A stretch of DNA of 64,000 nucleotides from Minwuia sp. (GTDB taxonomy: Bacteria > Pseudomonadota > Alphaproteobacteria > Minwuiales > Minwuiaceae), in NCBI GenBank assembly GCA_029210175.1, contig JARGPL010000003.1, positions 186,001-250,000 of the forward strand, written 5' to 3'. The notes beneath the pieces were generated by a model. It was not told where the DNA came from. It ran no database searches and worked only from the letters and a program-made list of their open reading frames with translations. Shown here piece after piece: positions 1 through 64,000 of the stretch; position 1 is the stretch's first letter, and each line of letters opens with the position of its first letter. The translations under genes and the position numbers were made by a program.

Positions 1-668
1 CCGACCGGTCCAAGGCCCAGCCCCAGGATCGCCAGCCATTCGATCCCGACGGGCGTGACCGTCTGCTCCGTCGCCAGATGCAGGACCAGCGCACCAACCG
101 CCGTGACGCCGCAGAACCCGCCCACCGCATCCGTCGGCACATGGGCAAAGCGGCGATTGAGCACGGAATAGCCGGACCAGATCAGGGCGCAGGCCATGGC
201 GGCCAGATACCCGGTGGTGAATGCCGGGTCGAAGTGCGCGCCGTGCTTCGCCACGATCAGGATCGCCCCGGCAAAGCCGAGCACCGCGCCGATCACATGG
301 AACAGTTTCAGGCGCTGGCCGGGCAACAGGGCGGAGAACAGGACAATCAGCAACGGCCAGAGGTACGCGATCAGGCTCGCCTCCACCACCGGCGCATTGC
401 GCAGCGCAACGAAGTACATGGTGTGATAGCCGAACAGGCCAGCGATCCCGAGACACCAGACCCCCAGTGGCTGGCGCAGACGTTTCAGCGGATTCTGCCC
501 CCGCCGAATCCAGACCAGCAGTGCAATCACGAACGCGACGGCAAAGCTCATCGCGGTCAGTTGCAGCGGTGGCACGGTTCCCGATGCCGCCGTCATCAGC
601 GCCAGCAACGCCCAGAGCAGGACGGCACCGATACCGATCAGGGTTGCGCGTCGCGTTTCTTGCCGCAT
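1..668 (-). CDS. EamA/DMT-superfamily membrane exporter, 3' end cut by the window edge
   Basis: An inner-membrane carrier of the drug/metabolite transporter (EamA) superfamily, probably exporting a small metabolite such as an amino acid. The frame opens with ATG at 668 and runs off the left edge without a stop, so 222 codons are visible and roughly a quarter of a ~300-residue carrier is missing. A short basic N-terminus (MRQETRR) is followed by seven complete hydrophobic helices, for example IGIGAVLLWALLALM and FHVIGAVLGFAGAILIV. The layout (an HTMYFVALRNAP stretch after helix 3, then EASLIAYLWPLL) resembles aromatic amino acid exporters of the YddG type, but the substrate cannot be read from this. 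It diverges from the racemase-family gene, whose preferred start lies 62 bp away. Confidence 0.8.
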   Translation of the reverse strand, partial: MRQETRRATLIGIGAVLLWALLALMTAASGTVPPLQLTAMSFAVAFVIALLVWIRRGQNPLKRLRQPLGVWCLGIAGLFGYHTMYFVALRNAPVVEASLIAYLWPLLIVLFSALLPGQRLKLFHVIGAVLGFAGAILIVAKHGAHFDPAFTTGYLAAMACALIWSGYSVLNRRFAHVPTDAVGGFCGVTAVGALVLHLATEQTVTPVGIEWLAILGLGLGPV

Positions 669-730
669 CAATGCACTCTGTGGTTCATGGGGGCACGCCG
701 TTCAATACCGCCCTTACAGGGAGTTTCACC

Positions 731-1369
731 GTGGGTGAACTGGTTTTCTTCCATACCGCTGAAAGCAACGTCGACCTGTTCGAGCGTGCCGCGCGGGCGG
801 TGAACCTGCCAGGCGCGCGGCGGCATGTCATCCGGCCCGAGTTGCTGGAGTCCGCGCGGATTGCCGGCAGCCTGACGGAAACCGTGCGCAGCAACGCAGC
901 CAGCCAGATGGCTGAGGCGCTGGAGGGTGCGATGCAACTCATCTGCACCTGCTCGACCATCGGTCCGGCAGCAGACGACCTGGCCGGCAGGGGACGGCCC
1001 GTGCTGCGGGTCGACCGGGCGCTGGCGGAGCGGGCGATCACCAAGGGCACGCGCATCGCCGCGCTTGTGACAGCGAAGACCACCATCGAGCCCACACGAG
1101 AGCTTTTCATTGCCGTGGCGGAGAAACTCGACCGCCACATCATGCTGGACCTGATCTTTGTCGAGGGCGCCGTTGATCTGTTCCTGGACGGCAATCTGTC
1201 CGCCTACAATCAGGCCATCGCCAACGCGGTGGATGCCACACCGCCAGGCTATGATGCGATCGTGCTGGGCCAGGCGTCCATGGCCCCGGCAGCCGAACTC
1301 GCCAGCAAGCAGGTCATGACGAGTCCGGACACATCCATGCGGGCGCTGGCGTCTCAACTGCGCCCCTGA
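731..1369 (+). CDS. Asp/Glu/hydantoin racemase-family protein
   Basis: A 212-residue protein of the aspartate/glutamate racemase fold, cytosolic. The CTCSTIG motif (Cys72/Cys74) is where the first catalytic cysteine of the family sits. The second-half motif reads LGQASMAPAA (about 179-188) and has no cysteine, so a classical two-cysteine racemase mechanism is doubtful. Many uncharacterised relatives share this arrangement. I chose the GTG at 731 because AGGGAG lies 7 nt upstream. An in-frame ATG at 671 would lie only 2 bp from the divergent transporter start and has no ribosome binding site. Substrate unknown. Confidence 0.7.
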   Translation: MGELVFFHTAESNVDLFERAARAVNLPGARRHVIRPELLESARIAGSLTETVRSNAASQMAEALEGAMQLICTCSTIGPAADDLAGRGRPVLRVDRALAERAITKGTRIAALVTAKTTIEPTRELFIAVAEKLDRHIMLDLIFVEGAVDLFLDGNLSAYNQAIANAVDATPPGYDAIVLGQASMAPAAELASKQVMTSPDTSMRALASQLRP

Positions 1370-1382
1370 GCCTGGAAACTCG

Positions 1383-1398
1383 AACAGGCATGCCTGTT
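1383..1398. promoter_or_regulatory. 16-bp perfect palindrome upstream of the acyl-CoA dehydrogenase pair
   Basis: AACAGGCATGCCTGTT is a perfect palindrome with no loop, lying between the stop of the racemase-family gene and the first dehydrogenase start 95 bp downstream. A loopless symmetric site suits a dimeric regulator better than a terminator, and no T-run follows it. No regulator gene is adjacent, so its role is a guess. Confidence 0.3.
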
Positions 1399-1492
1399 TC
1401 CGGGCAAGGGCAAAGCCGGTACTGGTATCGCGGCCTGACTGACGGCATATAGTGGGTCAGTCACAGCAAGGCTCTGGGGAGGAGCAGGCACC

Positions 1493-2689
1493 ATGGAACT
1501 GGCATTCTCGCCAGCTGAGCAGGCATTTCGCGCCGAGGTCCGGGCATTCCTGGATGCGGAGCTGCCTGATGACCTGAGGGACAAGGTCCGCCACCGCCGG
1601 GAACTTCAGCGCGAGGATTACCTGCGCTGGCAACGAATCCTGCATGCCCGCGGCTGGATCGCGGGCGCTTGGCCAAAGGAACATGGCGGCTGCGAGTGGT
1701 CACCGGCGGAGCGCCACATCTTCGATGAGGAGTGCCACGCCGCCGACGCGCCGCCCCTGCTGCCGTTCGGCCTGCAGATGGTCGGGCCGGTGATCTATAC
1801 CTTCGGGCGACCGGATCAGAAGGAGTTCTTCCTGCCGCGTCTGCTGTCGGGTGAGCATTGGTGGTGCCAGGGCTATTCGGAGCCGGGATCGGGGTCGGAT
1901 CTGGCCAGCCTGCAGACTGCTGCGGTGCGCGATGGCGACGACTACATCATCAATGGCCAGAAGATATGGACGTCGCTGGCCCATCATGCGGACTGGATAT
2001 TCTGTCTGGCCAGGACGCAGAAGGAAGGCAAGCATCAGGAAGGCATCAGCTTCCTGCTGATCGACATGAAGACACCCGGTATCACGGTACGTCCGCTGGT
2101 CCTGATGGATCAGGGGCATCACGTGAACGAGGTATTCTTCGAAAACGTCCGCGTGCCCGTCGCCAACCGCATTGGTGAGGAGAACAAGGGCTGGACCTAT
2201 GCCAAGTTCCTGCTGGGCAATGAACGCGCCGGCATCGCGGAAGTGGCCTGGAACAAGAAGCTGCTGCAGCGCCTGAAGGAAATGGCGGCAGACACCCCGG
2301 CCAGCGGCGAGCGGCTGCTGGATGACGCCCTGTTTTCGCGCAAGGTGGCAGAGACGGAGATAAAGCTGACGGCGCTGGAGTATTGCAATCTGCGCATCCT
2401 CGCCGCTATGCAGGAGGGATCGCCCCCCGGTGGGGAGGCGAGTATGCTGAAGCTGCTGGGGTCGGAGGTGACACAGTCGATCACCGAGCTGACAGTGGAA
2501 GCGCTTGGATACTACGCCGCCCCTTACGAGATGGCGGATCAGACGCCCGGCAGCAACTGGACCCCGGTGGGGCCGGAAGCGGCAGAAGGCGTGATGGGGC
2601 AGCACCTGTTCATGCGGGCGATCACGATCGCCGGCGGATCGAGTGAGGTTCAGAAGAACATCATCGCGAAGATGGTGTTAGGATTGTAG
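1493..2689 (+). CDS. acyl-CoA dehydrogenase, resembles pimeloyl-CoA dehydrogenase large subunit (PimC type)
   Basis: A 398-residue FAD-dependent acyl-CoA dehydrogenase of full family length, introducing the alpha-beta double bond in an acyl-CoA. The FAD/acyl-CoA binding motif GYSEPGSGSDLA lies at about 127-138, and the C-terminal AGGSSEVQKNIIAKMVLGL is the usual dimer/FAD contact end. GGGGAGG precedes the ATG. The second dehydrogenase begins 57 bp downstream on the same strand. This large-plus-small pairing is how the pimeloyl-CoA dehydrogenase genes pimC and pimD are arranged in Rhodopseudomonas, and the sequence recalls PimC. Other paired dehydrogenases (steroid or dicarboxylate) look similar, so the substrate is inferred. 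The presence of badH and badI at 57-59 kb supports the pimeloyl-CoA reading. Confidence 0.85.
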   Translation: MELAFSPAEQAFRAEVRAFLDAELPDDLRDKVRHRRELQREDYLRWQRILHARGWIAGAWPKEHGGCEWSPAERHIFDEECHAADAPPLLPFGLQMVGPVIYTFGRPDQKEFFLPRLLSGEHWWCQGYSEPGSGSDLASLQTAAVRDGDDYIINGQKIWTSLAHHADWIFCLARTQKEGKHQEGISFLLIDMKTPGITVRPLVLMDQGHHVNEVFFENVRVPVANRIGEENKGWTYAKFLLGNERAGIAEVAWNKKLLQRLKEMAADTPASGERLLDDALFSRKVAETEIKLTALEYCNLRILAAMQEGSPPGGEASMLKLLGSEVTQSITELTVEALGYYAAPYEMADQTPGSNWTPVGPEAAEGVMGQHLFMRAITIAGGSSEVQKNIIAKMVLGL

Positions 2690-2746
2690 GCGGGTGCCGC
2701 GCAGGCGGTATTCCGGGATCATGAGGCGGGGAGGAAACAGGGCCCG

Positions 2747-3877
2747 ATGGATTTCAACCTTTCGGAAGAACAGCAACTGCTGAAAGACAGCGTCGACCGG
2801 TTCGTGCTGGACGGATACGACTTCGAGAAGCGGCGCAAGCACGCCAACACCGATGACGGCTTCAGCCGCGACAACTGGAAGAAGTTTGCCGAACTCGGCT
2901 GGCTGGCCGTTGGCCTGCCGGAGGAGTACGGCGGATTTGGCGGCCCGATCGAAACCATGATCGTGATGGAAGCCATTGGCCGTGGTCTGGTGACCGAACC
3001 CTATCTCGCCACCGTCGTCCTCGGCTCCGGCCTGGTTGCCGAAGCCGGCACTGACGCGCAGAAGACGGAAATCCTGGGTGCGGTCGCCGAAGGCAACTGC
3101 ATGCTGGCGTTCGGCTATGCGGAGCCGACATCACGCTTCAATCTGGCCGACGTCACGACGAAGGCGGAAAAGAAGGGTGGTGGCTACGTCCTGAACGGCC
3201 ACAAGTCGGTCGTCTATGGCGCGCCGTCGGCTGACAAGATCATCGTGTCCGCCCGCACGTCGGGTGGTGTTCGTGACCGTGATGGCATCTCGCTGTTCAT
3301 CGTCGACAACAATGCAAGCGGTGTCAGCCGCCGCGACTATCCCACCGCCGACGGCCTGCGTGCGTCCGAAGTGATGCTGGAGAATGTCGAGGTTGGTGCC
3401 GACGCCATGCTGGGTGCGGAAGGTGCAGCCCTGCCGGTGATCGAGAAGGTCGTGGACCAGGGCATCGCCGCCCTGTGTGCCGAGGCCGTAGGCTGCATGG
3501 AGATGCTGAAGGACGAGACCAACGAGTATCTCAAGACCCGCAAGCAGTTCGGCGTACCCATCGGCAAGTTCCAGGTGCTGCAGCATCGCATGGTCGACTG
3601 CTTCATCGAACTCGAACAGTCCCGCTCCATGACCTACATGGTCACGCTGAAGCTGGATGAGGACGATACCGAACGCCGCAAGGCCGCATCGTCCGCCAAG
3701 GCTCAGATCGGCAAGGGCGGTGTCTTCATCGGCGCCCAGTCCGTACAGATGCATGGCGGCATGGGCATGACCGACGAACTGAAGATCAGCCATTACTACA
3801 AGCGGCTGATGCAGATCGACACCATGTTCGGCAATCGCGACTGGCACCTGAAGCAGTTTGCTGCCCTGACGCAGTAA
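2747..3877 (+). CDS. acyl-CoA dehydrogenase, resembles pimeloyl-CoA dehydrogenase small subunit (PimD type)
   Basis: A 376-residue acyl-CoA dehydrogenase that probably forms a heteromer with the upstream enzyme. The N-terminus MDFNLSEEQQLLKDSVDRF, the FGYAEPTSRFNLADV region and the C-terminal QMHGGMGMTDELKISHYYKR are as I recall them in annotated pimeloyl-CoA dehydrogenase small subunits. GGCGGGGAGG lies about 15 nt before the ATG. A strong rho-independent terminator follows, so the pair ends a transcription unit. The FAD-fold assignment is certain; the exact acyl substrate (pimeloyl-CoA or another dicarboxylyl or branched acyl-CoA) is inferred. Confidence 0.85.
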   Translation: MDFNLSEEQQLLKDSVDRFVLDGYDFEKRRKHANTDDGFSRDNWKKFAELGWLAVGLPEEYGGFGGPIETMIVMEAIGRGLVTEPYLATVVLGSGLVAEAGTDAQKTEILGAVAEGNCMLAFGYAEPTSRFNLADVTTKAEKKGGGYVLNGHKSVVYGAPSADKIIVSARTSGGVRDRDGISLFIVDNNASGVSRRDYPTADGLRASEVMLENVEVGADAMLGAEGAALPVIEKVVDQGIAALCAEAVGCMEMLKDETNEYLKTRKQFGVPIGKFQVLQHRMVDCFIELEQSRSMTYMVTLKLDEDDTERRKAASSAKAQIGKGGVFIGAQSVQMHGGMGMTDELKISHYYKRLMQIDTMFGNRDWHLKQFAALTQ

Positions 3878-3903
3878 TACCGCCTCCGACGGCCCGACAG
3901 ATC

Positions 3904-3942
3904 ATCCCGGCCAGGCCCTGCCTGCGCCGGGATTTTCTTTTT
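3904..3942 (+). terminator. rho-independent terminator after the acyl-CoA dehydrogenase pair
   Basis: Arms ATCCCGGC (3904-3911) and GCCGGGAT (3926-3933) pair perfectly around a 14-nt loop and are followed directly by a T-rich run (TTTTCTTTTT). It lies 27 bp after the dehydrogenase stop and just before the ribosome binding site of the serine hydrolase. Confidence 0.85.
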
Positions 3943-3959
3943 CGAGAGGGAGAAGCGCG

Positions 3960-5216
3960 ATGAAGCGGCTCATCATTGGTCTGTTCGTCTTCGTGGCCAT
4001 GCACACCGGTTCCGCTGGCGGAGAACCGCTGCAGCAAGGCGACGCTGCGGCGCTGGGTTTCGACCCTGCAAGCCTCAGCGCACTCGACAACCGGCTGCAG
4101 GCGAGCATCGACAGCGGTGCCTTTCCCGGGGCAGTGGTCATGGTCGTCCGCGATGGACAGGTGGCCCATCTGCGCGCGCTCGGGCTCCGAACTCCTGACG
4201 GTGCGCCGATGACGGCCGACAGCATCTTCCGCATCTATTCCATGACCAAGCCCATTGTCTCGGTCGCAGCGCTGATGCTGGTGGAGCGGGGCAAGCTGCG
4301 CCTGGATCAGCCGCTGAGCGACCTGATCCCGGCCTACGCGGCAACGCGTGTGGCGACGGGGTCCCTGGACGCCAACGGCGACCTGGCAACCGAACCGGCA
4401 GCGCGCCCGATCACCATCCGCGACCTGATGCGCCATACCTCCGGCCTCACCTACGGCTTCTTCGGCCAGGGCCTGGTGCGACAGGCCTACCGGGATGCCG
4501 CGAAGGACAGCGCTGGCTTGGCCAACGTTGCCGCTGCAATGCAGCTGGCCAGCCTGCCCCTGGAACATCAGCCGGGCACGACGTGGGAATACAGCCGTGC
4601 CACCGATGTGCTTGGCGCCGTGGTCGAGATCGTGGCGGGCAAACCGCTGGGGGATACCCTCGCGGAGATGATCTTCACCCCCTTGGGGATGCATGACACG
4701 GGTTTCACGATACCTGATGAAACAGACCACCCCCGTATCGCCGAACCCTTTGACGGCGACAGGATCGGCCGCTACCCGCTGTTCAATCCGCGGGAGAAAC
4801 GCAGGCTGCATTCCGGCGGCGGCGGCCTGCTCTCGACGGTCCAGGACTACGCGCGCTTCGCACAGATGCTGCTGAACGGTGGGGAACTGAATGGCGTGCG
4901 GGTGCTGAAGATTGAAACGGTGGCAATGATGACCCGAGACCACACCATCTCCGAAGGCATCAGGCCGGGAAAATACTACATCCCGGGTCGCGGCTATGGT
5001 TTCGGCCTGGGGGTCGCGGTGCGCATCTCGGATGAACGGGCAAGCCAGCCCGGCACTGTCGGCGACTATTTCTGGGGCGGGGCCGCAGGCACGTCATATT
5101 TCGCCGATCCGGCGCAGAACCTGTTCGCGATCCTGATGATCCAGTCACCAAAAAGCCGTCGGGCCGCCCGGGCCGAATTGCGCGCCGGCGTCTACGAGGC
5201 GATGGCCCGACGATAG
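3960..5216 (+). CDS. exported serine hydrolase, class C beta-lactamase / esterase family
   Basis: A 418-residue beta-lactamase-fold serine hydrolase, probably an esterase or D-amino acid-type peptidase rather than a resistance enzyme. A Sec-type signal peptide covers about residues 1-19 (MKRLIIGLFVFVAMHTGSA), which suggests a periplasmic location. The nucleophile motif SMTK is at 94-97 (S-x-x-K). The YxN-like motif reads YSR at 211-213, so the usual Asn is replaced, as is common in EstB-like esterases. A HSGGGGLLS segment lies near residue 282. GAGGGAG precedes the ATG. It is isolated: a terminator lies upstream and the convergent HIT gene ends 14 bp beyond its stop. Confidence 0.85.
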   Translation: MKRLIIGLFVFVAMHTGSAGGEPLQQGDAAALGFDPASLSALDNRLQASIDSGAFPGAVVMVVRDGQVAHLRALGLRTPDGAPMTADSIFRIYSMTKPIVSVAALMLVERGKLRLDQPLSDLIPAYAATRVATGSLDANGDLATEPAARPITIRDLMRHTSGLTYGFFGQGLVRQAYRDAAKDSAGLANVAAAMQLASLPLEHQPGTTWEYSRATDVLGAVVEIVAGKPLGDTLAEMIFTPLGMHDTGFTIPDETDHPRIAEPFDGDRIGRYPLFNPREKRRLHSGGGGLLSTVQDYARFAQMLLNGGELNGVRVLKIETVAMMTRDHTISEGIRPGKYYIPGRGYGFGLGVAVRISDERASQPGTVGDYFWGGAAGTSYFADPAQNLFAILMIQSPKSRRAARAELRAGVYEAMARR

Positions 5217-5230
5217 GCAGAACGTCGTCG

Positions 5231-5593
5231 TCAGTCCTTGCGCACCATCCGACCCAGCGGGCGGCCACCGAAGATGTGGACGTGGAAATGGAACACGATC
5301 TGACCGGCGCTGGCACCGTTGTTGGTGGTCAGGCGGAACCCTTCGCCCGCCACGCCCGCGACTTCGGCGGTCTCATTGACGGATTTCCAGAAGCCCGTGA
5401 TTTCCTCCGGCGACGCCTTGGCCATGAAATCCTCGAAATCAATGTACGGCCGCTTCGGGATCACCAGGATGTGGACTGGGGTCTGCGGCTGAATATCCTC
5501 GAATGCCAGCGCGAAGTCGGTTTCATGAACCTTCCTGCAGGGCAGTTCGCCGCGCAGGATCTTGGCGAAGACATTGTCGTTGTCATAGCTCAT
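5231..5593 (-). CDS. HIT-family (HinT-like) nucleotide hydrolase
   Basis: A 120-residue histidine-triad protein with the catalytic motif HFHVHIFGG near the C-terminus (H-x-H-x-H). Family members hydrolyse adenosine phosphoramidates and related AMP-lysine or aminoacyl-AMP adducts in the cytosol. It is the last gene of the histidine operon, 5 bp after hisE. A HIT gene at the end of his operons is common in alphaproteobacteria, though no role in histidine synthesis is established. Full length for the family. Confidence 0.92.
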   Translation of the reverse strand: MSYDNDNVFAKILRGELPCRKVHETDFALAFEDIQPQTPVHILVIPKRPYIDFEDFMAKASPEEITGFWKSVNETAEVAGVAGEGFRLTTNNGASAGQIVFHFHVHIFGGRPLGRMVRKD

Positions 5594-5598
5594 GGGGG

Positions 5599-5928
5599 TC
5601 AGTCCTCCTTGCGGGATGCCTTTTCGGCGATCCCGGAAATGCCTTCACGACGGGCCAGTTCGGCCATGACTTCCGCCGGTTCGATGCCGAGGTGAGACCA
5701 CAGCACCGTCAGATGAAACAACAGGTCGGCACTCTCCGACACCACGCTGTCGCGCCCTTCGCTGACGGCGGCCAGGGCGGTTTCCACCGCTTCCTCACCG
5801 ACCTTCTGTGCGATCTTGGATGTGCCCTTTGCGTGCAGCCGCGCGACATAGGACGTTTCAGGGTCTGCGGTCTTCCGTTCCTCCGCCAGGGCGTAGAGAC
5901 GCTCCAGCATGTTCTGGCTGTCGGTCAT
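5599..5928 (-). CDS. hisE: phosphoribosyl-ATP pyrophosphatase
   Basis: A 109-residue all-alpha pyrophosphohydrolase of the MazG-like fold that converts phosphoribosyl-ATP to phosphoribosyl-AMP, the second step of histidine synthesis. The [13 protein letters not shown] segment and the [14 protein letters not shown] segment (E-E and E-x-x-D metal ligands) are diagnostic. It overlaps the end of hisF by 4 nt (ATGA), so translation is coupled. It is a stand-alone HisE, not fused to HisI; hisI is not in the window. Confidence 0.95.
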
Positions 5929-6704
5929 GCCGCGTCCTCCGCTGGCAGCAGACGCACCGGCACGCCAGCAGCCGCCATGTAAGCCTTGGTCTCCGGTATC
6001 GAGAATGTTCCGAAATGAAAAATGGAGGCTGCAAGAACCGCAGATGCGTGACCGTCCCTGACCCCTTCCACCATGTGTTCCAGCGTGCCGACGCCACCGG
6101 ATGCGATCACGGGGATGCTCACCGCGTCGGCCACACCACGGGTCAGACCGATGTCGAAGCCGGTCTTGGCACCGTCACGATCCATCGACGTCAGCAGGAT
6201 CTCCCCCGCGCCCAGGTCGGCCATGCGCTTCGCCCATTCGATGGCATCCAGACCCGTCGCATTGCGCCCGCCGTGGGTGAATATCTCCCACTTGCCCGCG
6301 CCGACGGACTTGGCATCGATGGCGACGGTGATGCACTGACTGCCGAACTTGGTGGCTGCTTCGCCGACGAATTCCGGGCGATGCACGGCGGCGGTATTGA
6401 TCGACACCTTGTCCGCCCCGGCCAGCAGCAACTGCCGCACGTCGTCGTTGGTGCGCACCCCGCCGCCGACAGTCAACGGCATGAAACAGCGTTCCGCCGT
6501 GCGCGCCACGACGTCGAACAGGATGCCGCGCTTCTCGTGGCTCGCGGTGATGTCGAGGAAGCAGAGTTCATCCGCCCCTGCCGCGTCATAGACCGTGGCC
6601 TGCTCCACAGGGTCACCCGCATCGCGCAGATCGACGAAGTTGATGCCCTTCACGACCCGGCCATCCTTCACGTCGAGGCAGGGTATGATGCGTGCCTTCA
6701 ACAT
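5925..6704 (-). CDS. hisF: imidazole glycerol phosphate synthase, cyclase subunit
   Basis: A 259-residue TIM-barrel cyclase that, with the HisH glutaminase, makes imidazole glycerol phosphate and AICAR from PRFAR. The N-terminus [20 protein letters not shown] carries catalytic Asp11, and [11 protein letters not shown] is the phosphate-binding strand near residue 220. It starts 3 bp after hisA stops and its stop overlaps hisE. Confidence 0.97.
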
Positions 6705-6707
6705 GGC

Positions 6708-7433
6708 TCAGGCCCCCGCCACGCGCAGCGCCTCGACGGGATCGATGCGCCCGTCATAGAGCGCACGCCCGATGATCACGCCCTCGATACCCGCATCCGC
6801 CACGGCTTTCAGGCAGTGAATGTCATCAATGCCCGCTACCCCGCCCGAAGCGATGATCGGCAGGCCGGAAACACGCGCCAGATCCGCCGTCGCCTCCACA
6901 TTCACGCCCTGCAGTGCGCCGTCGCGGTCGATATCGGTGTAGACGATGGCCGCGACCCCTGCATCGGCAAATGCCAGCGCCAGATCGGTTGCCAGCATTT
7001 CCGATTGTTCGGCCCAGCCTTCCACCGCCACCTTGCCGCCACGCGCGTCGATGCCGACGACAATGCGGTCAGGGTAATCCCTGCAGGCCGCGCGGACGAT
7101 CTCCGGATCACGCAGGGCCAGGGTCCCCAGAATGACCCGCGCCACGCCCTCCCCCAACCAGGCATCAATGCCGGCGCGATCGCGAATGCCGCCGCCCAGC
7201 TGCACCGGGCGATCAGTCGCCGACAGGACCGCGCGCACCGCCGCCTCATTGGTTGACCGGCCATCGAAGGCACCGTTGAGGTCAACCAGATGCAGCCGCT
7301 CGAACCCCATTGCGCGGAACTTGTCCGCCTGATCCGCCGGATCGGGATTGAACTCGGTCGCGTCGTCCATGCGGCCCTGCAACAGACGCACGCAGCGCCC
7401 GTCCTTCAGATCGATTGCGGGATAGATGTTCAT
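6708..7433 (-). CDS. hisA: ProFAR isomerase
   Basis: A 241-residue TIM barrel that catalyses the Amadori isomerisation of ProFAR to [25 protein letters not shown] carries catalytic Asp8, and [11 protein letters not shown] is the second phosphate loop; HisF next door is the expected homologue. The start overlaps the stop of the upstream acetyltransferase gene by 4 nt (ATGA), so translation is coupled. Confidence 0.96.
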
Positions 7434-7996
7434 TTGCCTGCCTTGCCCGCCGTGCGCTTGTGCGACAGCACCTTGGTGTAGAAGAATCCGGTCACATAAT
7501 CCTCGCCGACGCGGGCGTAGTTCTGCCGCACGCCCCAGCGAACGAAGCCGGCCTGTTCATAGATCTGGATCGCTGCCGTCTGGGTTTCGCGCACATCCAG
7601 GTCAATCTGCTCGAACCCGTACTCACGTGCAGCATCCTCCGCCATCTGCAGCAGGCCACGCGCCAGTCCCAGACCACGCGCATGCGGTGCGATGAAGAAC
7701 GTCGCCAGGCGGCAGATATGGCCCTGTGCATGATTGTGGCGCGACGGGCGCAACAACTGGGTGGAGCCAACAATGCGTCCGTCCAGCCAGGCCACGAAGA
7801 CCTCCCGCTCCGGCATCAGGACAACGCCCTTCCAGTATGATTCCAGAACTGCGCGGCGCGGCACAATCAGCCAGCCAAAGCCGTTGCCGTCGACAATCGC
7901 GGCCTCCGTCGCGTCACACAGGTCCTGCAGATCCACCTCCTCGATGGACTTCAGACGCTGGATGTCTGTCGACGGCGTGCGCGGCGTATCACTCAT
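7430..7996 (-). CDS. GNAT-family N-acetyltransferase inside the his operon
   Basis: A 188-residue GCN5-related acetyltransferase. The acetyl-CoA-binding signature [10 protein letters not shown] (R-x-x-G-x-A) follows a beta-strand [11 protein letters not shown], and the C-terminal [10 protein letters not shown] is the typical motif B end. The start at 7996 overlaps the hisH stop by 4 nt (ATGA); an in-frame ATG at 8005 is possible but has no better ribosome binding site. The stop overlaps the hisA start by 4 nt. Tight coupling on both sides shows co-expression with histidine synthesis. The substrate is unknown, and this family is not a histidine pathway enzyme. Many alphaproteobacteria carry an unrelated small gene at this position. 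Confidence 0.85.
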
Positions 7997-8634
7997 GGTG
8001 CCCATTCCAGAAAATTCCGGATCAGGCGCAGACCAACGGCCTGGCTCTTTTCCGGGTGGAACTGGGTGCCGATCATCGTGTCGCGGCCAACCGCCGCCAC
8101 GATGGGCCCGCCATAATCCACGTCCGCCAGCCGCGCGCTGTCAGAGACCCCGCGGAAGCCGTAGGAATGAACGAAATAGGCATGGGCATCATCGCCCAGG
8201 TTCCGGAACACCGGATGCGGCGTGCACAGCCGGATCTCGTTCCAGCCCATGTGCGGAATCTTCAGGGCAGGATCGCCAGGCGTGATCCGGTCCACCGTGC
8301 CGTCAATCCAGCCGAAACCGTCATGCGCACCATGTTCAAGGCCCCGGGTCGCCATCAACTGCATGCCGACGCAGATGCCGAAGAACGGTCGCGCGCGCGC
8401 CACCGCCGATTCCTCCACCGCTTCCCGCAGCCCGGGAATGGCGTTCAGCCCGGCACGGCAATCCGCGAAGGCCCCGACACCAGGCAGCACGACACGATCT
8501 GCGGCGGCAACCCGTTCCGGGTCCCCCGAGACTTCGATCCGGATTTCCGTGCCGATTTCCCGCGCGGCGCGCTCGAACGATTTCGCCGCTGAATGCAGGT
8601 TGCCCGAACCATAATCGACGATGACGGTCAGCAT
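7993..8634 (-). CDS. hisH: imidazole glycerol phosphate synthase, glutaminase subunit
   Basis: A 213-residue class I glutamine amidotransferase supplying ammonia to HisF. The N-terminal [19 protein letters not shown], the nucleophile elbow GICVGMQLM (catalytic Cys) and the catalytic GTQFHPEKS (His-x-x-Glu) are all present. I chose the ATG at 8634 because it gives the canonical N-terminus. It follows hisB by 13 bp. Confidence 0.96.
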
Positions 8635-8647
8635 GGCCCCACCGGCA

Positions 8648-9247
8648 TCACAGGCTGCCGCCCAGCACGCCCTTCGTGGACGGCACGGCGTCGGACTTGC
8701 GCGGGTCGATCTCCAGCGCCTCGCGCAGCGCCCGCGCCACACCCTTGAAGCAGCTTTCGGCGATGTGGTGATTGTTCTCGCCGTACAGATTGTCGATGTG
8801 CAGCGTGATGCCGCCCGCCTGCGCAAAGGCCTGGAACCATTCCTTGAAAAGTTCGGTATCGAAGTCGCCCAGTTTCGGCCGACTGAATTCCACCCGCCAG
8901 ATCAGGTAGGGGCGATTGGAAACGTCCAGCGCGACCTGGGTCAGCGTTTCATCCATGGGGATCAGCGCCGCGCCGTAGCGCGTGATGCCCGCCCGGTCGC
9001 CCAGCGCCTCTGCCAGGGCCGTCCCGATGGCGATGCCGGTGTCTTCCACCGTGTGGTGGAAATCAATGTGGGTATCGCCCTTCGCCCGCACAGTCAGGTC
9101 GATCAGACTGTGGCGCGAAAGCTGTTCCAGCATGTGGTCCAGAAAGCCAATGCCGGTATCGATGGTGTAGATGCCGGAACCATCGACGTTCAGTTCGACG
9201 GAAATCTCGGTTTCCTTGGTACGACGGTCATAGCTGGCCTGGCGCAT
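8648..9247 (-). CDS. hisB: imidazoleglycerol-phosphate dehydratase
   Basis: A 199-residue monofunctional dehydratase, without the phosphatase domain of enteric HisB. The two manganese-binding His motifs are visible: [14 protein letters not shown] and [18 protein letters not shown]. It is the first enzyme gene of this his cluster. The remaining pathway genes (hisG, D, C, I) are not in the window. Confidence 0.97.
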
Positions 9248-9361
9248 GGCGCGGGTTCCTCAAAAGCTGCAGCAGGATGGATGTGCTGGCGTGCGGTGTT
9301 TCCATCAGATCAACACGCGCTCTATAGCAACTGCGACGACGCGGTCAAAGTGGCAGGCTGC

Positions 9362-9595
9362 TCAGAACCCGACCCCGCCGCCGGGGCGGCGCTGGCCCAG
9401 CACGCCTTCATCGGCGTTGCGGCTGCGGCATCGATGGTATTCCGGTGTCGCCGGACCCGCATCTGACCAGCCGCAGGACACGCCGCCAACGCGGGTCGGG
9501 CCGGTATCGACAATCTCGCAGGCCGCGAGCAAGCCGACGCAGGCCAGCAACGCAGGCAGCCGCAGCAGATCACCGATGGCACGAATCTGTTCCAT
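9362..9595 (-). CDS. small putative lipoprotein
   Basis: A 77-residue frame with a convincing lipoprotein signal: a short polar start (MEQIRAIGD), a hydrophobic core (LPALLACVGLLAA) and a lipobox LLAAC with Cys26. The mature part is short (about 50 residues), with GWSDAGPATPEYHRC and a glycine-rich tail. I do not recognise a family. It lies 114 bp upstream of hisB on the same strand and diverges from pgi. The lipobox is the main support; no clear ribosome binding site is seen. Confidence 0.55.
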   Translation of the reverse strand: MEQIRAIGDLLRLPALLACVGLLAACEIVDTGPTRVGGVSCGWSDAGPATPEYHRCRSRNADEGVLGQRRPGGGVGF

Positions 9596-9712
9596 GGGCG
9601 ATATGTAGTATGTTTGTTGCGCCAAGGGAATCGGCGGTTGTGCAACACCGCCCTGTTTCTGGGGAGGTTCCGGTTCACGGCAGCGCTGATCCATTCTGAA
9701 GGTATCGTATCC

Positions 9713-10999
9713 ATGACCCTTCCATTCCAGCACTTCGTGCAACCCAGCCTGCAGCCGACTGTCGGTGACAGTGGCCTGTCCACCGAATCCTACGAAAGGC
9801 TGCTTTTGGACGCGGCGGCGTCTGTTCAGCGTATCCGCACCGACATGGCGGCGGGTGATCTGCCCTGCTTCGGCCTGGCCAGCCGCCGGGACGATCTGGA
9901 GGCCCTGGTCCCCGTCGCGGACCGCATCCGGGGCGGGTTCCGCCATTGTGTGGTGCTGGGGACGGGGGGGTCGAGCCTTGGCGCACAGACCCTGCTGGCA
10001 CTGGCCGCACCTGCGGACCGGGACCGGCTGATCCTGCCTGACAATCTGGACGGACGTGAATTCGCCGAGATGCTGGCCGCGCTGGACCCTGAAACGACAT
10101 TTGTCCTGACCGTATCCAAATCCGGTGGCACGACGGAAACCCTTGCGCAGACCTTCGTCATGCTTGACTGGTTTCGCCGGAACCTCAGCCCCGCCGCCGT
10201 CGCGGGCCACATGCTGGCCATTGCCGAACCCGGGGACAATGCCCTGCGCCGTCTGGCCGATGCGCACGGGGTGGAGGTGCTGGACCATGACCCGAAGGTG
10301 GGGGGGCGGTTTTCCGTGCTTTCGCTGGTGGGCCTGCTGCCCGCAATGATCGCCGGGCTGGATGCACAGGCCGTCCGCAAGGGCGCGGCCGACCTGTTCG
10401 AAACCCTGTTGACCGACCCGGCGGCTCCGCCGGTTGCCGGGGCTGCCATCGCGGTCGGTCTGGCGCAGGAAATGGGGCGCAGCCAGCAGGTCATCATGCC
10501 CTATGCCGGATCGCTGGCGCGGCTGTCCATGTGGCATCGCCAGCTCTGGGCGGAAAGCCTGGGCAAGGATGGCAAGGGGCTGACACCGATTGCGGCGCTG
10601 GGTCCCGTGGATCAGCACAGCCAGTTGCAGCTGTGGCTCGACGGCCCGGCGGACAAGAGCTTCACCGTCATGACCATCGCCGAACCGGACCCCGGCCCGA
10701 CCATATCGCCGGACCTGGTCACCGACCCGGCCCTGGCCTATCTGTCGGGGCAGAGCCTGGGCGCCATCGTGCAGACCCAGGCCCGCGCCACCATGGAGAC
10801 ACTGGTGGCCACCGGCCACCCCGTACGGATGATCCGCCTGCCCCGGCTGGACGAGAAGGCGCTGGGCGGCCTGTTGATGCATTTCATGCTGGAAACCGTC
10901 ATTGCCGCCCACCTGCTGGGTGTTGACCCGTTCGGCCAGCCTGCTGTCGAGACCAGCAAGCGGCTGACGCGCGACTATCTGTCAGGCAGCGCCGAATGA
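9713..10999 (+). CDS. pgi: glucose-6-phosphate isomerase
   Basis: A 428-residue phosphoglucose isomerase of the shorter bacterial class, interconverting glucose-6-phosphate and fructose-6-phosphate. Two SIS-type sugar-phosphate loops are clear: [13 protein letters not shown] near residue 80 and [12 protein letters not shown] near 140. The [16 protein letters not shown] segment contains the expected active-site His region. I chose the ATG at 9713, 11 nt after a GAAGG; in-frame upstream codons would extend into the lipoprotein promoter region. Its stop overlaps the mutL start by 4 nt. Confidence 0.92.
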
Positions 11000-12849
11000 C
11001 CCTGCGCCGCCTGCCGGAAACAACCGTCAACCGTATCGCGGCGGGGGAAGTGATAGAGCGCCCGGCGAGCGCGGTGAAGGAACTGGTGGAGAACAGCCTG
11101 GACGCAGGGGCGCACCGCATCGAGATCGTGCTGCGTGAAGGCGGCCGTTCACTGATCGCGGTCGATGATGACGGGCAAGGCATGAACGCTGCGGATCTGG
11201 CCCTCTGCATCGAACGGCACGCGACATCGAAATTGCCGGATGATGATCTGATGGCGATCCTTCATCTGGGCTTCAGGGGCGAAGCCCTGCCGTCCGTCGG
11301 TGCCGTCGCCCGGCTGCGGATCGACAGCCGTCACGCCGGAACCGACACCGGCTGGGCCATTCAGGTGGACGGTGGCAAGGTCAGCGCGCCGGAACCATCT
11401 TCGCGTGCCCGGGGGACACGGGTGGAAGTCCGCGATCTTTTCTTCGCCACTCCGGCCCGGCTGAAGTTCCTGAAGACCGACCGGGCGGAGTTCGGCGCAA
11501 CGCTGGACATGATCAAGCGGCTTGCCATGGCGCATCCCGATGTTGGCTTCACCCTGAAGGATGACCAGCGCACGGCGTTTCAGGCCGGGGCGGAACAGGG
11601 CGAACTGCTGGACGCCCGCGCGGCCCGCATCGCCCGCATCATGGGACGGGAATTCGTCGAGAACGCATTGGTGGTGGAGGCAGAACGGGAGGGCGTGCGC
11701 CTGACGGGCCTTGCCGGCGTCCCCACCTACAACCGGGGCAATGCCACACAGCAGTACATGTTCGTCAATGGCCGCCCCGTCCGCGACAAGCTGTTCACCG
11801 GTGCCGTGCGCGGGGCCTATCAGGATTTTCTTTCCGGCGGCCGCCACGCCGTGCTGGCGCTGTTCCTGGATGTCGATCCGGCGTTCGTGGACGTGAACGT
11901 GCACCCCGCCAAGGCCGAGGTCCGATTTCGCGAACCCGGTGTGGTGCGCGGCCTGATTGTCGGCGGCCTGCGCAGTGTACTGGCGGCGGCGGGGCACCGG
12001 GCCTCCACCACCGTGGCCGGGCAGGCGCTGGGGGCGTTCCGCCAGGGGACGCTGCCCGAAACACCTCGCTTTGCCATGCCGATGGGCGGTCGCGGCGGCA
12101 GCTATGCGCCAGCCCACAGCAGCGCGGCCGCGCGTGAAGCCTATGCCAACTGGCAGGACCCGGGGGGTGCCTGCGGCGGTGGCGTGGCGGAATCCGGTGG
12201 GCGGGAATTCATCGACCCATCCGGTCGGGTGGAAATGGTGGATGAGGATGGCGCAACGCCGTCTCCCGAATTTCCCCTCGGCGTGGCCCGGGGACAGGTA
12301 CACGGCACCTACATCGTCGCCCAGACCACCGAGGGCATCGTGCTGGTGGACCAGCACGCGGCCCACGAGCGACTGGTCTATGAAAGGATGAAACGCCAAC
12401 TGGGCGAGAGCGGGGTCGCCCGACAGGGCCTGCTGCTGCCGGAAGTGGTCGAAATGGATGAAGGCCACGTCGACCGGATCGCCGCCCGCGCAGAAGAGCT
12501 GGCAGCCCTTGGCCTGATCCTGGAACGCTTCGGACCCGGCGCGCTTGTCGTGCGGGAAACGCCTGCCCTGCTGGGCCAGTGCGACGTCCGCGGGTTGCTC
12601 AACGACCTCGCCGATGAACTGTCGGAATTCGACCAGACCACCGGTCTGCAGGACCGGCTGCAGGACGTCTGTTCAACCATGGCCTGCCACGGCTCCGTCC
12701 GTGCCGGGCGACGGCTCAACGCGGCGGAAATGAACGCCCTGCTGCGCGAGATGGAACGCACGCCGCATTCCGGCCAGTGCAACCATGGTCGTCCCACCTA
12801 CGTGGAACTGCACCTGAGCGATATCGAACGACTGTTCGGGCGGCGGTGA
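10996..12849 (+). CDS. mutL: DNA mismatch repair protein MutL
   Basis: A 617-residue MutL. The N-terminal GHKL ATPase has motif I ([20 protein letters not shown]), the DDGQGM motif and [10 protein letters not shown] low-complexity linker (about 355-420) joins it to the C-terminal dimerisation domain. That domain carries [12 protein letters not shown] (about 452-463), matching the DQHA-x2-E-x4-E endonuclease motif, and CNHGRPT near the end. It is therefore a nicking MutL of the MutH-independent type, as expected outside the enteric bacteria. Translationally coupled to pgi. Confidence 0.96.
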
Positions 12850-12865
12850 GGCCCCAGGCCAGTTG

Positions 12866-14581
12866 CTAGCGCTGGCTCGTCTCACGATCCGGATTGAGCC
12901 AGGGCGTGCGGTCATCGGGGGTCAGCATGGCCGTGCCCAGGATGTGATCCGCCATCTTCTCCCCCACCATGATCGACGGGCCATTCAGGTTGCCGTTGGT
13001 GATCTGGGGAAAGATGGAGCTGTCGACGACGCGCAGACCGCCGACACCGATCACCCGTCCCTGCGGGTCCACCACGCTGCGGCTGTCGTCCGGATCGCCC
13101 ATGCGACAGGTGCCACAGGGGTGGTAGGCGCTTTCGACGGCTTCACTGATGAACGCGTCCAGCGCCGCATCGTCCTGCACGTCAGCGCCCGGCGCGATTT
13201 CCGGCCCGGCGAAGGGTTCGAATGCCGGTTGGGAAAAAATCTCCCGCGTCAGGCGGATGCAGGTGCGGAAATCCGACCAGTCCTTTTCCGACGACATGTA
13301 ATTGAACAGGATCGACGGATCGGCTTTCGCATCGGCTGATGTCAGTTCCACCCGCCCTCGCGACGGAGACCGCATCGGCCCGACATGCGCCTGAAACCCG
13401 TGTGCCTTGGCCGGGGCCTTGCCGTCATAGCGGATGGCAACCGGCAGGAAATGATACTGGATATCCGGGTAGGGCACCCCGGCGGCGGAGCGGATGAAGG
13501 CCGCCGCCTCGAAGTGGTTCGTCGCACCATGGCCGGTCCTGGTGAACAGCCACTGCGCCCCGATCATCGCCTTGGAAAACAGGTTCAGGTGACTGTAGAG
13601 GCTGATCGGCTGCAGGCAGGTCATCTGCAGATAGAGTTCCAGGTGATCCTGCAGGTTCTGCCCGACACCAGGCCGGTCCGCCCTGACGTCGATGCCGTGG
13701 TCGCGCAGGTGCTCGACCGGGCCGATACCGGAAAGCATCAGGAGCTTGGGTGAGTTGATGGAGGACGCGGACAGGATCACCTCCCGCCCCGCCCGCAGCA
13801 TTTTCTGCTGCCCACCGCGCTCGAAGATCACGCCGGATGCCTGCGCCCCGTCAAAGACCACACGCAACGCCAGCCCCCGCACGAGGCGGACATTGGGGCG
13901 CTTCAGTGCCGGACGCAGATAGGCATTGGCAGCCGACCAGCGCCGCCCGCGCCAGACCGTCATCTCCATGGGGCCGAAGCCTTCCTGTTGTTCCCCGTTG
14001 TAGTCGGCGGTCACCGGATATCCCGCTTGCTGCCCCGCATCCCGGAATGCCGCGAACAGCGGGTTCTTCTGTGGTCCGCGCGTCACGTGCAGCGGCCCGT
14101 CGGAACCGCGCCACCCTGCCTGACCGCCATGATTGCTTTCCATCCGCATGAAGTACGGCAGCACATCGCGGTATGCCCAGCCCCGGGCACCGGACTGGGC
14201 CCAGCCCTCATAGTCCAGTGCATGGCCGCGCACATAGACCATGCCGTTGATGGATGATGACCCACCGATGACCTTGCCACGCGGACAGGCCAGCCGACGC
14301 CCGCCCAGATGCGGTTCCGGTTCCGACTGATAGCCCCAGTCATAGCGCGACATGTTCATCGGGTAAGACAGCGCCGCGGGCATCTGGATCAACGGCCCCG
14401 CATCGGTGCCGCCATGCTCCAGCACGATGACGGAATGCTTGCCATTCTCGCTCAACCGATAGGCCAGCGCGGCACCGGCACTGCCTGCGCCGACAATGAT
14501 GAAGTCAGCCTGGGCATGTTCTGGCAGGTCGGTCTCTGGCAGGCCGGTCTCTGGCAGGTCAGTCTCTGGCAGGTCGGTCAC
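12866..14581 (-). CDS. GMC-family FAD oxidoreductase (choline/alcohol dehydrogenase-like)
   Basis: A 571-residue glucose-methanol-choline oxidoreductase. The FAD-binding [19 protein letters not shown] begins near residue 25. [19 protein letters not shown] is GMC signature 1, [16 protein letters not shown] is signature 2, and the C-terminal [10 protein letters not shown] plus NGNLNGPS carry the catalytic His/Asn region. I chose the GTG at 14581 because CAGGAG lies 9 nt upstream. The first 21 residues are then four TDLPE-type repeats (see the repeat entry). BetA-like enzymes oxidise choline, but related proteins act on many alcohols, so no symbol is given. It diverges from pyc. Confidence 0.88.
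14519..14578. repeat. four tandem 15-bp units at the GMC oxidoreductase N-terminus
   Basis: Four near-identical 15-bp units directly follow the GTG start and encode [20 protein letters not shown]. The unit length is a multiple of three, so copy-number change would not shift the frame. The segment lies before the FAD-binding domain. Confidence 0.9.
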
Positions 14582-14786
14582 GGCAGGATGCTCCTGATGG
14601 ATGGCGCTGGGGTAAGCGGTCGGTTCTGCACGCAAGTTCAGCAGGCGACAAGTCCTGCAAGCGACGCCTGCATCTGTGATCCCGTTCGGAAACGGTCGCC
14701 AGCGTGTGCCAGTTCCGCTTTGCCATGCCCCCTGGCTTGGCTCAGACTGCGATCGGGGTGTGTTGCAATCGCAAGGGGGTCTGTCG

Positions 14787-17700
14787 ATGGCCGAATTTCG
14801 CAAGATCAAGAAGCTGCTGGTCGCCAACCGGTCGGAGATCGCCATCCGCGTGATGCGCGCCGCCAATGAACTCGGCATCCGCACGGTCGCAGTCTACACC
14901 GAAGAGGACAAGCTGGCGCTGCATCGCTTCAAGGCCGACGAGAGCTATCTGATCGGACAGGGGCTGGGGCCGGTGAAGGCCTATCTGGCAATTGACGAGA
15001 TGATCCGCATTGCCAGACAGGCGGGCTGCGACGCCGTGCATCCGGGCTATGGCTTCCTGTCGGAGAACCCTGATTTCGCGGACGCCTGCACGGCAAACGA
15101 CATCACCTTCATCGGCCCGTCGTCCGACGTGATGCGCGGGCTCGGCAACAAGGTTGCGGCGCGCGAGGCCGCGATGGCGGCCGGCACCCCCGTGGTGCCA
15201 GCGACCGGCCCGCTGCCCGAAGACGCCGCGGAGATCACGCGGATGGCGGCGGAGGTCGGTTATCCCCTGATGCTGAAGGCCAGCTGGGGCGGCGGCGGAC
15301 GCGGCATGCGCGCCATCGAGACGGAATCCGAACTGATCGGCGAAGTGACATCGGGCCGTCGGGAGGCGGAGGCGGCATTCGGCAACGGTGAGGTCTATCT
15401 GGAAAAGCTGGTCCGCCGCGCCCGGCATGTGGAAGTCCAGTTGCTGGGCGATCACCATGGCACCGTCGTCCACCTGTTCGAGCGGGATTGTTCCGTACAG
15501 CGGCGCAACCAGAAGGTCGTGGAGCGCGCACCCGCCCCCTATCTGAGCGAAGCGCAGCGCACGGAGCTTTGCGAGGCTGCGCTGCGGCTCGCGCGGGCCG
15601 AAGGTTACGTCAATGCAGGCACTGCCGAGTTCCTGATGGATCGGGACACGGACGCGTTCTACTTCATCGAGGTCAATCCACGGATCCAGGTGGAGCACAC
15701 GGTGACGGAGGAAGTGACCGGCATCGACATCGTGCAGGCCCAGATCCGCATTGCGGAGGGGGGACGGATCGGTTTCACGGAAGAGACCGGTGTGCCCGCC
15801 CAGGCCGATATCAAGTTGCGGGGACACGCGCTGCAGTGCCGGGTGACGACGGAGGACCCGGAGGCGAATTTCATTCCCGACTATGGCCGCATCACCGCCT
15901 ATCGCGGCGCCACGGGGTTCGGCATCCGACTGGACGGCGGCACCGCCTATTCCGGTGCGGTCATCACCCGATACTACGATTCCCTGCTTGAAAAGGTGAC
16001 GGCCTGGGCCGCAACACCTGAGGCCGCGATCCGCCGCCTCGACCGGGCGTTGCGCGAATTCCGCATCCGCGGGGTCGCGACCAACCTGGCGTTCGTCGAG
16101 AACCTGATCAACCACCCGAAGTTCATCGCCAACGATTACACGACCAAGTTCATTGACGAGACGCCGGAACTGTTCGAATTCGCTGCCCGTCAGGACCGGG
16201 CGACCAAGCTGCTGGGGTTCATCGCCGACGTCACCGTCAACGGCAATCCGGAAGTGAAGGACCGCGCCATGCCCCCGGTCGCGCCCAAGCCGAAAGTCCC
16301 GAGCTTCACCCATGATGCGCCGCCAAAGGGCACGCGTGACCTGCTGAACGAACTGGGGCCGGAGAAGTTCGCTGACTGGATGCTGGCCGAAAAGCGCCTG
16401 CTGATCACCGACACCACCATGCGTGATGCGCATCAGTCGCTGCTGGCCACACGGATGCGCAGCTTCGACATGGTGCAGGTGGCGGATGCCTATGCCCGCA
16501 ACCTGTCCAACCTGTTCTCCATCGAATGCTGGGGCGGCGCGACGTTCGATGTGTCCATGCGGTTCCTGCACGAATGCCCCTGGACCCGCCTGTCCGACCT
16601 GCGCGCGCGCATTCCGAACGTGCTGTTCCAGATGCTGCTGCGCGGTGCCAACGGTGTCGGTTACACGGTCTATCCCGACAATGTGGTGCGGGGTTTCGTG
16701 CATCAGGCGGCGGAAAGCGGTGTCGATGTCTTCCGGGTCTTCGACAGCCTGAACTGGGTGGAGAACATGCGCGTCGCCATTGACGCGGTCAACGAGACGG
16801 GACGGCTCTGCGAGGCCGTGGTCTGCTACACGGGCGACATCTTCGACCCGGACCGCGCCCGCTATGACCTGGATTACTACGTGCGGATGGCGCGGGAACT
16901 GAAGGCAGCGGGCACCCACATCCTGGGCATCAAGGACATGGCCGGGCTGCTGAAACCCGCACAGGCCCGTGTGCTGGTGAAGGCGCTGAAGGAAGAAACC
17001 GGCCTGCCGATCCATTTCCACACCCACGACACGTCCGGCATCGCGTCCGCCAGCATCCTTGCGGCGGCGGAGGCTGGCGTGGACGCCGCCGACATGGCAA
17101 TGGATTCCTTCTCCGGCCTGACCAGCCAGCCCAATCTCGGCTCCATCGTCGAGGCGCTGCGCCATACGGACCGGGAAACCGGGCTGCAGAACGCCACCAT
17201 CCGCGCCTTCTCCGATTACTGGGAGGCGGTGCGCCGCGAGTATCGCGCCTTCGAAAGTGATCTGCGGTTCGGCGCGTCCGAGGTCTATCTGCATGAAATG
17301 CCCGGCGGCCAGTTCACCAACCTGAAGGAGCAGGCCAGATCGATGGGGCTGGAGGAACGCTGGCACGATGTGGCGCGAACCTATGCCGACGTGAACCTGA
17401 TGTTCGGCGATATCGTGAAGGTCACGCCGTCATCGAAGGTCGTTGGCGACATGGCCCTGTCGATGGTGTCTGCCGGCCATACCCGCGCGGATGTGGAAGA
17501 CCCCGACAAGGCCATATCCTTCCCCGAATCCGTCGTGTCATTCTTCCACGGCGACCTGGGCCAGCCGCCCAACGGCTTCCCTGCCGCGCTGCAGGCCAAG
17601 GTTCTGGCGGGCGAGAAGCCACTGACCGACCGGCCCGGCAAGTCCGTGCCCGCCGCTGATCTCCCGGCCCTGCGCAAGCAGGCGGAAGAAGATGCGGCGC

Positions 17701-18239
17701 GGGAAATCACGGATGAGGAATTCCAGTCCTGGCTGATGTACCCGAAGGTCTTCGCTGATTTCGCCCTCTTCGAAGCCGAATTCGGCCCCGTCGACCGTCT
17801 GCCCACACCGGTGTTCTTCTACGGTCTGGAACCGGGCGACGAGGTGTCGGTGGAGATCGAGGCGGGCAAGACCCTGGTGATCCGCTGCCTCGCCGTGGGT
17901 GAAGCCGACGAGGAAGGCATCGCGCGCGTGTTCTTCGAACTGAACGGCCAGCCGCGCCGCATCAAGGTTCGCGACCGCCACGCCGCCGCCACCGCCGTGT
18001 CACACCCCAAGGCAGAACCGGGCAATGCCGACCATGTCGCCGCCCCGATGCCCGGCATGGTGTCCACTGTCGCGGTGGAGACAGGTCAGAAAGTCCAGAC
18101 CGGGGACTTGCTGCTGACCATCGAAGCCATGAAGATGGAAACAGCCATCCGGGCCGAAAGGGACGGCGAGATCAAGGCCGTCACCGCCGGTGCCGGAACC
18201 CAGGTCGACGCCAAGGACCTGCTGGTCGAATTTGCGTGA
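14787..18239 (+). CDS. pyc: pyruvate carboxylase
   Basis: A 1150-residue biotin enzyme that carboxylates pyruvate to oxaloacetate, with all three parts on one chain. The biotin carboxylase domain is at about 1-455 ([43 protein letters not shown]). The carboxyltransferase is at about 540-1000 ([26 protein letters not shown]). The C-terminal BCCP domain has the biotinylation motif EAMKM with Lys1116. The ATG at 14787 follows AAGGGGG by 7 nt and gives the standard family length. It stands alone and serves anaplerosis. Confidence 0.97.
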
Positions 18240-18310
18240 CGACCGATCCGTTTCCACGCCGGGTACGTAACCAAAGGGTGAGTCTTTTTTTCAGGGTAGA
18301 GGGTTCTCTC

Positions 18311-19138
18311 ATGAAATCAGGTATCTTCACGCGCATGGCCGCGATCGCGATGATCGCGGTCGGCGCGATGGCCGCATCAGCCGCACAGGCACAGGACGTG
18401 TCGGTGCAGTGGTTCGGACAGGCCGCGTTCAAGATCGTTTCCCCCGGTGGCAAGGTGATCCTGATCGATCCGTTCATCACCAAGAACCCGAAGACGCCAG
18501 CCGAACTGAAGGATCTGGCGGCCATTGGTCCGGTTGATCTGATCCTGGTGACCCATGGCCATGGGGATCACGTCGGCGACACATTCAAGCTGGCCGAAAT
18601 GACCGGCGCGCTGGTGGCGATGAATGCCGACATGGGTTCCACCTTTCAGACCCTTGGCGTGATCGACCCGACGAAGCTGATCCGCTTCAACAAGTCCGGC
18701 CCGATCCGCCCGATCGGCCAGGACATCACCATCACCATGACCCGCGCCGAGCACAGCTCATCGGTGCGCACGACCGATCCGATCTCCGGCAAGGTCAATG
18801 TGCTGCCGGGCGGGGAGCCGTCGGGTTACATCGTGCGGCTCGAAAACGGCTACAAGATCTATCACGCGGGTGACACCGGTGTGTTCGGCGACATGGCCTT
18901 CATCGGCAGCTACTACAAGCCGGACCTGGCGTTGCTGCCCATCGGCGGTCACTTCACCATGGGCCCGCAGCACGCGGCCTACGCGGTTAAGGAACTGCTG
19001 CGCACGCCGACCGTGGTGCCGATGCATTACGGCACCTTCCCGCCGCTGAAGGGCACGCCGGAGCGCTTCATCGAAGCACTGGGCAACACCCCGACCAACG
19101 TGGTGGTCATGCAGCCCGGCGACATCCGCCAGTTCTGA
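18311..19138 (+). CDS. exported metallo-beta-lactamase-fold hydrolase (UPF0173-like)
   Basis: A 275-residue metal-dependent hydrolase. A signal peptide spans about 1-27 (hydrophobic MAAIAMIAVGAMAASAAQA), so it should be periplasmic. The metal motif THGHGDHVGD, then TRAEHSS and YHAGDTGVFGDM, fit the UPF0173/YtkL-like branch of the MBL fold; LPIGGHFTMGP carries a further His. Most UPF0173 proteins I know of lack a signal peptide. The start at 18311 follows AGAGGG. It ends at a strong hairpin shared with the convergent carboxylase gene. Substrate unknown. Confidence 0.85.
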   Translation: MKSGIFTRMAAIAMIAVGAMAASAAQAQDVSVQWFGQAAFKIVSPGGKVILIDPFITKNPKTPAELKDLAAIGPVDLILVTHGHGDHVGDTFKLAEMTGALVAMNADMGSTFQTLGVIDPTKLIRFNKSGPIRPIGQDITITMTRAEHSSSVRTTDPISGKVNVLPGGEPSGYIVRLENGYKIYHAGDTGVFGDMAFIGSYYKPDLALLPIGGHFTMGPQHAAYAVKELLRTPTVVPMHYGTFPPLKGTPERFIEALGNTPTNVVVMQPGDIRQF

Positions 19139-19159
19139 TTGCGGTCACGCAACAGCCCC

Positions 19160-19188
19160 CTCCGTCACGGCAGCACGCCGTGACGGAG
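19160..19188. terminator. 12-bp perfect hairpin between convergent genes
   Basis: CTCCGTCACGGC (19160-19171) and GCCGTGACGGAG (19177-19188) pair perfectly around a 5-nt loop. No T-run follows on either strand. It overlaps the last codons of the minus-strand carboxylase gene. It probably ends or protects the transcript of the exported hydrolase and perhaps both. Confidence 0.55.
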
Positions 19189-20715
19189 TGTGGGTGACGG
19201 TGCCTCCGTCCGGGCATTCAGGGCGCGTTCCAGCGCCAAGATCAGCCGCGGGCGGGACTCCAGCGGATCGATCACGTCATCGATCTTCATCTGCCCTGCC
19301 GCCGGGATCGCACCGCAGATGTCGCGGTATTCCGCCACCAGTTCGGCGTGCCGGGTCGCCGGATCGGCCGAAGCCTCCAGGTCCGCGCGATAGGCCGCCG
19401 TGATGCCGCTTTCCAGCGGGATCGCATTGAAGTCCGCCGTCGGCCAGGCCAGTACCGCCGATTGCCCGCCGCCATAGCCCCCCATCGCCGCACCGCCATA
19501 GCCAAATCCCTTGTGTGTCACCAGGGTCAGGATCGGCGTATTGGCGAAGGCGAAGCTGTGCGCCACCTGCATGCCGACACGCAGGGCGCCTTCCTGCTCC
19601 GACTTCGGCCCGGTCATGACGCCGGGCGTATCGGTGAGGAACACCAGCGGCAGATGATAGGCGCTGCAGAGGTCCATGAAGTGGCGCAGCTTCTCCCCCG
19701 CCGCCGCCGTGATCGCGCCGGACATGACCTTGGGCTGATTGGCGCAGATACCGACCGGGTGGCCGTTCAGCCGCGCCAGACCGGTGATCATCATCCGCGC
19801 GAAGGCGGGCTTGATCTCCATGAAGCTGTCGCGATCCACGACCGCGTCGATCACCCGTTTCATGTCATAGGGGCGACGGCGGTTCTCCGGGATGATGGTG
19901 CGCAACGCCGCGTCTGCCCGCGCGGGGTCATCGACGGGCGCCACATGCGGTGGCCAGTTCCAGGCGTTGGTCGGCATGTACGACAGGTAACGGCGGATGG
20001 CGTCCAGCGCCTCCCGCTCCGTATCCACCGCATTGTCGGCCACACCGGAGACGGCGCAGTGCAGGTCCGCACCGCCCAGATCCTCCTTCGACACGGTTTC
20101 CCCCGTGCCGGACGCCACCAGCGGCGGCCCACCGGCGGCCAGCATCGACGTGCCCCGGACCATGACGATGAATTCCATCATCGCAGCCAGCAGGGATGAA
20201 TCGCCGGCACTCGGCCCCATGACCGCGGCCACCTGGGGGCAGGTACCGGAAAGCCGCGCGACCTGCATGAAGTGATGCATCGGTGCCAGACCCTCGCCCA
20301 CATATTCGTCGGTGCGCGCCCCCGCCCCGTCGAACAGCCAGACCAGCGGTATCCGGTCGCGCGTCGCCAACTCGATCATCCGGCATTTCTTCTCGAAGTT
20401 GATCCGGCCCAGCGATCCGCCGAGCACCGTGAAATCCTCCGACACCACACCGACGGTCCGCCCATCGATCAGCCCGAAACCGGTGACGACACCGTCCGCC
20501 GGCGTCAGCTTGTTCTTGGTCGGGGTCACGACGGTGGGCGCGTGGGTCGCAAGCTGCCCGATCTCCTCGAACCGGCAGCCGTCGTCCAGCAGCATCGTGA
20601 CCCGTTCCCGCGCCGTCTGCTTGCCCGCCTTCCGCTGCCGGGCCACCTTGTCCGGCCCGCCCAGGTCGAGACTGGCCAGCCGTCGACGCTCCAGATCGTC
20701 TATCAGATCCTGCAT
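19165..20715 (-). CDS. acyl-CoA carboxylase, carboxyltransferase (beta) subunit
   Basis: A 516-residue carboxyltransferase of the propionyl-/methylcrotonyl-/geranyl-CoA carboxylase type, transferring CO2 from biotin to an acyl-CoA. Both crotonase-like halves are present: LDDGCRFEEIGQLATH and GVVSEDFTVLGGSLG in the first, FLTDTPGVMTGPKSEQEG and HKGFGYGGAAMGGYGGGQS in the second. The ATG at 20715 follows GGGGAGGTG by 7 nt. No biotin carboxylase/BCCP alpha subunit is adjacent, so the partner must be encoded elsewhere and the acyl-CoA substrate cannot be assigned. Confidence 0.9.
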   Translation of the reverse strand: MQDLIDDLERRRLASLDLGGPDKVARQRKAGKQTARERVTMLLDDGCRFEEIGQLATHAPTVVTPTKNKLTPADGVVTGFGLIDGRTVGVVSEDFTVLGGSLGRINFEKKCRMIELATRDRIPLVWLFDGAGARTDEYVGEGLAPMHHFMQVARLSGTCPQVAAVMGPSAGDSSLLAAMMEFIVMVRGTSMLAAGGPPLVASGTGETVSKEDLGGADLHCAVSGVADNAVDTEREALDAIRRYLSYMPTNAWNWPPHVAPVDDPARADAALRTIIPENRRRPYDMKRVIDAVVDRDSFMEIKPAFARMMITGLARLNGHPVGICANQPKVMSGAITAAAGEKLRHFMDLCSAYHLPLVFLTDTPGVMTGPKSEQEGALRVGMQVAHSFAFANTPILTLVTHKGFGYGGAAMGGYGGGQSAVLAWPTADFNAIPLESGITAAYRADLEASADPATRHAELVAEYRDICGAIPAAGQMKIDDVIDPLESRPRLILALERALNARTEAPSPTLRHGVLP

Positions 20716-20911
20716 GAGTGGCACCTCCCCGCGCCTGTCCACGTGTCGGCCCGGAGTATCGGCGAAACAGCGGACCAGCCGCAATGATGCTGTCGGCACG
20801 CACGCCTCAGCCGCCGCCCGCGATTTTCTGCATCAGCCCCTATGGACAGCCCCGAACCGATCCGCTAAACAGCGGCTTCTTCACAGGGCCTGGCCCTGAT
20901 GAATGACCCGT

Positions 20912-20987
<76 letters not shown>

Positions 20988-21076
20988 GTCTTCCCAACGG
21001 GTTAGCTGATCTGGAGAAACCGACGCACCGCGCCGGTCCCCCGCATGATGTGCGACCGGAAAATTTCCCCTATCCA

Positions 21077-21113
21077 AGAGAATGGGGCCGCCTGCAGGGC
21101 GACCCCATTCTCT
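21077..21113 (-). terminator. 11-bp perfect hairpin downstream of htpG
   Basis: AGAGAATGGGG (21077-21087) and CCCCATTCTCT (21103-21113) pair perfectly around a 15-nt loop that itself contains CCTGCAGG. It lies 45 bp beyond the htpG stop and about 90 bp after tRNA-Lys. Only a weak T stretch follows. The likeliest role is the 3' end of the htpG transcript. Confidence 0.6.
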
Positions 21114-21158
21114 GTCATCGATATCTTGCCCGACGCCAGTGGCTGGCGCGCCCTGGGG

Positions 21159-23042
21159 TCAGATGGCGCGGGACATGAAGCTGGCCATGCGGCGGCTGAA
21201 GGCCGCCGGGTCGTCGAGCGGTTCGCCTTCGATGATGCGGGCCTGGTCGAACAGCAGGCGCGCGGCTTCCTCGATGTCGGCGTCCATGCCCTTGTCGCGC
21301 AGGCGGTCCACCAGGCGGATGACCAGCGCGTGGCGGGGATTGATCTCCATCACCCGCTTCGACGCTGCATCCACCTGCTTGTGGGCCTTCAGCATCCGCT
21401 CCAGACGCATGTCCATGTCATTGTCATCGGCCACCAGGCAGACCGGGCTCTCGTTGAGACGGTCGGAGGTGCGCACGTCCTTCACGCTGTCACCCAGGGT
21501 TTCCTTGATGGCCGCGATCAGGGTTGCCAGGTCACCTTCCTTCGGGGCTTCCGGCTTTTCCGCGTCATCCTCGGAGGTGTCGCCACCGGTGATCTCCGAC
21601 AGGTCCGCCCCACCACGGGTGACGGACTTCAGTTGCTTGCCGTCATATTCGCCATTGCCCTGCAGCCAGAAATCATCGACCGCGTCGGTCAGCAACAGCA
21701 CCTCGACGTCTTTCCTGGCAAAGCCTTCCAGATGCGGGCTGCGGCGCGCCGAGGCCTCATCTTCCGCCGTGATGTAGTAGATCGCTTCCTGCCCCGGCTT
21801 CATGCGCTCAACATAGCCGTCGAGGCTGGTCAGGTCGTCACCGGTAGTACTGGCGAACCGGGCCAGCTTCAGGATGCGCGGGCCGACTTCATGGTCCTCG
21901 TAGATACCTTCCTTCAGCACCGCGCCGAAGTTGCGCCAGAACGTGGTGAACCCTTCCGGGTCCTTGTCCGCCTTCTTTTCCAGCTCGCTCAGCACACGCT
22001 TGACGATCTGGCCACGCATGTGGCGCAGCATCGGCTCGTTCTGCAGCATCTCGCGGCTGACGTTCAGGGGCAGATCTTCCGAATCCACGATGCCGCGCAG
22101 GAAACGCAGGTAGCTGGGGGCCAGCCCTTCCGCCTCATCGGTGATGAACACCCGCTTCACATACAGCTTCACGCGATGCTTGCGTTCGGGGTGGAACAGG
22201 TCGAACGGCTTTTCCGTCGGCACGAACAGCAGCAGGGTATATTCGACCTTGCCCTCGATCCGCGTGTGCAGAACCGTCCAGGGCTCATCGAACGCGCCAC
22301 CGACATGACGATAAAACTCGGTGTACTGCTGTTCCGTAATCTCCGATTTCGGGCGGGTCCAGAGCGCGGATGCCTTGTTGACCGGCTCGTTCTCCGCCTC
22401 CGCCTCGCCATCGCTGGCGCTGATGGTGATCGGCCAGGTGATGTGGTCGGAATAGGTCTCGATGATCTGGCGCAGCCGCCAGGTTTCGAGGAATTCCTTC
22501 TGCTCATCGCGGATCTTCAGCATCACCGTCGTGCCGCGTGCGTCCCGGCTGGATTCCTCGATGGTATATTCGCCGGTGCCGCCCGAAACCCAGGTGAAGG
22601 CTTCGTCACTGCCCGCGCGGCGGCTGGTGACCGATACTTCCTCCGCCACCATGAAGGCCGAATAGAAGCCGACGCCGAACTGACCGATGACGGACAGGTC
22701 CGCCGATTTCGCTTCTGCCATCTGCTCCATGAAGGCGGTCGAACCGGACCGCGCGATGGTGCCCAGGTTCTCCACCATGTCGTCGCGGTTCATGCCAACG
22801 CCATTGTCGGTGATCGACAGGGTTCCCTGATCCTTGTCCACATGCACCAGGATCCTGAAATCCGCGTCGCCGCCGGTCAGATCGGGGTCGGCGATCGCCA
22901 GATAGCGCAGCCGCTCGCAGGCGTCAGAGGCGTTCGAGATCAGCTCCCTGAGGAAGATCTCCTTTTCCGAATAGAGCGAGTGGGTGACGATATGCAGAAG
23001 TTTCGCAACCTCGGCCTGGAACTGATAGCTCTGGGCAGTCAT
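21159..23042 (-). CDS. htpG: molecular chaperone HtpG (bacterial Hsp90)
   Basis: A 627-residue Hsp90 of normal bacterial length. The N-terminal ATPase shows the GHKL motifs FLRELISNASDACERLR, ITDNGVGM and GQFGVGFYSAFMVA. The middle domain (about 225-500) and the C-terminal dimerisation domain follow, with no MEEVD tail, as in other bacteria. ATP-dependent folding of client proteins in the cytosol. The upstream DUF4340 gene of the ABC operon ends 3 bp before its start, so htpG may be co-transcribed with that operon as well as having its own promoter. Confidence 0.97.
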   Translation of the reverse strand: MTAQSYQFQAEVAKLLHIVTHSLYSEKEIFLRELISNASDACERLRYLAIADPDLTGGDADFRILVHVDKDQGTLSITDNGVGMNRDDMVENLGTIARSGSTAFMEQMAEAKSADLSVIGQFGVGFYSAFMVAEEVSVTSRRAGSDEAFTWVSGGTGEYTIEESSRDARGTTVMLKIRDEQKEFLETWRLRQIIETYSDHITWPITISASDGEAEAENEPVNKASALWTRPKSEITEQQYTEFYRHVGGAFDEPWTVLHTRIEGKVEYTLLLFVPTEKPFDLFHPERKHRVKLYVKRVFITDEAEGLAPSYLRFLRGIVDSEDLPLNVSREMLQNEPMLRHMRGQIVKRVLSELEKKADKDPEGFTTFWRNFGAVLKEGIYEDHEVGPRILKLARFASTTGDDLTSLDGYVERMKPGQEAIYYITAEDEASARRSPHLEGFARKDVEVLLLTDAVDDFWLQGNGEYDGKQLKSVTRGGADLSEITGGDTSEDDAEKPEAPKEGDLATLIAAIKETLGDSVKDVRTSDRLNESPVCLVADDNDMDMRLERMLKAHKQVDAASKRVMEINPRHALVIRLVDRLRDKGMDADIEEAARLLFDQARIIEGEPLDDPAAFSRRMASFMSRAI

Positions 23043-23045
23043 GGG

Positions 23046-24173
23046 TCAGGAGTCCTCCTCGGGCTTGGGCTTGGTCAGGGTTTCGAGTGTCGGCAGGAAG
23101 TTCTCGGCAGTGAAGGACGGGAACAGATAGGCCCAGCCATCGACCAGTTCCGCCGCCGTTCTGGCACGGGCTTCCTCGTCCGCCGCGACGATGGGGGTGG
23201 GTTCCTTGCCATCGACGCCAGGTTCAAGCTGCACGATCCGGTCGGCATCGAACTGCACGTCGAAGCGCAGCCAGAATGCATCCGCGTTGTCGGTCTTTCG
23301 CCCGGCATCCACCAGATCCACGGTCACGATCCAGCCACTCTGCGTTTCGAACACGGTGCGGGTTGCGCCGGTGAAATCGACAGTGTCCGCAGGTGCCACA
23401 TCCCTGGGCTTCAGGAATTCCAATGCCCGCCCGGTGGCAGTCAGGCGTATTTCCTGCTCCTGCAGCCCCTCCGGCAGGTCCTTCACATGGAAGTAGCCAT
23501 ATTCGCTGCGGTCCAGGCCGAGCGGCGGCTGGTCGGGATGGTTCACGGTGATATCGGTGACCACATCCTTGGTGACCTTGAACAGGGTCCGGTTCAGCCA
23601 GTCGGTGGGTGCTGGCTTCACGGTGAAGAAGCCTTCCGCCAGCCAGGTCGCATCCTGCCCGACGCGGCGGACATAGACCTTCGCCGGTTCGGTGGCACTG
23701 CCACGCTGCTTGGTCTTGCCCACGATCAGTCCGGCGAGGGTCGATCCGTCAGCCGCCGTGGCGACCACCTGCATCGAGCGGGTGTTGTCCCCCGCCTCCC
23801 CTTCAGCCAGGGGCTTCGGATCGGTCAGGCCCAGGCGGTCATGCAACGCCGGATCAGCCGTCTTCGGCGCGATGACCGTTGCGCGCGACAGGGCGACAAC
23901 AAGGCGTTTCACCTCATCCGCGTCTGCCGGATAGCCGGCACGCGCATCATGGTGCCAGGTGCCCCCGTCATCGCGGCTGAGGCTCCATTCACCCTTCGGT
24001 GTGACGAACGCCAGCCGGGTGATGTCATTGACCTGATCGGCCAGTTCGGGGAACAGCAGCTGGCCATAGTCCTGGGCCGCCAGCCGTTCGGCCTTCCGGT
24101 CCAGAACCGTGTAGGCGGCGATGACGCTGGCCAGAGTCAGGGCGGCGACAATGATCCACAGATTGCGGCGCAT
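23046..24173 (-). CDS. DUF4340 protein, accessory component of a gliding-type ABC system
   Basis: A 375-residue protein with one N-terminal membrane anchor (LWIIVAALTLASVIAAYTVL, about 5-24) and a large soluble part rich in beta-strands, presumably periplasmic. The GEWSLSRDDGGTWHHDA segment near 60-76 is typical of DUF4340. Such proteins are encoded beside GldG-type ABC auxiliary proteins in many proteobacteria; their function is not established. It is the last gene of the four-gene ABC operon, 2 bp after the GldG-like gene. Confidence 0.8.
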   Translation of the reverse strand: MRRNLWIIVAALTLASVIAAYTVLDRKAERLAAQDYGQLLFPELADQVNDITRLAFVTPKGEWSLSRDDGGTWHHDARAGYPADADEVKRLVVALSRATVIAPKTADPALHDRLGLTDPKPLAEGEAGDNTRSMQVVATAADGSTLAGLIVGKTKQRGSATEPAKVYVRRVGQDATWLAEGFFTVKPAPTDWLNRTLFKVTKDVVTDITVNHPDQPPLGLDRSEYGYFHVKDLPEGLQEQEIRLTATGRALEFLKPRDVAPADTVDFTGATRTVFETQSGWIVTVDLVDAGRKTDNADAFWLRFDVQFDADRIVQLEPGVDGKEPTPIVAADEEARARTAAELVDGWAYLFPSFTAENFLPTLETLTKPKPEEDS

Positions 24174-24175
24174 GC

Positions 24176-26077
24176 TCAGGCCTCCTTCATCGACTGGCTG
24201 CGACGGCGACGGCCCCGTCGCCAGAACGCCAGGATCATGGCGACGACAAACACCAGCGCCGGCATGGCACCGATGGTGATCAGCTTGATCGTGCTCTGCA
24301 GTTCATCGATATCGCGCCGCAGGCTCAGTTGCACGCCGCGCAGTTCGCGACGGGTCTGCAGCACATCCTTCTGGAACGCTTCGATGGCCTGCGCCTCTTC
24401 CGAAGACAACAGCTGGCCGCCGCCTTCACCCGCACGGTTCTGCAGTTCAGCCAGCTTCGCCTCGGTTTCCTTCAGACGGGCTTCCAGTTCCTGTTCCTGC
24501 TGCAGGTACTGCTGTTCAGCCGCACGGCGCAGTTCGTCGACGACCGTGAATGGGCGATCCCCCTCACCGCGGCTGCGCAGTCCGATCAGATCGCTGGAAC
24601 CCGCCAGATTGTCCAGGGCGTTGATCAGGAAGTTGGCGTTGCCCGCGGTAGGCTGTGCCACTTCCTGTCCGAACACGGCCTGGCGGTTGAGCCAGTATGA
24701 ATCCTCGATGAAGTCGGCATCGGCGACCAGGATCAGGCTGACCGGTGCCTCCGATGTCGCAAGGTGGGGTGCCTCGACACCTTCGGGTGCAGCGTCGAAG
24801 GCCGACGGCAGGATACCGCTCAACCGGGCTGCCAGCACGAAGGGGCGGTCTTCCGACACGAACTCTGCCTGCAGCGCGGTCGGGTCCGGGCGGAACCTGA
24901 TCTTCGATGTCGGCATGCGCATGGCGTCCGTGGTCGAGGTGATCAGCGGCACCGCGGTGAGCGGGCTGTCCACTGCCATCTCGATATACCCGATGGAGGG
25001 CAACAGCAGCGGCAGGCTCAGATCAGCCGTCACCGGGTCATCTTCGTTCAGCGCCCGGCCTGCGGCCTGTATCCAGGCAATGTAGTCCACCAGTTGCCGC
25101 CGCCCGCGCCCGACATTGACGCGGGTCGCAAGGGTGCGGTCGACCACCATCATGCCGGGTTCGATGCGTACGCCCCAGGCATCCAGCAAGGTCGGCAGCA
25201 GGCTGTCGTGCTTGTCCAGTGGATCGGGCGCACTGCCCGGCGTCGGCAGCCGCACACCGACCTCGGAGAACACATCGGCCATCACCATGGCCTTGCCGCC
25301 CCCCAGGATGTACTGGTCAACGGCATAGAGCTGTCGTTCGGTCAGGCCACGGGCGTGGGCCAGCAGGATGACGTCGATGTCGGGGGCGATCTCCTCCCAC
25401 TGGCGCAGGGGCACATCGACCTCGAAGAACTGACGCAGCGGATCCATGATGCCATAGGGCAGGCTCTCGCCCCGCATGGCCGCCTGCACGCCGCCCGGAC
25501 CGAATTCCAGCGGGAAGCTGGTGATGATCATCAGCTTCGGCTTGTCGGGGTTGGACAGGCCATAGATCAGGCGGGTCAGGTCATATTCCAGGAACCGGTC
25601 ACGATCCGGCTGGAAGAACGCCACGGTCTGCTGGTCATCGGTGGTGTTCTGGCCAACGAGGCCGAAGTAGAACGTGTCGCCGCCCTGGCCCAGCGGCACA
25701 CCGCTCAGGCCCGCGTCCACCGCCGCGTCCTCATATTCGGTGAACGGCTCCGGATCGATCAGTTCCAGCCGGATGCGACCGTCGGCGATGGTGCGGAATT
25801 CCTCCAGCATGCTCATCACCCGTGCCGCATGGTTGCGGATCTCCGGCACCGACCCGGCAAGCGAGGCGGAATAATAGAGCTGAAGCGTGATGTCCTCATC
25901 CAGGTTCGACAGCACGTTGCGGGTGCCGTCGGACAGGGTGTAGAGGCCGTTTTCCGTCAGGTCGAGGCGGCTGTTCTTCAGGGTGTCGTCGGCGACGATG
26001 TTCACCGCGAAGAACAGGATCGCCAGCAGGCCGATACCTGAGAAGGCGAGGAATTTCTGGCTGTTGAGCTGGTTCAT
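24176..26077 (-). CDS. GldG-family ABC transporter auxiliary protein
   Basis: A 633-residue protein with an N-terminal membrane helix (FLAFSGIGLLAILFFAVNIVA, about 9-28), an extended extracytoplasmic part (about 30-590) with the GldG-type LTENGLYTLSDGTRNVL segment, a coiled-coil-like EQQYLQQEQELEARLKETEA region near 520-545, and a C-terminal helix (IGAMPALVFVVAMILAFW) followed by a basic RRGRRRR tail. In Bacteroidetes GldG works with GldA and GldF in gliding, but proteobacterial homologues have no known gliding role. It lies 10 bp after the permease gene. Confidence 0.85.
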   Translation of the reverse strand: MNQLNSQKFLAFSGIGLLAILFFAVNIVADDTLKNSRLDLTENGLYTLSDGTRNVLSNLDEDITLQLYYSASLAGSVPEIRNHAARVMSMLEEFRTIADGRIRLELIDPEPFTEYEDAAVDAGLSGVPLGQGGDTFYFGLVGQNTTDDQQTVAFFQPDRDRFLEYDLTRLIYGLSNPDKPKLMIITSFPLEFGPGGVQAAMRGESLPYGIMDPLRQFFEVDVPLRQWEEIAPDIDVILLAHARGLTERQLYAVDQYILGGGKAMVMADVFSEVGVRLPTPGSAPDPLDKHDSLLPTLLDAWGVRIEPGMMVVDRTLATRVNVGRGRRQLVDYIAWIQAAGRALNEDDPVTADLSLPLLLPSIGYIEMAVDSPLTAVPLITSTTDAMRMPTSKIRFRPDPTALQAEFVSEDRPFVLAARLSGILPSAFDAAPEGVEAPHLATSEAPVSLILVADADFIEDSYWLNRQAVFGQEVAQPTAGNANFLINALDNLAGSSDLIGLRSRGEGDRPFTVVDELRRAAEQQYLQQEQELEARLKETEAKLAELQNRAGEGGGQLLSSEEAQAIEAFQKDVLQTRRELRGVQLSLRRDIDELQSTIKLITIGAMPALVFVVAMILAFWRRGRRRRSQSMKEA

Positions 26078-26087
26078 GTCTCTGTCC

Positions 26088-26825
26088 TCAGCCCGCGAAT
26101 TTCTTGTGTTCGATGATGATCATGTTGACGAACAGCCAGACCCCGATCAGCGACGCGAAGAACACGAGGTCGCGCAGGTCGATGACCCCGCCGATGATCG
26201 ACTGGAAATGCGTGATGAAGCTGAAACCGGCGATCTGATCGACCAGCAGGTCCGGTGCCCAGCCGCTGACGAAATCCAGCACGATGGGTGTGCCGGACAC
26301 CGTGAACAGAAAGCAGACCCCGGTGGACACCACAAAGGCGATCACCTGGTTCTGGGTCAGCGACGACAGGCACGACGTGATGGCCAGATACCCGCCCGCC
26401 ATCAGCAGCGCACCGACATAGCTGGCCAGGATCACCCCATGGTCCGGGTCACCCAGATAGCTGACCATCAGCCAGAACGGGAACGTCAGCGCCAGCGCGA
26501 TGCCGACAAAGGCCCAGGCGGCGAGGAACTTGCCGATGACTGCCGCCGGAACCGAGATCGGCAGGGTCAGCAGCAGTTCGATGGTGCCGGTCTTGCGCTC
26601 TTCCGACCACAGCCGCATGCCGATGGCCGGGATCAGGAACAGGTACAGCCAGGGCAGGTAAGTGAAGAAGCTCAACAGGTCTGCCTGACCACGCTCGAAG
26701 AAGTTGCCCAGGTAGAACGCGAAGGCTGCCGTCGTCAGCAGGAAGATGACGATGAACACCCAGGCGACCGGGGTGGCGAAATATCCGGCAAGTTCCCGCC
26801 GGAAAACGGTTGTCATGGCACCCAT
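26088..26825 (-). CDS. ABC-2-type permease (GldF-like)
   Basis: A 245-residue integral membrane protein with six predicted helices, including FATPVAWVFIVIFLLTTAAF and VIAFVVSTGVCFLFTVSG. The SEERKTGTIELLLTLPIS segment after the second helix is characteristic of ABC-2/GldF/NosY permeases. It starts 3 bp after the ATPase gene; GGGGAACTGAGCC before the ATG provides the ribosome binding site. It forms the membrane channel with the ATPase next door. Confidence 0.9.
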   Translation of the reverse strand: MGAMTTVFRRELAGYFATPVAWVFIVIFLLTTAAFAFYLGNFFERGQADLLSFFTYLPWLYLFLIPAIGMRLWSEERKTGTIELLLTLPISVPAAVIGKFLAAWAFVGIALALTFPFWLMVSYLGDPDHGVILASYVGALLMAGGYLAITSCLSSLTQNQVIAFVVSTGVCFLFTVSGTPIVLDFVSGWAPDLLVDQIAGFSFITHFQSIIGGVIDLRDLVFFASLIGVWLFVNMIIIEHKKFAG

Positions 26826-26828
26826 GGC

Positions 26829-27761
26829 TCAGTTCCCCTGCGTTATGGATCGGAAGACTTCGTCCATCCGACCCGGATCGACATAGAACGCCCCGATCTG
26901 CCAGCCCCGCGCGCCGGCAAGCTGTGACACGCCGTCGGTGACCGTGGCGGTGCCTTCGGGAAAGACCACCACACGGCGGTCCCCGTCCGGTTCCACGCTG
27001 GCGACGCCCGGCACGCGGATCAGATCGGCGCGCAGCGTTTCGAAGTCCGGCTGATTGTCGCCCTTCAGCTCCAGCACCACGGCGTTGTGGAACCGCGACC
27101 GGCCCATCAGTTCGCCGGGCGTGCCGTCCGCCACCACCTTGCCATGGGCGATGATCAGCGCCCGGCTGCAGACGGCGGAGACCTCTTCCAGGATATGGGT
27201 GGAGATGATGATGGCCTTTTCCGGGGCCAGTTCCTGGATCAGGGTGCGCACCTGAAACTTCTGGTTCGGGTCCAGGCCATCCGTCGGCTCATCCAGGATC
27301 AGGATCTCCGGATCATGCAGTAGCGCCTGCGCCAGTCCGACGCGACGCTTGAAACCCTTCGACAGGGTCTCGATCGGCTGTTGCATGACGCGACCGATCT
27401 CCACCCGCTCGGTGATTTCGGCGATCCGCTGCTTGCGCTCGCGACCGCTCAGGCCCCGCACGCTTGCGATGAAGTCGAGGAACCCGGCAGGCGTCATGTC
27501 GGGATAGGCCGGCGCGCCTTCCGGCAGATAGCCGATGCGGGTCTTCGCCATGATCGGGTTGGCCAGCGCATCCAGCTGATTGACGGTCACGGTGCCAGCA
27601 CTGGGACCAAGGAAGCCGGTGATCATCTTCATGGTGGTGGACTTGCCAGCACCATTGGGGCCGAGGAACCCCAGCACTTCGCCGCGCTGAACCTCGAAAC
27701 TGATCCCGTCGACGGCTGTGAACGGACCGAACCGCTTCACCAGATCCCGGACTTCCAGCAT
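26829..27761 (-). CDS. ABC transporter ATP-binding protein (GldA-like)
   Basis: A 310-residue ABC ATPase. Walker A is GPNGAGKSTT, the signature is LSKGFKRRVGLAQALL, and Walker B is ILILDEPTDGLDP. The ~80-residue C-terminal extension (after about 225) is normal for GldA/CcmA-type ATPases paired with ABC-2 permeases. I chose the ATG at 27761 (MLEVRDLVKRFG) as the start of the ATPase domain; a GTG 48 bp upstream would add residues with no family counterpart. First gene of the four-gene operon, divergent from the thiolase-like gene. Confidence 0.9.
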   Translation of the reverse strand: MLEVRDLVKRFGPFTAVDGISFEVQRGEVLGFLGPNGAGKSTTMKMITGFLGPSAGTVTVNQLDALANPIMAKTRIGYLPEGAPAYPDMTPAGFLDFIASVRGLSGRERKQRIAEITERVEIGRVMQQPIETLSKGFKRRVGLAQALLHDPEILILDEPTDGLDPNQKFQVRTLIQELAPEKAIIISTHILEEVSAVCSRALIIAHGKVVADGTPGELMGRSRFHNAVVLELKGDNQPDFETLRADLIRVPGVASVEPDGDRRVVVFPEGTATVTDGVSQLAGARGWQIGAFYVDPGRMDEVFRSITQGN

Positions 27762-28005
27762 GGCTGCCACGTCGGTACTGCTCCCTTGATCGTGCGCCTT
27801 GACCAGCACCGCCGCCGAAACGGGTTCGGGGCCGGGCTGCGGCGCATCTGCCTGTCATGCATCCAACTGTCGTGACCGGAGGGGGGCCGGATCGTGCTTC
27901 ACCTCTGGCCGCGCCATCATCTAGTCGCCCCTGCCCTGCGGTTCAAGGGTTTCAAGCCGGACGCCCGTCGCTGTAGGCTGTGAGGCAGCGTCTGGGGAGG
28001 CACGA

Positions 28006-29160
28006 ATGACATCATCGAAAGCAGCAATAACCGGCGTCGCCAATACGCGTTGCGGGCGGCTGGAAGGTTCCACCTGCCTCGGCCTGCATGCAGAGGTGGC
28101 GCGCGGTGCCGTGGCCGACGCAGGGCTGGAACTGGGGGACGTGGACGGTCTGATCTGCGCCTATTCCTTCACCGAGCCGCATCCCATGCTCGCCTCCGTC
28201 GTGGCGGAGTATCTGGGCATCCAGCCCGCCTATTCAGCCTGTGTCAGCGCGGGCGGGGCCTCTGGCGCGCTGCAGGTCATGACCGCCAAGTCGCTGGTGG
28301 AAAGCGGCATGTGCCGCCACGTGCTCTGCCTGACCGGCGACACCCGGATGAGCGGCATGGCCCCCGGTGCCGCCGTCGCCGCCCTGGCCCGGTTCGGCCA
28401 CGGGCAGTTCGAAGTGCCCTATGGCATCACCATTCCGGCGGCCTATGGCATGGTCGCGCAACGCTACATGCATGACACCGGGCTGACCCTGTCCGATATG
28501 GCACACATTGCCGTCACCACCCGCAACCATGCCCGCCGCCACCCGGATGCGCAGATGCGCAAACCGCTCAGCCATGCCGAGGTGATGGCCAGCCGCCCGA
28601 TCGCGGAACCGCTGCGGCTGTTCGACTGCGCCCTGATCTCCGACGGGGCCGCCGGTATCCTGGTCTCCGCCGCGCCGACGGGCAACGGCGCGGAGGTCCG
28701 CATCGTCGGCGCCGGGCAGAAGAACACCCACGAACACCTGATCGCCGCGCCGCGCGACCTGCAATCCTTCGGCTGCAAGTTCAGCGCACGGGACGCCTTC
28801 GCCGAGGCCGGGATGACCACCGCCGACATCGACGTGGCGGAGATCTACGACAGTTTCACCATCACCCTGGCGATCGAACTGGAATCCATCGGTTTCTTCC
28901 CCAAGGGATCGGTGGGGGAAGCCGTGTCCGACGGGGCGCTGGACCTCGGCGGCACCCTGCCCTGCAACACCCACGGCGGCCTGCTCAGCTTTGGCCATTC
29001 CGGCGCGGCGGGCGGCGCGTTTCATGTGGTGGAGGCGGTCAGGCAGCTACGCGGCCAGGCCGACAGCCGCCAGGTCGCGAACGCCAGCCGCGCCTTCGTC
29101 CATGGCGACGGCGGCGTGCTCTCCGCCCATGTGTCCCTGATTCTGGAGCGTCTGTCATGA
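28006..29160 (+). CDS. thiolase-fold (SCPx/Ltp-like) protein lacking the thiolase cysteines; probable acyl-CoA aldolase or lyase
   Basis: A 384-residue thiolase-superfamily protein. The usual N-terminal nucleophile motif (C-A/G-S-G) reads GGASGAL at 83-89, with Gly84 where Cys should be. The C-terminal Cys loop reads VHGDGGVLS, also without Cys. The conserved NTHGGLLSFGHSGAAGG is intact. The gene overlaps a DUF35 OB-fold gene by 4 nt. Cys-less SCPx-type proteins with a DUF35 partner are known as retro-aldolases cleaving beta-hydroxyacyl-CoA side chains (Ltp2 with ChsH2 in steroid catabolism), so a lyase reading is inferred. GGGGAGG precedes the ATG. An annotation of 'acetyl-CoA acetyltransferase' would probably mislead. 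Confidence 0.8.
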   Translation: MTSSKAAITGVANTRCGRLEGSTCLGLHAEVARGAVADAGLELGDVDGLICAYSFTEPHPMLASVVAEYLGIQPAYSACVSAGGASGALQVMTAKSLVESGMCRHVLCLTGDTRMSGMAPGAAVAALARFGHGQFEVPYGITIPAAYGMVAQRYMHDTGLTLSDMAHIAVTTRNHARRHPDAQMRKPLSHAEVMASRPIAEPLRLFDCALISDGAAGILVSAAPTGNGAEVRIVGAGQKNTHEHLIAAPRDLQSFGCKFSARDAFAEAGMTTADIDVAEIYDSFTITLAIELESIGFFPKGSVGEAVSDGALDLGGTLPCNTHGGLLSFGHSGAAGGAFHVVEAVRQLRGQADSRQVANASRAFVHGDGGVLSAHVSLILERLS

Positions 29161-29585
29161 GCCGCGAAACACCGACGACAGCACCCGCGACCGACCTGCC
29201 CCTGCCGCCGCCCAACGCCGAAAGCCAGGCGTTCTGGGACGCTGCCCGCGACGGCCACCTGCTGCTGACCCGCTGCACAGCCTGCGACGCCGTGCAGTTC
29301 CCGCCACAACACAGCTGCACCGCCTGCGGCGGCACGACCGGCAATCCGTTCACGGCGTCGGGCACCGGCGAAATCTTCACCTTCACCATCAACCACCGCG
29401 CCCCCAGCCCCGCCTTCAAGGCCCGCGCCCCCTACATCATCGCCCTGGTCGACCTGGCCGAAGGCCCGCGCCTGATGATGAACGTCATCAACTGCGCCCC
29501 GGAGGACGTGAAGATCGGCATGACAGTGAAGATCGTGTTCGAGGCGCGGGGGGACATGGCGCTTCCGCAGGCGGAGTTGGTTTGA
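29157..29585 (+). CDS. DUF35 Zn-ribbon/OB-fold partner of the thiolase-like protein
   Basis: A 142-residue protein with an N-terminal rubredoxin-like zinc ribbon, CTACDAVQFPPQHSCTACGG (two C-x-x-C pairs at about 40-43 and 54-57), followed by an OB-fold that binds the acyl-CoA in known relatives. Residues 1-20 are proline/threonine-rich. Translation is coupled to the thiolase-like gene (ATGA overlap). Such proteins form complexes with SCPx-type thiolases and aldolases, placing the substrate in the active site. Confidence 0.88.
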   Translation: MSRETPTTAPATDLPLPPPNAESQAFWDAARDGHLLLTRCTACDAVQFPPQHSCTACGGTTGNPFTASGTGEIFTFTINHRAPSPAFKARAPYIIALVDLAEGPRLMMNVINCAPEDVKIGMTVKIVFEARGDMALPQAELV

Positions 29586-29684
29586 GGCGACTGCCCACGA
29601 TCACCAGTGGAATCAAGGCATCAAACGAGCCTATGGACCTCCAGAGATGGCAATCTGGCTCGTCAATATTTCAATCGACCTGCT

Positions 29685-31040
29685 TCAACGCTCAAAATCC
29701 TCGGAGTCTTCAGAGATCGCTTCGGTCGTCACATCATCGGCAGATGATCGATCTCCTTTGATTTTTGGTGCGGGTCGCCGCCATGCGATCAAGTTCGACC
29801 CGATCTCCTGATAAAATTCAGGAACAAGTCGTTCGAGATCAGAAATGAAGTTCTCGCGCTGTGCGAACCGGGCGCCAAGGCGTTTTGACGAAAATATCTG
29901 GAGACTGTGTGGTGCAACCTTCTTGTCCCCACCTAACCGGGACGGATCTTCTATTGCCTCGGCGAGCGTGCATTGGGTGGGCTCGTTTCTACCAGGCCAC
30001 AAAAGACGAATGTACACATCGCCCACATTTTCTGATTTTATTTGACGTAACAGCCAGTTAACACGCGCACTTGTCTTGACCTTGTCTTCTGGCGCACGGA
30101 GAGTCATCCCGACGTCGAGACATCTGCGTGTCAAATCAGCGATCACCTCGATCGGCGCGGCAGCATCGGGTATGTCCAGTTCCGCTGTTAGTTGGTGCTT
30201 CTCGCGCAGGATCGCCAGTTCATCTTTTGTGCGAGCGGAGGGAGCGGTCCTGTGTTTTCTCGGCAAACGCTCTGAAACATTGGTTTCTGTCATTCGACTC
30301 ATTATCAGCGCGAGATCACGCGTCTCCTGATGCCAGGCATTCAGGACAGACAATGCGTCAGAGGACTTTGCTGAAACGACGCCACCACTTGATACAAGCT
30401 TGTTCAACTCGCCCCATTCTGTTGGCATTCGGTCGAAACCGCGAACTCCCGCACTTTCGTGCGAAAGAAAGCGGCGCAGCTCATTCAATATGACCCGCTG
30501 ATCAGAATCCGAGATTTCTTCCTGGCTCAGGAGAACATCAGCCTCGGTGAGGATATGCATCCATGACCAATGGAAAACCGGAATCTTGGATTTGCTGCCC
30601 GCAACCGTTTCGAGAGGATGCACGTGCGGGTTGGCCGAGAATTGGTTGGATATAGATATAACGCAGTCAATCTTGTTGTCTTTCGCCAGTACACGATATT
30701 TTTCGATCTGGTCCACTTGGAGTTCATTCTTGCCGACCTTTGATTCGATCAGTGCCCGCCATTCACGACTGCCGGTCCGGGCAATGATCAAGCCATCTGG
30801 GCGATCACTCGAATCCTTGGGCCGGTCTTTCAGCACAACTTCCGTGTAGGTTTCGATCTTCGTCCTGACACCCACGCGCTGACCAAGACTGCGCAAGAGG
30901 GCCGCTCCGAACTCATCCACATTCGACAAACAAGACAGCACGATTGACGTTGTCCGCCCTTCTTTCGATGTTGTGGAGAGGACGGGGAACAAGCGCGCTT
31001 GCTCTCCTTGGACAACAAAAGATGGAAGCGCTTCAGACAT
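29685..31040 (-). CDS. orphan PD-(D/E)XK nuclease-like protein beside tRNA-Leu
   Basis: A 451-residue protein I cannot place in a named family. The N-terminal third looks like a PD-(D/E)XK nuclease core: RPDGLI (Asp82), ALIESKVG (Glu99, Lys101) and QIEKY (Gln111, Tyr115), the last being the QxxxY motif seen in RecB-like nucleases. ISNQF follows on the next strand. The C-terminal half contains WLLRQI and YIRLLWPG and may be a separate recognition domain. I chose the ATG at 31040; a TTG at 31100 would add 20 residues with no support. The gene and its flanks are visibly richer in A and T than the rest of the window and lie 212 bp from the 3' end of tRNA-Leu, which suggests transfer. A defence or stress role is only a guess. 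Confidence 0.75.
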   Translation of the reverse strand: MSEALPSFVVQGEQARLFPVLSTTSKEGRTTSIVLSCLSNVDEFGAALLRSLGQRVGVRTKIETYTEVVLKDRPKDSSDRPDGLIIARTGSREWRALIESKVGKNELQVDQIEKYRVLAKDNKIDCVISISNQFSANPHVHPLETVAGSKSKIPVFHWSWMHILTEADVLLSQEEISDSDQRVILNELRRFLSHESAGVRGFDRMPTEWGELNKLVSSGGVVSAKSSDALSVLNAWHQETRDLALIMSRMTETNVSERLPRKHRTAPSARTKDELAILREKHQLTAELDIPDAAAPIEVIADLTRRCLDVGMTLRAPEDKVKTSARVNWLLRQIKSENVGDVYIRLLWPGRNEPTQCTLAEAIEDPSRLGGDKKVAPHSLQIFSSKRLGARFAQRENFISDLERLVPEFYQEIGSNLIAWRRPAPKIKGDRSSADDVTTEAISEDSEDFER

Positions 31041-31252
31041 GTTTGACCCCAGACAAGTTCGTATCGAACACCTGTAACCAAGCAATCCTGATGAATGCAA
31101 TCTTCACGCGCAACAGGAAATTTACTCGCACGCGAATGTAGATGTTGAGGCGCATTGCCTATTGGCCAGCGTACTTGCGTCAGAGCAGATGTCCCCAGCA
31201 TTCCGGAAAATCGGCGACAAGAATGCATCCGGCATCGTCTCACCGAAAAAGC

Positions 31253-31339
31253 TGGTAGCCGCTGTGGGACTTGAACCCACACGGGCATGCGCCCAACGGA
31301 TTTTAAGTCCGGTCTGTCTACCAATTCCAGCAAGCGGCC
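31253..31339 (-). tRNA. tRNA-Leu (anticodon TAA)
   Basis: An 87-nt class II tRNA with encoded CCA and a long variable arm (TTGGGCGCATGCCCGT). The acceptor is GGCCGCT/AGCGGCT with the G1-U72 wobble also seen in E. coli tRNA-Leu(UAA). The anticodon loop is CTTAAAA and the T-arm is GTGGG-TTCAAGT-CCCAC. A short T-run follows the CCA. It diverges from galU. Its 3' end faces the AT-richer nuclease-like gene. Confidence 0.96.
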
Positions 31340-31508
31340 CAATATCCTGATGACGCGGTTGGGTGCGCGCGTCACACATCAGGTTGTGGCGGAACGCCCC
31401 GCGACTGTCCAGCGCTTGTTCTGGCGGCGGGTCCATGGCAGAAACCGCCGGTCGGGATATGGTATCGAAAGGGTGGTACCGAATCAGGCAACAGGACCGG
31501 AGCGAGCA

Positions 31509-32387
31509 ATGGCAAGGCGCGTACGCAAGGCTGTATTTCCAGTTGGGGGCATGGGCACCCGTTTCCTGCCAGCGACCAAGTCGCTGCCCAAGGAAATGCT
31601 GCCCGTCGTGGACAAGCCGCTGATCCAGTATGCGGTGGAGGAAGCGCAGGAAGCCGGGATCGAGGAGTTCATCTTCGTCACCGGTCGGGGCAAGGCCGCC
31701 ATCGAGGATCATTTCGACCATTCCTGGGAATTGCAGACCAACCTGAAGGACCGGGGCAAGGAAGAGATCCTGGACCTGGTCACGTCCGTCCTGCCGCGCG
31801 CCGGCACCATCGCCTATACCCGCCAGCAGGAGCCGCTGGGTCTGGGGCACGCGGTCTGGTGCGCGCGCAATCTGGTGGGCAACGAACCCTTCGCGGTGCT
31901 GCTGGCCGATGACCTGATCCTGGCCGAAGTTGCCTGCATGAAGCAGATGATCGACGCCCACGACCGGCGCGGCGGCAACATGATCGCCGTCATGGACGTG
32001 CCGAAGGAACACACCAACCGCTATGGCATCGTGTCACCGGGTGAGATCAGCGGCGACCTGGTGGAGGTGAAGGGCCTGGTGGAGAAACCCGCCCCGGCCG
32101 ATGCGCCGTCCACCCTGGCCGTCATCGGGCGCTATATCCTGCAGCCGGAGATCTTCGGCCTGCTGGAAAGCCAGGACCGGGGTGCGGGCAATGAAGTGCA
32201 GCTGACGGATTCGCTGGCACGCATGATCGGCAAGCAGCCGTTCCATGGCCATCGCTTCGCCGGCACCCGCTATGACTGTGGTGACAAGGTGGGCTTCATT
32301 CAGGCCACCATCGCCTACGCCCTGGCGCGGGAGGACATGGGCCCGGCTGTTGCCGCCCATATCCGCGCCCTTGCCCCCACGCTTTGA
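31509..32387 (+). CDS. galU: UTP-glucose-1-phosphate uridylyltransferase
   Basis: A 292-residue nucleotidyltransferase making UDP-glucose. The signature VFPVGGMGTRFLPATKSLPK at about 9-28 and the following EMLPVVDKPLIQY are diagnostic. The ATG at 31509 gives the canonical N-terminus (MARRVRKAVFPVGG). It lies 87 bp upstream of ugd, which uses its product, and both probably supply surface polysaccharide precursors. Confidence 0.96.
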   Translation: MARRVRKAVFPVGGMGTRFLPATKSLPKEMLPVVDKPLIQYAVEEAQEAGIEEFIFVTGRGKAAIEDHFDHSWELQTNLKDRGKEEILDLVTSVLPRAGTIAYTRQQEPLGLGHAVWCARNLVGNEPFAVLLADDLILAEVACMKQMIDAHDRRGGNMIAVMDVPKEHTNRYGIVSPGEISGDLVEVKGLVEKPAPADAPSTLAVIGRYILQPEIFGLLESQDRGAGNEVQLTDSLARMIGKQPFHGHRFAGTRYDCGDKVGFIQATIAYALAREDMGPAVAAHIRALAPTL

Positions 32388-32474
32388 TTGCCGGATTGAT
32401 CTGCCGGACTGGCCTGCCAGACTCGCCTGCAGAGGACATTCCGCAGAGAACACCGCCGGAAGGTATGTGAGACC

Positions 32475-33788
32475 ATGAAAGTTGCAATGATCGGAACCGG
32501 CTATGTGGGCCTGGTGTCAGGCGCCTGCTTCTCCGAATTCGGCCATGACGTGATCTGCGTCGACAAGGATGCGGGCAAGATCGAACGCCTGCTGGACGGG
32601 GTCATGCCGATCTTCGAACCCGGCCTGGACAATCTCGTCGCCCGCAATGTGGAGGCGGGTCGCCTGCGCTTCACCACCGACCTGGCCAGTGCCATGGCCG
32701 ACGTGGATGCCGTGTTCATCGCTGTCGGCACCCCCAGCCGACGGGGCACCAAGGAAGCCGACCTCAGCTATGTCTATGGTGCGGCAGAGGAGGTCGCCAA
32801 CGCGGTCTCCGGCTATGCCGTCGTGGTCACCAAGTCGACGGTGCCGGTCGGCACGGGCGCGGAAGTGAAGCGCATTCTGGCGAAGGCCAATCCGAACGCC
32901 GAGTTCGATGTGGTCTCCAACCCCGAATTCCTGCGCGAAGGCGCGGCGATCGAGGATTTCATGCGCCCCAATCGCATTGTCTGCGGCGTGGAATCGGAAA
33001 AGGCCGAGCAGGTGATGCGCGACATCTATCGCCCGCTGTTCCTGAACGAGACACCGATGGTGTTCACGACGCTGGAGACATCCGAACTGATCAAGTACGC
33101 CGCCAACTGCTTCCTGGCGACCAAGATCACCTTCATCAACGAAATGGCCAGCCTGTGTGAACAGGTGGGCGGTGACGTGCAGGCGGTCGCCCGCGGCATC
33201 GGCCTGGACAAGCGAATCGGCAACCTGTTCCTGCATTCCGGGCCGGGCTATGGCGGGTCCTGCTTCCCCAAGGATATCCGCGCCCTGATCGCGACGGCGC
33301 AGGAACACGGCAGCCCGCTGAAGATCATCGAGGCCGTGGACACGGTGAACGAGGACCGCAAGCAGGCCATGGCCCGCAAGATCATCGATGCGTTCGGCGG
33401 TGACGTGAAGGGCAAGACCATCGCGGTGCTGGGCGTCACCTTCAAGCCGAACACCGATGACATGCGCGAAAGCCCCAGCCTGGACATCATGCCTGCGCTG
33501 CAGGAAGCAGGCGCCACGCTGCGCGCCTATGACCCGGAGGGCATGGAAGAGGCGAAGAGCATGCTGCCCGGCGTCGTCTGGTGCGACAACGCTTACCACG
33601 CCATGGAAGGTGCCGACGGCGCCACCATCCTGACGGAGTGGAATGCGTTCCGCGCCCTGGATCTGGACCGCGTGCAGGATCTGCTGTCGCAGCCGCTGCT
33701 GATCGACCTGCGCAACATCTATTCACTCGACGAAATGCGGAATGCAGGCATGCGCTATGTCAGTGTTGGCCGCCAGGCTGTTGGCTGA
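32475..33788 (+). CDS. ugd: UDP-glucose 6-dehydrogenase
   Basis: A 437-residue NAD-dependent enzyme oxidising UDP-glucose to UDP-glucuronate. The Rossmann start MKVAMIGTGYVGLVSGACF, the catalytic loop GPGYGGSCFPKD (Cys nucleophile, about residue 261) and the C-terminal GVTFKPNTDDMRESPS are all present. Full family length. It follows galU and precedes a phosphohexomutase, a coherent nucleotide-sugar set. Confidence 0.96.
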   Translation: MKVAMIGTGYVGLVSGACFSEFGHDVICVDKDAGKIERLLDGVMPIFEPGLDNLVARNVEAGRLRFTTDLASAMADVDAVFIAVGTPSRRGTKEADLSYVYGAAEEVANAVSGYAVVVTKSTVPVGTGAEVKRILAKANPNAEFDVVSNPEFLREGAAIEDFMRPNRIVCGVESEKAEQVMRDIYRPLFLNETPMVFTTLETSELIKYAANCFLATKITFINEMASLCEQVGGDVQAVARGIGLDKRIGNLFLHSGPGYGGSCFPKDIRALIATAQEHGSPLKIIEAVDTVNEDRKQAMARKIIDAFGGDVKGKTIAVLGVTFKPNTDDMRESPSLDIMPALQEAGATLRAYDPEGMEEAKSMLPGVVWCDNAYHAMEGADGATILTEWNAFRALDLDRVQDLLSQPLLIDLRNIYSLDEMRNAGMRYVSVGRQAVG

Positions 33789-33841
33789 AACCCGACGTTT
33801 CGCCAAAGTCTGGCTGTCGGCTGAAGAACGAGGATGCATCA

Positions 33842-35230
33842 ATGAAAACCCATTCCTTCCATCCCACGGTGCTGCGCGAATATGACGTACGCGGCACCTA
33901 TGGCAACACGCTGACCGAAAAGGACGCCTGGGCCCTGGGCGCGGCATTCGGCACCCGGGTGAAGCAGGCGGGCGGCAGTCATGTCGCCATCGGGCGGGAT
34001 GGCCGGTTGAGTTCACCTGCCCTGTCCGAGGCGCTGAGCGATGGGCTGCGCAGCACTGGCTGTGACGTGACCGATGTCGGGCTCGGCCCGACGCCGATGC
34101 TGTACTTTGCGACCTATCACCTGCCCGCAGATGCCGGCATCATGGTGACCGGATCGCACAATCCGCCCGACATGAACGGATTCAAGATGATGCTGTCCGG
34201 CGGCGCCTTCTTCGGCCCCGACATCCAGGCCCTGGGCCAGACGGCCGCGGACGGCACGTTCCTGACCGACGCAGGCACCGGCAGCTACGCGACCCGCGAC
34301 ATCAAGGACGCCTATACCGAGGCCGTGGCAGGTGCCTACGGCTCCAGGCGCGAATTCTCCGTGGTCTGGGATTGCGGCAATGGGGCCGCCGGTGCCGTCA
34401 TCAACGACGTGGTACGCCGTCTGCCGGGTCGCCACATGCTGATCTGTGACGAAGTCGACGGCACGTTCCCGAACCACCACCCCGACCCGACAGTACTTGC
34501 CAACATGGAGCAGCTGATCAGCGCCGTGCGCGGCATTGGTGCCGATTTCGGCATCGGCTTCGACGGCGACGGCGACCGGATCGGCATCGTCGATGGCGAT
34601 GGACAGATGCTGTACGGAGACCAGATCCTGCTGCTGCTGGCCCGCAGCGTGCTGGAGGACCATCCGGGGGCAACGATCATCGGTGATGTGAAGGCGAGCC
34701 AGATCCTGTTCGACGGCATTGCCGAGGCAGGGGGCGAGCCGCTGATGTTTCGCAGTGGGCATTCACTGATCAAGGCCAAGATGGCGGAACTGAAATGCCC
34801 CCTGGCTGGCGAGATGTCGGGCCATATCTTCTTCGCGGATCGCTGGTACGGCTTCGACGATGCGCTCTATGTCGGCGTCCGGTTCCTCGACATGCTGGCT
34901 GCGTCGGACCAGTCGGTCGCTGACATGCGCAAGGCCATGCCGAACCTGCTCAACACCCCGGAACTGCGGTTCGACTGCGCCGATGAGCGCAAGTTCACGG
35001 TGATCGAGGAAGTGGTGGCCCGCCTGCGCGCCGCTGGCACCGCGTTCTCCGACATCGACGGTGCCCGGGTGATGAACGACGACGGCTGGTGGCTGCTGCG
35101 TGCGTCCAATACCCAGCCCGTCCTCGTCGCCCGCTGCGAAGCCAGCACGGAAGAAGGTCTGGCACGGTTGAAGGACTCACTTGTCGAACAGCTCGTCGCG
35201 TCCGGACTGGAAGCGCCCGCGGATCTGTAG
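33842..35230 (+). CDS. phosphomannomutase/phosphoglucomutase
   Basis: A 462-residue alpha-D-phosphohexomutase interconverting hexose-6- and hexose-1-phosphates. The phosphoserine loop is MVTGSHNPPDMNG (Ser in TGSHNP, about residue 103), the magnesium loop is FDGDGDRIG, and the sugar loop is GEMSGHIFF. REYDVRGTYG at the N-terminus is typical of AlgC/ManB-type enzymes. The ATG at 33842 follows GAGG; longer in-frame codons upstream overlap ugd and have no family counterpart. It would feed glucose-1-phosphate to galU or mannose-1-phosphate to GDP-mannose. Confidence 0.92.
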   Translation: MKTHSFHPTVLREYDVRGTYGNTLTEKDAWALGAAFGTRVKQAGGSHVAIGRDGRLSSPALSEALSDGLRSTGCDVTDVGLGPTPMLYFATYHLPADAGIMVTGSHNPPDMNGFKMMLSGGAFFGPDIQALGQTAADGTFLTDAGTGSYATRDIKDAYTEAVAGAYGSRREFSVVWDCGNGAAGAVINDVVRRLPGRHMLICDEVDGTFPNHHPDPTVLANMEQLISAVRGIGADFGIGFDGDGDRIGIVDGDGQMLYGDQILLLLARSVLEDHPGATIIGDVKASQILFDGIAEAGGEPLMFRSGHSLIKAKMAELKCPLAGEMSGHIFFADRWYGFDDALYVGVRFLDMLAASDQSVADMRKAMPNLLNTPELRFDCADERKFTVIEEVVARLRAAGTAFSDIDGARVMNDDGWWLLRASNTQPVLVARCEASTEEGLARLKDSLVEQLVASGLEAPADL

Positions 35231-35279
35231 GGCTGCGATCTGACAGGTCAAGGCCTGCGCCAGCCCTCTCCCCCAACCG

Positions 35280-36545
35280 TCAGAGCATGGATGGCAGCCA
35301 GGTCGAGATGATCGGGAACGCGATCATCAGCGCGGCGTAGATCAGCCCCACCATGACAAAGGCCGGAACGGCACGGAAGGCGCGATCCGGCGCCTCGTCA
35401 ATCACTGCCGCCGCCGTATAGACCCCGACACAGACCGGTGGCGTCAGCAGCCCCAGCCCGACAAAGGCGCTGAACACCACGTAGAAGTGGATGATGTCGA
35501 TGCCCAGGTGGTCGATGATCGCGATGAAGACCGGGATCGTCAGATAGATCACCGGGACAACTTCCAGGAACGTGCCCAGCAGCAGACAGATCACCCCGAC
35601 CATGATCAGGAACGTCAGCGGTGTCGCACCGAATTCGATGAAGAAGGATACCAGACCCTGCGGTGCGCGGGTGAAGGTCAGGATGACCGACAGGAACGTT
35701 GCCATGGCGATGATGGAGAAGATGACCGTGGTCATGATCGCCGTCGCCTTCAGCGCCACCATCAGGCCCCCCACGGTCAGTTCGCGATGCACCAGAAAAC
35801 CGACCACGATGGCCCAGAACGCCGCAACAGAGGCGGATTCGGACGGGGTCAGCAGGCCGGAATAGATGCCGCCCAGAATGATCAGCGGAGTCATCAGCCC
35901 CGGGATGGCCGCGACAAGGGCCTTGCCCCGCTCCCCCCAGCTCGATCTGGCATCACGTTCCATGGCGCGACAGGCCCACATGACATAGACAATCAGCAGG
36001 CCCATGAAGACAAAGCCGGGCAGGATACCCGCGGCAAAGGTCTTCGACACCGGCACATTGGTCAGGGCGCTGAAAATGATGGCACCGTTCGACGGCGGAA
36101 TCAGGGCTTCCAGCAAACCAGCCGTCGCGGCCAGCACGACAACGAAACGCTTGGTATAGCCACGCTCCACCATGATCGGCATCAGGATCGATCCGACAGC
36201 GGTGATTGCGGCCAGGATTGAACCACAGAAGGCGGCAAAGAACCCCATCGCGAGCACCATGGCGATACCCAGGCCGCCGGGCAGGTGCCCGACCAGGGTC
36301 ACGGACAGATGCACCAGCCGGCGCGCCACGCCAGCCTGCAGCATGACAAGACCGGCAAAGATGAACAGCGGGATCGACAGCAGTACATGCTTCGTCACCG
36401 CGCCGAACGACACCTGCAGCAGCGTCGTGAAGGGCTGATGCAGTTCCAGGGTGGCAACCAGGCTCGACCCGATACCGAACACCAGAAAGATCGGCACCGA
36501 CAGGATCAGCAGGACAAGGGCCAGGAAGGCGGCGGGGGCGATCAT
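35280..36545 (-). CDS. TRAP transporter large permease (DctM), system 1
   Basis: A 421-residue polytopic membrane protein of the DctM family, the sodium-coupled transport subunit of a tripartite (TRAP) uptake system. It has about 12 hydrophobic helices, with the family segment LLEALIPPSNGAIIFSALTN and GIYSGLLTPSESASVAAFW. The start overlaps the end of the small permease by 4 nt. It is the last gene of the minus-strand catabolic block. The substrate is set by the DctP protein two genes upstream. Confidence 0.93.
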   Translation of the reverse strand: MIAPAAFLALVLLILSVPIFLVFGIGSSLVATLELHQPFTTLLQVSFGAVTKHVLLSIPLFIFAGLVMLQAGVARRLVHLSVTLVGHLPGGLGIAMVLAMGFFAAFCGSILAAITAVGSILMPIMVERGYTKRFVVVLAATAGLLEALIPPSNGAIIFSALTNVPVSKTFAAGILPGFVFMGLLIVYVMWACRAMERDARSSWGERGKALVAAIPGLMTPLIILGGIYSGLLTPSESASVAAFWAIVVGFLVHRELTVGGLMVALKATAIMTTVIFSIIAMATFLSVILTFTRAPQGLVSFFIEFGATPLTFLIMVGVICLLLGTFLEVVPVIYLTIPVFIAIIDHLGIDIIHFYVVFSAFVGLGLLTPPVCVGVYTAAAVIDEAPDRAFRAVPAFVMVGLIYAALMIAFPIISTWLPSML

Positions 36546-37081
36546 GCGGCCTTCACCTCCTCAGGCGTCAGATGGCCGGTCATGCCCAGGATCTCGCGCA
36601 TGACCATTTCCAGCGCGAACAGCGCCAGAATGCCGAAACCGGTCGGAAAGGCGGCATAGAGGAACCAGAACGGGAACTGTATCTCCGTTTCCGTCACCTC
36701 CCCCAGCATGCGGAAGAACCCGGTCGCCTCCACCCCCGCATTGCAGAAGTAGATGCCGGACACCAGAGCGATCAGGCCAACGACCAGCCGCAGGATCTGC
36801 GCTGACCGCTCGGCTAGCATGGTTGGTGCAACATCGACGGAGATATGACGGCCACTGCGCAACAGCACCCCCATCACGGGGAACACGCACCACGGCAGCA
36901 GGAAGGGCGGCAGGTCGTTCATCCAGGCATAGCCGCGCCCGGTCACATGCCGCTCCACCGCCGCCGCGAACAGGGCGATGACGGCAAATGCGATGATGGC
37001 CATACCGACACCTATCGCGATCCGCTGGATCAGCGAATTGGTGCCATAGAGCACCCGATAGGCATTCAGCAGCAGCTTCAT
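36542..37081 (-). CDS. TRAP transporter small permease (DctQ), system 1
   Basis: A 179-residue four-helix membrane protein of the DctQ family: helices near 18-40 (IAIGVGMAIIAFAVIALFAA), 60-75, 95-115 and 140-160. The GRGYAWMNDLPPFLLPWCVF segment between helices 1 and 2 is typical. It lies 39 bp after dctP and overlaps dctM. Confidence 0.9.
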   Translation of the reverse strand: MKLLLNAYRVLYGTNSLIQRIAIGVGMAIIAFAVIALFAAAVERHVTGRGYAWMNDLPPFLLPWCVFPVMGVLLRSGRHISVDVAPTMLAERSAQILRLVVGLIALVSGIYFCNAGVEATGFFRMLGEVTETEIQFPFWFLYAAFPTGFGILALFALEMVMREILGMTGHLTPEEVKAA

Positions 37082-37120
37082 GCCCCCGCCCTCCGCAGGG
37101 GCATGAAGACAGCCACCACC

Positions 37121-38128
37121 CTATTTCCGCGCCGCATGGGCCTTCAGGGCCGCGAAGACGTCTGCATCGACTTCCTCAGCCAGCAGCGGCTCCACCTTGG
37201 ATGCCTCAAGTGCGCGCAGCTTGGCGAGTTCCGCACCTTCCAGCACGGTCACCGTCCCGCCATGCTCCTTCTTGAACTCCTCATGCACTGCGTCGGATGC
37301 CTGCATGATGTCGGCGGTGGATTCCTTGCTCAGGCGATCACCCTCTTCCGCCAGAACCTGGCGCACGTCTTCCGGCAGCCGGTCGAGCCAGGCCTGATTG
37401 GCCATGATGTAAGCATCGGCGAAGGAGATCCACGGCAGCTGCACCGCCGTCAGATTCTCCCACCAGCTGTAGGCCTTGATCGCGCCCGGCACGGTGGAAA
37501 CGGTATCGATGGTGCCATTCTGCAGGCCGGTATAGACCTCACGCGTCGGCATGGAGACCATCTTGCCCACGTCCAGCGCCGTCCAGCGCGCCCGGTCCGA
37601 ATTGCTCAACACGCGGGCCTTCAGACCAGCCATGGATTCGACAGTCTCCAGCTTGTTGGCAGACGAATAGATGGCGGCCGGGCCGACCGGATTGTAGGCA
37701 ACGACTGCCGTGCGGGTACGGGTCAGGATATTCTCCCAGACTTCCTTGCCCTTCGGGTCGGTCGCAAAGAACTCCCGCTGATCCTCGAAGCTTTTGAAAT
37801 AGCCCGGGAATGCGGTGACATTGTAGTTCCGGTTGATCGGCGGAAAGCTGACGATGCCGACAATCGCCCCCAGTTCAACGGACCCGGAAGCCAGCGCGCC
37901 CATGATCTCGCGGATGCCGAACAGCTGTCCGGCGAGGAACACGTCGATGCGCAGCTTGCCCTTCAGCCGTTCATTCACCCGGTCGATGAACTTGATCGCC
38001 TGCACGGACGCCGGATGTTGCGGCCCCCAATGGCTCGAGAACTTCGCCACCATCTCCTCGGCGCTTGCCGATCCGGCGCTCAATGCCAGTGCCGTTGCCA
38101 GCGCGGCTCCCCTGATCAATCCCCTCAT
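37121..38128 (-). CDS. TRAP transporter substrate-binding protein (DctP), system 1
   Basis: A 335-residue periplasmic binding protein with a signal peptide (about 1-23, ALATALALSAGSASA). The mature protein begins EEMVAKFSSHWGPQHPAS. The DctP segment around GLKARVLSN, with the conserved Arg that usually binds a carboxylate, lies near residue 167. Ligand unknown, but a carboxylate or sulfonate is likely for the family. It sits directly downstream of two TauD/TfdA-type dioxygenases, so transporter and enzymes probably share a substrate. Confidence 0.92.
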   Translation of the reverse strand: MRGLIRGAALATALALSAGSASAEEMVAKFSSHWGPQHPASVQAIKFIDRVNERLKGKLRIDVFLAGQLFGIREIMGALASGSVELGAIVGIVSFPPINRNYNVTAFPGYFKSFEDQREFFATDPKGKEVWENILTRTRTAVVAYNPVGPAAIYSSANKLETVESMAGLKARVLSNSDRARWTALDVGKMVSMPTREVYTGLQNGTIDTVSTVPGAIKAYSWWENLTAVQLPWISFADAYIMANQAWLDRLPEDVRQVLAEEGDRLSKESTADIMQASDAVHEEFKKEHGGTVTVLEGAELAKLRALEASKVEPLLAEEVDADVFAALKAHAARK

Positions 38129-38215
38129 CGCTTTCTCTCCCCTGAAGTGTCTGTTGCTGCTTCCGTCGAAATGCGGAAGTCATGGCTCTTGTCTTCTTGC
38201 ACCTGTCGCCTGGGC

Positions 38216-39070
38216 TCAGGGCTTGAAGAATGGCCTGTCACCCTTGATCGTGACCCGATGGCCCTTGCGTTCCTCCGGCCAGTAGTCCCAGAGCGCACGG
38301 TGCTGCACGCAACGATTGTCCCACAGCGCCACATCGTTCTCCGACCAGCGGAAACGGGTGACCATCAGCTGCTCCTCCATGTGGCGGAACAGGAAATCGA
38401 GCAGGTTCCGGCTTTCGGCCTTGGACAGTTCGTTGATCCGCGTGGTGAAACCGGCGTTGACATACAGCGCCTTGCGTCCGGTTGCCGGATGGGTTCGAAC
38501 CACCGGATGCACCGCCGACGGGTAGACCTTGTCGGAGTCATCCACGCCGCGGTCGGAATAGCGGCCGCGATAGATGTGTTCGGATTCGTGGGTGGCAGTC
38601 AGCCCTTCCAGGAACGACTGCATCGCCGGGGACAGGGTGTCGTAGGCACCGTACATGCTGGCAAACATGGTATCGCCGCCTGCGCTCGGCAGGATATGCA
38701 TCTGCAGCATGGTGCCCAGCGGTGGCTCCGTATCGCACGACACGTCCGTGTGCCAGCCTTCGCCATTGGCCACCTTCGAATCCTTGTGGGCATGGATCAC
38801 GAAGATCGGCGGATAACCTTCCAGATGCGGGGCGGCGGGATGGAAATGCATCGGCCCGAACATCTTGCCGATCTCGATCTGCACGTCGGGGGCGATCCGC
38901 GACTGGCCCTTGAAGAAGATGACCTGATTCTCGTGAAATGCGCGTTCGACTTCGGCAAACTCGGCGGTGGTCAGACCATTGGCGAGGTCCACACCGCGAA
39001 TTTCCGCGCCAATGTTCGGCGATGTCCGCCGCACATCCAGGATCGCGTAGCCCTTGCTCATGTCGTTCAT
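38216..39070 (-). CDS. TauD/TfdA-family alpha-ketoglutarate-dependent dioxygenase (copy 1)
   Basis: A 284-residue non-heme iron dioxygenase. The iron ligands are visible as GWHTDVSC (His-x-Asp, about 115-122) and the distal CVQHRALWDY (His), with Arg in KGHRVTIKG for 2-oxoglutarate. Relatives hydroxylate taurine, phenoxyacetates or alkyl sulfates. The cosubstrate chemistry is certain in outline; the primary substrate is not. A closely related copy lies 88 bp upstream, and the TRAP DctP gene 87 bp downstream. Confidence 0.9.
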   Translation of the reverse strand: MNDMSKGYAILDVRRTSPNIGAEIRGVDLANGLTTAEFAEVERAFHENQVIFFKGQSRIAPDVQIEIGKMFGPMHFHPAAPHLEGYPPIFVIHAHKDSKVANGEGWHTDVSCDTEPPLGTMLQMHILPSAGGDTMFASMYGAYDTLSPAMQSFLEGLTATHESEHIYRGRYSDRGVDDSDKVYPSAVHPVVRTHPATGRKALYVNAGFTTRINELSKAESRNLLDFLFRHMEEQLMVTRFRWSENDVALWDNRCVQHRALWDYWPEERKGHRVTIKGDRPFFKP

Positions 39071-39158
39071 GCTGCTGCTCCTTCTGGAACCGGACTGGCA
39101 AGGTGCCAGACCGACAAGACCCCCTGCCCTTGCCCAGGCAAGCGGGTCGGACCGTTCA

Positions 39159-39992
39159 TCAGACCGGGCGGTCGCCCTGTACCGTCACCCGAAATCCGGA
39201 TCGAACGTTGGGGAAGTAATCCCACATGGCGTGATGCAACGTGCACCGGTTGTCCCACATCGCGATGGAGTTCGGCTGCCAGCGGAACCGGCACTGGAAC
39301 TGCGCCTTCTCGATATGGTTGAACAGGAACCCGAGGATCGCATTGCCTTCGTCGCGGGGAATATCGTCCACGTGCGTGGTGAAGGCACGGTTGACGTACA
39401 ACGCCTTGCGCCCGGTTTCCGGGTGGGTACGCACGATCGGGTGCGACGACGCGGGGTAGGCCTTCGCCGACGTGTCCACCCCCTGCCGCCCCGCACGATC
39501 ACGGTAATTGGGACCACCGTCATGGGTGGCGGTCAGACCTTCCAGCAATTGCTTCATGGGGTCTGAAAGGGCGTCGTACGCCGCATACATGCTGGCGAAA
39601 AGGGTATCGCCACCCAGCGGCGGCAGGGTGTGCAGGCGCAGGATGCTCAGCATCGGCGGCTCGGCATCGCAGGACACGTCCGAATGCCAGCTGTCGCCTG
39701 CCGTGCGCGTGGTCTTCGCGTCCGCATGAATGACCAGAATTTCCGGGTGGTCCTTCACCCCGTCGTTGTAGTCGTTGGCGGCCGGATGAATGTGCAGGTC
39801 GCCAAAACGACGACCGAAAGCCTTGTGGGCATCGATGCTGATGTCCTGATCCCTGAAGAACAGGACGCTGTGATCCAGAAATGCCTGCCGCAGCGCCGCA
39901 AAGCCGTCATCATCGACTTCGGCCAGATCGATACCGGTTACTTCCGCGCCGATGATCGGCGTCAACGGCACTACCGTCATACGTCCGGACAT
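39159..39992 (-). CDS. TauD/TfdA-family alpha-ketoglutarate-dependent dioxygenase (copy 2)
   Basis: A 277-residue paralogue of the next gene. The iron-binding motif is SWHSDVSCDAEPP, the distal His is in CTLHHAMWDYFP, and the 2-oxoglutarate Arg lies in SGFRVTVQG. The two copies share segments such as DTLFASMYAAYDAL versus DTMFASMYGAYDTL and SHPIVRTHPETGRKALYVN versus VHPVVRTHPATGRKALYVN, which argues for a tandem duplication followed by divergence. Presumably they act on related substrates or successive steps. Confidence 0.9.
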   Translation of the reverse strand: MSGRMTVVPLTPIIGAEVTGIDLAEVDDDGFAALRQAFLDHSVLFFRDQDISIDAHKAFGRRFGDLHIHPAANDYNDGVKDHPEILVIHADAKTTRTAGDSWHSDVSCDAEPPMLSILRLHTLPPLGGDTLFASMYAAYDALSDPMKQLLEGLTATHDGGPNYRDRAGRQGVDTSAKAYPASSHPIVRTHPETGRKALYVNRAFTTHVDDIPRDEGNAILGFLFNHIEKAQFQCRFRWQPNSIAMWDNRCTLHHAMWDYFPNVRSGFRVTVQGDRPV

Positions 39993-40170
39993 TGTGCTCT
40001 CCTCCCCAGGAAAGAAGGCATCCGCTCAGAGCCGCCAACGCATGTCGGCAGTCGGATACGATACCTGACCGGGTTAATGTACCTGCATCATCCCCTGCGC
40101 GCCAGTCCCGCGCCGAGGTGGCCACGATCATGACTGCCATGCGATGGCCGGAACGGACGTCGGGGAATCC

Positions 40171-41355
40171 TCAGCCCCGGAGCAGCCGCTGTGCCATCCA
40201 GGCGTGAAAGTCACGGGTGGTGGTTTCCAGTACGGGGGTCAGAATGCCGCCGTCGAAGGCAGGGGAGTGACGGCCGGCCTGCATGCGCTCGATCGGGCCG
40301 ATGTCTTCGGCGAACACCACCTGCCAGAGCCGCGTGTTGGCTTCGCGCAGGGCCGCATGTTCGACGCCGGTGGCGGCATCTTCGCTGAAGTAGCCAAGGC
40401 GGATGCGCTCCTGCGTGCGCTCCGGCCCGTCTGGCAGCAGCAGGATGGTGAACCAGTGGTCGGAATGCAGGCCGAGCAGCAGGTTGGGATACAGCGCCAC
40501 ATATTCCCCGCGGGTCTGCCAGTCGCCCCCCGGGCCCCCGACCTTCGGGAAGCCTTTCCCGTCGGCGTCCAGGGTCGGGCGGTAGACGACGCTGATCTGT
40601 CCGGCGAAGCCATCATCACCGACCAGCAGTTCGTGATCCTCGATCCGCGAATAGCTGTTCAGGGCGGGATGCACCGTTGGCAGGTGATAGCTTTCCAGGT
40701 AGTTCTCCACCGCCAGCTTCCAGTTGGCATTCAGCACCATGTCGAAGGTGCTGTCGTCGCCACCGCTGTGGAACGTTGCCCCGTCAAACGCCGACCACCG
40801 CGCCATCAAACCCGACATGGCCGTATCGAAGGCCGGGGCCTGCCCCGACAGGTCGACGAAGATGGTGCCGAACCATACCGCTGATCTGACTTCCATCAGG
40901 CCGAGCGTTGCCGGGTCGATGTCGGCGTGGGTGTCCGTTCCCACACCGCCGACATGCGGCGTGCGGTCCAGCGTCCCGTCCAGCCGATAGCACCAGGAAT
41001 GATAGGGGCAGCGCATGACACGCCCGGTCCGCCCCGGCTGCATCACCAGCTTCATGCCCCGATGGCGGCAGACATTGTGAAACACCCGGACCGCCCCTGT
41101 CCGGTCGCGCACGGCCAGCAGCGGCGTGTCGGCGACATCCATGGGAAACATGGTTCCGGGACGCGGGACATCCGCTTCGAATGCCACGGCCATCCATGCC
41201 TGGCGCAGCACCGCCCGGGATTCAGCGGCCATCGCGCGGCTGTCGGTATAGACGTCGTTGGGCAAGGCCGCCGTTGTGTCGCGCCGGTCGGCAACCCGTC
41301 GCAGGTTTCCGATCAACCGGTCATCAAGCGCATCGTGTCCACGCTGGTCATCCAT
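40171..41355 (-). CDS. Rieske-type ring-hydroxylating / amine oxygenase alpha subunit
   Basis: A 394-residue Rieske non-heme iron oxygenase. The [2Fe-2S] ligands are C96-x-H98 and C116-x-x-H119 (CRHRG ... CPYHS). The mononuclear iron site is ENYLESYHLPTVHP, with Glu217-Asn218, His224 and His229. It has the length and layout of stand-alone alpha-subunit enzymes such as choline or carnitine monooxygenases and some demethylases. No beta subunit, ferredoxin or reductase gene is adjacent, so electrons must come from elsewhere. The ATG at 41355 follows GGGAGGTG by 3-4 nt. Substrate unknown. Confidence 0.9.
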   Translation of the reverse strand: MDDQRGHDALDDRLIGNLRRVADRRDTTAALPNDVYTDSRAMAAESRAVLRQAWMAVAFEADVPRPGTMFPMDVADTPLLAVRDRTGAVRVFHNVCRHRGMKLVMQPGRTGRVMRCPYHSWCYRLDGTLDRTPHVGGVGTDTHADIDPATLGLMEVRSAVWFGTIFVDLSGQAPAFDTAMSGLMARWSAFDGATFHSGGDDSTFDMVLNANWKLAVENYLESYHLPTVHPALNSYSRIEDHELLVGDDGFAGQISVVYRPTLDADGKGFPKVGGPGGDWQTRGEYVALYPNLLLGLHSDHWFTILLLPDGPERTQERIRLGYFSEDAATGVEHAALREANTRLWQVVFAEDIGPIERMQAGRHSPAFDGGILTPVLETTTRDFHAWMAQRLLRG

Positions 41356-41531
41356 CGCCACCTCCCGATCATGCACTGACCGGCAGGGACCTGGCGCCAC
41401 CGGCAGGGAAGATGATCTGCCCCCGATGGCAATCACGGAATGCTCTGCCGCGAACAAACACTGTTTCGTCCGCGACGCAGGGAATGCCGTTCGGTGACCG
41501 TGTGGCGGCGTGTGTGGTGCCGACAGGGCGG

Positions 41532-43427
41532 TCAGTCGGGACTGACCACCACTTCCGAGCGGATCTCGTAGGCGCCCATGGCCTGCCGGACCTGCGCGGC
41601 GGCCGCTTCCCGATCCCCCGTGCCGCCGATGGTCGCGACAACGATGGTGCCATAGAGCTTGTCGCTGCGCACATCGGTATCGATGGTCACGCCAAGGTCC
41701 TTCGCCAGTGGCGCGAACTCGCGCTCATAGACACGCCGGGCGGCGTCGAGGCGCAGTTCCGGCTTGAATATCTTGCCGACACCGGTCAGCGGCAGTTCCG
41801 CCATGGGAATGATCTCCACCGGGTTGGCGGCGCGTTCCGGAATGCGTTCGGCAACGAAGGTCTTCAGGTTCTCCGGGGTTTCGGTCTTGCCCGCACTGAA
41901 CTGGACATAGGCCACCGGAATTTCGCCGACCCGACGGTCCGGTCGCCCGACAGCGGCCGCCAGCTCGATGGCCGGATGCTGGTACAGCACATCCTCGATG
42001 GTTGCGGGGTCGATGTTGTGGCCGCCGCGAATGATCAGATCCTTCGCCCGCCCGGTCAGCCAGAGATAGCCATCCGCGTCCAACCGGCCCAGATCGCCGG
42101 TATCGAACCAGCCGCTGTTGCGGTCGCCATCCAGCCAGGCCTTCGCATCATGGTCATCATCAAGATAGCCGCCAAAGACCTGCGGCCCGCGAACGACCAC
42201 CAGCCCGATCTCATCGGTTTCACAATCGCCGCTGATACCACCCTTGCCATCAGGATGCACGACGCGCACCTGCATGTAGGGCTGTCGCAGGCCAACGGAC
42301 CCAACGCGGATATCGCCGAGGTAGGGGTTGATGGTGGCGAAACCATGCGTTTCCGTCATGCCCCAGCCTTCGACCAGCGGAATGCCGAGCTTTCGCTTTG
42401 CGGCATTCGCCACTTCCACCGACAGGGTGGACCCGCCAACGCCACCATGCTGCACGCGGCTGAGGTCATAACCCTCCACCGGCATCTGCAACAGCATCGA
42501 CCACACCGTCGGCACGATGGGAATCTTGGTCCAGCCAAGCCGCGCACAGTTGGCGTAGAAATCACGCAGCGTGTTCGGATTGCGATAGCCCTCCGCCCCC
42601 ATCATCGTGACCGTGCGGCCCCATACGAATGGCATCAGGCTGTAGCAGGTGCCGCCACCGACATGGAACAGCGGGATGCCGAGCGGGTAATGCTGTGGCG
42701 CATGGCTCGGGTCGACGGGATCGGGAATGCAGTTGCCGAACGTCCAGCTGTGCAGCATCAGGCCGCGCTGGGTATGCCGTGCCAGTTTCGGCACGCCGGT
42801 GGTGCCGCCGGTATGGAAATAGGCTGCAACATCATCCAGATGGAACGTCCGGTCGAATGTCAGCCGGTCGTCAGCCACACCCTGAATGGCGTCTTCATAG
42901 GAAACGACATCTTCGGTGCTGCGGGCCGGGCCGCCGACGCGGATCAGCGTGATGTCGGGCATTGCCGCCTTCACCGCTTCGGCCTTCGGCCAGGGGTCGG
43001 GGCTGATGGATGGATCACAGGCGACCAGCACCTTTGTCCCGGCTGCCTTGCAGATCCCGATGATGTGCTCGACTTCCAGAAACGGATTCACCGGGTTGGA
43101 AATGCCGGCGGTCTCGGCACCCCAGAGGAAGTACTGCGTTTCCGGGATGATCGGCATCAACAGGGTCGTCACATCCGTGTCCCCCACCCCGAGATCGCGC
43201 AACAGGTTCGCGGCACTGGTGATGCGGGCGAAAAGGTCCCGGTACGAGATTGTCTCGGGGGTGTCATCCAGCTGGCCATGCGCCAGCGCGTGAATGGCCG
43301 GGCGATCCGGCCACGCCCTGGCTGACTTGCCAATAGCCTCATAGACATTTCCGGCCATCAGCCGGTCCTGCCACGGAGTCTTCTCGATCTCCTCCACCTC
43401 GGCGAGCGTCTTCGGAATCTGCTGCAC
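41532..43427 (-). CDS. acyl-CoA synthetase (AMP-forming)
   Basis: A 631-residue ANL-superfamily CoA ligase. The phosphate loop is YFHTGGTTGVPKLA, the adenine motif is VEGWGMTETHG, and FDTGDLGRLDADGYLWLTGR plus GKIFKPELR give the hinge and catalytic Lys region. I chose the GTG at 43427 because GGGGAGG lies 9 nt upstream; an in-frame ATG further out lacks one. It would activate a carboxylate product of the neighbouring amidase, dioxygenase or Rieske enzyme. The C-terminal ~60 residues after the catalytic Lys extend beyond the usual end. Confidence 0.92.
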   Translation of the reverse strand: MQQIPKTLAEVEEIEKTPWQDRLMAGNVYEAIGKSARAWPDRPAIHALAHGQLDDTPETISYRDLFARITSAANLLRDLGVGDTDVTTLLMPIIPETQYFLWGAETAGISNPVNPFLEVEHIIGICKAAGTKVLVACDPSISPDPWPKAEAVKAAMPDITLIRVGGPARSTEDVVSYEDAIQGVADDRLTFDRTFHLDDVAAYFHTGGTTGVPKLARHTQRGLMLHSWTFGNCIPDPVDPSHAPQHYPLGIPLFHVGGGTCYSLMPFVWGRTVTMMGAEGYRNPNTLRDFYANCARLGWTKIPIVPTVWSMLLQMPVEGYDLSRVQHGGVGGSTLSVEVANAAKRKLGIPLVEGWGMTETHGFATINPYLGDIRVGSVGLRQPYMQVRVVHPDGKGGISGDCETDEIGLVVVRGPQVFGGYLDDDHDAKAWLDGDRNSGWFDTGDLGRLDADGYLWLTGRAKDLIIRGGHNIDPATIEDVLYQHPAIELAAAVGRPDRRVGEIPVAYVQFSAGKTETPENLKTFVAERIPERAANPVEIIPMAELPLTGVGKIFKPELRLDAARRVYEREFAPLAKDLGVTIDTDVRSDKLYGTIVVATIGGTGDREAAAAQVRQAMGAYEIRSEVVVSPD

Positions 43428-43601
43428 GGGCTTCAACCTCCCCAGTTGATGACGTGACTTTTCCCCTACGATAACCATCCTCGCGGAGGCGTCCAGCGGC
43501 AGGGCTGGATGACCGGTCTGCACCCATGATGGCGCGGAACCGGGCAGATCGCGTCTGATCTGACCCGGCCCACACGAATTCCTCCCGTCGCGGCAGCGCC
43601 T

Positions 43602-44822
43602 TCAGGCGGGATGACGCGGCTTCGGGACCTGCGGGAACAGCGGCGCCAGCGTGTTGGTGTTCTGCAGCAATAACTTATCGGCACCGGGGCGCATGGCCAG
43701 CAGGCCCGCAAGCGGCATGCCGTCGTCATCGACACCACAGGGCACCGTCGTCAACGGACCGCCAAGCGCTGTCCAGGGCGTGAGGTAGCTCTGGTCGCCT
43801 GTCGTTGTCAGCCCCCGGGGCGCGGCCCCGGTGGTCGGGTAGGCAAGCAGGACGTCAAACCCGTCAGCCGATCCCCAGAACCGGTCCCTGGCGCGCGCGA
43901 TCCGTTGCTGCGCTGCCGCAGGTGCATCCGGAGGTATCATTCTGCCTTCCTCCAGCCCGGCCCGCAGCAACGGCGGTGCTGCGGCCAGATCGTCACCGAT
44001 CACCGGCACGATATTCCCGACCGCTTCCGCCAGCATGATCGTGCGATGGTCTGACAGCAGATCCGAAAAGGGGATCGGTGATGTGAAACTGCTGACATCA
44101 TGCCCGGCGGCCAGCATGGCTTGCTCAACCTGGTCGATGGCACGCACCAGGGCCGGATCAGGGGTTTGTTCAGAGGCACTGATCCGGCCGATACGCAGCT
44201 TCCCCGACGACGCTGAGTGGCGGATATCACTGCCGAGCAGCACATCCGCCACCCGCATCAGCCAATCCAGGTCGGCGGCGATGACCCCGACCGCATCGAA
44301 GCTGTGTGACAGTGCCTGCATGCCTTCCACAGACAACACAGCCAGCCCGGGCTTATAGGCGAATGCACCGCAATAGGCGGCTGGCCTGCACAACGATCCC
44401 GCCGTCTGGGTGCCGAGGGCAAACGGCACAACGCCGGCACCGACGACCGCGCCGGAGCCGCTGCTGGACCCGCCCGGGGTGCGTCCCGGGTCATGGGGGT
44501 TGCGGCTGATGGTCGGGTCGATGAACGCGAATGCCGTTGATCGCGTCTTGCCAGCCGGAACAGCCCCCGCGGCACGCAGCGTCGCGACGACGGCTGCGTC
44601 GGCAGGTGCCGGGCGCGCATCGGACAGGCCGTCCCACCCGCAACCGGTCGGCATGCCGGCGACATCAATGACGTCCTTCACACCGAACGGGACACCGGCA
44701 AGCGGACCTGGGATCGCCGCCACTGGCCGTTCAGGGAAAGGCAGATGCTTCCATGCCTCGATCGTCGGTTCCCATGATCTGGCCAGGTCCAGCCAATCGG
44801 TACGCCACTGTCGCGAAGTCAT
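43602..44822 (-). CDS. amidase-signature family hydrolase
   Basis: A 406-residue amidase with the Ser-Ser-Lys machinery: Lys49 in GVPFGVKDVIDV, the cis-Ser in GGSSSGSG (119-123) and the nucleophile Ser143 in GTQTAGSLCRPAAYCG. It hydrolyses an amide, or rarely an ester, in the cytosol. I chose the ATG at 44822 because GAGGAGGAAATTCGG lies directly before it; longer in-frame starts at 44846 and 44864 have no such site. It is the first gene of the minus-strand block and diverges from the second TRAP transporter across a palindromic operator. Confidence 0.93.
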   Translation of the reverse strand: MTSRQWRTDWLDLARSWEPTIEAWKHLPFPERPVAAIPGPLAGVPFGVKDVIDVAGMPTGCGWDGLSDARPAPADAAVVATLRAAGAVPAGKTRSTAFAFIDPTISRNPHDPGRTPGGSSSGSGAVVGAGVVPFALGTQTAGSLCRPAAYCGAFAYKPGLAVLSVEGMQALSHSFDAVGVIAADLDWLMRVADVLLGSDIRHSASSGKLRIGRISASEQTPDPALVRAIDQVEQAMLAAGHDVSSFTSPIPFSDLLSDHRTIMLAEAVGNIVPVIGDDLAAAPPLLRAGLEEGRMIPPDAPAAAQQRIARARDRFWGSADGFDVLLAYPTTGAAPRGLTTTGDQSYLTPWTALGGPLTTVPCGVDDDGMPLAGLLAMRPGADKLLLQNTNTLAPLFPQVPKPRHPA

Positions 44823-44876
44823 CCGAATTTCCTCCTCATCCAGCATGTACTGACCAGTTGGCACGGCATTCGCAGC

Positions 44877-44896
44877 AAGTAAATGGTTACTTACTT
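44877..44896. promoter_or_regulatory. palindromic operator between the amidase and TRAP system 2
   Basis: AAGTAA (44877-44882), a 4-nt spacer ATGG, then TTACTT (44887-44892) form a perfect inverted repeat, with a second overlapping TTACTT to 44896. The site is AT-rich in a GC-rich intergenic region and lies between two divergent starts (44822 and 45008). This is the shape of a TetR- or GntR-type dimer site. No regulator gene is encoded beside it. Confidence 0.55.
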
Positions 44897-45007
44897 AGAA
44901 GCCCCGGGAATGGGCACCGCCTCGAAAAAAGCGCCCAATTTTTAGGCGTGACCTGCAGCCGGATGCCCACGAAAGCGGCGCTATTGAAAGAAGCAAGGAG
45001 CCATCAG

Positions 45008-46054
45008 ATGTCAGTGAAGCCCAAAACCTTCGACAAGCCCAGAGCCTCATCCAGAACCCCGTGGAAAGGCGTGCTCGCCGCGACCTTCATCGCAGCGTCG
45101 GCCGCACTGGCGACGGTCGCACCAACCGCTGCCGATGCGGCAGACCTGCGGCTGCTCTCAAGCTTCAACAGCACGCAGAAGCCGACCTATGCCGTACTCG
45201 AACGCTATCTGGAGAACGTGAAGCAGATTGGCGGCGAGACCGTCAATATCCAGATCAGCGGTCCGGAGGTCGTGCCGATCTTCGAACAGCTTCAGCCCGT
45301 GGTCTCCGGCGTGTTCGACATGCTCTATACCCATCCGGTGTTTCATGCCGGTGAGGGTGGTCTGGCCCTCACGGTCGATGCCATCGATATCGACCCGATC
45401 GCGCGGCGGAAATCGGGCGTCTGGGACTACGTGGACACCTTCTATCAGGAAACCCATGGCCTGAAGATGATCGCCATGATGTCCGTCAGCATGTCGGGCT
45501 ACCACCTTTTCACCAAGGAACCCCTTTCGGCGGCTGGCGATCTTGCAGGGCGGAAGGTTCGTGGCACGCCGACATATCACGGGGTCATCCGTGCACTGGG
45601 TGCGGAGCCTGTGGTTCTGCCCGGTTCGCAGATCTATTCCGCACTGCAGAAGGGTGTGGTCGAAGGCGCAGGCTGGCCAGCAGCCGGCATGGTCTCGATG
45701 AAGCACTACGAAGTCGCCAGGTATCGCCTGCGTCCGACGTTCGGTGTGGCCACCCAGCCCGTGTTCGTGAACATGGAAGCCTGGGAAAAGCTTTCCGACG
45801 CCGAAAAGTCGGTGCTGCTGCAGGCAGGCGAGAAGACCGAGCTTGAGATGCCCTGGATCGGCAATGCCATTCAGGCGGAAGAGGACGCCGCGCTCAATGA
45901 CCTCGGCGTCGCGGTCGTCGAACTGTCGCCTGAAACTGCCGAGAAGGTGCAGAGCGCCTTTATCCAGAGCATCTGGGAACTCGGTGGCAAGTGCTGCGGC
46001 GATGCGGCAGCCGAACTGCGCGCAATCGCCAAAGCCGCCAATCTGACCGAATAG
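45008..46054 (+). CDS. TRAP transporter substrate-binding protein (DctP), system 2
   Basis: A 348-residue periplasmic binding protein. A signal peptide with a long n-region ends near residue 45 (ATFIAASAALATVAPTAADA). The fold is recognisable from GETVNIQISGPEVVPIFEQL and DLAGRKVRGTPTYHGVIRA, the latter with the likely ligand-binding Arg. It is only distantly similar to the system 1 DctP, so the two importers should take different ligands. The ATG at 45008 follows AAGGAG by 8 nt. It heads a P-Q-M operon on the plus strand. Confidence 0.88.
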   Translation: MSVKPKTFDKPRASSRTPWKGVLAATFIAASAALATVAPTAADAADLRLLSSFNSTQKPTYAVLERYLENVKQIGGETVNIQISGPEVVPIFEQLQPVVSGVFDMLYTHPVFHAGEGGLALTVDAIDIDPIARRKSGVWDYVDTFYQETHGLKMIAMMSVSMSGYHLFTKEPLSAAGDLAGRKVRGTPTYHGVIRALGAEPVVLPGSQIYSALQKGVVEGAGWPAAGMVSMKHYEVARYRLRPTFGVATQPVFVNMEAWEKLSDAEKSVLLQAGEKTELEMPWIGNAIQAEEDAALNDLGVAVVELSPETAEKVQSAFIQSIWELGGKCCGDAAAELRAIAKAANLTE

Positions 46055-46074
46055 GCCCGATTGGGGAGGATGAG

Positions 46075-46590
46075 ATGATAGCGGCCGCGATCAAAGCCCT
46101 GGACGGACTGACGCGCCTTGGCGCGATCATGGCCGCTATCGCCCTCGCTGTAACCGTCGCGGCCTATGCGTATGAAGTGGTCGCGCGATATGTCTTCGAT
46201 GCGCCCACATGGTGGTCGGCGGAGCTGGTCGCCTACCTGCTCTGCGTCACGACCTTCTGCATGTTGCCCAGGGTGACGCAGACAAAGGGCCAGGTTGCCG
46301 TAACAGTACTGCTTGAGCGACTTCCCCACGGTGCGCGGTCCTTGGCGGATCGATGCATATGGTTCCTCGGATTCGGCGCAACGGCCGCTGTCACCTGGTT
46401 TGCCGCTGAGGAAACAGCACGTCAGTTCTCACGCAGTGTACAGATGATGGCCGCCTATCCGATCCCGAAATGGTGGGTGTCGATCTGGATCGCGTTCGGC
46501 TTCGGCCTCACCGCGCTCCAGTTCCTTCGACTTGCACTGGCCCGCCAACAGCCGCCCGACACAACAACCGCCGCAAGCGGGAGGCTTTAG
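46075..46590 (+). CDS. TRAP transporter small permease (DctQ), system 2
   Basis: A 171-residue four-helix membrane protein (helices near 15-35, 48-65, 88-108 and 130-150) with the DctQ-type VVARYVFDAPTWWSAELVAYL segment after helix 1 (about 38-57). GGGGAGG precedes the ATG by 5 nt. It lies 20 bp after dctP and 4 bp before dctM. Confidence 0.88.
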   Translation: MIAAAIKALDGLTRLGAIMAAIALAVTVAAYAYEVVARYVFDAPTWWSAELVAYLLCVTTFCMLPRVTQTKGQVAVTVLLERLPHGARSLADRCIWFLGFGATAAVTWFAAEETARQFSRSVQMMAAYPIPKWWVSIWIAFGFGLTALQFLRLALARQQPPDTTTAASGRL

Positions 46591-46594
46591 GGCC

Positions 46595-47917
46595 ATGGAA
46601 TGGTGGATCGTCCTATTGGCGTCGGCGGGCCTTCTCTTTGGCCTGTTCCTGACCGGAATGCCCATCTTCCTGGCGTTCCTGGCCATCAATGTCGGCGGCG
46701 TCCTGATCTTTCTGGGGCCGCGCGCCTTTGGCATGGTGGTGAACTCGGTCTTCGATACAACGACGACCGCGACCCTGACTGCGATACCCCTGTTCGTCCT
46801 GATGGGCGAGATCCTGTTCCGATCCGGCTCGACTGACGTCCTGTTCGAAGCGGCAGACCGGATCATCGGTCGCATCCGGGGTCGCCAGTACGCGCTTTCC
46901 ATGCTGCTCGCGACCGTGTTTGGCGCGCTGTCCGGTTCGAACATGGCCGTGGCCGCCATGATGGGCCGAACGATCTATCCCGGCATGAAGGCCCGGGGAT
47001 ACGATGAACGGCTGTCGATCGGCATGATCCTGGCCGGGGCCAGCCTCGCCCCTGTCATCCCGCCGAGCGTGCTGGCGATCATCATTGCGACACTCGCCAA
47101 CGTATCTGTCGCCGGTCTGCTGATCGCCGGTGTCCTGCCGGGGCTGATGCTGGCGACGATGTTTCTGGCATACGCCCTGCTGCGCTGCCGCATCGACCCG
47201 ACACTTGCACCGCCGCTGGCCACGGCTGAACAGGAAGCGGACGGGCGCAACGCCACATCGACTGCCGTCCTGTTGCTCAGATGCCTGCCTTTCGGGCTCA
47301 TCATCTTCTCTGTTATGGGCTTCATCCTGACGGGGGTCGCGACACCGTCCGAGTCCGCCGCGACCGGCGTGATCGGCGCTGTCGTGACAGCCGCACTGCT
47401 GGGACGGCTGAGGCTCGGCATGCTCTGGGAAAGCCTGACCCAGGCGGCCTATATCGCCAGCATGATCCTGATCATCATGGCTTCCTCGACCATGTTCAGC
47501 CAGCTGCTGGCCTTCAGTGGTGCAACGGGCCAACTCGCCTCTCTGGTTGCCGGAACGTCCTGGCCTGACTGGGCGCTTTTCCTGACCATGATGGCCATTG
47601 TCTTTGTCTGCTGCATGTTCATCGATCAGGTCGCCCTGATGCTGGTCGTCATACCGATCTATCTGCCCGTCGTCGAAACGATCGGGTTCGACCCGCTCTG
47701 GTTCTGGCTGCTGATGCTGCTCAACGTGGTGGTCGGCGGTATCACGCCCCCGTTCGGCTATGCCATGTTCGCGTTCAAGGGCGTGGCACCGGACGCCGAC
47801 CTGCGGGACATATTCCGTGCGGTTCTGCCCTTCGTCGGACTGTTCCTCTTCGCGATGCTTGTCATCTATTTCGTCCCGGAAGTGGCAACGTTCCTGCCGG
47901 GCTTCCTCGAAGACTGA
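46595..47917 (+). CDS. TRAP transporter large permease (DctM), system 2
   Basis: A 440-residue polytopic permease of the DctM family. LSGSNMAVAAMMGRTIYPGM and ILAGASLAPVIPPSVLAIII are the conserved transport-core segments, and GVATPSESAATGVIGAVVTA is the repeat-half counterpart. Its stop is 11 bp from the convergent end of the corrinoid-activation gene. With the two upstream genes it makes a complete importer. Confidence 0.93.
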   Translation: MEWWIVLLASAGLLFGLFLTGMPIFLAFLAINVGGVLIFLGPRAFGMVVNSVFDTTTTATLTAIPLFVLMGEILFRSGSTDVLFEAADRIIGRIRGRQYALSMLLATVFGALSGSNMAVAAMMGRTIYPGMKARGYDERLSIGMILAGASLAPVIPPSVLAIIIATLANVSVAGLLIAGVLPGLMLATMFLAYALLRCRIDPTLAPPLATAEQEADGRNATSTAVLLLRCLPFGLIIFSVMGFILTGVATPSESAATGVIGAVVTAALLGRLRLGMLWESLTQAAYIASMILIIMASSTMFSQLLAFSGATGQLASLVAGTSWPDWALFLTMMAIVFVCCMFIDQVALMLVVIPIYLPVVETIGFDPLWFWLLMLLNVVVGGITPPFGYAMFAFKGVAPDADLRDIFRAVLPFVGLFLFAMLVIYFVPEVATFLPGFLED

Positions 47918-47928
47918 CCGGACCATCC

Positions 47929-49962
47929 TCAGCCCCGTTCGCGACGACGGCGACGCCTGCCGCCGCCCGTGCCATCCGGGTTCGGTGCATCCCGCCGGGC
48001 AGGCAGGTCGACGGCAGCGGCGAGATGCGGGAACTGCTCGACCTTGTTGGGCAGGGCCATGGCGTTGACGAAATGCTCCTGAAACTTTGGCTCAAGCGCG
48101 GTCTCGATCTTCTCCACATCCTTCACCAGCTGTTCGACCTCCCGCCGGTGGCCCCGGTTCAGCAGAGCCATGCGCGCGCCGGTTCCGGCCGCATTGCCCA
48201 CTGCAGCGACATGCTTCAGGTCACAATCAGGGATCAGACCAAGCACCATGGCATACTTCGGATCGATGTAGCTGCCGAAGGCACCGGCCAGCCGCACCCG
48301 CTCCACTGATGTGACTTCCAGCTTGTCCATCAGCAGGCGGACACCGGCGTAGAGCGCCGCCTTGGCCAACTGGATGGCGCGGACGTCATTCTGGCTGATG
48401 CTGATCTCCACATCGCCGTGCCAGAGCACGTAGGAATGGGTTCGGCCATCCGCCCGCACCCGGTTGCTCTGCGCCATGCGGGTGCCGTCGATCACGCCAT
48501 CTTCGGTGATGATCCCGGCCAGGAACATCTCGGCGATGGTTTCCACGATGCCTGAGCCGCAGATGCCGGTGACACCGACGGCGGGCACATTGGCGGCAAA
48601 TTCCGGTGAATCGGACCAGTCATCGCACCCGATGACCTTGATGCGCGATTCCAGGGTCACAGGATCGATGCGCACCCGATCGATCGCGCCCGGGGCCGCA
48701 CGCTGACCGCAGGAGATCTCGGCCCCTTCGAACGCCGGACCGGTGGGGGAGGAACAGGCAAGCACCCGCTCCCGATTGCCCAGCACGATCTCCGCATTGG
48801 TGCCGATGTCGACCAGCAGGGTCAGCGCATCCGCCTTGTGAGGGGCTTCGGCCAGGGTGGCAGCGGCGGCATCCGCGCCCACATGTCCCGCGATGCAGGG
48901 CAGCACGTAGACCTGCGCGCCCTGATGCAGCGTCAGTCCAATATCGCGGGCAGGCAGTACAACCGGTCCGGAAACCGCCAGCGCGAAGGGTGCCCCGCCC
49001 AGTTCCCGCGGATCGATGCCGAGGAACAGGTGGTGCATGACCGGGTTGGCGACAAAGGTCGCTTCCATGATCTCCGCCACCGTTGCGTCGGCTTGCCCGG
49101 CGACCTTGGTGGCCAGACCATTCACGGCCCCGCGCACGGCATCGATCAGGTCCGGCAGGCCCTCCGGATTCATCATGACGTAGGACACGCGGCTCATCAG
49201 ATCCTCACCGAACCGGACCTGCGGATTGGACGTGCCAGCGGACGCGACCGTGCGGCCACTCATCAGGTCGATCAGGTGGGCCGCGATGGTGGTCGAGCCG
49301 ATATCCACCGCCAGACCGAACAGCCTTTCGCGGAATCCGGGCCACAGACCGGTCATCAGTGGACCTGCGCCATCGTCATGGACCGCCGCCGTCACCTTCC
49401 AGCCGCCATCGCGCAGGATGCGCTGCAACTGTGCCAGCAGGGGCGGGTCGATCCGGATGTCCGTGATGCCCCATTCAGCAGCAATCGCCGCCTTCAGGCG
49501 ATCCAGATCCCCCAGCGGATTGGCCATGTCAGGCTCCACCACCTCGACAAGGACCAGCCGGGTGGCGGGATCGCGTTCGATGTCGCGCACCTCTGCCCGT
49601 TTCCGAACGACCTGGGCATTGATCGCCGAATCCGTCGGCACGTCGATCACCAGATCGCCCAGCACCCGGGCCTGGCAGCTCAACCGGCGATCTGCGGGCA
49701 AGGGTCGACGCCTGGTGAAACGCTTCTCCGTCTCGTCGACCGTGGACAGGTGGTCCAGCGACGAGGTGATCTTGTGCTTGGCAAACTGCCCGGCCGTCGG
49801 CGTCACCTGACAGCGACCGCAGATGCCGCGTCCACCGCAGACGCTTTCCACATAGACCCCAAGCGAGCGCGCTGCATCCAGCACCGGCGTGCCATGGGGG
49901 AAGCGGCCACGCCGACCACTCGGCATGAACAGCACAAGCGCGTCCACGGATGTGTCCGTCAT
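47929..49962 (-). CDS. ASKHA/ferredoxin-domain protein, corrinoid activation (DUF4445, RACo-like)
   Basis: A 677-residue protein with an N-terminal plant-type [2Fe-2S] ferredoxin domain (VESVCGGRGICGRC, then LSCQA) and a C-terminal actin-like ATPase (ASKHA) domain with FGLAVDIGSTTIAAHLIDL, LLVDIGTNAEIVLG and GICGSGIVE. Proteins of this kind reductively reactivate cob(II)alamin in corrinoid methyltransferases. The ATG at 49962 gives the ferredoxin domain directly. The C-terminus ends in an unusual poly-Arg tract (GGGRRRRRRERG). It follows the methyltransferase gene by 19 bp. Confidence 0.9.
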   Translation of the reverse strand: MTDTSVDALVLFMPSGRRGRFPHGTPVLDAARSLGVYVESVCGGRGICGRCQVTPTAGQFAKHKITSSLDHLSTVDETEKRFTRRRPLPADRRLSCQARVLGDLVIDVPTDSAINAQVVRKRAEVRDIERDPATRLVLVEVVEPDMANPLGDLDRLKAAIAAEWGITDIRIDPPLLAQLQRILRDGGWKVTAAVHDDGAGPLMTGLWPGFRERLFGLAVDIGSTTIAAHLIDLMSGRTVASAGTSNPQVRFGEDLMSRVSYVMMNPEGLPDLIDAVRGAVNGLATKVAGQADATVAEIMEATFVANPVMHHLFLGIDPRELGGAPFALAVSGPVVLPARDIGLTLHQGAQVYVLPCIAGHVGADAAAATLAEAPHKADALTLLVDIGTNAEIVLGNRERVLACSSPTGPAFEGAEISCGQRAAPGAIDRVRIDPVTLESRIKVIGCDDWSDSPEFAANVPAVGVTGICGSGIVETIAEMFLAGIITEDGVIDGTRMAQSNRVRADGRTHSYVLWHGDVEISISQNDVRAIQLAKAALYAGVRLLMDKLEVTSVERVRLAGAFGSYIDPKYAMVLGLIPDCDLKHVAAVGNAAGTGARMALLNRGHRREVEQLVKDVEKIETALEPKFQEHFVNAMALPNKVEQFPHLAAAVDLPARRDAPNPDGTGGGRRRRRRERG

Positions 49963-49981
49963 TGGTTCATGCAGTCCCTGG

Positions 49982-50905
49982 TCAAGCTGCCGTGCGGCGG
50001 CGACGCTCGCTGCCCCGGCGGCTGCGGCGGCCTTCCCCCTCACCACCCGAAGGGGTCGCGCTGGGATCACGGTTGGCGTTCAGCCAGGTCCGGCAGTCGG
50101 GGTCGAAGCCATTCAGGACATTGGCCGCGCGAATGGCGTTCATGTCTTCCACATGAAGCGGGTTCATGATGGCCGAGGTCATGCCCATGGCCGATGCCAT
50201 CGACAGGAAGTGACCGTTCATCACCCGGCGGTTCGGCAGGCCGAAACTGATGTTGGATGCGCCACAGGTGGTGTTGACCTTCAACTCCTCGCGCAGTTTG
50301 CGCAGCAGCTGAAACACCTGGCGTCCGGCATCGTTCATGGCACCAACAGGCATGACCAGCGGGTCAACGACCACATCCTCGCGCGGGATGCCATAGTCAG
50401 CCGCGCGCTCGACAATCTTCCTTGCCACCGCGTAGCGGACATCCGGGTCGGTGGAGATGCCGGTCTCGTCATTGGAGATCGCCACCACCGCGGCGCCATG
50501 CTTCTTCACCAGCGGCAGGACCCGGTCGAGGGATTCATCCTCACCTGTCACAGAATTCACCAGTGCCTTGCCCTGATAGACGGAAAGCCCGGCCTCCAGC
50601 GCATCGATGATGGATGAATCGATCGACAGGGGCACATCGACCAGCGACTGCACCAGTTGAATGGTCTCGGCCAGGATGCGCGGCTCATCAGCCAGCGGGA
50701 TGCCTGCGTTCACGTCCAGCATGGTTGCACCGGCAGCCACCTGCGCCAGCGCATCGGCCTGCACGCGGCTGTAGTCGCCTTCCTTCATCTCTGCGGCGAG
50801 CAGCTTGCGACCGGTCGGATTGATCCGCTCCCCGATGACACAGAAAGGCTGATCAAAGCCGATGAGGATCTCGCGCCTGGCGGAACTGATGAGTGTGCGG
50901 GTCAT
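49982..50905 (-). CDS. methyltetrahydrofolate:corrinoid methyltransferase (pterin-binding, MtgA/AcsE-like)
   Basis: A 307-residue TIM-barrel pterin-binding protein of the dihydropteroate synthase superfamily. VIGERINPTGRKLLAAEM, AGATMLDVNAGIP and NTTCGASNISFGLPNRR are as in methyltransferases moving a methyl group between corrinoid and tetrahydrofolate, rather than in folate synthesis. The last ~25 residues are an Arg/Gly/Ser-rich tail (RRSRRGSERRRRTAA) outside the fold. Its start overlaps the reductase stop by 4 nt. Direction in vivo is probably demethylation onto H4folate. Confidence 0.9.
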   Translation of the reverse strand: MTRTLISSARREILIGFDQPFCVIGERINPTGRKLLAAEMKEGDYSRVQADALAQVAAGATMLDVNAGIPLADEPRILAETIQLVQSLVDVPLSIDSSIIDALEAGLSVYQGKALVNSVTGEDESLDRVLPLVKKHGAAVVAISNDETGISTDPDVRYAVARKIVERAADYGIPREDVVVDPLVMPVGAMNDAGRQVFQLLRKLREELKVNTTCGASNISFGLPNRRVMNGHFLSMASAMGMTSAIMNPLHVEDMNAIRAANVLNGFDPDCRTWLNANRDPSATPSGGEGEGRRSRRGSERRRRTAA

Positions 50906-51813
50906 GAACGGGCCTCGATCTGGATCGGCTGGGTGTCAGTGGCGACGGGCAGGCCGTTGACCCAGCTGCCGCGCTCATGCAGCCACTCACTGGTCTTCTT
51001 CAGCCCGCCAAACGGGAAGACATGCATCTGGCGCACGGGACCTGCCGGATTGGCGGCCCATGCGGCTTCCAGCGGTTCGACGACCGGCTCCGGCGAGAAG
51101 CCGGTGGCCAGCGCGGTGATGGAACTGGCGCGCTTGCGCAGGAAGCCCAGCGACGCCCCGACACCACACATGGCGGCATACTTCAGCAAGGTCGTCAGCT
51201 TTGACGGGCCTGCGACCCCCATGTGAACCGGCAGACGGTTGCCCGCCGCCGTGATGCGGTTGGCCCAGCGAATGAAGCTGTCGGCGTCGAAACCGAACTG
51301 GGTGACGATGTAGAGTTCCGCATCCGTGCGCGCGGCGAAATCATTCTTCTGCTGGATCGCGAGATCGAGCACGGCGTCGGAGATGTCGGGGCTGCCTTCC
51401 GGATGACCGGCGACACCGATGCGGGTGTAGCCGTAGCGGTCGAAGACGCCGCTTTCCAGCATCTCGATGGAGGCGGAGATCGGTCCCTGCTGCCGGTCGG
51501 GGCTGCCGGCGATGACCAGCGCCTCGTTCACGCCCGCTTCCTCCGAAAATGCCCGGACACGGGCTTCGAACGCTTCCCAGGATGGCTGACGGCGGGCGGC
51601 CACGTGCGGCACCGCGACAAAGCCGCAGTCCTGCAGTGCGCGGGCGGCACGCACCAGTCGGCTGGTGTCATCCGTGCCCAGGTCGGTCAGATAGACCCGG
51701 GTGTTCACCGGGAACAGGCCAGCCAGGTCGGCGGTGTCCTGCACCTGCTTCGGCGTGGCCTCGATGGACGCACCAATGCGCGGCGTGCCGCCAAAGCGGA
51801 TCATGTCAGACAT
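50902..51813 (-). CDS. methylenetetrahydrofolate reductase (MetF-family)
   Basis: A 303-residue FAD-dependent barrel of the MTHFR family: ASIEATPKQVQDTADLAG at the N-terminus, EALVIAGSPDRQQG, TRIGVAGHPEGSPD and IVTQFGFDADSFIRWAN. It interconverts methyl- and methylene-H4folate. In this setting it should oxidise the methyl group arriving from the corrinoid methyltransferase. The ATG at 51813 overlaps the upstream gene's stop by 8 nt. It is shorter and more divergent than the biosynthetic MetF, fitting a catabolic paralogue. Confidence 0.9.
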   Translation of the reverse strand: MSDMIRFGGTPRIGASIEATPKQVQDTADLAGLFPVNTRVYLTDLGTDDTSRLVRAARALQDCGFVAVPHVAARRQPSWEAFEARVRAFSEEAGVNEALVIAGSPDRQQGPISASIEMLESGVFDRYGYTRIGVAGHPEGSPDISDAVLDLAIQQKNDFAARTDAELYIVTQFGFDADSFIRWANRITAAGNRLPVHMGVAGPSKLTTLLKYAAMCGVGASLGFLRKRASSITALATGFSPEPVVEPLEAAWAANPAGPVRQMHVFPFGGLKKTSEWLHERGSWVNGLPVATDTQPIQIEARS

Positions 51814-52108
51814 TGGCGTAGCCCCCATTGGTGATGAAGATGTTCAGTTCTTCCTGGGAAAAGTCGGATTCCAGCACAGCAGCGGCCTGCGCCGCTTCCT
51901 GTTCCAGATCATCGCTGCAAGTCTCGGGGTCGCCGCGCCGCCAGGCCTCGAGATAGGCCTCGGAATCCTGCGCACCGACCTTCATGGCAGTGCGGTCGAT
52001 CGCCTTGATGAAACGCTCCGGCAATTCGACGGTCGCACGCTTGCGTCCCTTGCGCACGATCACCTGCGCCGGAATATCCCGCCAGTAGACAACGACTCTT
52101 TCGGCCAT
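51806..52108 (-). CDS. small 'virulence factor' family protein of corrinoid C1 clusters
   Basis: A 100-residue protein, VVVYWRDIPAQVIVRKGRKR near the N-terminus and ESDFSQEELNIFITNGGY at the C-terminus. It belongs to the small family named 'virulence factor' in domain databases, which I know as a neighbour of methylenetetrahydrofolate reductase and corrinoid genes in alphaproteobacteria. The name is historical; no virulence role is implied and the real function is unknown. First gene of the minus-strand C1 operon. Confidence 0.75.
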   Translation of the reverse strand: MAERVVVYWRDIPAQVIVRKGRKRATVELPERFIKAIDRTAMKVGAQDSEAYLEAWRRGDPETCSDDLEQEAAQAAAVLESDFSQEELNIFITNGGYANV

Positions 52109-52266
52109 TTGCTTCAGCCCCGATAAAGGAACGCTCTGACATCACTATGGGCGTCGGTTTCGGGGGCATCATTGCTTCTGCACGACCAGCCGGAGTCGTT
52201 TTCGCGACAGAATGGCAGGAAACGTAGAGCAGCCACAGGATATGCGCGTGCTTGCATGGCCCTTTA

Positions 52267-52287
52267 TTTAACTATATGTTTAATTAA
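52267..52287. promoter_or_regulatory. AT-rich near-palindrome upstream of the DUF899 gene
   Basis: TTTAAC-TATAT-GTTTAA is a near-symmetric AT-rich element in a GC-rich background, directly upstream of the DUF899 gene and in the divergent region facing the C1 operon. It resembles the kind of site bound by ArsR-type repressors and also holds a plausible -10 (TATATG). No ArsR gene is present in the window. Confidence 0.4.
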
Positions 52288-52313
52288 TGTCGACGTTTCA
52301 GGGACACTGCCCG

Positions 52314-52970
52314 ATGAGCATGAAATTTCCGAATGAGAGCGCAACCTATCGCGCGGCGCGCAACCGCCTGCTGGACGCCGAAGCTGACCTGCGCCAGCGA
52401 ACGGAAGATGTGGCCGCACTGCGCCGGGCCCTGCCACCGGGTGGCGATATCCCGGAAGACTACGGGTTCCATGATGCGGATGGCGCGCAAACGCCGCTGA
52501 GCAGCCTGTTCGCCGACGGCCAGGACACGCTGGCCCTCTACAGCTTCATGCTCGCCCCGGATGCGACTGTACCCTGCCCCATGTGTACCGGGTTCGTTGA
52601 TGCGCTCGACGGTGCGGCACCGCACATCCGCGCCCGTATGGGACTGGAGGTCGGCATCGGCGGAACCTGCGCTCAGGCTCGGGAATTGAAGGCGGCACGC
52701 GGCTGGCAAGACATTCGCGTCCTGTCGTTTGCCGGCACCACCTACAACCGCGCCTATCATGGGGAGGGACCGGACGGGTCCCAGTGGCCGATGCTGAACG
52801 TGTTTCAGCGGCAGGGTCAGACAATCCGGCATTTCTGGTCGACGGAGCTTTTCCGGCACGACTGGGGCGGTCATCCGCGCCACATGGATCCCGCCTGGCC
52901 GCTCTGGACGTTCCTCGACTGGTCACCCGCCGGCCGCGGCGACTTCTTTCCGTCGCTCAACTATGACTGA
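52314..52970 (+). CDS. DUF899 thioredoxin-fold protein
   Basis: A 218-residue DUF899 protein, thioredoxin-like. The VPCPMCTGFVDALDG segment is the family's cysteine motif, and GWQDIRVLSFAGTTYNRAY and the C-terminal WPLWTFLDWSPAGRGDFFPS are typical. No signal peptide. I chose the ATG at 52314, with AGGGA about 10 nt upstream; the ATG at 52287 lies inside the AT-rich regulatory element and lacks a ribosome binding site. Function unknown; relatives are often under ArsR control. Confidence 0.85.
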   Translation: MSMKFPNESATYRAARNRLLDAEADLRQRTEDVAALRRALPPGGDIPEDYGFHDADGAQTPLSSLFADGQDTLALYSFMLAPDATVPCPMCTGFVDALDGAAPHIRARMGLEVGIGGTCAQARELKAARGWQDIRVLSFAGTTYNRAYHGEGPDGSQWPMLNVFQRQGQTIRHFWSTELFRHDWGGHPRHMDPAWPLWTFLDWSPAGRGDFFPSLNYD

Positions 52971-52987
52971 AACATGCGGCGGATCGA

Positions 52988-54667
52988 TCAGTCCTGCTCG
53001 ACCTCGACCCGGTTGCGCCCGTTGGCCTTTGCCCGATAGAGCGCCTCATCAGCGCGCTTGATCGCATGTTCGACGGTTGTCTCCCCGTCCCTGTACAGGC
53101 TGACACCCAGGCTGACCGTAAAGCCGAACATCTGGCCATCATGGCGGATCTCCGCATTCGCCAGAGACGTCCGGATTCGTTCAGCCACCCGCTTCGCGCC
53201 CTCAAGACCGGTTTCAGGCAGCAGGATCGCAAACTCCTCCCCCCCGATGCGACCCAGCAGGTCGATCGGTTGCCGCAGGCACTTGGAGACGATGACCGCA
53301 AACTGCTTCAGGGCCACATCACCGCCAGCATGACCGTGGCGGTCATTGACAGTCTTGAAATGATCGATGTCGCAGACCAGCACCGCCAGGCCGTGGCCAT
53401 AACGGGCCGCCCGCTTCACCTCCGCATCCGCAATCCGCCCGAAACGGTTCCGGTTGGACAGGCCGGTCAGGGCATCGGTATCCGCTGCCCTGCGCAGCTC
53501 GTTCTCCAACTGCTTCTGCATGGTCATGTCGCGCACGACCGCACCTATGCCGCGCAACTCGCCATCATCGCCCCGCAAGGCGGTTGACCGCAGCTCCATC
53601 GGGATGCGCTGGCCATTCTTGTGCAGGGCCTCGGTCTCGATGACCACGGGGCTGCTGCTGGCATGCACTTCGCGAATATACTTGGCCATAAGTCCGACCC
53701 GGTCGTTGGGCCGCAGCATGGCACTCGACTTGTTCATCATCTCGGCAGGCGTGTGGCCATAGACCCGTTCGCAGGCGCTGTTGACATAACCGATCGTCCC
53801 GTCGGGTCGAATATGGAACACGGGATCGCTCAGGTTCTCGACGAGATCGGCGAGCAGCCTGGCACGTTCTCCGGCCGCCCGCTCCCGTTCCTCCAGCGCC
53901 AGCCTGTCGCTGATGTCATAGGAAACACTGGCCAGCGCCGTCACCTTGCCTGAATCGTCGATCAGCGGCGTCACCCGCAAGGAAACCGGGATGCGGATAC
54001 CGTCGCCGCGCCGCCGCCAGGTCTCGATCTCCACCGGGCGCTCGGTCCGGATGACTTCATCGCCAAAGGCGATCATGCGTTCGAGTTCGGTTTCGGGAAT
54101 GAATATCCGGTTGGACTGCCCCAGCATCTCCTCCCGCGTCATCCGATAGAGGTCGCAGGCGGCCTGGTTGCAGTAGATGATGCGGCGCTCCAGGCTGACC
54201 AGGATGATCGCGTCCATCGAACGGTCAAGCAGCAGACTGAGGTGATCGGCGCGTTTTTCGGTCTCGCGCTCTGCCGTGACATCCTGGGCCGTGCCCACCC
54301 GAAGATGTACCGAACCGTCCGGGTTCTTCAGCGTACGCGTTGTCCATGACAGATGCACCGTCCTGCCGGTCTTGGACAGCCAGCGGCTTTCGAACTTGCT
54401 GCCTTCTGCGCTGACATCTCCCTCGGCGAAGAAGGCGCGTGCCTGCTCCTGCTCCGCAGGCAGTCTGAATGCCCAGACCTTGCGGCCCACCGCCTCCTGA
54501 AACGAGTATCCCGTGGCGCGGGAAAAGGCGTGATTCAGCCAGACAAGCGTGCCGTCGGGCCGCACAGCCGTGAAGATGGCGTCAGTCGTATCGACCAACG
54601 CCTCCAGGAATATGCGCTCATCCAGACCATCATCCGGAAGCTGGTGGCTTGCAGAAATCACATGCAT
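52988..54667 (-). CDS. diguanylate cyclase with three PAS domains
   Basis: A 559-residue signalling protein making cyclic di-GMP from GTP. Three PAS domains lie at about 20-140, 145-255 and 270-385, each ending in a PAC-type segment such as VGTAQDVTAERETEK. A C-terminal GGDEF domain (about 395-555) has the active motif GGEEF at 475-479. The inhibitory I-site position five residues upstream reads QPID, not R-x-x-D, so product inhibition is probably absent. There are no membrane helices, so it is a cytosolic sensor. Its signal is unknown. Confidence 0.92.
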   Translation of the reverse strand: MHVISASHQLPDDGLDERIFLEALVDTTDAIFTAVRPDGTLVWLNHAFSRATGYSFQEAVGRKVWAFRLPAEQEQARAFFAEGDVSAEGSKFESRWLSKTGRTVHLSWTTRTLKNPDGSVHLRVGTAQDVTAERETEKRADHLSLLLDRSMDAIILVSLERRIIYCNQAACDLYRMTREEMLGQSNRIFIPETELERMIAFGDEVIRTERPVEIETWRRRGDGIRIPVSLRVTPLIDDSGKVTALASVSYDISDRLALEERERAAGERARLLADLVENLSDPVFHIRPDGTIGYVNSACERVYGHTPAEMMNKSSAMLRPNDRVGLMAKYIREVHASSSPVVIETEALHKNGQRIPMELRSTALRGDDGELRGIGAVVRDMTMQKQLENELRRAADTDALTGLSNRNRFGRIADAEVKRAARYGHGLAVLVCDIDHFKTVNDRHGHAGGDVALKQFAVIVSKCLRQPIDLLGRIGGEEFAILLPETGLEGAKRVAERIRTSLANAEIRHDGQMFGFTVSLGVSLYRDGETTVEHAIKRADEALYRAKANGRNRVEVEQD

Positions 54668-54725
54668 GCTCCAAATGCTGAACGTCAGGCGTGAAGATTT
54701 CGTTTACCAGCGCAGTATCGCAACG

Positions 54726-54753
54726 AAAAAGGGCGACCCTGACAGACCGCCCT
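54726..54753 (-). terminator. rho-independent terminator after the ABC substrate-binding gene
   Basis: Read on the minus strand, AGGGCG and CGCCCT (54753-54748 and 54735-54730) form a stem followed by TTTTTC. It lies about 40 bp after the substrate-binding protein stop and upstream of the diguanylate cyclase start, so it separates the two genes. Confidence 0.8.
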
Positions 54754-54794
54754 CTCCGTGTTCTTCAAGTGTCGGCAAGTATCAGCCACAAGGG

Positions 54795-56018
54795 TCAGTC
54801 GATGTCGTCCTTCGGGCGGATCTTGTTGACGACATCCGGGCCCGGCAGGACGTCCTGGCCGGACACATAGCGCCAGCCGACCATTTCCCCCACGCCATCC
54901 CGCTGCAAGGTGCGACCGACATAGGCACCCATGGTGGACTGATGGTCCACACGGCGGAAATAGATGGTCCCCAGCGGGGATTCAAAGCCGAGGCCACGGA
55001 ATGCCTGAAGCAGCAGTTCCGTCTTGACCGTCTTGCCCTTCTCGATGGCCGCCGCGATGGCCTGGATGGTGACGTAGCCGACCAGGGAACCGGTCTTCGG
55101 GTTCTCGCCCCAGCGGTCCTGATAGGCCTTGACGAACTTCTTGTGCTCCGGCTTCTCGATATCGTTCCAGGGATAGCCGGTGACGATCCAGCCGTTCGGC
55201 GCTTCGTCACCCAGCGGCTCCAGATACTCGGGCTCACCCGTCAGCAGGCTGACAACTTCGCGCTCCTCGAACAGGCCCCGCAGGTTGCCTTCCCGCACGA
55301 AGGCGGCGAGGTCGCCACCGAAGGTGACATTGAAGATGCCGTCCGGCTTGGACGATTCCAGTGCACGCACGGTGACACCGGCATCGATCTTGTTCAGTGC
55401 CGGCCATTGTTCCTCGACGAACTCGACCTCCGGCTTCAGCCGCTTCAGCTCTTCCCGGAAGACCGCAACGGCATCCTGACCATACTTGTAGTTCGGTGCG
55501 ATGGTGGCCCAGCGCACGGCGTCCAGATTGGCGGCTTCACGCGCCAGGATCGCCGACTGCACATAGGTGGAGGGCCGCAGGCGGAAGGTGTAGCGATTGC
55601 CCTTGGACCAGACTAGCGCATCCGTCAGCGGCTCCGCCGCAACGAACACGACCTGCTTTTGAGCCGCAAAGTCACTGACCGCCAGGCCGATATGGGAAAA
55701 GAAGGTGCCGGCGAACAGATCGACACGCTCACGGCTCAACAGTTCCTCGGCGATCTTCACCGCGTTGCCCGGCTTGCCACCATCGTCACGGCTGATCACT
55801 TCCAGCTGACGCCCGATGACGCCACCCGCAGCATTGATCTCCTCAACCGCCATTTCCCAGCCCTTCTTGTAGGGTTCGGTGAAGGCGGGAAGAGCGGAAT
55901 AGCTGTTGATCTCGCCGATACGAATCGGCCCCTCATCCTGTGCGATGGCACCTGTCAGGGTCACTGCAACCGCAGCGGCCCCGACAAAGGTCCCAAGCAC
56001 GCTTCTGCGCGTCAGCAT
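54795..56018 (-). CDS. ABC transporter substrate-binding protein, branched-chain amino acid type
   Basis: A 407-residue periplasmic binding protein of the LivJ/type I fold. The signal peptide MLTRRSVLGTFVGAAAVAVT carries a twin-arginine-like RR and ends near AIAQ; the mature protein starts DEGPIRIGEINSYSALPAF. EEINAAGGVIGRQLEVISRDDGGK is split into the typical family segments EEINAAGG and DDGGK. I chose the ATG at 56018, with GGAG 7 nt upstream, over the ATG at 56030. No permease or ATPase genes are adjacent, so it is an orphan binding protein. Family ligands range from amino acids to amides and aromatic acids. Confidence 0.88.
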   Translation of the reverse strand: MLTRRSVLGTFVGAAAVAVTLTGAIAQDEGPIRIGEINSYSALPAFTEPYKKGWEMAVEEINAAGGVIGRQLEVISRDDGGKPGNAVKIAEELLSRERVDLFAGTFFSHIGLAVSDFAAQKQVVFVAAEPLTDALVWSKGNRYTFRLRPSTYVQSAILAREAANLDAVRWATIAPNYKYGQDAVAVFREELKRLKPEVEFVEEQWPALNKIDAGVTVRALESSKPDGIFNVTFGGDLAAFVREGNLRGLFEEREVVSLLTGEPEYLEPLGDEAPNGWIVTGYPWNDIEKPEHKKFVKAYQDRWGENPKTGSLVGYVTIQAIAAAIEKGKTVKTELLLQAFRGLGFESPLGTIYFRRVDHQSTMGAYVGRTLQRDGVGEMVGWRYVSGQDVLPGPDVVNKIRPKDDID

Positions 56019-56136
56019 GGTTTGCTCCATGATATATTGACGCGCCGCGCAAACGTGGCACGGCGCAATTCACCCGTGAATCTGGACGAAACGACCGAAT
56101 GCCGCAACCCCTGCGTGATCGTGGTCACAGGTCAGA

Positions 56137-56826
56137 TCAGGTCTGCGGTGTCCTGACACCAAAGATTGCCGTGCCCACGCGGACAAGCGTGGCCCCGAAC
56201 TGGATGGCGATTTCGTAGTCCGCACTCATCCCCATGGACAGGCCCCGCAGCCCGTTGCGCTCCGCGATCTTCGCCAGCAACGCGAAGTGCGGCGCCGGTT
56301 CCTGATCTGCAGGGGGAATGCACATCAGCCCGGCCAGCGGCAGGTCATGCACGGACCGGCATTTCTCGATGAAGGCATCGGCATCGGCGGGCAATACGCC
56401 CGATTTCTGGGGTTCCTCACCTGTGTTGACCTGGATGTAGCAATCCGGTCGACGACCGGTCTGCGCCATCGCCCGCGCTGCCGCTGCGGCGACCTTCTCG
56501 CGGTCAATGGAATGGATGACGTCGAACAGGGCCACCGCACCGGCGACCTTGCGGCTCTGCAACCCGCCGATCATGTGCAGTTCGGTATCCGGATGCCGGT
56601 CACGCAGGCCTGGCCATTTCTCCTCCGCTTCCTGCAGCCGGTTTTCTCCGAACAGGCGCTGACCGGCAGCGATGGCCGGGACGATGTGATCCGCCGGATG
56701 GGTCTTGGAAACGGCAATCAGGGATACGGTCGCCGGGTCGCGGCCGGCACTGCGGGCGGCGGTGGCAATGCGGTCCTGCACTTCCTGCAGGGCCTGTGCG
56801 ATGTCATGGTCTGGCTGGTCATTCAT
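56137..56826 (-). CDS. YggS-family PLP homeostasis protein
   Basis: A 229-residue PLP-binding protein (PLPBP/YggS/PROSC family) with a single TIM-barrel domain. The Lys that binds PLP is in VSLIAVSKTHPADHI (about residue 41), and GENRLQEAEEKWPGL, LHMIGGLQSRKV and GLSMGMSADYEIAI are the family motifs. It buffers pyridoxal phosphate and has no known enzymatic activity. Its start lies about 30 bp from the ThiE-like gene's start on the opposite strand, so they share a promoter region. Confidence 0.94.
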   Translation of the reverse strand: MNDQPDHDIAQALQEVQDRIATAARSAGRDPATVSLIAVSKTHPADHIVPAIAAGQRLFGENRLQEAEEKWPGLRDRHPDTELHMIGGLQSRKVAGAVALFDVIHSIDREKVAAAAARAMAQTGRRPDCYIQVNTGEEPQKSGVLPADADAFIEKCRSVHDLPLAGLMCIPPADQEPAPHFALLAKIAERNGLRGLSMGMSADYEIAIQFGATLVRVGTAIFGVRTPQT

Positions 56827-56854
56827 GGGGACAGGGAATCACGGTGTGGGCAAG

Positions 56855-57448
56855 GTGACAAGCATCCGTTCGGTCGCGGACATGCCAGGCCGTGACCTGC
56901 CTGCCGTCATCATGCCGACCGACCTGTCGCGTGCGCCAGATCCCGTCGCGGCGCTGTCGCACCTGCCGCGCGGCAGTGCGGTGATCCTGCGTGACGCGGG
57001 ACATCCCGATCGCGCTGCCATTGGCCTGGCGCTGCGACAGGCGACCCACGGGCACCAGCAGTTGCTGCTTGTCTCAGGGGATATGGAACTGGCTGCGCGC
57101 ATCGGGGCCGACGGCCTGCACCTGCCTGAAAGCACGGTCGGCAGCGCACCTTTCCGGACCTGGCGACGACAGCATCCGGCGGCATTGGTGACCGCCGCCT
57201 GCCATTCCCTGCCTGCGGTGCGGCGGGCTGAGCTAGCGGGCGCCGACATGGCCCTGCTGTCGCCCGTGTTCCCGACGGCGAGCCATCCCGGCGGTGCCGC
57301 CCTCGGACCTTACAGGGCGACCGCGATCGCACAGGCAACACACCTGCCCGTGCTGGCCATGGGCGGGATCGACCGGCGGACCTGCAACAGGTTACCGCCG
57401 GTCTTTTCCGGTTTCGCAGCCATCGGCCTGTTCAGCCACAGCCGCTGA
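56855..57448 (+). CDS. thiamine phosphate synthase-like (ThiE/TenI family) protein
   Basis: A ~197-residue TIM-barrel protein. GADGLHLPE, ADMALLSPVFPTASHPGG, and LPVLAMGGIDRR match the ThiE/TenI fold, including the pyrophosphate-binding Ser/Thr and glycine loops. It is short and lacks the usual N-terminal DRxLA strand, so it may be a TenI-type regulator or divergent enzyme rather than true ThiE. The start is uncertain: I give a GTG at 56855, but an ATG at 56882 or one at 56825 is possible. Its stop is 3 bp from the convergent end of badI. Confidence 0.7.
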   Translation: MTSIRSVADMPGRDLPAVIMPTDLSRAPDPVAALSHLPRGSAVILRDAGHPDRAAIGLALRQATHGHQQLLLVSGDMELAARIGADGLHLPESTVGSAPFRTWRRQHPAALVTAACHSLPAVRRAELAGADMALLSPVFPTASHPGGAALGPYRATAIAQATHLPVLAMGGIDRRTCNRLPPVFSGFAAIGLFSHSR

Positions 57449-57451
57449 GGT

Positions 57452-58243
57452 TCAGCGCTTGTAGTGCTTGCGGAAATCGGGCTTGCGCTTTTCGGCCAGC
57501 GCGTTGACGCCTTCCTTGGACTCGTCGGTGTCGTAGTAGAGTTTGAGGGCCTGGAACGCCATGCCGCTGATGCCGCGTATCAACTCGGTATCGGCATTGA
57601 ATGATTTCTTGGCCAGCGCGATTGCCGTGGGGCTGCGCTCGTTCAACTCATCACACCAGGCGCGGACTTCCGCATCCAGGTCCGGTTCCGGCACGACCTT
57701 GTTGACCAGTCCCATGGTCTCCGCCTCCGCAGCCGAGTAGCGGCGGCACATGTACCAGATCTCGCGCGCTTTCTTCTCCCCCACCGACCGGGCCAGCAAT
57801 GCGGTGCCGAAACCCGGATCGACGGACCCCATCTTCGGGCCAACCTGGCCGAAGATGGCCGAGTCTGCAGCGATGGTCATGTCGCACAGCGTCGCCAGCA
57901 CATTGCCGCCGCCGATGGCATAGCCGCGCACCTTAGCGATGACCGGCTTGGCCACGTCGCGCAGGGCCGTGTGCAGTTCTTCCACCGGCATGCCGACCGT
58001 GCCGCGAATGCCGCCTTGATACTGGCCGTCATGATTCTTCTGGTCACCGCCGGTACAGAAAGCCTTCTGCCCGGCGCCGGTCAGCACGATGGACCCGATG
58101 TCCGGGTCGTAGCCGGCGGTCATCAGCGCATCGATCAGTTCCACCACCGTGTTGTAGCGGAAGGCGTTGTAGACCTCCGGGCGGTTGATGGTGATATTCG
58201 CGGTGTGGTCCTCGACTTCGTAGAGGATGTCGTCATAGGCCAT
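57452..58243 (-). CDS. badI: 2-ketocyclohexanecarboxyl-CoA hydrolase
   Basis: A 263-residue crotonase-family enzyme. It matches, as I recall it, BadI of Rhodopseudomonas palustris through TGAGQKAFCTGGDQ, HTALRDVAKPVIAKVRGYAI, GQVGPKMGSVDPGFGTA, EKKAREIWYMC and LKLYYDTDESKEGVNAL. BadI opens the alicyclic ring of 2-ketocyclohexane-1-carboxyl-CoA by hydration to give pimeloyl-CoA. The ATG at 58243 follows GAGGAAA by about 8 nt. It lies 44 bp after badH, its pathway predecessor. Confidence 0.92.
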   Translation of the reverse strand: MAYDDILYEVEDHTANITINRPEVYNAFRYNTVVELIDALMTAGYDPDIGSIVLTGAGQKAFCTGGDQKNHDGQYQGGIRGTVGMPVEELHTALRDVAKPVIAKVRGYAIGGGNVLATLCDMTIAADSAIFGQVGPKMGSVDPGFGTALLARSVGEKKAREIWYMCRRYSAAEAETMGLVNKVVPEPDLDAEVRAWCDELNERSPTAIALAKKSFNADTELIRGISGMAFQALKLYYDTDESKEGVNALAEKRKPDFRKHYKR

Positions 58244-58287
58244 GGTTTTCGTTTCCTCGATCAGTTGATTTGCCGGGCCGGATGACA

Positions 58288-59034
58288 TCAGCCACTCATG
58301 GTCAGGCCGCCGCTGACGCTGATCACCTGACCGGTGATGAAGGCCGCGTCATCGGAAAGCAGGAACGCGATCATGCCTGGATAATCCTCCGGCTGTCCCA
58401 CCCGGCGCATGGGGATGGAGCGTTCCAGCGCGGCGGCAAGCTTTCCCTCAGGGTCGAAATCCCGGAACAGCTGCGTATCCGTCGGGCCGGGGCAGACCGA
58501 ATTGCAGTTGATGCCCTGCCGGGCGTGTTCGCGCGCCAGCGTCTTCATGAAGGCAATCACGCCACCCTTGCAGTACGAATAGACCGCTTCCGCCGATGAC
58601 CCGACACGCCCGGCATCGGAAGCGACGGAGACAATCCGTCCCTCCCCCCGCTCCGCCATCAGGGTCAGCACCGCGTGGGTCACATTGACCGGCCCGAACA
58701 GGTTTACATCGACGATGCGCCGCCACAATTCAGCGTCGCTCTTCAGGAACGGCACCATCTTGTCCCAGCCGGCGTTGTTGACCAGACCACTGATCGGGCC
58801 AACTTCGCTCTCCACCCGTGCCACTGCCGCGATCACGGCCTGCTGGTCCGAAATGTCGAGGCCGATGCCGATGGCACCGTTGCCGATCTCTGATGCGGCA
58901 GTCGCAGCACCTTCGCCGTTGAGGTCGAGGATCGCGACCTTCGCGCCCACTTCCGCCAGCCGCCCCGCCGTCGCCCGCCCGATGCCGCCAGCGCCGCCGG
59001 TCAACACCACCACCTTGTCCTTCAATCCACGCAC
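58288..59034 (-). CDS. badH: 2-hydroxycyclohexanecarboxyl-CoA dehydrogenase
   Basis: A 248-residue short-chain dehydrogenase. The NAD-binding motif is TGGAGGIGRA, the NNAG motif is LVNNAGWDKMVPF, and the catalytic Tyr-x-x-x-Lys is YSYCK. SVASDAGRVGSSAEAVYSYC and the ending GQVISVSGGLTMSG are as in Rhodopseudomonas BadH, which oxidises 2-hydroxycyclohexane-1-carboxyl-CoA to the 2-keto compound that BadI hydrolyses. The GTG start follows GGGGAGGG by 4-5 nt. First gene of a badH-badI pair. Confidence 0.88.
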   Translation of the reverse strand: MRGLKDKVVVLTGGAGGIGRATAGRLAEVGAKVAILDLNGEGAATAASEIGNGAIGIGLDISDQQAVIAAVARVESEVGPISGLVNNAGWDKMVPFLKSDAELWRRIVDVNLFGPVNVTHAVLTLMAERGEGRIVSVASDAGRVGSSAEAVYSYCKGGVIAFMKTLAREHARQGINCNSVCPGPTDTQLFRDFDPEGKLAAALERSIPMRRVGQPEDYPGMIAFLLSDDAAFITGQVISVSGGLTMSG

Positions 59035-59124
59035 ATCACCCTCCCCAGATTTCGTGTTTCGCTGAGATTGCCAGATGATACACTAGCTTACAAATGGGAT
59101 GAATGGCCAACAGGGGAGAAAGCC

Positions 59125-59883
59125 ATGCTCGACGGAAAAAGGATTCTGATTACCGGTGCCGGGGGTGGCATCGGACAGGCCGCCGCCATTCTGGCCGCTG
59201 CGGAAGGCGCGCAGGTCATGATCGCCGACGTCAACCAGGCCGGTCTGGAAGAAACACTGGAGATCATGCGGGCTGCGGGCAAGAGCGGCGAGATGCGGGT
59301 CACCGATGTCACCAGCGAGTCGGATGTCGCCAGGCTGATCAACGACACCGTCGCCGCGCTGGGCGGACTGGACTGCGCCTACAACAATGCCGGTATCGAA
59401 GGGGCCTGGGCACGCACCGCGGATTCCACGCTGGAGAATTTCGACCGGGTCGTCGCGGTGAATCAGACCGGTGTCTACCTGTGCATGCGCGCCGAAATCC
59501 AGGCAATGCTGAAGGCGGGCACACCGGGTTCCATCGTCAATACGGCATCCATCGCCGGTATTGCAGGGGCGCAGTTCATGCCCGCCTACGTCGCCTCCAA
59601 GCATGCTGTGATCGGCCTGACGGCCAGCGCCGCGATGGAATACGCGCGCAAGAACATCCGTGTGAACGCGGTCTGCCCCGGCCCGATCGAGACCCGGATG
59701 CTGAGTTCGCTAGCCAAGAACCATCCACGCGCCGACGAAGCGATGCCGAATTCGACGGCCATGAAGCGCCTCGGTCAGCCGCGCGAGATTGCGGAAGCGG
59801 CATGCTGGCTGATGTCCGACCGGTCGTCCTATGTCACCGGGATCGCCATGCCGGTCGACGGCGGCATGGTCGCCGGTCCGTGA
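59125..59883 (+). CDS. short-chain dehydrogenase/reductase
   Basis: A 252-residue classical SDR with the cofactor motif TGAGGGIGQAA, NNAGIEG, Ser in VNTASIAGIAG and YVASK (Tyr-x-x-x-Lys). VCPGPIETRML and the ending TGIAMPVDGGMVAGP are typical. Asp in ADVNQAG after strand 2 suggests NAD preference. The ATG at 59125 follows GGGGAG by 6-7 nt. It diverges from badH with a 90-bp shared upstream region, so it may act on a related alicyclic alcohol, but its substrate is not evident. Confidence 0.9.
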   Translation: MLDGKRILITGAGGGIGQAAAILAAAEGAQVMIADVNQAGLEETLEIMRAAGKSGEMRVTDVTSESDVARLINDTVAALGGLDCAYNNAGIEGAWARTADSTLENFDRVVAVNQTGVYLCMRAEIQAMLKAGTPGSIVNTASIAGIAGAQFMPAYVASKHAVIGLTASAAMEYARKNIRVNAVCPGPIETRMLSSLAKNHPRADEAMPNSTAMKRLGQPREIAEAACWLMSDRSSYVTGIAMPVDGGMVAGP

Positions 59884-60373
59884 TTGGCAGCCTTGCACCG
59901 GACGCAAGCTGAAACAGCCTTCAGGCCGGAACAGGCTGACATGCCGGACAAGCGCAGCATCATCCGATATCGACGCTTCACAGCATTGGAAAGCTAACGA
60001 AAACGTGGACCCCGGGTCTCACGCCCGGGGTAACAATCTGGTTTGCGCCCTCTCGAAGAAGCGCCGACCCCAGACGGCATGCCCGGGCTTGACCCGGGCA
60101 TCCAGTGGACCGCTCAGACGCCAAAAAGGCTGGGCACGCGGATCAGGTCTGTGTGCGCCGTGGAGAGGTGGTCGATTTGCGGTCACCACCCGCATTCGTC
60201 ATCCCGGGCAAGCGCAGCACCGTTCGCCCCGGAAGTGCCTGCCTCCCGGGTCTCGTGCCCCGTGGTGACGGCATTGTCGCGATTTGCGCCACATTCCATA
60301 CCTCGGACGATGCCCCACTCAAACGCCGAAAAGCTGGCCCTCAGGTCGGGGGGAAGAGCACGACCGGAGCCGT
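59884..60373. repeat. 490-bp convergent intergenic region with REP-like CCCGGG palindromes
   Basis: There is no coding sequence here. ATGCCCGGG-cttga-CCCGGGCAT (60079-60101) is a perfect 9-bp hairpin, and CCCCGGG/CCCGGGG (60011-60017/60025-60031) is another. A phrase beginning CCGGGTCTC...GCCC and ending TTTGCGCC occurs near 60014 and, degenerate, near 60238. CTCAGACGCC-A5-GGCTGG near 60113 has a counterpart CTCAAACGCC-GAAAAGCTGG near 60318. This looks like several decayed copies of a dispersed extragenic repeat common in alphaproteobacteria. Confidence 0.65.
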
Positions 60374-61759
60374 CTATTCGTCGGACACCAGCCCTGCCGG
60401 TTGCCCGACCGCAACGGCCAGCATCCCGTCCAGATCCAGAATGCGCTGCGCCACGCGTTTCACGTCCGCCGCCGTCACAGCGTCGATCAGTTCGGGGCGG
60501 CGTGAAACGTAGTCCTTGCCCAGATCATAGCGCTGCAGCGCGACCAGCAACCCGGCGATCCCCTTGTTGGAGGTCAGTTGCAGCGGAAACGCGCCGTTGA
60601 TGTTGGCCTTGGCCTTGGTCAGACGGTCGGCGGTCGGGCCGTTCTCCGCATAGCTGCGGATGGTTTCGCGCAGCACCTGCCAGGCTTCCGCAGCCTTGTC
60701 ATTGCTGGTGGACAGGCCACCGAGCCAGAGGCCGTCGCGGCCCAGGGGACGCAGATAGCTGTAGATGCCATAGGTCAGGCCGCGCTTTTCACGCACTTCC
60801 TCGGTCAGCAGACTGGTGAAGCCGCCACCGCCCAGCATGTGGTTCATCACCCGTGCCGCGTCATAGTCCGGGTCATCGCGTTTCAGACCCGGCAGACCGA
60901 ACAGGAATGCCGTCTGTGGGGTCGGATAATCCGACACGGTCAGACCGCGCGTGGACGCCATTGAAACATCGCCGAGACGCAGCGGCATTGCAGTCGCCGG
61001 CAGATCGCCAAAGGCGGCGTCCAGCAGCGGCTTCAGCGCTTCCGGTGAAACATCGCCGACAACGCCGATGATCAGCTGGTCACGGGCAAGCCGTTCCGCC
61101 ACGAAGGCACGCAGGTCGGCGGTGGTGATGGCAGCCACGCTGATTGCCGTGCCTTCGACCGGCTGGCCGTAGGGATCATCGCCATAAGCCTTCTCGAAGA
61201 ACAATTGTCCGGCGATGGTATTGGGGTTCTGCGCGCCCCGGGCGATACCGGTCAGGATCTGGCGACGGATGCGCTCCACCGGTTCATCATCGAACCGCGG
61301 GCTGGTCATGGCCTGTCCGGCGAGCCTGAACGCGGCTGGCGCGTTATCGGTCAGGGTCTGCAGCGACATGGAGAATGAATCCCGCCCGGCCTCGAAGCTG
61401 AGGCGCACAGCCAGTTCATCCAGGCGCTGCTGAAATCCTTGTGAATCCAGATCAGCCGAGCCTTCGTCCAGCAAACCGGAGACCAGATTGGCGCGCCCTG
61501 CCAGTCCGGCCGGATCAGAGACGGAGCCGCCCTGCACCCACAGCGCGGAAACAGCGATCATCGGGATCGACGGCTCCTGCTTCAGCCAGGCAACAACGCC
61601 CTTGTCGCTGCGGACCTCGACAATATCACCCGACTGGGCAGGGGCCTGGGGCTGGGCCGGGGCCTGGGGCTGGGCCGGGGCCTGGGTCGCACCGGATGCC
61701 AGAGCCAGGGCGAAGGCAGGGATCAGAGCCTTGGCCGCAATGCGATGCATGATGCTCAT
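60374..61759 (-). CDS. M16-family peptidase partner subunit, no zinc-binding motif
   Basis: A 461-residue exported M16 (pitrilysin/processing-peptidase) protein. A signal peptide is followed by Ala/Pro/Gln repeats, then two M16 halves. The HxxEH zinc motif is absent: the equivalent region reads LVSGLLDEGSADL. The substrate-binding RGLTYGIYSYL (Arg/Tyr) is kept. This is the non-catalytic partner of the preceding gene, as in bacterial two-subunit M16B peptidases. It starts within the upstream stop (4-nt overlap), so the pair is made together. Confidence 0.92.
   Translation of the reverse strand: MSIMHRIAAKALIPAFALALASGATQAPAQPQAPAQPQAPAQSGDIVEVRSDKGVVAWLKQEPSIPMIAVSALWVQGGSVSDPAGLAGRANLVSGLLDEGSADLDSQGFQQRLDELAVRLSFEAGRDSFSMSLQTLTDNAPAAFRLAGQAMTSPRFDDEPVERIRRQILTGIARGAQNPNTIAGQLFFEKAYGDDPYGQPVEGTAISVAAITTADLRAFVAERLARDQLIIGVVGDVSPEALKPLLDAAFGDLPATAMPLRLGDVSMASTRGLTVSDYPTPQTAFLFGLPGLKRDDPDYDAARVMNHMLGGGGFTSLLTEEVREKRGLTYGIYSYLRPLGRDGLWLGGLSTSNDKAAEAWQVLRETIRSYAENGPTADRLTKAKANINGAFPLQLTSNKGIAGLLVALQRYDLGKDYVSRRPELIDAVTAADVKRVAQRILDLDGMLAVAVGQPAGLVSDE
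61634..61681. repeat. 18-bp tandem repeat in the M16 partner gene
   Basis: About 2.7 copies of an 18-bp GC-rich unit encode APAQPQ-APAQPQ-APAQ between the signal peptide and the first M16 domain. The unit is a multiple of three, so length changes stay in frame. Probably a flexible periplasmic linker. Confidence 0.85.
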
Positions 61760-63150
61760 GACTTCTTCTCCGGCGAGAGGATGGCCGTGACGGAGCGTTC
61801 CATGCGGAACACGGCGCGTGCAGCGTCGACAATGTCATCCGCCGTCACGGCACGTACCCGATCCGGCCAGCTTTCCACATCGTCGACGGTCGCCCCGGCT
61901 GTCAGCGCATTGCCGAAGATGCGTGCGCCCGTCGACAGACTGTCGCGAGCGTATATCGCATCCGCCAGCAACCCCGTGCGGGCGCGTTCCAGTTCCGCAT
62001 CCGTCACACCATTGGCGATGATCTCGGCCAGAGCCGCATCCATCGCGGCCTCGACCGTTGCCGTATCGCTGTCCGGCGCTGGCGTGGCATAGAGGCCGAA
62101 ATTGCCCGGCCCCCGGCTGACGCCCGAATACCAGGCACCGGCGGACACCGCGACACCCTGATCAACGACCAGACCGCGATACAGCCGGCTGGTACCGCCG
62201 CCGCCCAGGATTTCGGCCAGGAAGTTCAGCGGCGCGCTGCGACTGCGGTCGCCCCAGCCAACGCTGTCGGCCAGATACTGGCGCTGCCAGGATGTCACCG
62301 CAACACGTGGATCGCTGTGCAGGACCCGGCGGGCGGCACGGTGCGGCGGCTCCAGCGGCAAGTCGGCCACTTCCGTATCCGGATTGGCGGAGATGATGCC
62401 GTAATGCTTCTCGGCCAGCGGCTTCAGGTCCGCCGCCGTGATGTCACCGGCCACGATCAGGATCGCGTTGTTGGGCGCGTAATAGCGCTTGTAGAACGCC
62501 ATCGCGTCGTCAAGGCTCAGGTTCTCGATCTCCTCCGCCCAGCCAATGACGGGGCGACCATAGGGGTGCTGCAGATACAGCGCGGCGCGGGCCTGTTCGC
62601 CGAACTGTCCTGCAGGTCGGGAATCCGTCCGCTGGCGGCGTTCTTCAAGCACGACATCGCGTTCCGTGCGCACATCATCCTCATCGAGCTGCAGGTTGAC
62701 CATGCGATCGGCCTCCATCCCCATGACGAGGTCGAGCCGGTCCCGCGCAATCACCTGGAAATAGGCGGTGTAATCTAGCGAGGTGAAGGCATTGTCGCGC
62801 CCGCCATTGGCCGCGACGATCTTGGAGAAATCGCCTGGCGCAATCTTGTCGGTGCCCTTGAACAGCAGGTGTTCGAGGAAATGGGCAACGCCGGAGCTGC
62901 CCACCGGTTCATCGGCGGCCCCCAGCCGATACCAGACCATGTGAACAACGACGGGCGCGCGGTGATCGGGGATCACGACCACTTCCATGCCATTGTCGAG
63001 GGTGAACGTCTCGGCGTTGAACAGGCCAGCCTGGGCGCGTTCGGTCGGCAACATCAGCATCAGGGGCAGCAGCAGGGCGGTCAGGGCAGGCAACAGGGCG
63101 CGGGGCAAATCATCTCTCCGGGTCCGGGGCGTGGACTTGGGCAAAGCCAA
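61756..63150 (-). CDS. M16-family zinc peptidase, catalytic subunit
   Basis: A 464-residue exported zinc peptidase of the M16B family. A signal peptide (about 1-41, LLPALTALLLPLMLMLP) gives a periplasmic location. The inverted zinc motif is H90-F-L-E93-H94 (HFLEHLLFKG), with the third ligand in VVLEERRQR (Glu169/170) 75-76 residues on. It works as a heterodimer with the HxxEH-less protein encoded next, with which it overlaps by 4 nt. Family roles include degradation of peptides in the periplasm. Confidence 0.94.
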   Translation of the reverse strand: MALPKSTPRTRRDDLPRALLPALTALLLPLMLMLPTERAQAGLFNAETFTLDNGMEVVVIPDHRAPVVVHMVWYRLGAADEPVGSSGVAHFLEHLLFKGTDKIAPGDFSKIVAANGGRDNAFTSLDYTAYFQVIARDRLDLVMGMEADRMVNLQLDEDDVRTERDVVLEERRQRTDSRPAGQFGEQARAALYLQHPYGRPVIGWAEEIENLSLDDAMAFYKRYYAPNNAILIVAGDITAADLKPLAEKHYGIISANPDTEVADLPLEPPHRAARRVLHSDPRVAVTSWQRQYLADSVGWGDRSRSAPLNFLAEILGGGGTSRLYRGLVVDQGVAVSAGAWYSGVSRGPGNFGLYATPAPDSDTATVEAAMDAALAEIIANGVTDAELERARTGLLADAIYARDSLSTGARIFGNALTAGATVDDVESWPDRVRAVTADDIVDAARAVFRMERSVTAILSPEKKS

Positions 63151-63285
63151 ATCGGTGCATCAACTCGTCCTGACATGTGGCCAGTCATTGTCGGTTTGGC
63201 AAGTCACGGCTCAGCGACCACGTTGCCTTGACTCTGGCATGGTGGAGCGGATGATCGGCCACGGAACTGCAGGAGGACGAGCCCC

Positions 63286-64000
63286 ATGACTGAACAGCAC
63301 CAGCAAACGGGTCAGAAGCATGATCCGCGCCCGCTGAATGGCGTTGCGCATGTCGCTGGCGACACAGGCCCGAAACTCTGGCACCGGACCATCCCGGACG
63401 TGTTTGCGGAGACCGCAGGACGGTGTGCAACCCGGGAAGCGGCGGTCTTCATCGAGCAGGGGATTCGCTGGACCTGGGCAGAGCTGAGTGCGGAAGTCGA
63501 TGCGCTCGCCCAGGGCCTCGCCCTGCTGGGGCTGAAGAAAGGAGACCGGATCGGCATCTGGTCGCCCAACCGCGCCGAATGGGTGCTGACCCAGTTCGCG
63601 ACCGCCCGACTGGGCCTGGTCATGGTGAACATCAATCCGGCCTACCGCCTGTCGGAACTGGAATACGCCCTCAACAAGGTCGGCTGCCTGGCGCTGATCA
63701 CGGCGTCCACATTCAAGACATCCGATTACCTGGAGATGATTCGCACTCTCGCGCCTGAAATCGACCGGTGTGAACCCGGCGCGCTGAAATCCGAGAAGCT
63801 GCCGAGCCTGCGGTCGGTCATTCGCATGGGCACCGAAACATCCCCCGGCATGTTCAACTTCGACGCCGTGCTGACGCAGGGGCGCCAGGACGGGAAGGCG
63901 GATCTGGATGCGATCACGGCCAGTCTGGACCCGGATGACGCCATCAACATCCAGTTCACATCCGGCACCACGGGCGCGCCGAAGGGCGCGATACTGACGC
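63286..64000 (+). CDS. AMP-forming acyl-CoA synthetase, 3' end cut by the window edge
   Basis: The first 238 codons of an ANL-superfamily acyl-CoA ligase; the frame is open to the right edge. The ATG at 63286 follows AGGAGG by 9 nt. The adenylate-binding loop FTSGTTGAPKGA is visible just before the cut, after GDRIGIWSPNRAEWVL and the NINPAYRLSELEYAL segment. It resembles medium-chain fatty or alicyclic acyl-CoA synthetases, and with badH/badI 5 kb away an AliA-like role on cyclohexanecarboxylate is possible but not shown. It diverges from the M16 pair. Confidence 0.9.
   Translation, partial: MTEQHQQTGQKHDPRPLNGVAHVAGDTGPKLWHRTIPDVFAETAGRCATREAAVFIEQGIRWTWAELSAEVDALAQGLALLGLKKGDRIGIWSPNRAEWVLTQFATARLGLVMVNINPAYRLSELEYALNKVGCLALITASTFKTSDYLEMIRTLAPEIDRCEPGALKSEKLPSLRSVIRMGTETSPGMFNFDAVLTQGRQDGKADLDAITASLDPDDAINIQFTSGTTGAPKGAILT

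Follow-up and report, generated by a model that had tools for sequence, protein, structure and literature searches.

Shedu (SduA_C, PF14082/DUF4263) is a defence nuclease in which a single protein combines a PD-(D/E)XK domain with an additional regulatory domain; this second domain binds DNA ends, thereby relieving the autoinhibition of the nuclease (PMC12904381). In this work, we compared Shedu, the VRR_NUC family (PF08774) and Mrr and the type IV restriction enzymes with a 451-aa protein encoded in the window (the whole 64-kb stretch of DNA that was analysed). Like Shedu, this protein is predicted to be a single-protein PD-(D/E)XK defence nuclease with a further, possibly regulatory domain, and profile alignment placed the D-ExK-Q motifs of the two families in register. 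The order of the parts differs: the clamp of Shedu is N-terminal and its nuclease follows, whereas the window protein has its nuclease at the N-terminus. Membership of Shedu was rejected, as neither the protein nor 30 relatives matched PF14082 and the hhalign probability was 0.4-0.9%. The PD / ExK / Q motif of VRR_NUC is likewise in register with that of the window family, and five relatives matched VRR_NUC weakly (best 5e-4); membership was rejected here as well, the window protein scoring 13 bits against a Pfam cut-off of 23.8 with an hhalign probability under 2%. Mrr and the type IV enzymes share the PD-(D/E)XK nuclease, one relative adjoins a type IV enzyme and one matched Mrr_cat at 0.058, whereas the window protein gave no significant match to them and no modified-base reader domain was recognised in it. 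More generally, nothing scored over the cut-off with the window protein in Pfam, NCBIfam, PADLOC or PHROGs, no PADLOC 2.0 family matched it at E up to 1, and no match to the PDB was obtained by sequence, single or profile. Among the weak Pfam matches of the relatives, four of eight were PD-(D/E)XK families.

The span 29685-31339 described in an earlier note on this DNA holds the nuclease ORF and tRNA-Leu(taa) (Table 1); on the other side of the nuclease gene, a convergent DUF35-type gene lies 99 bp away. The residues which that note had picked out as a nuclease motif are placed as it claimed, with RPDG at 80-83, ESK at 99-101, Q111 and Y115. We aligned the window protein with 30 full-length relatives from two phyla, with identities down to 28%. 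Mean column identity over the 31 sequences was 38%, and 16 columns were invariant (R16, L17, D82, W94, E99, K101, Q111, Y115, N132, H157, W160, G198, M205, W209, W236 and Y410). The motif is not a chance occurrence, because all five of its residues, including the D...(D/E)xK catalytic triad D82, E99 and K101, are among these invariant columns.

Table 1 Features of the nuclease locus in the window (positions of the 64-kb stretch).
Feature	Position	Strand	Remarks
tRNA-Lys(ctt)	20912..20987	+	Close to the second junction of the inversion; tRNA call, blastn comparison
Block from htpG to DUF35/thiolase genes, 8.4 kb	21156..29589		Inverted relative to three congeners; blastn against L057, L059 and L106
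Predicted PD-(D/E)XK nuclease gene, 451 aa	29685..31040	-	ATG at 31040; single-gene unit
C-terminal half, residues 196-425	29766..30455	-	Helical, then alpha/beta; AlphaFold2 and family alignment
N-terminal nuclease domain, residues 1-195	30456..31040	-	AlphaFold2 secondary-structure order; boundary approximate
Catalytic core, residues 61-131	30648..30860	-	Strands 61-70, 83-89 and 92-100, helix 109-121, strand 126-131 (AlphaFold2)
Y115 codon	30696-30698	-	Invariant
Q111 codon	30708-30710	-	Invariant
K101 codon	30738-30740	-	Invariant
E99 codon	30744-30746	-	Invariant
D82 codon	30795-30797	-	Invariant
tRNA-Leu(taa)	31253..31339	-	212 bp upstream of the nuclease gene; syntenic with galU in congeners

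The predicted structure is consistent with this reading of the motif. The AlphaFold2 model of the window protein, built from an alignment with 19 relatives (pLDDT 83.8, pTM 0.70), places helices at 26-50 ahead of the core elements listed in Table 1, which is the PD-(D/E)XK order and, at the level of secondary structure, the alpha-beta-beta-beta-alpha-beta core. D82 starts the second strand, E99 and K101 end the third, and Q111 and Y115 lie on the helix that follows. In Foldseek searches, where no match had an E below 1e-3, all those of the best 50 PDB matches with a probability of at least 0.4 are PD-(D/E)XK-fold proteins (BamHI at 0.97 and EcoT38I at 0.82; also PaqCI, AF1548 and Can2), and phage PD-(D/E)XK proteins were matched at probabilities of 0.99-1.00. 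Residue invariance, predicted secondary-structure order and Foldseek probabilities all argue for the PD-(D/E)XK core that had been proposed from the letters alone. The C-terminal half is present in all full-length relatives and gave no match in Pfam or, by sequence, in the PDB.

The nuclease gene was detected in one of the nine genomes of the host's order, that of the host itself, the other eight being without it; the outcome by which the earlier note would have been refuted, a gene shared in synteny by every close relative and of host-like composition, was not observed. Its family was found in 21 of the 385 alphaproteobacteria sampled and, across the phylum, in 12 of the 399 genomes sampled; it spans Pseudomonadota and Actinomycetota, the close relatives being mostly from Rhodobacterales. 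In the phylogenetic tree, the window protein falls inside a Rhodobacterales-rich clade of 20 rows (support 100/100), beside the proteins of two phage-like contigs, L004 and L070, and one chromosomal copy (support 92/93). The presence in one of nine genomes of the order together with the tree support horizontal acquisition of the gene. It is, as had been remarked, AT-richer than its neighbours: its GC content is 0.525, the window outside 29600-31340 having 0.641, and its GC3 is 0.55 against 0.69-0.89 in ten neighbouring genes. Family members are AT-richer than their own flanks at 34 of 39 loci, by a mean of 5.8 points. Low GC is thus a family trait in most hosts and may at the same time be a sign of transfer; because it is such a trait it gives, taken alone, no date of arrival.

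The surroundings of the gene have been rearranged. The order in three congeners is tRNA-Leu, an aminotransferase gene and the htpG-to-DUF35 block. In the host, this block is inverted, with one end close to tRNA-Lys and the other close to tRNA-Leu; the nuclease gene occupies the junction on the tRNA-Leu side, and the aminotransferase gene is missing, only a 27% paralogue having been found. The genes that follow tRNA-Leu differ between congeners; the nearest one carries a different sequence there, with a short-chain dehydrogenase-like gene recognised by eye. The earlier note had seen no duplicated tRNA 3' end by eye, and our search likewise found neither a duplicate of the tRNA-Leu 3' end nor flanking repeats. 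Its suggestion that tRNA-Leu served as a landing site for mobile DNA was not supported: there is no att duplication, and inspection by eye of the ORFs listed at 24-38 kb showed no integrase. The gene sits at an inversion junction. For want of a duplicated end, we rejected the integration of an island at tRNA-Leu; the nuclease locus is a point of rearrangement, and not a demonstrated integration site.

Across 20 related loci, we found no neighbour or operon partner that is conserved, and because of this the nuclease is regarded as a true single gene. The earlier claim that it has no partner gene stands, both at the locus itself and as regards any widely common neighbour. Its description as an orphan is apt in that sense, but dozens of full-length homologues exist. 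Several relatives stand next to or near defence genes: (i) in L018, the relative overlaps the start of zorA, which is followed by zorB and zorC (E 1e-144, 1e-97 and 1e-91), (ii) in L006, it lies between a CARF protein with an ORC-like ATPase and a UvrD/GajB-like helicase, (iii) in L097, 19 bp separate it from a type IV restriction enzyme, (iv) in L100, it adjoins a SIR2 protein, (v) in L085, it has an exonuclease (RTasSbcB) on one side and an SNF2 helicase on the other, and (vi) in L010, it is near RmrA and an integrase. A PADLOC scan of 147 automatically called neighbour genes gave 134 matching models, among them also MTase_I and PD-T7-4, against three generic matches in a control of 93 other genes taken from the window and from related genomes of the host's own order. 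Many other relatives are surrounded by housekeeping genes, away from any defence gene.

A second set of relatives has links to the Ter network. Relatives on eleven actinobacterial plasmids share 27-30% identity over 89-94% of the query, and are annotated as TerD family proteins in all ten annotated cases. In a Rhodococcus fusion, TerD occupies residues 5-171 (E 6e-47) and the nuclease region comes after; the C-terminal half is retained in the TerD fusions too, and RES, ThiF and Mov34/JAB genes lie nearby on the plasmid. In the Rhodobacterales locus L016, the relative is followed by genes for a vWA protein, a PP2C phosphatase and a kinase with a C-terminal zinc ribbon, a triad of the TerY-P type as defined in PMC11090510. 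Whereas these relatives carry TerD or adjoin such a triad, the domain is lacking from the window protein, and the host genome has no TerD gene; TerD was present only among the actinobacterial relatives, and none was found in 15 tested genomes (the host and 14 others, most of them carrying the nuclease family).

Taken together, these comparisons point towards a gene that is probably an unrecognised anti-phage defence gene, with relatives beside anti-virus systems, in phages or fused to TerD, a stress-sensor domain, and the most economical reading is that of a mobile, single-protein defence nuclease. The single-gene defence role put forward in the earlier note gains from the contrast between the defence genes beside the relatives and the few PADLOC matches in the control. 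In the mechanism that we propose, the N-terminal PD-(D/E)XK domain would use D82, E99 and K101, with Q111 and Y115, for the metal-dependent (divalent) cleavage of a nucleic acid that is most likely DNA. The C-terminal half, the obvious candidate for sensing, would act as sensor or gate: by analogy with the non-nuclease part of Shedu, it may recognise the invader or restrain the nuclease until a signal arrives. Because of the TerD fusion in actinobacteria and the TerY-P triad next door in one Rhodobacterales genome, Ter-type stress signalling could be the trigger in lineages with TerD fused in front or TerY-P adjacent. The motif and its invariance, the order of the secondary-structure elements, the horizontal distribution, the neighbourhoods with defence and phage genes and the TerD fusion were observed here; cleavage, DNA as the substrate, gating and the anti-phage effect are inferred. 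We consider it reasonably likely that the gene encodes a stand-alone defence nuclease that has spread horizontally and is gated either by its C-terminal half or by signalling of the Ter type. A narrower proposal, in which the family is a new one of Ter-triggered defence nucleases, with the trigger coming from a fused TerD, from an adjacent TerY-P in at least one alphaproteobacterium and from the C-terminal half elsewhere, is conceivable, if rather doubtful; were it true, the long-enigmatic Ter network would be tied to a concrete nuclease effector. If active, the protein would be an anti-phage nuclease so far uncounted, the window protein matching no curated model above cut-off in four libraries, and its TerD-fused form would allow a direct test of whether the Ter stress network has a nuclease output.

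The same TerD fusions and TerY-P neighbour, together with the many copies in ordinary chromosomal contexts, would also fit a nuclease that serves the Ter network in stress response or DNA repair and acts, during oxidative or metal stress, on damaged DNA and not on phages, its link with defence loci reflecting mobile islands that both share. We regard this as unlikely: the family is missing from the eight other genomes of the order and from 364 of 385 alphaproteobacteria, anti-phage systems are much commoner among the neighbours than in the control, and the tested genomes that lack TerD mostly carry the family. Some PD-(D/E)XK-fold proteins are without catalysis, and a degenerate or binding-only protein lacking nuclease activity might be envisaged here; the invariance of every catalytic residue in the 31 sequences despite a mean column identity of 38% makes it very improbable.

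The gene might instead be cargo of a temperate phage or of a gene-transfer-type element, serving that element in superinfection exclusion or inter-element competition, with the chromosomal copies left behind. This would suit the position of the closest relatives in the phage-like contigs L070, where the gene stands beside the large terminase, and L004, whose upstream gene is common to L070, as well as the integrases near the relatives in L007 and L010 and a family member inserted antisense within a gene-transfer-agent-type tail gene cluster (L089:8490-9992). It is quite improbable: 2.9 million viral contigs yielded one related locus only, 50,697 phage genomes yielded no related protein or DNA match, and the relative in L023, as close to the window protein as those of L004 and L070, has a chromosomal setting. 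Because such cargo is itself defence, this alternative overlaps with the preferred reading of a mobile single-protein defence nuclease.

Some related loci showed further features. In two relatives that are distant, a gene resembling a voltage-gated ion channel directly adjoins that of the nuclease, at L098:9627-10454 (Pfam Ion_trans), where the two genes overlap by 4 bp, and at L022:9436-10230 (by eye); being confined to these two relatives, the channel was rejected as a partner gene for its rarity. In L094, where the relative is near a terminase, the nuclease gene (L094:7870-10520) is split in two by an insertion of ~1.3 kb whose ORF looks transposase-like by eye. The ORC/CDC6-like ATPase and the CARF6-type protein of L006 form a two-gene unit (L006:4247-7013), which with the adjoining UvrD/GajB-like helicase is a possible uncharacterised defence module. 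Near the Rhodococcus fusion, genes for a hypothetical protein, a ThiF-family E1, a Mov34/JAB protease and a DUF6602 protein lie on one strand (L055:10285-14136), a set that resembles a ubiquitin-like conjugation defence operon.
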